A DNA stretch of 13,585 nt, from the NCBI GenBank assembly GCA_025965815.1, contig JAOPWF010000712.1, positions 1 to 13,585 on the forward strand, given 5' to 3'. The notes under the pieces are model-generated. The model did not search any database and was not told the origin of the DNA. It saw nothing but the letters and a program-made list of their open reading frames with translations. The translations under genes were made by a program, and so were the position numbers. Below are positions 1 through 13,585 of this stretch, in pieces (the stretch's first letter is position 1; each line of letters begins with the position of its first letter). Source of the stretch: Mycobacterium sp. (GTDB lineage Bacteria > Actinomycetota > Actinomycetes > Mycobacteriales > Mycobacteriaceae).

Positions 1-850
1 AAAACAGCAACGCGTCCCGTTCTTGCCCGACAAACCTCTCCAGGTGATCACTGATGGTCGGCAGCAGGTGTGGTGGGATCGCCACATTCCTGATGCCAGC
101 CTGGGACTTCGGCTCACCGACGATGAAGCCGCCCTTGACAAAGACAACAGCACGACGCACCCGGATGACTTCGGCATCAAGATCGATGTCCCCACGACGT
201 AATTCCGTCATTTCTCCGTAGCGCAGGGCACACCAGCTGGCAAGCGGCACAGTCAGTTTCAGTTGGTCCGGCATGTGTTCGGTCAGCGCAGACAGTTCCT
301 TCACACTGGCCGGGATGACCTTATGCACTCGCTTGGACTGACCAGCGGCACGAATACGGGCCGGGTTGGCGTCGATCACCTCGTCCGACACCGCACTGGC
401 CAAGACGGCATGCAGCAGCTGGTAGACCTGACTCCGCATCGAGGGGGCATCGTCCAACAATGTCGAGTACCAGGTGCGGATCTGTTGGGCTGTGATGCTG
501 GTCAGGGTGTGGTCACCGAACTGCGGCAGCAGATGGACCGTCAGCATCTTCTCGTATTGCACTCGTGTGCGTGGGCGCAGGGGTCTTCCTGAGGTGCGGC
601 GTTCTCTCAGCCAACGCTGGGAGTAGTCGGAGAAGGTGGTCTGATCGGGTGGAGCAGCCTGCGGGTTCCACAGAGCATTGTCAATCTCTTTGCGACGGTC
701 ACCAAGCCAGCACTCCCCGTCAATCTTCCTGGCGAACGTGTGCGGTGCGGTGACGGTCTTGCCGCCGGGACCGCAGAATCTGGCCTGCCAACGTCCACTG
801 GGCAGCCTTCTCAGCGATCCGAACTGTCTGCGACCGGTCATGCCCTTCAT
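1..850 (-). CDS. Phage/ICE-type tyrosine recombinase (site-specific integrase), C-terminus beyond window edge
   Basis: Reading the minus strand from an ATG at 850 gives 283 codons with no stop, running off the left edge. It begins MKGMTGRRQFGS and has the arm-type N-terminus (GRRQFGSLRRLPSGRWQAR), a core-binding/SAM-like domain (about residues 72-165, TFSDYSQRWL) and the start of the catalytic domain (from about 180). The first catalytic Arg is R210 in ALRYGEMTELRRGDID. The beta-hairpin Lys is probably K248 in GEPKSQAGIRNV. The H-x-x-R box and the Tyr nucleophile lie outside the window. The family (Phage_integrase, as in actinophages and ICEs) integrates and excises DNA at att sites through covalent 3'-phosphotyrosine intermediates. 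ATG at 850 has AGGG five bases upstream; ATG at 841 (MTGRR) and GTG at 895 are alternative starts. Its presence indicates a mobile element extending leftwards. I cannot tell whether it is intact. Confidence 0.95.
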   Translation of the reverse strand, partial: MKGMTGRRQFGSLRRLPSGRWQARFCGPGGKTVTAPHTFARKIDGECWLGDRRKEIDNALWNPQAAPPDQTTFSDYSQRWLRERRTSGRPLRPRTRVQYEKMLTVHLLPQFGDHTLTSITAQQIRTWYSTLLDDAPSMRSQVYQLLHAVLASAVSDEVIDANPARIRAAGQSKRVHKVIPASVKELSALTEHMPDQLKLTVPLASWCALRYGEMTELRRGDIDLDAEVIRVRRAVVFVKGGFIVGEPKSQAGIRNVAIPPHLLPTISDHLERFVGQERDALLF

Positions 851-874
851 TCTGCCCTGATTCCGTGCCCTTTT

Positions 875-896
875 CGTGCCAGATCCCAATGGCACG
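875..896. repeat. Perfect 7-bp inverted repeat just upstream of the integrase start
   Basis: CGTGCCA (875-881) and TGGCACG (890-896) flank an 8-base spacer, 25 bases before the integrase ATG at 850. It lies in the leader if transcription starts further upstream. It could be a repressor or excisionase operator or an mRNA hairpin limiting integrase expression; there is no T-tract to suggest a terminator. If GTG 895 were the true start, the repeat would be coding. Confidence 0.5.
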
Positions 897-947
897 AGGA
901 TTCACAAGCTGACACGAGGTTCCCCAGGGAGAAGTCCTGAAAGATTT

Positions 948-961
948 CTTTACTGGTAAAG
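948..961. promoter_or_regulatory. Palindromic operator-like site CTTTAC-TG-GTAAAG
   Basis: Two perfect 6-bp arms are separated by TG, in an AT-rich patch about 100 bases upstream of the integrase start and four bases before a TATAAA (965-970). Its position suits a dimeric repressor or recombination accessory protein controlling int or a plus-strand promoter. This rests on symmetry and location only. Confidence 0.35.
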
Positions 962-1024
962 GGCTATAAACGCCCTGCTCAGGATGTTGCGGGATTTTGC
1001 CTGCGTAGTAATTCTAGTTTAGTA

Positions 1025-1049
1025 CCTGCCCGTCCCGCCGGTGGGCAGG
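1025..1049. repeat. Hairpin CCTGCCC / GGGCAGG upstream of the hypothetical gene at 1100
   Basis: A perfect 7-bp stem with an 11-base loop. No run of T follows on either strand, so it is not a classic terminator. It may be a leader structure of the gene starting at 1100 or part of the junction between mobile and chromosomal DNA. Confidence 0.35.
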
Positions 1050-1099
1050 GTCGCCAATTCAACGGGATCCGGCTCGCAACTGCACGTAAGTTCCGTGCA

Positions 1100-1591
1100 A
1101 TGTACGTCCGGAGCACCCAGTCGGTCGGAATCGGCGAACTGGCGCCGCATATCCGCGACGCGTTGACCGCACACGCTGAGTCTCAGCAGATCGAACTGAA
1201 GGATGTACCGGTGTGGATGACTCGGAGCGAGAATCCACTCGCCAGTTCGGGACTTGGAAAGCTGTTGCGCCGTCGCGCCAATTCCGCTGATCCTGACGCT
1301 GAGCATTCCACTGTGTTGGTCCTGCATGCCAGCCAGATCCTCGTCGTCATCGACGGCGCCAAACGTGGTACGACGGCCCTGTCACTACCATTGGCACATG
1401 CCTCCGTCGCGCCAGGCAGCGCACTCGCCGGCGCAACGGGCCGCCCCGGACAGCACCTCGGACGGGTTCTCCAACACAGGCGTTCCGGTCGGCCGGGCAG
1501 CCTCTACATCGGCATGGGACCTGAACCCGCCGCAGCTGATTGCATTTCGGCGGTACGGTCGGCAATCGGCGCCGCGCAGAACCCCAGCTGA
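1100..1591 (+). CDS. Conserved-looking hypothetical protein, 163 aa, possible compensated frameshift
   Basis: A soluble-looking protein with no signal peptide or membrane segment. It has a helical N-terminus (GIGELAPHIRDALTAH), a central beta-rich part (HSTVLVLHASQILVVIDGAKRGTTALSLPLAHASV) and an Ala-rich C-terminal helix (GPEPAAADCISAVRSAIGAA). The layout recalls mycobacterial hypothetical proteins with a small beta-domain followed by one helix, but I cannot name the family or a function. Around codons 113-132 the +1 frame reads better (DSTSDGFSNTGVPVG) and then the original frame resumes (RPGSLYIGMGPEPAAADC). This suggests an insertion near 1440 and a compensating deletion near 1490, or sequencing error. 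The ATG at 1100 has no clear ribosome binding site, and the start is uncertain. It converges on the phosphatase gene ending at 1621, 29 bases away. Confidence 0.6.
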   Translation: MYVRSTQSVGIGELAPHIRDALTAHAESQQIELKDVPVWMTRSENPLASSGLGKLLRRRANSADPDAEHSTVLVLHASQILVVIDGAKRGTTALSLPLAHASVAPGSALAGATGRPGQHLGRVLQHRRSGRPGSLYIGMGPEPAAADCISAVRSAIGAAQNPS

Positions 1592-1620
1592 TCGCTCGCG
1601 ATAGGCGCTCATCGCGCAAC

Positions 1621-2517
1621 TCAGTCGGGGGTCTCACCACACTTCGGGCGCTTGTCCGATTTTCCGGAACCGAAGAACCCGTCGCGGCGCAACGCGCTGA
1701 TGGCGACAGCGTGCCGCACGACCGTCGAACCGAAACCTGCCAGAAGGCGCAGTGACCTGCGGGCCACGCTTCGGCCGGGACCTGCAACTCGGAGCACCGG
1801 CCATCCACGCTCAGCAGCCGTCGCGGCGAGCCCGGCGCGCGGGTTCACCGGCCGGGGATGGCCGACCAGAGACATCAACGCCACATCCTCGTCACCGTCG
1901 GCGTAGAAATAGCTACCTTGCAGCGCAATGCCACGGTCTGCGCAGAACCGCTGCACCGCGGCGGCCTTCTGCGGTCCCCACACGACTGGCTTTGTAATCC
2001 CGCCGGTCAGTACGCCGCGATCGTCAAGCTCGAAGTGATTGCACACCACATGGGTGATCCCCAGAAACCTGGCGACCGGCTCGGCGTGGATGGTGAGCGC
2101 AGACGAACTGAGTACCACGGTGTGCCCGCGGCTCTGATGAGCTTGGACGATTTCAGACATCTGCAGATAGACGCGCGACGCGATGTGGTCCGCGAACAGC
2201 CGCTCGCCGAGTTCGTCGAGGTCGGCGATCGACTCCCCCCGAAGGTAGCCCGCGGCTCTCACGATGAGCCGCTCAAACTGCATTCGGCCCACGCGGTACC
2301 TCATCGTGGCCTCGACGACGCCCAGGACCTCGCCAATCCGGGCCTGTCGGCGCCGGATCCGGTCGCCGGCGTGGGCAGTCGCGGTGAACCCGGCGACCAG
2401 GGTGCCGTCGAGGTCGAAGAACGCGCCGATTCGCGGTCCCTGGGGGCTTGCGGCGATCTCCGCGATCGGATCGGCCGGCGGCAACGATCTACTGCTCGAA
2501 TGTGAAATTGCGCTCAT
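1621..2517 (-). CDS. HAD-superfamily subfamily IB hydrolase (phosphatase), 298 aa
   Basis: Motif I is FFDLDGTLV with nucleophile D35 and acid/base D37. Motif II is the Ser of VVLSSSA, motif III probably the Lys of WGPQKAAAV, and motif IV the acidic cluster YADGDEDVALM. This fold hydrolyses phosphomonoesters, with phosphoserine phosphatase-like annotation common, but the substrate is unknown. IAEIAASP and GPRIGAFFDLDGTLVAGFTA closely match what I recall of the N-terminal domain of mycobacterial PlsC-like Rv2483c, a roughly 580-aa protein whose C-terminal half is an acylglycerolphosphate acyltransferase. Here the protein stops shortly after the linker (SVARRSLRLLAGFG) with a basic tail, so no acyltransferase is present: it is a stand-alone paralogue or a truncation. 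The ATG at 2517 has only a weak GGGA upstream and overlaps the stop of a tiny upstream frame (ATGA). Cytosolic; no signal peptide. Confidence 0.9.
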   Translation of the reverse strand: MSAISHSSSRSLPPADPIAEIAASPQGPRIGAFFDLDGTLVAGFTATAHAGDRIRRRQARIGEVLGVVEATMRYRVGRMQFERLIVRAAGYLRGESIADLDELGERLFADHIASRVYLQMSEIVQAHQSRGHTVVLSSSALTIHAEPVARFLGITHVVCNHFELDDRGVLTGGITKPVVWGPQKAAAVQRFCADRGIALQGSYFYADGDEDVALMSLVGHPRPVNPRAGLAATAAERGWPVLRVAGPGRSVARRSLRLLAGFGSTVVRHAVAISALRRDGFFGSGKSDKRPKCGETPD

Positions 2518-2540
2518 GTTTCTGTCCCATGGATGTCCAT
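2514..2540 (-). promoter_or_regulatory. Possible 8-codon leader reading frame coupled to the HAD phosphatase start
   Basis: On the minus strand an ATG at 2540 opens MDIHGTET and ends in a TGA that overlaps the phosphatase ATG (ATGA). Such an overlap would allow translational coupling. The ribosome binding site is poor (GAGCGG), and the frame sits on a small palindrome ATGGA-TG-TCCAT (2529-2540), so chance is a real alternative. Confidence 0.2.
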
Positions 2541-2613
2541 CCGCTCGATAGCTGCTTAGAACGCTAGAGGAAGGCCGCGTGTCGTGCTTCTGCAGCGAAG
2601 AGACCGGGCAGTC

Positions 2614-2889
2614 TCAGGGTGCCGAGAGGGCGGCACCCAACAGCCCCGAGAGCTCGGGTCGGCACCGATCAGGTACCTTTTCGTGGGGCCCCAAACCTCG
2701 ACGAGGCCCACAATCCTTTATGGGACAGGCACTTTCGTGCATCTTGCGTGCGAGCCGCCCAGTCAGCGTGAACGGCCCGTAGGGGGCAGAATAAGATCCA
2801 GCGACATCACCTTCCGCATCCTGAAATGTAGCGCAGTATCCACCGTAGAGGAGTAGCGCCGTATCCATTAAGAGCAGTCGAAATGCCAT
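2614..2889 (-). CDS. Candidate small protein (91 aa) divergent from the GH2 gene, unverified
   Basis: On the minus strand an ATG at 2889 is preceded by AAGGAGAT seven bases upstream, a near-ideal Shine-Dalgarno sequence, and opens a 91-codon frame. The protein starts with a hydrophobic stretch (MAFRLLLMDTALLLYGGY) and continues CATFQDAEGDVAGSYSAPYG. GC at third codon positions is unremarkable, so codon use does not support it strongly. The Shine-Dalgarno also encodes RISLA of the GH2 signal peptide on the other strand and may be a coincidence. No family is recognised. It would start almost exactly opposite the GH2 start. Confidence 0.22.
   Translation of the reverse strand: MAFRLLLMDTALLLYGGYCATFQDAEGDVAGSYSAPYGPFTLTGRLARKMHESACPIKDCGPRRGLGPHEKVPDRCRPELSGLLGAALSAP
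2828..2867 (+). repeat. Direct repeat GTAGCGC(A/C)GTATCCA, two copies 25 bp apart, before the GH2 start
   Basis: Copy 1 is 2828-2842 and copy 2 is 2853-2867, identical at 14 of 15 positions. A purine-rich GAGGAG (2848-2853) lies between them. The placement directly before the reading frame suggests either a tandem operator or a small duplication that moved the original start region. Confidence 0.6.
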
Positions 2890-2890
2890 A

Positions 2891-5632
2891 TTGCGGATCT
2901 CCTTGGCATTGTTGATATTGGTGTGCGCTGCAGACTTCCCGCCGTTCGCCGCCCATGAGCCCCCACCGGATAAGATCCAGCTGGCCGAGGGTTGGAAACT
3001 CATGTCTGCGGCGGGTTTGCCGGCCGACGGATCGATGCTTTCTCTTCCCACCTACAAGGATTCGGAATGGCACGCGATCCCACGAATGCCGGCCAGCGTA
3101 CTGGACATCCTCCAGCAGGATGGCGTCTATCCAAATCTGTACGTAGGCAAAAATATGCAGGATGGCGTACCGCAGGATCTTTATAAGCAGGATTGGTGGT
3201 ACCGCACGACGTTTCAGGCGCCGGCGGGTCACACGACGTACCAACTGGAATTCCCGGGAATCAATTATCGTGCCGAGATCTGGCTGAACGGCCACATGGT
3301 TGCCGGCAACAAGCAGGTTGTGGGCATGTACAGCGCGCACGAGATCAATGTGACGCCGTGGATCAAGCGGGGGGAAGCGAACACCCTGGCGGTCAAGGTA
3401 ACGCCGGAGCAAGCACTGCAGGACGTCGACGGTGTGGAGCTGGCGGATAGTTGGTTCGACTGGATCAACTGGAACTACCTGGGCTACCAGGGACCCGGGA
3501 AGAATCCGGCGAATGGAAACTCATTTCTTCCCGATCGCAATGCCGGCATCTTGAAACCGGTTTCCCTGCGCGTTTCGGGCACCGTAGCCATTGACGGGCC
3601 CCTGGTGAATTCCGAACTTCCGCTGCCGAAAACCGATACAGCGCGCCTGACCATGTACGCGAATCTTCACAATGTGTCCGCGCAACAGGTCCGTGGCGTT
3701 CTTCGGGCCACGGTCACGCGCGCCGGCAAGCCCAGCATCAACGTCGAAGAACCGATCACCCTGTCGCCGGGTGAGGATCGTCAGGTCAGCTTCGCTCCGG
3801 AGAAGTATCCACAATTGACGGTCGCGAATCCAGACCTCTGGTGGCCGTATACGCTTGGTGCGCCGAACCTTTACGATCTTCATCTGGAATTCCGAGCGTA
3901 TAACCAAGTGACCGACACCGCCGACTCCCGTTTCGGCATCCGTACGGTATCTCAATATCGCGATCAGGACGAACAGTTCCCAGGTCTGGGTAAGGGCGGA
4001 AACTTCTATATAAAGGTCAACGGCAAAGACTTCTTGGTCCGCGGAGCCGCGTATGCGCCGGATCTGCTCTACAAATCCGACCCAGAGCGTGAAACCGCGA
4101 TCCTTCGCTACGTGAAGGATCTCGGCCTCAACATGCTGCGCTTGGAGGGGAAATTCCCCGACGAACATTTCGTAGGGATGGCAGACGAGCTCGGTATTCC
4201 ATTGATGTACGGCTGGATGTGCTGTAACCAGTGGGAGAAGTGGCCACAATGGGACGCAGAAGATAACCGTGTCGCACAGGATAGTCTGCGGTCTCAGGTG
4301 CTGATGCTTCGTGACCACGCTTCGGCATTCATATGGTCGAACGGCAGCGATGGAACTCCGCCACCTTCGGTGCTCGCGAAGTATCACGCAACTCTGACGG
4401 ATCTGCATTGGCAGAACGCCATCGTCGACACAGTCTCCTCATACGCCAGGGACGAAAACGGTGAGCCCGAATGGGACGGTATTCAGATGGCCGGCCCGTA
4501 CAGTTGGCGCCCGCCCACCTACTGGTTCAGCGGCCGCTACGGCGCTGCGCGTGGCTCTTCTGCTGAACAGGGCGACAACGAACACATCCCGCCCTTCGCC
4601 AGCCTGAAGATGTTCATTCCACCGGACAAGCTCTGGCCCATCAACGACGCCTGGACGTTCCATGCCGGTTCGAACCCACAGAACGCGGGGCTGACCAGCA
4701 TCAAGCGCGCCGTGGATCGTCGCTACGGAGTATCAAGCAGCGCAGAAGAATTCGCCCGTAAGGCCCAACTCGCACATTATGAAGCAACACGGGCGCAGTT
4801 CGAGGCGTTCGCCGCTAACGGGTGGGACAACCATAAGATGACCATCTATTGGATGCTGAACAGCCACTGGCCATCCTTCTTCGGAAACATTTTCGATTAC
4901 TATCTGCGCCCTGGCGGGGCCTATTACGGCGCCAAGAAAGGTTTGCGGCCGTTGTCGGTGGTTTTCGATTCCTACGCGACTGGCGACCATAGCCAAGCCA
5001 AAGTCACTGTCGTCAACCAGGCGCCGAACAGCCAGGAAAATCTACAAGTCCGTGTCCGGATCTATGACCTGCAAGGCAAGGTGCGCGGAGACAACACAGT
5101 CGACAACCTCAGTGTGGCTTCAGGTGGAGCCGTTCCAGCCATGACGTTGCCACGGATTCCCACCGCATCAAGAGTTTTTTTCGTGCGTTGTCAATTGTCG
5201 GACAGCACCGGCCACATCGTTGCCGACAACGTCTACTGGCAGTCGCAACAGGCGGATGACGTCGGAGATCCGAGGAACGACTCTGCCTTCAGCCTGAAAC
5301 AAGCGAGTTGGGCCGATATGACCGCGCTCAACTCGATGACGCCTGTTCCGCTGGAGGTAACCGCCCTACAAAGTTCTCCTGCGGACAAGAACCATGCTGT
5401 TATCCGCCTACAGAACCCCACCAATCAGGTTGGGTTTTTCGAGCGCGCTGAGATCATGTCCACGCCGGACGGCGATGAGATACTCCCGATCGAGTACGAC
5501 GACAACTACGTCACGGTATTTCCGGGAGAAACCGTCGAGCTGCGCGGTGTCGTCCCCACTGCCGGAGTGACCGCCAATTGGGTGAGAGTGACCGGATACA
5601 ACACGCCACCAGTGGTGGTCCCGATCAGATAG
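2891..5632 (+). CDS. Secreted GH2 glycoside hydrolase, exo-beta-D-glucosaminidase (CsxA-type) subfamily, 913 aa
   Basis: Predicted to remove terminal beta-linked glucosamine from chitosan-like oligomers or another aminosugar glycan outside the membrane. Order: signal peptide (RISLALLILVCAADFPPFAA, likely cleavage before HEP); GH2 sugar-binding beta-sandwich (about 95-230, YRAEIWLNGH); immunoglobulin-like domain (about 245-350); TIM barrel (about 365-670); C-terminal beta domains (about 685-913). Catalytic residues are acid/base D487 in SNGSD and nucleophile E559 in SSAEQG. Their 72-residue spacing equals the D469/E541 pair I know from Amycolatopsis CsxA, and GPYSWRPPTYW and IYWMLNS also fit. 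The start is TTG at 2891 with no good ribosome binding site. The same frame is open back to 2849, where an ATT (2867) behind GAGGAG would give a more basic signal peptide (KSSRNAILR). GC is visibly lower than in neighbouring genes, and the sequence recalls Acidobacteria proteins, suggesting transfer. The stop overlaps the GT87 gene by 8 bp. Substrate could differ, for example beta-mannosidase-like. Confidence 0.93.
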   Translation: MRISLALLILVCAADFPPFAAHEPPPDKIQLAEGWKLMSAAGLPADGSMLSLPTYKDSEWHAIPRMPASVLDILQQDGVYPNLYVGKNMQDGVPQDLYKQDWWYRTTFQAPAGHTTYQLEFPGINYRAEIWLNGHMVAGNKQVVGMYSAHEINVTPWIKRGEANTLAVKVTPEQALQDVDGVELADSWFDWINWNYLGYQGPGKNPANGNSFLPDRNAGILKPVSLRVSGTVAIDGPLVNSELPLPKTDTARLTMYANLHNVSAQQVRGVLRATVTRAGKPSINVEEPITLSPGEDRQVSFAPEKYPQLTVANPDLWWPYTLGAPNLYDLHLEFRAYNQVTDTADSRFGIRTVSQYRDQDEQFPGLGKGGNFYIKVNGKDFLVRGAAYAPDLLYKSDPERETAILRYVKDLGLNMLRLEGKFPDEHFVGMADELGIPLMYGWMCCNQWEKWPQWDAEDNRVAQDSLRSQVLMLRDHASAFIWSNGSDGTPPPSVLAKYHATLTDLHWQNAIVDTVSSYARDENGEPEWDGIQMAGPYSWRPPTYWFSGRYGAARGSSAEQGDNEHIPPFASLKMFIPPDKLWPINDAWTFHAGSNPQNAGLTSIKRAVDRRYGVSSSAEEFARKAQLAHYEATRAQFEAFAANGWDNHKMTIYWMLNSHWPSFFGNIFDYYLRPGGAYYGAKKGLRPLSVVFDSYATGDHSQAKVTVVNQAPNSQENLQVRVRIYDLQGKVRGDNTVDNLSVASGGAVPAMTLPRIPTASRVFFVRCQLSDSTGHIVADNVYWQSQQADDVGDPRNDSAFSLKQASWADMTALNSMTPVPLEVTALQSSPADKNHAVIRLQNPTNQVGFFERAEIMSTPDGDEILPIEYDDNYVTVFPGETVELRGVVPTAGVTANWVRVTGYNTPPVVVPIR

Positions 5633-6902
5633 CGAATTCCTCCGTGGGCACCCGCTTCTCGGGCTGGAGTGGTTCGGCGACATCGGCGGAACGCCATAAC
5701 CAGACCGCGGTGCAGACCAGCACCACCAGGTAAGCGAGAAGATAACTCGTGGGGATGATGTCGTCCCAGGCGCCGCCGTGGCGCAGCGAAAGCAATCCCG
5801 TCTCCGGGTTTGGGCCAAATGAGACGAACCAGCCGGCGAACAACGCCCAGAAGAGCCACATGGCCCACGCGGAGACCCGGCTCCGAAGCACGTACCCGCG
5901 GTAGGCCAAGTGCACTAGCAGGGGTGCGAACCACACCCAGTGATGGCTCCAGCTGAACGGCGACGCGGCGGCGGAGGCCATTCCCACGATGGCGACGCCG
6001 AGCACAGCGTGGCCCCGTCGCCATGCAATGGCAGCAACCACCAAACCCGCGACGGCGAGCCCGATCGCCGCGACGGTGCCGAGCGCAGCGGGGTAATGCA
6101 TGCGCACGAACAGGCCATGCAGGCTGGTATTAGCGAGCGGATCGCTGGAAATACGCTTGACGTCGTCGAACCCCCTGTCAAGCCAGAAGAACCTCGAGGC
6201 AGACGGCAGCAGTGCGAAGCCGAGCAGCACCGTGCCGGCCAGCGTTGCGGTCGCGACCAAAGCGGCCCGCAAACGCCCGGTCAGCACCAGATAAACGATG
6301 AAGATCGCCGGCGTGAGCTTGATCCCGGCGGCCAGACCGATTCCCACCCCGCTCCACTTGCGTTCCTTCACCACCAAGAGGTCGGCGACTACGACCGCGA
6401 AGAGGAACAGGTTGATCTGGCCCAACTGGACTGTCAGACGGATCGGCTCCAGCCACACAAGGAGGCCGAGCAACAGCGCCGTCATGCTCCACAGTCCGGT
6501 CGCAGTGGTCAATCCGAACCGCTTCACCATGCGACAAACCGCGAACGTCAGCAGAACACCAGCGCTCACCAAGGTCAGGATCTGAACCGAGAACTCGTTG
6601 AGGAGGGCCAACGGAATGAAAAACAGCGCCGCGAACGGCGTGTAATCGAATAACAGCGTGCGGGGATTACCCGTGTAACCGACCGAATACAGGTCGAGCC
6701 CGTCCAGAATTCGCGTCGCCCCGAAGCGATACACGAGTGCGTCGATCTGGACGCCCAAGTTGGGCCAGTGCAGATAGACCACCAGGTACAAGATCGCTGC
6801 CGCCGTCAGAACCGCTGGGCCGGCCCGTCTGGCCCAGGGCGAGAGGGACCGAGTCTGTTGGGTCGGCTGAAGCGCGGCCGTTTCCTCCGTAAGTTGGCGC
6901 AT
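5625..6902 (-). CDS. GT87 family polyprenol-phosphate-sugar-dependent glycosyltransferase (PimE/Rv2181-like), 425 aa
   Basis: A polytopic GT-C protein with about ten hydrophobic segments, starting with one at about residues 28-46. The first external loop carries the family's VQIDALVYRFG...ILDGLDLY...FDYTPFAALFFIPLALL block. D54 is the likely catalytic Asp, equivalent to the DLxVY Asp of GT87. Other GT87-like blocks are QLGQINLFLF, GIGLAAGIKLTPAIFIVYL and SPFSWSHHWVW. Relatives transfer mannose from polyprenyl-phosphate-mannose to phosphatidylinositol mannosides, lipomannan or lipoarabinomannan on the outer face of the plasma membrane. The precise acceptor here is unknown, so no symbol is given. 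ATG at 6902 has a strong GGAGGAA nine bases upstream. The C-terminus (PTEEFAI) overlaps the GH2 stop by 8 bp in a tail-to-tail arrangement. Confidence 0.93.
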   Translation of the reverse strand: MRQLTEETAALQPTQQTRSLSPWARRAGPAVLTAAAILYLVVYLHWPNLGVQIDALVYRFGATRILDGLDLYSVGYTGNPRTLLFDYTPFAALFFIPLALLNEFSVQILTLVSAGVLLTFAVCRMVKRFGLTTATGLWSMTALLLGLLVWLEPIRLTVQLGQINLFLFAVVVADLLVVKERKWSGVGIGLAAGIKLTPAIFIVYLVLTGRLRAALVATATLAGTVLLGFALLPSASRFFWLDRGFDDVKRISSDPLANTSLHGLFVRMHYPAALGTVAAIGLAVAGLVVAAIAWRRGHAVLGVAIVGMASAAASPFSWSHHWVWFAPLLVHLAYRGYVLRSRVSAWAMWLFWALFAGWFVSFGPNPETGLLSLRHGGAWDDIIPTSYLLAYLVVLVCTAVWLWRSADVAEPLQPEKRVPTEEFAI

Positions 6903-7218
6903 AGTTGTATTCCTCCGCGTATGGCTCCCGGTTTTTCAAGACGAACAGTTGGGTGCACTGCAGCCCGCACGAGTCGTCCATGACCATCGCGCCGCCTGGC
7001 ACGGCAAGCCAGGATACAAGCGCGGTCTGGGCGGTCGCTGGACCGGCCGCTGTCGGTTGAGGCGGTATCCACCAAAGTGCTCACCCGGCCGGCTTCGCTC
7101 CCCATGCTGAGCGAGTGCTCAACACAACTCCCTACCACACCACCGTTGACCCTTCCCCGCGGCGTCGTCGCGAGCGGTGCCGCCGCGCGGTGACGGAAGG
7201 CGCGAGCCGCCGTGCGTA
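6903..7218. promoter_or_regulatory. Divergent promoter region between the GT87 gene and cinA
   Basis: Some 316 bases that must carry both divergent promoters. I see no convincing gene. Symmetric sites are CCTGGC/GCCAGG (6995-7000, 7008-7013) and TGAGC-GAGT-GCTCA (7108-7121), the latter shaped like a TetR-type operator. The GT87 Shine-Dalgarno (GGAGGAA on the minus strand) lies at the left end. No confident -10/-35 pair could be assigned by eye. Confidence 0.45.
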
Positions 7219-8508
7219 GTGTCGTACCCGGTGAGTACACGCGCGGGCATCGTGGTCACGGGGACCGAGGTCCTGACCGGACGGGTCCAGGACCGTAACG
7301 GCCCCTACATTTCCGACCGGCTCCTCGAGCTTGGCGTCGAGTTGGCGCACATCACGATCTGCGGTGATCGCCCTGCCGATATCGAGGCGCAGTTGCGCTT
7401 TATGGCAGACCAGGGTGTTGACCTGATCATCACCAGCGGCGGTCTGGGGCCGACCGCCGATGACATGACCGTCGAGGTCGTGGCCCGCTTCTGCGGGCGC
7501 GAACTGGTCCTGGACACCGAACTCGAGGCCAGGATCGCCGCAATCCTGAAGACGCTGATGGCGGCCCGTTCCGGCGGCGGGGATTTCGAGTCAGTGCGCG
7601 CCGCAAACCGCAAACAGGCGATGGTTCCGGCCGGATCGCACGTGATTGACCCGGTGGGCACCGCGCCGGGCGTCGTTGTCCCCGGAAAGCCGACGGTTGT
7701 AGTTCTGCCGGGACCGCCTCGTGAACTCCAGCCGATGTGGCTGACTGCGGTGCAGACGGACGCCGTGCAAGAGGCCATCGCCGGCCGCAGTACGTACCGG
7801 CAGGAGACCGTGCGGATGTTCGGGCTGCCCGAGTCCGGCCTGGCCGACACCCTACGGGACGCGCAGTTGCGAATCGCCGACTTCGATCTGCTCGAGATCA
7901 CCACCTGCCTGCGGCGCGGGGAGATCGAAATGGTCACCCGCTACGAGCCTGACGACGCGGGCGTCTACGCGACGCTGATGGACCTGCTGCGGGAGCGCCA
8001 CGGACAGGAGATCTTCTCGGAGGACGGCGCACGCGTCGACGATCAGGTCGCTCGGCTGCTGGCCGGCCGCCGGATAGCGACAGCGGAGTCCTGCACCGCA
8101 GGACTCCTCGCTGCGCGGCTGACCGACGGCCCAGGTTCGTCAGCCTACGTCGCCGGTGGGGTGGTTGCCTACGCCAACGAGGCGAAGGTCGAGTTGCTCG
8201 ACGTGAATCCGGCGCTGATCGAGGCGCACGGTGCGGTGTCCGAGCCGGTGGCGGAGGCAATGGCAGACGGGGCGCTACGCCGCTTCGGGGCCGACACTGC
8301 GATCGCGGTCACCGGCATCGCCGGTCCTGGTGGGGGAACGGACGAGAAGCCGGTGGGGACGGTCTGCTTCAGCGTCATGGGGGATGGCGCCCGGACGCTC
8401 AGTCGCACCCTGAGGCTGCCCGGCGACCGAGCTGACATCCGGGAGCGCTCGACGACCGTGGCGATGCACCTGTTGCGACGTGCGCTGAGCGGCGCTGCTG
8501 ATGACTAA
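7219..8508 (+). CDS. cinA: CinA-like protein (MoCF-domain plus PncC-type NMN amidase domain)
   Basis: The N-terminal COG1058/MoCF domain opens [20 protein letters not shown], with [11 protein letters not shown] and [12 protein letters not shown] following. The C-terminal PncC-like domain has the [15 protein letters not shown] motif, whose Ser is the presumed amidase nucleophile, plus [19 protein letters not shown]. In other bacteria this domain deamidates nicotinamide mononucleotide in pyridine nucleotide salvage; whether the actinobacterial protein does so is unproven. The length from GTG at 7219 is 429 aa, close to the roughly 430 aa I recall for M. tuberculosis Rv1901. GTG 7231 (VSTRAGIV) and GTG 7177 are alternatives. 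No start has a good Shine-Dalgarno at normal spacing; a GGAAGG at 7195-7200 is rather far. It ends in tandem stops TAA TAG. Cytosolic. Confidence 0.96.
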
Positions 8509-8539
8509 TAGCGTTCCGGCACAATCAATTTGAGGCGAA

Positions 8540-8769
8540 TCATTGTCCCCGCGGAGTGCGGAAGAGCGGCCGGTTCCGTGTGACCGTCACCGTCTGCGAT
8601 GAGTCGGTGAACTCGACCACCGCGAGCACCGCAGGCCCAGCACGATAACGACCAACGCGCTAGCCGCCACCAGTGCGGACGCCGTCGGGTACCACGGCTT
8701 GCGCGGCGGCTCGGGCTCGCCGGCTGACTGGTGGTAGCCGCCGTAGCGCCCGCGCGAGTCGGCGCGCAA
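8540..8769 (-). pseudogene. Small single-TM protein, frameshifted (Pro-rich N-terminus, one membrane helix)
   Basis: The first frame from TTG at 8769 reads RGRYGGYHQ, then EPEPPRKPWYPT, then a membrane segment ASALVAASALVVIVL. It then falls into an Arg/Ser-rich nonsense tail and stops near 8587. Switching frame at about 8631-8637 restores a sensible sequence (AVLAVVEFTDSSQTVTVTRN) ending with TGA at 8540. The simplest explanation is loss of one base in GGCCT(N)GCGGTG, which would have given VIVLGLAVLAVVEF. The intact product would be a short N-in/C-out membrane protein of a type common in mycobacteria; its function is unknown. The start is doubtful: TTG with no ribosome binding site. Sequencing error is an alternative to true decay. 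Confidence 0.6.
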
Positions 8770-8783
8770 GATTGCTGCGGGTC

Positions 8784-8789
8784 TATAAG
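8784..8789 (+). promoter_or_regulatory. Possible -10 box TATAAG upstream of the 115-aa membrane protein gene
   Basis: TATAAG sits about 74 bases before the GTG at 8863. Mycobacterial sigma-A promoters need mainly a TANNNT-like -10, and the -35 side here (GGCGCG) is poor. Offered as a weak candidate only. Confidence 0.2.
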
Positions 8790-8862
8790 AGCTCAGGGGT
8801 TTGGCTCACGGTCACGGCGGGTAGCCTCGCGCAGATTCTCAGGCGGCCAAAGGAGCTCGAAC

Positions 8863-9210
8863 GTGACGACACGGCGATTCATTCTCTTGGTGGGTGCGGT
8901 GATTCTGATTGTCGGTCTGATCGGACTGTTCTTGCCGGTGTCGGTGCCGGACGGCAACGGCGGCAACATTGGGTGCGGAAACGCCGTGGCGGCGGATCTT
9001 TCCGCTGCCCAAGCCGCTAACGACAAGACCCTGGCCAACGTCCCGATTCTCAACCAGATCGTCCCGCACACTGACTATGTGGCTCTCTGCGAATCCGCGC
9101 TGTCGAGCAGGCGGGCATGGTCGATCCCGATGACGGTGGTCGGAGCCATCGTTGTGGTGGCCGGATTCTTCCTGCGTGGTCGACGCGGAGTTGCGGCCGG
9201 GAGCCTGTAA
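8863..9210 (+). CDS. Two-TM membrane protein with a cysteine-bearing extracytoplasmic loop, 115 aa
   Basis: GTG at 8863 is preceded by AGGAG (8851-8855) at seven bases, which decides the start over in-frame upstream codons. Residues 6-25 (FILLVGAVILIVGLIGLFLP) and about 87-104 (SIPMTVVGAIVVVAGFFL) are membrane helices. Between them is a loop with C38 (IGCGN) and C76 (ALCES), which could form a disulfide outside the membrane. The C-terminus RGRRG is basic and fits a cytoplasmic end, giving both termini inside. Similar small proteins with a paired-Cys loop occur in mycobacteria, but I know of no assigned function. Codon use is typical of the GC-rich neighbours and the frame is intact. Confidence 0.85.
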   Translation: MTTRRFILLVGAVILIVGLIGLFLPVSVPDGNGGNIGCGNAVAADLSAAQAANDKTLANVPILNQIVPHTDYVALCESALSSRRAWSIPMTVVGAIVVVAGFFLRGRRGVAAGSL

Positions 9211-9327
9211 CTCCGACTGCTGTGGGTTGACCTCGCGGCACGGATGTCGGGATCGGTAGCGGTCCCAGCGGTCTTCACTTTCCCCATCACGTCGCCAACG
9301 AGGTGACGCATGACGAAGGGAAGACCA

Positions 9328-9582
9328 GTGAAACGAGTTCTCGCGGCCGTCATCGGGTTGATCGCCAGCGCCACGCTGCTCGTGGCCTGCTCGGATATCA
9401 GCGGCAGCACCAACAGCAACACCCCGGCGGTGAGCCCCGTCGCGGCCACCGGTGGATGGCGCGCTGCTCGACGCCGAACTTGCGCGGGCCTGCGTCGACC
9501 TCGGCGAGGATGTGGGTGTCGGCGGTGTCGGATGGTCCGAAGTATCAGCTGCCCTGGGCGATTCGACCGCGTCCAGTGCTAA
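9328..9582 (+). pseudogene. Lipoprotein N-terminus (LpqH-like signal), disrupted soon after the lipobox
   Basis: From GTG 9328, preceded by GAAGGGAAG, the frame reads VKRVLAAVIGLIASATLLVAC and then a Ser/Thr/Asn linker (SDISGSTNSNTPAVSPVAATGG). This is a classic lipoprotein signal with lipobox LVAC, and the linker resembles 19-kDa antigen (LpqH)-type proteins. After codon 43 (about 9456) the frame becomes Arg/Cys-rich (RAARRRTCAGLRRPRRG), typical of an out-of-frame reading. The +1 frame from about 9455 reads DGALLDAELARACVDLGEDVG and stays open to 9883, so the protein probably continued there. ATG 9310 with GAGGTG upstream is an alternative start. The mature domain could not be identified. 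Either a pseudogene or a sequencing error. Confidence 0.6.
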
Positions 9583-9831
9583 CACCCCCGTTCGGAGGAC
9601 GGCTGGACGTCGTGACGAGTACGCGCTCGCCGCAGGCACCGATATGGGCCAACCGGTCTCGGGCGCTATCGCAGGGGGAGTCGGGTCGGTCAACTGGGGC
9701 GCGGTACCGCGGGAATTTTCGACGCGGCCGACTGCGGGCGGCTGTTTTGTCGCCGGCGGGCGCACCGGGCCCGGCCACCGGCATCGCGGTGCGTTTGCGG
9801 TCCGAAGTTGTCAGCGGCGCCCGCATTCTCG
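9583..9831 (+). other. Unresolved, probably decayed coding DNA
   Basis: Short protein-like patches alternate between frames, for example GQPVSGAIAGGVGSVNWG in one frame and ATGIAVRLRSEVVSGARIL in another at about 9775-9830. No frame gives a consistent signal over the whole stretch. This is what several frameshifts in one or two former genes would look like. I could not assign a family. Confidence 0.35.
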
Positions 9832-10068
9832 ATGCCCATGGCCGATACCCTCAGGCTTGTCGCGGCACGACAGCCACCACTGACGGAATCTGCGGCCTGG
9901 GCTCATGATTGGCGGCCGACGACCTTGACGATCGGCGCCGACCCGGAGGGATCACCGGAGTCGCCGGCCACGCGCGACCGGATCCGTGCCTTCGCGCGAG
10001 CCCGACTGGACCGGCCGGCGGGCGACGCATTCCTGGCCGAGATCCTGGCGGGAGAATCGGACTATTGA
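9832..10068 (+). CDS. Unrecognised protein, possibly only the C-terminal tail of a broken gene (78 aa)
   Basis: The frame is open from about 9808 to TGA at 10068. The last 50 codons have strong GC-rich third positions and a natural composition: WRPTTLTIGADPEGSP, then a charged helix RDRIRAFARARLDRPAG, ending FLAEILAGESDY. ATG 9832 and 9838 are the available starts, neither with a Shine-Dalgarno, so the N-terminus is probably missing or was in another frame upstream. No motif points to a function, and there is no signal or membrane segment. The gap to the acyl-CoA dehydrogenase start is 160 bases with its own promoter signals, so the two are probably not one operon. Confidence 0.4.
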   Translation: MPMADTLRLVAARQPPLTESAAWAHDWRPTTLTIGADPEGSPESPATRDRIRAFARARLDRPAGDAFLAEILAGESDY

Positions 10069-10140
10069 GACCGGCTGGGCCGACGGCCTTGCGCGACTGT
10101 TGTTCACGATGTGACCCGCGCCACAAGCAACCCAATCACA

Positions 10141-10170
10141 TTGACAATGAATGTTTTCACACTGCATGGT
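10141..10170 (+). promoter_or_regulatory. Candidate promoter of the acyl-CoA dehydrogenase gene
   Basis: A perfect TTGACA (10141-10146) is followed after 18 bases by CATGGT (10165-10170), a partial match to the mycobacterial TANNNT -10. The GTG/CAC palindrome at 10169-10184 overlaps the presumed -10 and start region, consistent with repression. The leader to ATG 10229 would be about 50 bases. Confidence 0.5.
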
Positions 10171-10184
10171 GTACACGTGTTCAC
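10169..10184. promoter_or_regulatory. Operator-like palindrome GTGTACACGTGTTCAC
   Basis: The 16-mer has the form GTG-n-ACACGTGT-n-CAC: 14 of 16 positions are symmetric, and the two exceptions are one symmetrically placed pair. It lies at the -10/+1 region of the presumed fadE promoter. TetR-type regulators of fatty acid or sterol genes bind sites of this size. It does not match the KstR consensus (TnnAACnnGTTnnA), so the regulator is unknown and not in this window. Confidence 0.5.
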
Positions 10185-10192
10185 TAAGCTTT

Positions 10193-10209
10193 GAGGCAGC
10201 CTCTGCCTC
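10193..10209 (+). repeat. Hairpin GAGGCA-GCCTC-TGCCTC in the fadE leader
   Basis: A perfect 6-bp stem with a 5-base loop ends two bases before the Shine-Dalgarno (GAAAGGAA, 10211-10218). It could be a leader hairpin or a second operator. There is no T-tract. Confidence 0.35.
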
Positions 10210-10228
10210 CGAAAGGAACATCAGCCGA

Positions 10229-11440
10229 ATGTCGTTTTCCCTTGAACTGTCCGATGACGTCATCCAGGTACGGGACTGGGTTCACGAATTCGCCGCCGAG
10301 GTCATCCGGCCTGCAGCCGCGGAGTGGGACGAGCGCGAGGAGCCTCCGTGGCCGATCATCCAGGAGGCCGCCAAGATCGGTCTGTATTCCATGGACCTGT
10401 TCGCTGAGCAGACCGCCGAACCCAGCGGCCTGGGAATGCTGACCGTCTTCGAGGAGATGTTCTGGGGTGACGCCGGCATCGCCCTGTCGATCTTGGGTAC
10501 CGGACTCGCCGCCGCATCGGTCGCCGCGAGCGGCACACCCGAACAGATCGGGGAGTGGATTCCGCAGATGTTCGGCAGCGCCGACGATCCCCAGCTGGGA
10601 TCGTTCTGCGCGTCGGAACCGGGCGCCGGCTCTGACGTGGGCGCCATCCTGACCCGGGCACGCTACGACGAAGCGGCCGACGAGTGGATCCTGAACGGCA
10701 CCAAAACGTGGGCCACCAACGGCGGTATCGCCAACGTCCACATCGTGGTCGCCTCGGTGCATCCCGACCTGGGCTCACGTGGGCAGGCGACCTTCATCAT
10801 CCCGCCCGATACCGCCGGGCTCAAACAGGGCCAGAAGTTCCACAAGCACGGCATCCGCGCCTCACATACCGCCGAAGTCGTCCTCGAAGACGTCCGGATC
10901 CCCGGCCGATTGATCATCGGCGGCAAGGAAAAGTTCGACGAGCGGATCGCCAGAGTCCGCGTGGGCAAGAGCGCCGCGGGCCAGGCGGCGCTGAAAACCT
11001 TCGAGCGGACCCGCCCCAGCGTGGGGGCGATGGCGTTGGGAGTGTCACGCGCGGCCTACGAATATGCGTTGGACTACGCCCAGCAGCGCGAACAGTTCGG
11101 GCGAAAAATCGGCGATTTTCAGGCTGTCGCATTCAAGCTGGCCGACATGAAGGCCAGGATCGATGCGTCGCGACTCCTGGTGTGGCGCGCCGGCTGGATG
11201 GCCCGCAACAACAAGCCCTTCGTCGCCGCCGAAGGATCGATGGCCAAGCTGGTGGCCAGCGAAACCGCCGTCTATGTAACCGATGAGGCCATTCAGATCC
11301 TCGGCGGCAACGGCTACACCCGGGACTATCCCGTCGAGCGCATGCACCGAGACGCCAAGATCTTCACCATCTTCGAAGGCACCAGCGAGATCCAACGACT
11401 CGTCATGGGCCGAGCGATCACCGGGTTGCCGGTGAGGTAA
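10229..11440 (+). CDS. Acyl-CoA dehydrogenase (FadE family), 403 aa
   Basis: FAD-dependent enzyme introducing the alpha-beta double bond in acyl-CoA (first step of beta-oxidation or a related side-chain oxidation). The N-terminal helical domain is residues 1-120 (SDDVIQVRDWVHEFAAEVI). The middle beta domain has FCASEPGAGSDVGAI and LNGTKTWATNGG; the C-terminal four-helix domain has QQREQFGRKIGDFQAVAFKLADM. The signature ILGGNGYTRDYPVERMHRDAKIFTIFEGTSEIQ places the catalytic base at E383, where medium- and short-chain enzymes have it. ATG 10229 is set by GAAAGGAA ten bases upstream; an in-frame start 26 codons earlier would cross the operator. Length matches the family. Chain length or substrate class cannot be read from sequence, so I give no fadE number. 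Confidence 0.95.
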   Translation: MSFSLELSDDVIQVRDWVHEFAAEVIRPAAAEWDEREEPPWPIIQEAAKIGLYSMDLFAEQTAEPSGLGMLTVFEEMFWGDAGIALSILGTGLAAASVAASGTPEQIGEWIPQMFGSADDPQLGSFCASEPGAGSDVGAILTRARYDEAADEWILNGTKTWATNGGIANVHIVVASVHPDLGSRGQATFIIPPDTAGLKQGQKFHKHGIRASHTAEVVLEDVRIPGRLIIGGKEKFDERIARVRVGKSAAGQAALKTFERTRPSVGAMALGVSRAAYEYALDYAQQREQFGRKIGDFQAVAFKLADMKARIDASRLLVWRAGWMARNNKPFVAAEGSMAKLVASETAVYVTDEAIQILGGNGYTRDYPVERMHRDAKIFTIFEGTSEIQRLVMGRAITGLPVR

Positions 11441-11586
11441 CCCGGCACACGCGCCCACGCCCCCTCGGACAGCGCGAACGGGTCGATGGGACAGTCGCCA
11501 TCGTGCTGCCGCGAGTGTCCGGACTGGTCGGAGATGTAGCCGTCGTGGAAGAAGGTCGCCTTGTCACGCGGGGACAGAACTCGGAC
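11441..11586 (-). pseudogene. Possible remnant of a minus-strand gene between fadE and the hydrolase
   Basis: Minus-strand codons from 11586 downwards read VRVLSPRDKATFFHDGYIS and DQSGHSRQHDGDCPIDPFAL, then SEGAWARVPGYLTGNP. Third positions are about 90 percent G/C, far better than any plus-strand frame. An in-frame TAG lies immediately upstream (11587-11589). There is no start codon at a sensible place, and the frame runs on antisense into fadE until 11326. Just upstream a different frame (WTGSKVPEPPKYLWCWDSG) also looks coding, so a frameshift near 11600 is possible. I do not recognise the family. It is best read as a fragment, or less likely as a chance open frame. Confidence 0.35.
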
Positions 11587-11690
11587 CTAGACTTCGATGG
11601 TGACGCGGGCTGCAACGGCCCGGAGTCCCAGCACCACAGGTACTTCGGCGGTTCGGGAACTTTGCTCCCGGTCCAGGTGACCGTTCCGGC

Positions 11691-12497
11691 TTGGTCGATA
11701 TCGGTGGCGGCCGCAACATGTACCTCGAGTGCAGCGGTACGGGTTCGCCGACAGTCGTGCTCGTGTCCGGCGCAGGAGTCGCCTCCGACAACTGGAGCTA
11801 CGCCGGCCACCCTGAGGACGCGGCCAACCCTCCGGAGCGGACGGAGGCGGCGGTATACCCCCAGACGGCGAGGTTGACCAGAGTGTGTGCCTACGACCGT
11901 CCCGGAACGCAACGAATGGACGACGCCGCGAGCCGATCAACCGCCGTGTCGCAGCCGACGACGGCGCAGGGCGACGTGGCAGATCTGCACGCGTTGTTGA
12001 CCATTGCCGGGGTCGCGGGACCCTATGTGCTTGTCGGAAACTCCTGGGGCGGGTTCATCGCCACGACCTACCCGAGGATGTACCCCGATGACGTCTCCGG
12101 TCTCGTGCTCGTCGATCCCGGCTCCCGATTCCTACAAACGGCACTGCCCCCGGCAGCGTGGGAGAAGTGGATGAGGGACATCGCGACGAACGCTCGAAAA
12201 GTTGCCGGTAGGGAGACACCCGACTACCCCTCGAGCATCGCGGCGCTTGACACCATGCCCCCGATGCCGGCGATGCCTGTCACGGTGCTCAGCGCGGACA
12301 AGCCATTTGACTACCTCGGCACCGGCGATGCGAACACGTACTGGCCTCAGCGGCTGAACGCCGCCGCGCGCCTATCGACCGATCTTGATGCCAAGCACAT
12401 CACCCAGACCAATAGCGATCACTTCATCGAGAACGAGAATCCGGGCCTCGTGGTCAAGCAGATCTGTTCTGTCCTGTCTCCGGCCCGCGATTGTTGA
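11691..12497 (+). CDS. Alpha/beta hydrolase, N-terminally short (268 aa)
   Basis: The core starts VDIGGGRNMYLECSGTGSPTVVLVSG, with the oxyanion-side loop SGAGVASDNW. S118 in the nucleophile elbow GNSWGG, H244 in NSDHFIE and an acid probably near ADKPFD would complete the triad. The substrate is unknown (esterase, lipase or peptidase-like). Homologues I recall carry a signal peptide or lipobox before the VDIGGGRxMYLEC strand. Here the only in-frame start is TTG 11691 with no Shine-Dalgarno, and the frame is open back to 11604 without ATG/GTG and with poor codon bias. The 5' end therefore appears to have been lost or replaced, next to the suspected gene remnant at 11441-11586. It converges with the amidase gene, 43 bases away. 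Confidence 0.8.
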   Translation: MVDIGGGRNMYLECSGTGSPTVVLVSGAGVASDNWSYAGHPEDAANPPERTEAAVYPQTARLTRVCAYDRPGTQRMDDAASRSTAVSQPTTAQGDVADLHALLTIAGVAGPYVLVGNSWGGFIATTYPRMYPDDVSGLVLVDPGSRFLQTALPPAAWEKWMRDIATNARKVAGRETPDYPSSIAALDTMPPMPAMPVTVLSADKPFDYLGTGDANTYWPQRLNAAARLSTDLDAKHITQTNSDHFIENENPGLVVKQICSVLSPARDC

Positions 12498-12540
12498 GGT
12501 CCTGAGCCAGTGGACGTTTGGGCAGCTGGGCGGTTCCGTT

Positions 12541-13585
12541 CTACGCGGGCGGCACGGCTGGCGACCCGACCCACCTGGCGGGCCGCCGGTCAGCCCACGG
12601 CGCGGCCTCCTCGAGCTGTGCGGCGAGCTGAAGCAAGACCGCCTCGTCGGGGGCCATGAGTTGGACGCCGATCGGCAGGCCGTCCGAAGTGGTGCCGAGC
12701 GGGAGTGAGATCGCCGCCCAGCCGGTGACATTCGCGAGCGTTGTCCAGCCCGTCGTGGCGAACTCCACATCGAAGAAGGCCCGGGTCGTCCCGCGTGGCT
12801 GGTCCAGCAGCGCGTATGGCGGGGGAGCCGTAAGCAACGTGGGTACCAGCAGCACGTCGTGCGCGCCCATCCCGGCGGCAAAACGGCGGGTCTGGGCATG
12901 AATCGCGTCGATCGCCGCCGCGTACGCGACCCCGGTCGTCGTGAAGCCCTCCCGCATCATCACCCAGGAACTGGGCTCGAACTCGTCCTCGCTGGGCACG
13001 CGACCCAGGTGCCGGGTCGCGAATGCATGCAGTTGCGCGTTGCTGACGTTGTGCAGGACGGCGATCGCGTCGGCAACCGCATTCGGGTCGATCGTCGGGG
13101 CACCGGGCTCAACAAGGTGGCCAAGGCCTTCGAGCAGACTGCCGGTCGCCTCGACAGCGGCGACGACCTCCGGGTCGGTCACGGTTCCGGGAAACGGTGA
13201 GCCCGTGGCGATCACGATCCGCTGAGGCGCCGGCGGCTGCGTCATCGCCGTCAGGAATTGCACGGCTGGCAACGGCGCCGAATATGGATCACCGACACCG
13301 ATGCCGGTGACGACGTCGAGCAGGGCGGCGCTGTCGCGGACGGTGCGCGTCAGGGCGTGCTCGACCGCAAGCCCCTCCATCGCGTGGCCGGCGCCTGGCG
13401 CAAAGGATGTCCGGGCGCGGCGCGGTTTGAGACCAACGAGCCCGCAGCAGGCCGCCGGGACGCGGATCGAGCCGGTTCCATCGCCGCCGGAGGCAGCCGG
13501 GACTACCCCCGCCGCGACCACCGCCGCCGATCCACCGCTGGATCCACCCGGCGTGATCGACGGTGACCAGGGATTGGCGGTGGGG
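12541..13585 (-). CDS. Amidase-signature family enzyme, N-terminus beyond the right window edge
   Basis: The 347 visible codons run from the right edge to TAG at 12541. They contain the amidase-signature core: the [14 protein letters not shown] loop with the cis-Ser, then [22 protein letters not shown] with the Ser nucleophile in TGSIR. The catalytic Lys, normally 70-80 residues before, is outside the window. Downstream are [20 protein letters not shown], and a C-terminal [22 protein letters not shown] block typical of AmiC/AmiB and 6-aminohexanoate-cyclic-dimer hydrolase-like enzymes. It hydrolyses an amide bond of unknown substrate. It is not GatA: it lacks that context, and nothing in the C-terminus suggests tRNA amidotransferase. 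Full length is expected to be about 450-480 aa. Confidence 0.94.

Follow-up and report, generated by a model that had tools for sequence, protein, structure and literature searches.

The GH2 locus and its neighbourhood

The window, i.e. the whole stretch of 13,585 nucleotides of a Mycobacterium sp. contig that was analysed, carries an intact GH2 gene for a CsxA-like exo-beta-D-hexosaminidase, together with a few neighbouring genes and an integrase piece at the contig edge (Table 1). An alternative TTG start is present at position 2903, and the database entry for the same protein comprises 909 amino acids compared to 913 for the open reading frame. The nearest protein retrieved in the search was just 78% identical. 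A structure model built from 73 sequences predicts a CsxA-type fold across the full chain (an earlier model, built from 29 close sequences, was poor, with a pLDDT of 63.9). Residues 2-14 form a hydrophobic helix in the predicted structure, and judged from its sequence the product is probably secreted. A conserved cysteine near position 12 was considered as a lipoprotein site and rejected, as by eye no lipobox can be made out.

Table 1. Features of the window (coordinates in nucleotides from the first letter of the window)
Feature	Position	Strand	Remark
Phage-type integrase piece	2..901	-	incomplete, runs off contig edge; judged unrelated to GH2
HAD-IB family hydrolase	1621..2517	-	upstream neighbour, conserved site; TIGR01490 over cut-off
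GH2 CsxA-like exo-beta-D-hexosaminidase gene	2891..5632	+	913 aa, TTG start
Probable signal peptide	2891..2953	+	approximately residues 1-21, hydrophobic N-terminus, judged by eye
W188-G219	3452..3547	+	Asp190-Trp191 of subsite -1, then clade-specific insertion
E419	4145..4147	+	equivalent of CsxA E394, C2-amine binder
S486-D487 (SD motif)	4346..4351	+	D487 likely acid/base
A558-E564 (AEQGDNE)	4562..4582	+	E559 likely nucleophile, and clade-specific loop
GT87 glycosyltransferase	5625..6902	-	downstream neighbour; PF09594
cinA	7177..8508	+	downstream neighbour, conserved site; NF001813 over cut-off

The neighbourhood was compared with those of the best 80 of 156 related loci, so that the counts lean toward close relatives; four of the 80 loci are acidobacterial, several sit on short contigs, and genes beyond the available flank were scored as absent. 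On this basis, cinA was found in the flanks of 64 loci, the HAD gene in 58 and the GT87 gene in 9, with the GH2 gene inverted in part. The order HAD-GH2-GT87-cinA of the window recurs elsewhere, e.g. in loci L043 and L056. Ten of 16 GH2-negative genomes have the HAD gene at most 7 kb upstream of cinA without GH2, and in two the distance is approximately 1 kb. Neither cinA nor HAD was found in the available flanks of locus L022 and of the gordonae/asiaticum group. Flanks without cinA/HAD, some of them short, are those of L084, L088, L091, L093, L094, L095 and L098 (gordonae/asiaticum/intermedium group), and in L084 nitronate monooxygenase-like and multicopper oxidase-like genes lie close by. 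The integrase piece is cut by the contig end, and an element around it, if there is one, lies beyond the window.

Active site and marks of the clade

The reading frame is uninterrupted, and the catalytic pair D487/E559 of the original prediction is present: D487 and E559 align with D469 and E541 of CsxA, with a spacing of 72 residues in both pairs, and catalytic residues and fold support a CsxA-like enzyme. In CsxA, E394 binds the C2 amine (PMC6566704), and in GH2_16 the usual NE is replaced by SD and a conserved His close to C2 by Glu (PMC12243196); both replacements are tied to the amine at C2 (PMC12243196, PMC6566704). We found the SD motif and the amine-site Glu in 222 of 222 aligned rows of the clade to which the window protein belongs, a set that includes some identical or near-identical pairs from two sources. 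In addition, 142 CsxA residues are each conserved in 98% or more of the clade, with gaps counted against. Given that SD and Glu are found in the window protein and in all 222 rows, the best reading is a retaining, exo-acting beta-glycosidase with unacetylated hexosaminides as its substrates. The enzyme very likely removes unacetylated amino sugars from glycan ends, as far as catalysis can be read from its residues. We infer that in the presumably secreted protein E559 would attack C1, D487 would serve as acid/base and E419 would pair with the free C2 amine, whereby unacetylated beta-D-hexosaminides would be freed from chain ends.

Beyond these residues, the stretch W188-G219 comprises 32 residues in 205 of the 222 clade rows (range over all rows: 24-33), while its equivalent measures 14 residues in CsxA and in all 40 mid-distance paralogues. 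The nucleophile loop reads AEQGDNE in each of its six most frequent forms, which make up 188 of the 222 rows. Both the insertion and the loop are present in the acidobacterial protein of locus L131, which is 50% identical, and both could alter the substrate. We know of no assayed enzyme of this clade, and a literature search over titles and the starts of abstracts revealed neither a mycobacterial GH2 exo-glucosaminidase nor a free-amine GH2 beta-galactosaminidase.

Distribution, composition and origin of the gene

The GH2 gene was present in 151 of 396 Mycobacterium genomes and in 132 of the 361 of good quality. The supposition that it is not a usual mycobacterial gene was thus not borne out: among the sampled species genomes of the genus it is not a stray gene, and what these 151 carry is a likely amino-sugar glycosidase, seemingly from another phylum. 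In a set of relatives, 20 of 61 genomes matched, one of them with a 32% match in another family. Among actinomycetotal genomes 8 of 346 matched, and all three at more than 60% identity belong to the same genus; among genomes of the acidobacterial phylum 46 of 297 matched, two at more than 60% identity. Matches were also found in 114 of 72,556 plasmid records, every one below 60% identity, and spread of the gene by plasmids was rejected on this ground. In L112 (G169:C60:1550-4279) and L029, the GH2 copy is split into two open reading frames by one in-frame TAG, through either gene decay or an error in sequencing.

Trees were calculated for 152, 226, 53 and 37 proteins, after removal of two fragments below 700 amino acids, 26 duplicate open reading frames and the broken copies of L029 and L112, whose pieces fall below the 500-amino-acid limit for reading frames. 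In all trees, Mycobacterium and same-genus rows form one clade, together with some metagenome rows and a few records labelled 'actinobacterium'. Acidobacterial rows (G473, Acidobacterium, Acidobacteriaceae with Granulicella, and Candidatus Acidiferrum) diverge before this clade and more acidobacterial paralogues lie outside, the nearer paralogues found being mostly acidobacterial; the mycobacterial rows are thus nested inside acidobacterial ones, with long outgroup branches. Constraining seven acidobacterial-side rows, P0113 among them, to unite lowered the log-likelihood by 51 (AU p = 0.000345), a p-value that flatters, since earlier trees had guided the choice of the group and the outgroup has long branches. 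The metagenome rows P0002, P0007, P0017, P0027 and P0029 branch within or beside the mycobacterial clade and could come from another phylum.

The lower GC content expected from the original prediction was found as well: 0.578 for the window GH2 gene compared to 0.635-0.708 in six named neighbour genes, with GC3 values of 0.694 and 0.773-0.832, respectively. Recoding of the protein with the neighbours' codon usage gave a GC of 0.615 +/- 0.005 and a GC3 of 0.801 +/- 0.013, indicating that approximately half of the GC deficit stems from amino-acid make-up and half from codon choice. The window copy is close in both values to that of Candidatus Acidiferrum (GC 0.561; GC3 0.685). Of 76 non-acidobacterial loci, 72 have a GH2 gene below their own flanks in GC, by a median of 1.6 points; the window copy, at 7.5 points, shows the largest deficit, while the five acidobacterial copies differ from theirs by no more than 1 point. 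Together with the window copy, L022 and L081 make up the three of the 76 loci that fall furthest below their flanks in GC. The donor-like composition of the window copy may reflect adaptation at a slow pace, recombination with a relative that was not seen, or a second transfer, and this copy offers a still unadapted case for studying codon adaptation after transfer.

The original claim of acidobacterial affinity is borne out by the nested topology and by the agreement of the acidobacterial copies with their flanks in GC. Of the lateral acquisition that it had proposed, the direction from Acidobacteria appears correct, while the age and the vehicle do not: the transfer appears old and without an integrase. 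An alternative set against it, vertical inheritance with codon use equal to that of the neighbours, agrees with the findings in one half, since the gene stands among mostly inherited-looking mycobacterial genes, and disagrees in the other, since its codon use differs.

GH2 distances are correlated with those of RpoB (r = 0.63, n = 16), and this, together with the position of the GH2 gene near HAD/cinA in most of the mycobacterial loci read, points to an old acquisition. On the RpoB tree, which lacks G003 and G008 (no RpoB match) and represents G000 by a 187-residue piece, presence of the GH2 gene is patchy yet clustered, requiring 7 changes compared to approximately 13 in shuffles (39 rows). 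The gene thus seems to have been acquired from Acidobacteria long ago and to be now common and mostly inherited in environmental mycobacteria, a picture in keeping with a single old gain followed by many losses. We give a probability of roughly 0.7 to a single old transfer from an acidobacterium to mycobacteria of a gene for a secreted, CsxA-kind exo-beta-glycosidase acting on unacetylated beta-D-hexosaminides. A mycobacterial ancestor would have gained the gene, probably once, between HAD and cinA, followed by inheritance in environmental mycobacteria, frequent loss, and relocation in a few lineages. Long residence in the genus is at odds with the near-acidobacterial composition of the window copy; a single transfer has against it the sites without cinA/HAD of L022 and the gordonae/asiaticum group, for which relocation or re-transfer is needed, and the patchy presence, for which the RpoB tree requires 7 or more changes.

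A rival reading is that of several transfers, whereby separate lineages of mycobacteria, including the one represented by the window, received the gene at different times from acidobacterial or unseen donors. The different site in L022 and the gordonae/asiaticum group would follow, as would the low GC of the window copy and L022 next to most other mycobacterial copies that are near their flanks. Yet, set against the named Acidobacteria, all mycobacterial rows group in a single clade, and the gene order of the window is repeated in other loci, and we regard several transfers as improbable. Far less probable still is a passage in reverse, from mycobacteria to a few Acidobacteria. The rarity of copies above 60% identity in the acidobacterial phylum (two genomes, of which one was the centre of the draw) compared to the 151 of 396 Mycobacterium genomes with the gene would be in line with it, but the acidobacterial rows form a grade outside the mycobacterial clade, nearer paralogues are mostly acidobacterial, and the acidobacterial copies do not stand out from their flanks in GC and lie amid TonB receptors, glycosidases and amino-sugar genes. 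Finally, a recent import on a mobile element, for which the deviating codon use and the integrase 2 kb upstream speak, was rejected on synteny and distribution and is given hardly any weight: the incomplete integrase piece is indeed present, but integrase matches were found in none of the flanks of the 80 related loci, the HAD gene lies between the piece and the GH2 gene, many genomes of the genus carry the gene, plasmid matches are all distant, and with the nearest protein found at 78% identity no recent donor was seen. We therefore judge the integrase piece to be unrelated to the GH2 gene.

The amino sugar probably released and comparison with known systems

On the preferred reading of an exo-beta-glycosidase for unacetylated hexosaminides, we estimate glucosamine to be a somewhat likelier substrate than galactosamine; glucosamine has slightly better than even chances, galactosamine is a tentative second, and the remaining share falls to neither. 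For galactosamine, the clade would consist of exo-beta-D-galactosaminidases whose subsite -1 is adapted to the C4 epimer by the AEQGDNE loop together with the insertion that follows D190-W191. The freed galactosamine would enter an Aga-type pathway (AgaS, PfkB kinase, GatYZ/KbaYZ). Speculatively, the clade of Mycobacterium and Acidobacteria might then represent a new GH2 specificity that arose in acidobacterial galactosamine-use loci and was passed once to soil mycobacteria.

Apart from the clade marks at the active site, acidobacterial gene neighbourhoods speak for galactosamine. AgaS has been proposed as a galactosamine-6-P deaminase/isomerase in E. coli (PMC3668189), and the distance from the clade GH2 gene to the best AgaS match is 306 bp in G473, 722 bp in G420 and 5.5 kb in G422, genomes with 1, 2 and 3 AgaS-family matches, respectively. 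AgaR is over the cut-off in G422, an AgaR homologue, a GatZ-like gene and PfkB are found in G420, and a PfkB gene in G473. However, G421 and the L131 locus carry NagB-like and PfkB genes instead, the acidobacterial AgaS and GatZ remain below curated cut-offs, the chance estimate for the closeness of AgaS to GH2 was post hoc, and three of six control regions around insertion-free paralogues also hold amino-sugar genes (AgaR and AgaS on G422 C263, the GlmD-nearest protein on G420 C107, and a NagB-like gene on G422 C320); two of the six control contigs are just 5-6 kb long. AgaS occurs in three and NagB-like genes in two of six acidobacterial clade regions; the short G423 contig has none of the AgaS-, AgaR-, GatZ-, NagB- or PfkB-like genes. 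Besides amino-sugar catabolic genes, the acidobacterial clade loci contain TonB-type outer-membrane proteins and glycosidases of the melibiase-like and GH31 kinds. TonB-type receptors and melibiase-PKD genes were seen beside GH2 in the glycan-use loci L145 (G473), L253-L254 (G420) and L255-L256 (G422), and GH31 enzymes in G420 and G422. The AgaS-bearing neighbourhoods suggest galactosamine; taken as a whole, the neighbourhood evidence is firmer for amino sugars as a class than for a single epimer.

Co-occurrence within Mycobacterium is similarly divided. GatZ was detected in 63 of the 396 genomes, and the GH2 gene in 53 of these 63 compared to 98 of the 333 others; among NagB-positive genomes the corresponding values are 53 of 59 with and 64 of 96 without GatZ (p = 0.001, phylogeny uncontrolled). 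The association with NagB is at least as strong, with GH2 in 117 of 155 NagB-positive genomes (best E <1e-35; the curated cut-off gives 144) compared to 34 of 241 others, and among NagB-negative genomes GH2 was found in 0 of 4 with and 34 of 237 without GatZ, again with phylogeny uncontrolled. An independent-pairs test comprised just 4 pairs. Co-occurrence as proof of galactosamine use was rejected, given that NagB is equally or more associated and phylogeny uncontrolled. Neither GatZ nor NagB is present in 34 of the 151 GH2-positive genomes, and neither GatZ nor a true NagB was found in the window's genome, which is 81% complete. All seven mycobacterial GatZ loci that were read, six of them from GH2-positive genomes, contain AgaR and AgaS homologues. 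AgaR-GatZ-AgaS clusters are found in L271-L277; in the mycobacterial L272 (3990-12689, G004) they are accompanied by a NagK-like kinase, a GatY-like aldolase, an alpha-galactosidase and ABC sugar-transport genes, and L272 is likely an amino-sugar or galacto-sugar use locus.

A survey of Mycolicibacterium strains lists GH2 under pectin-directed beta-glucuronidase and beta-galactosidase (PMC6930893), and its strains P1-18 and P9-64 share names with loci L062 and L038, respectively; for the gene described here the pectin-directed label looks wrong. The clade marks offer a direct test of whether GH2 contains a free-amine galactosaminidase.

As to known systems, some acidobacterial relatives resemble the E. 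coli aga/gam galactosamine regulon (PMC3668189) in lying near AgaS-, AgaR-, GatZ- and PfkB-like genes, while the window has none of them among its genes with family matches and GatZ was not found in its 81% complete genome. The NE and Trp signature described for GH2 and for its mannosidase subfamilies (PMC12243196), to which the GH2 beta-mannosidases of GH2_13 and GH2_17 belong, gives way to SD and Glu in the window protein. A known system close to the window protein is CsxA, the exo-beta-D-glucosaminidase of Amycolatopsis orientalis (GH2_16; PDB 2VZS, 2X09), with 34% identity over 809 aligned columns. The window protein differs from it by approximately 18 additional residues past Asp-Trp, by AEQGDNE in place of SETSAGV past position 540, and by lacking seven residues that follow CC-x-x-W-E in CsxA. 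Acidobacterial CsxA-type paralogues at mid-distance (e.g. L146, L135, L150) are like the clade in that 34 of 40 carry SD and 35 of 40 the Glu of the amine site, and unlike it in having the short form of the insertion site throughout and, in the forms shown, nucleophile loops of the T-E-T-x-x-G type. As far as found, the clade is an uncharacterised CsxA-type variant with structural marks of its own.
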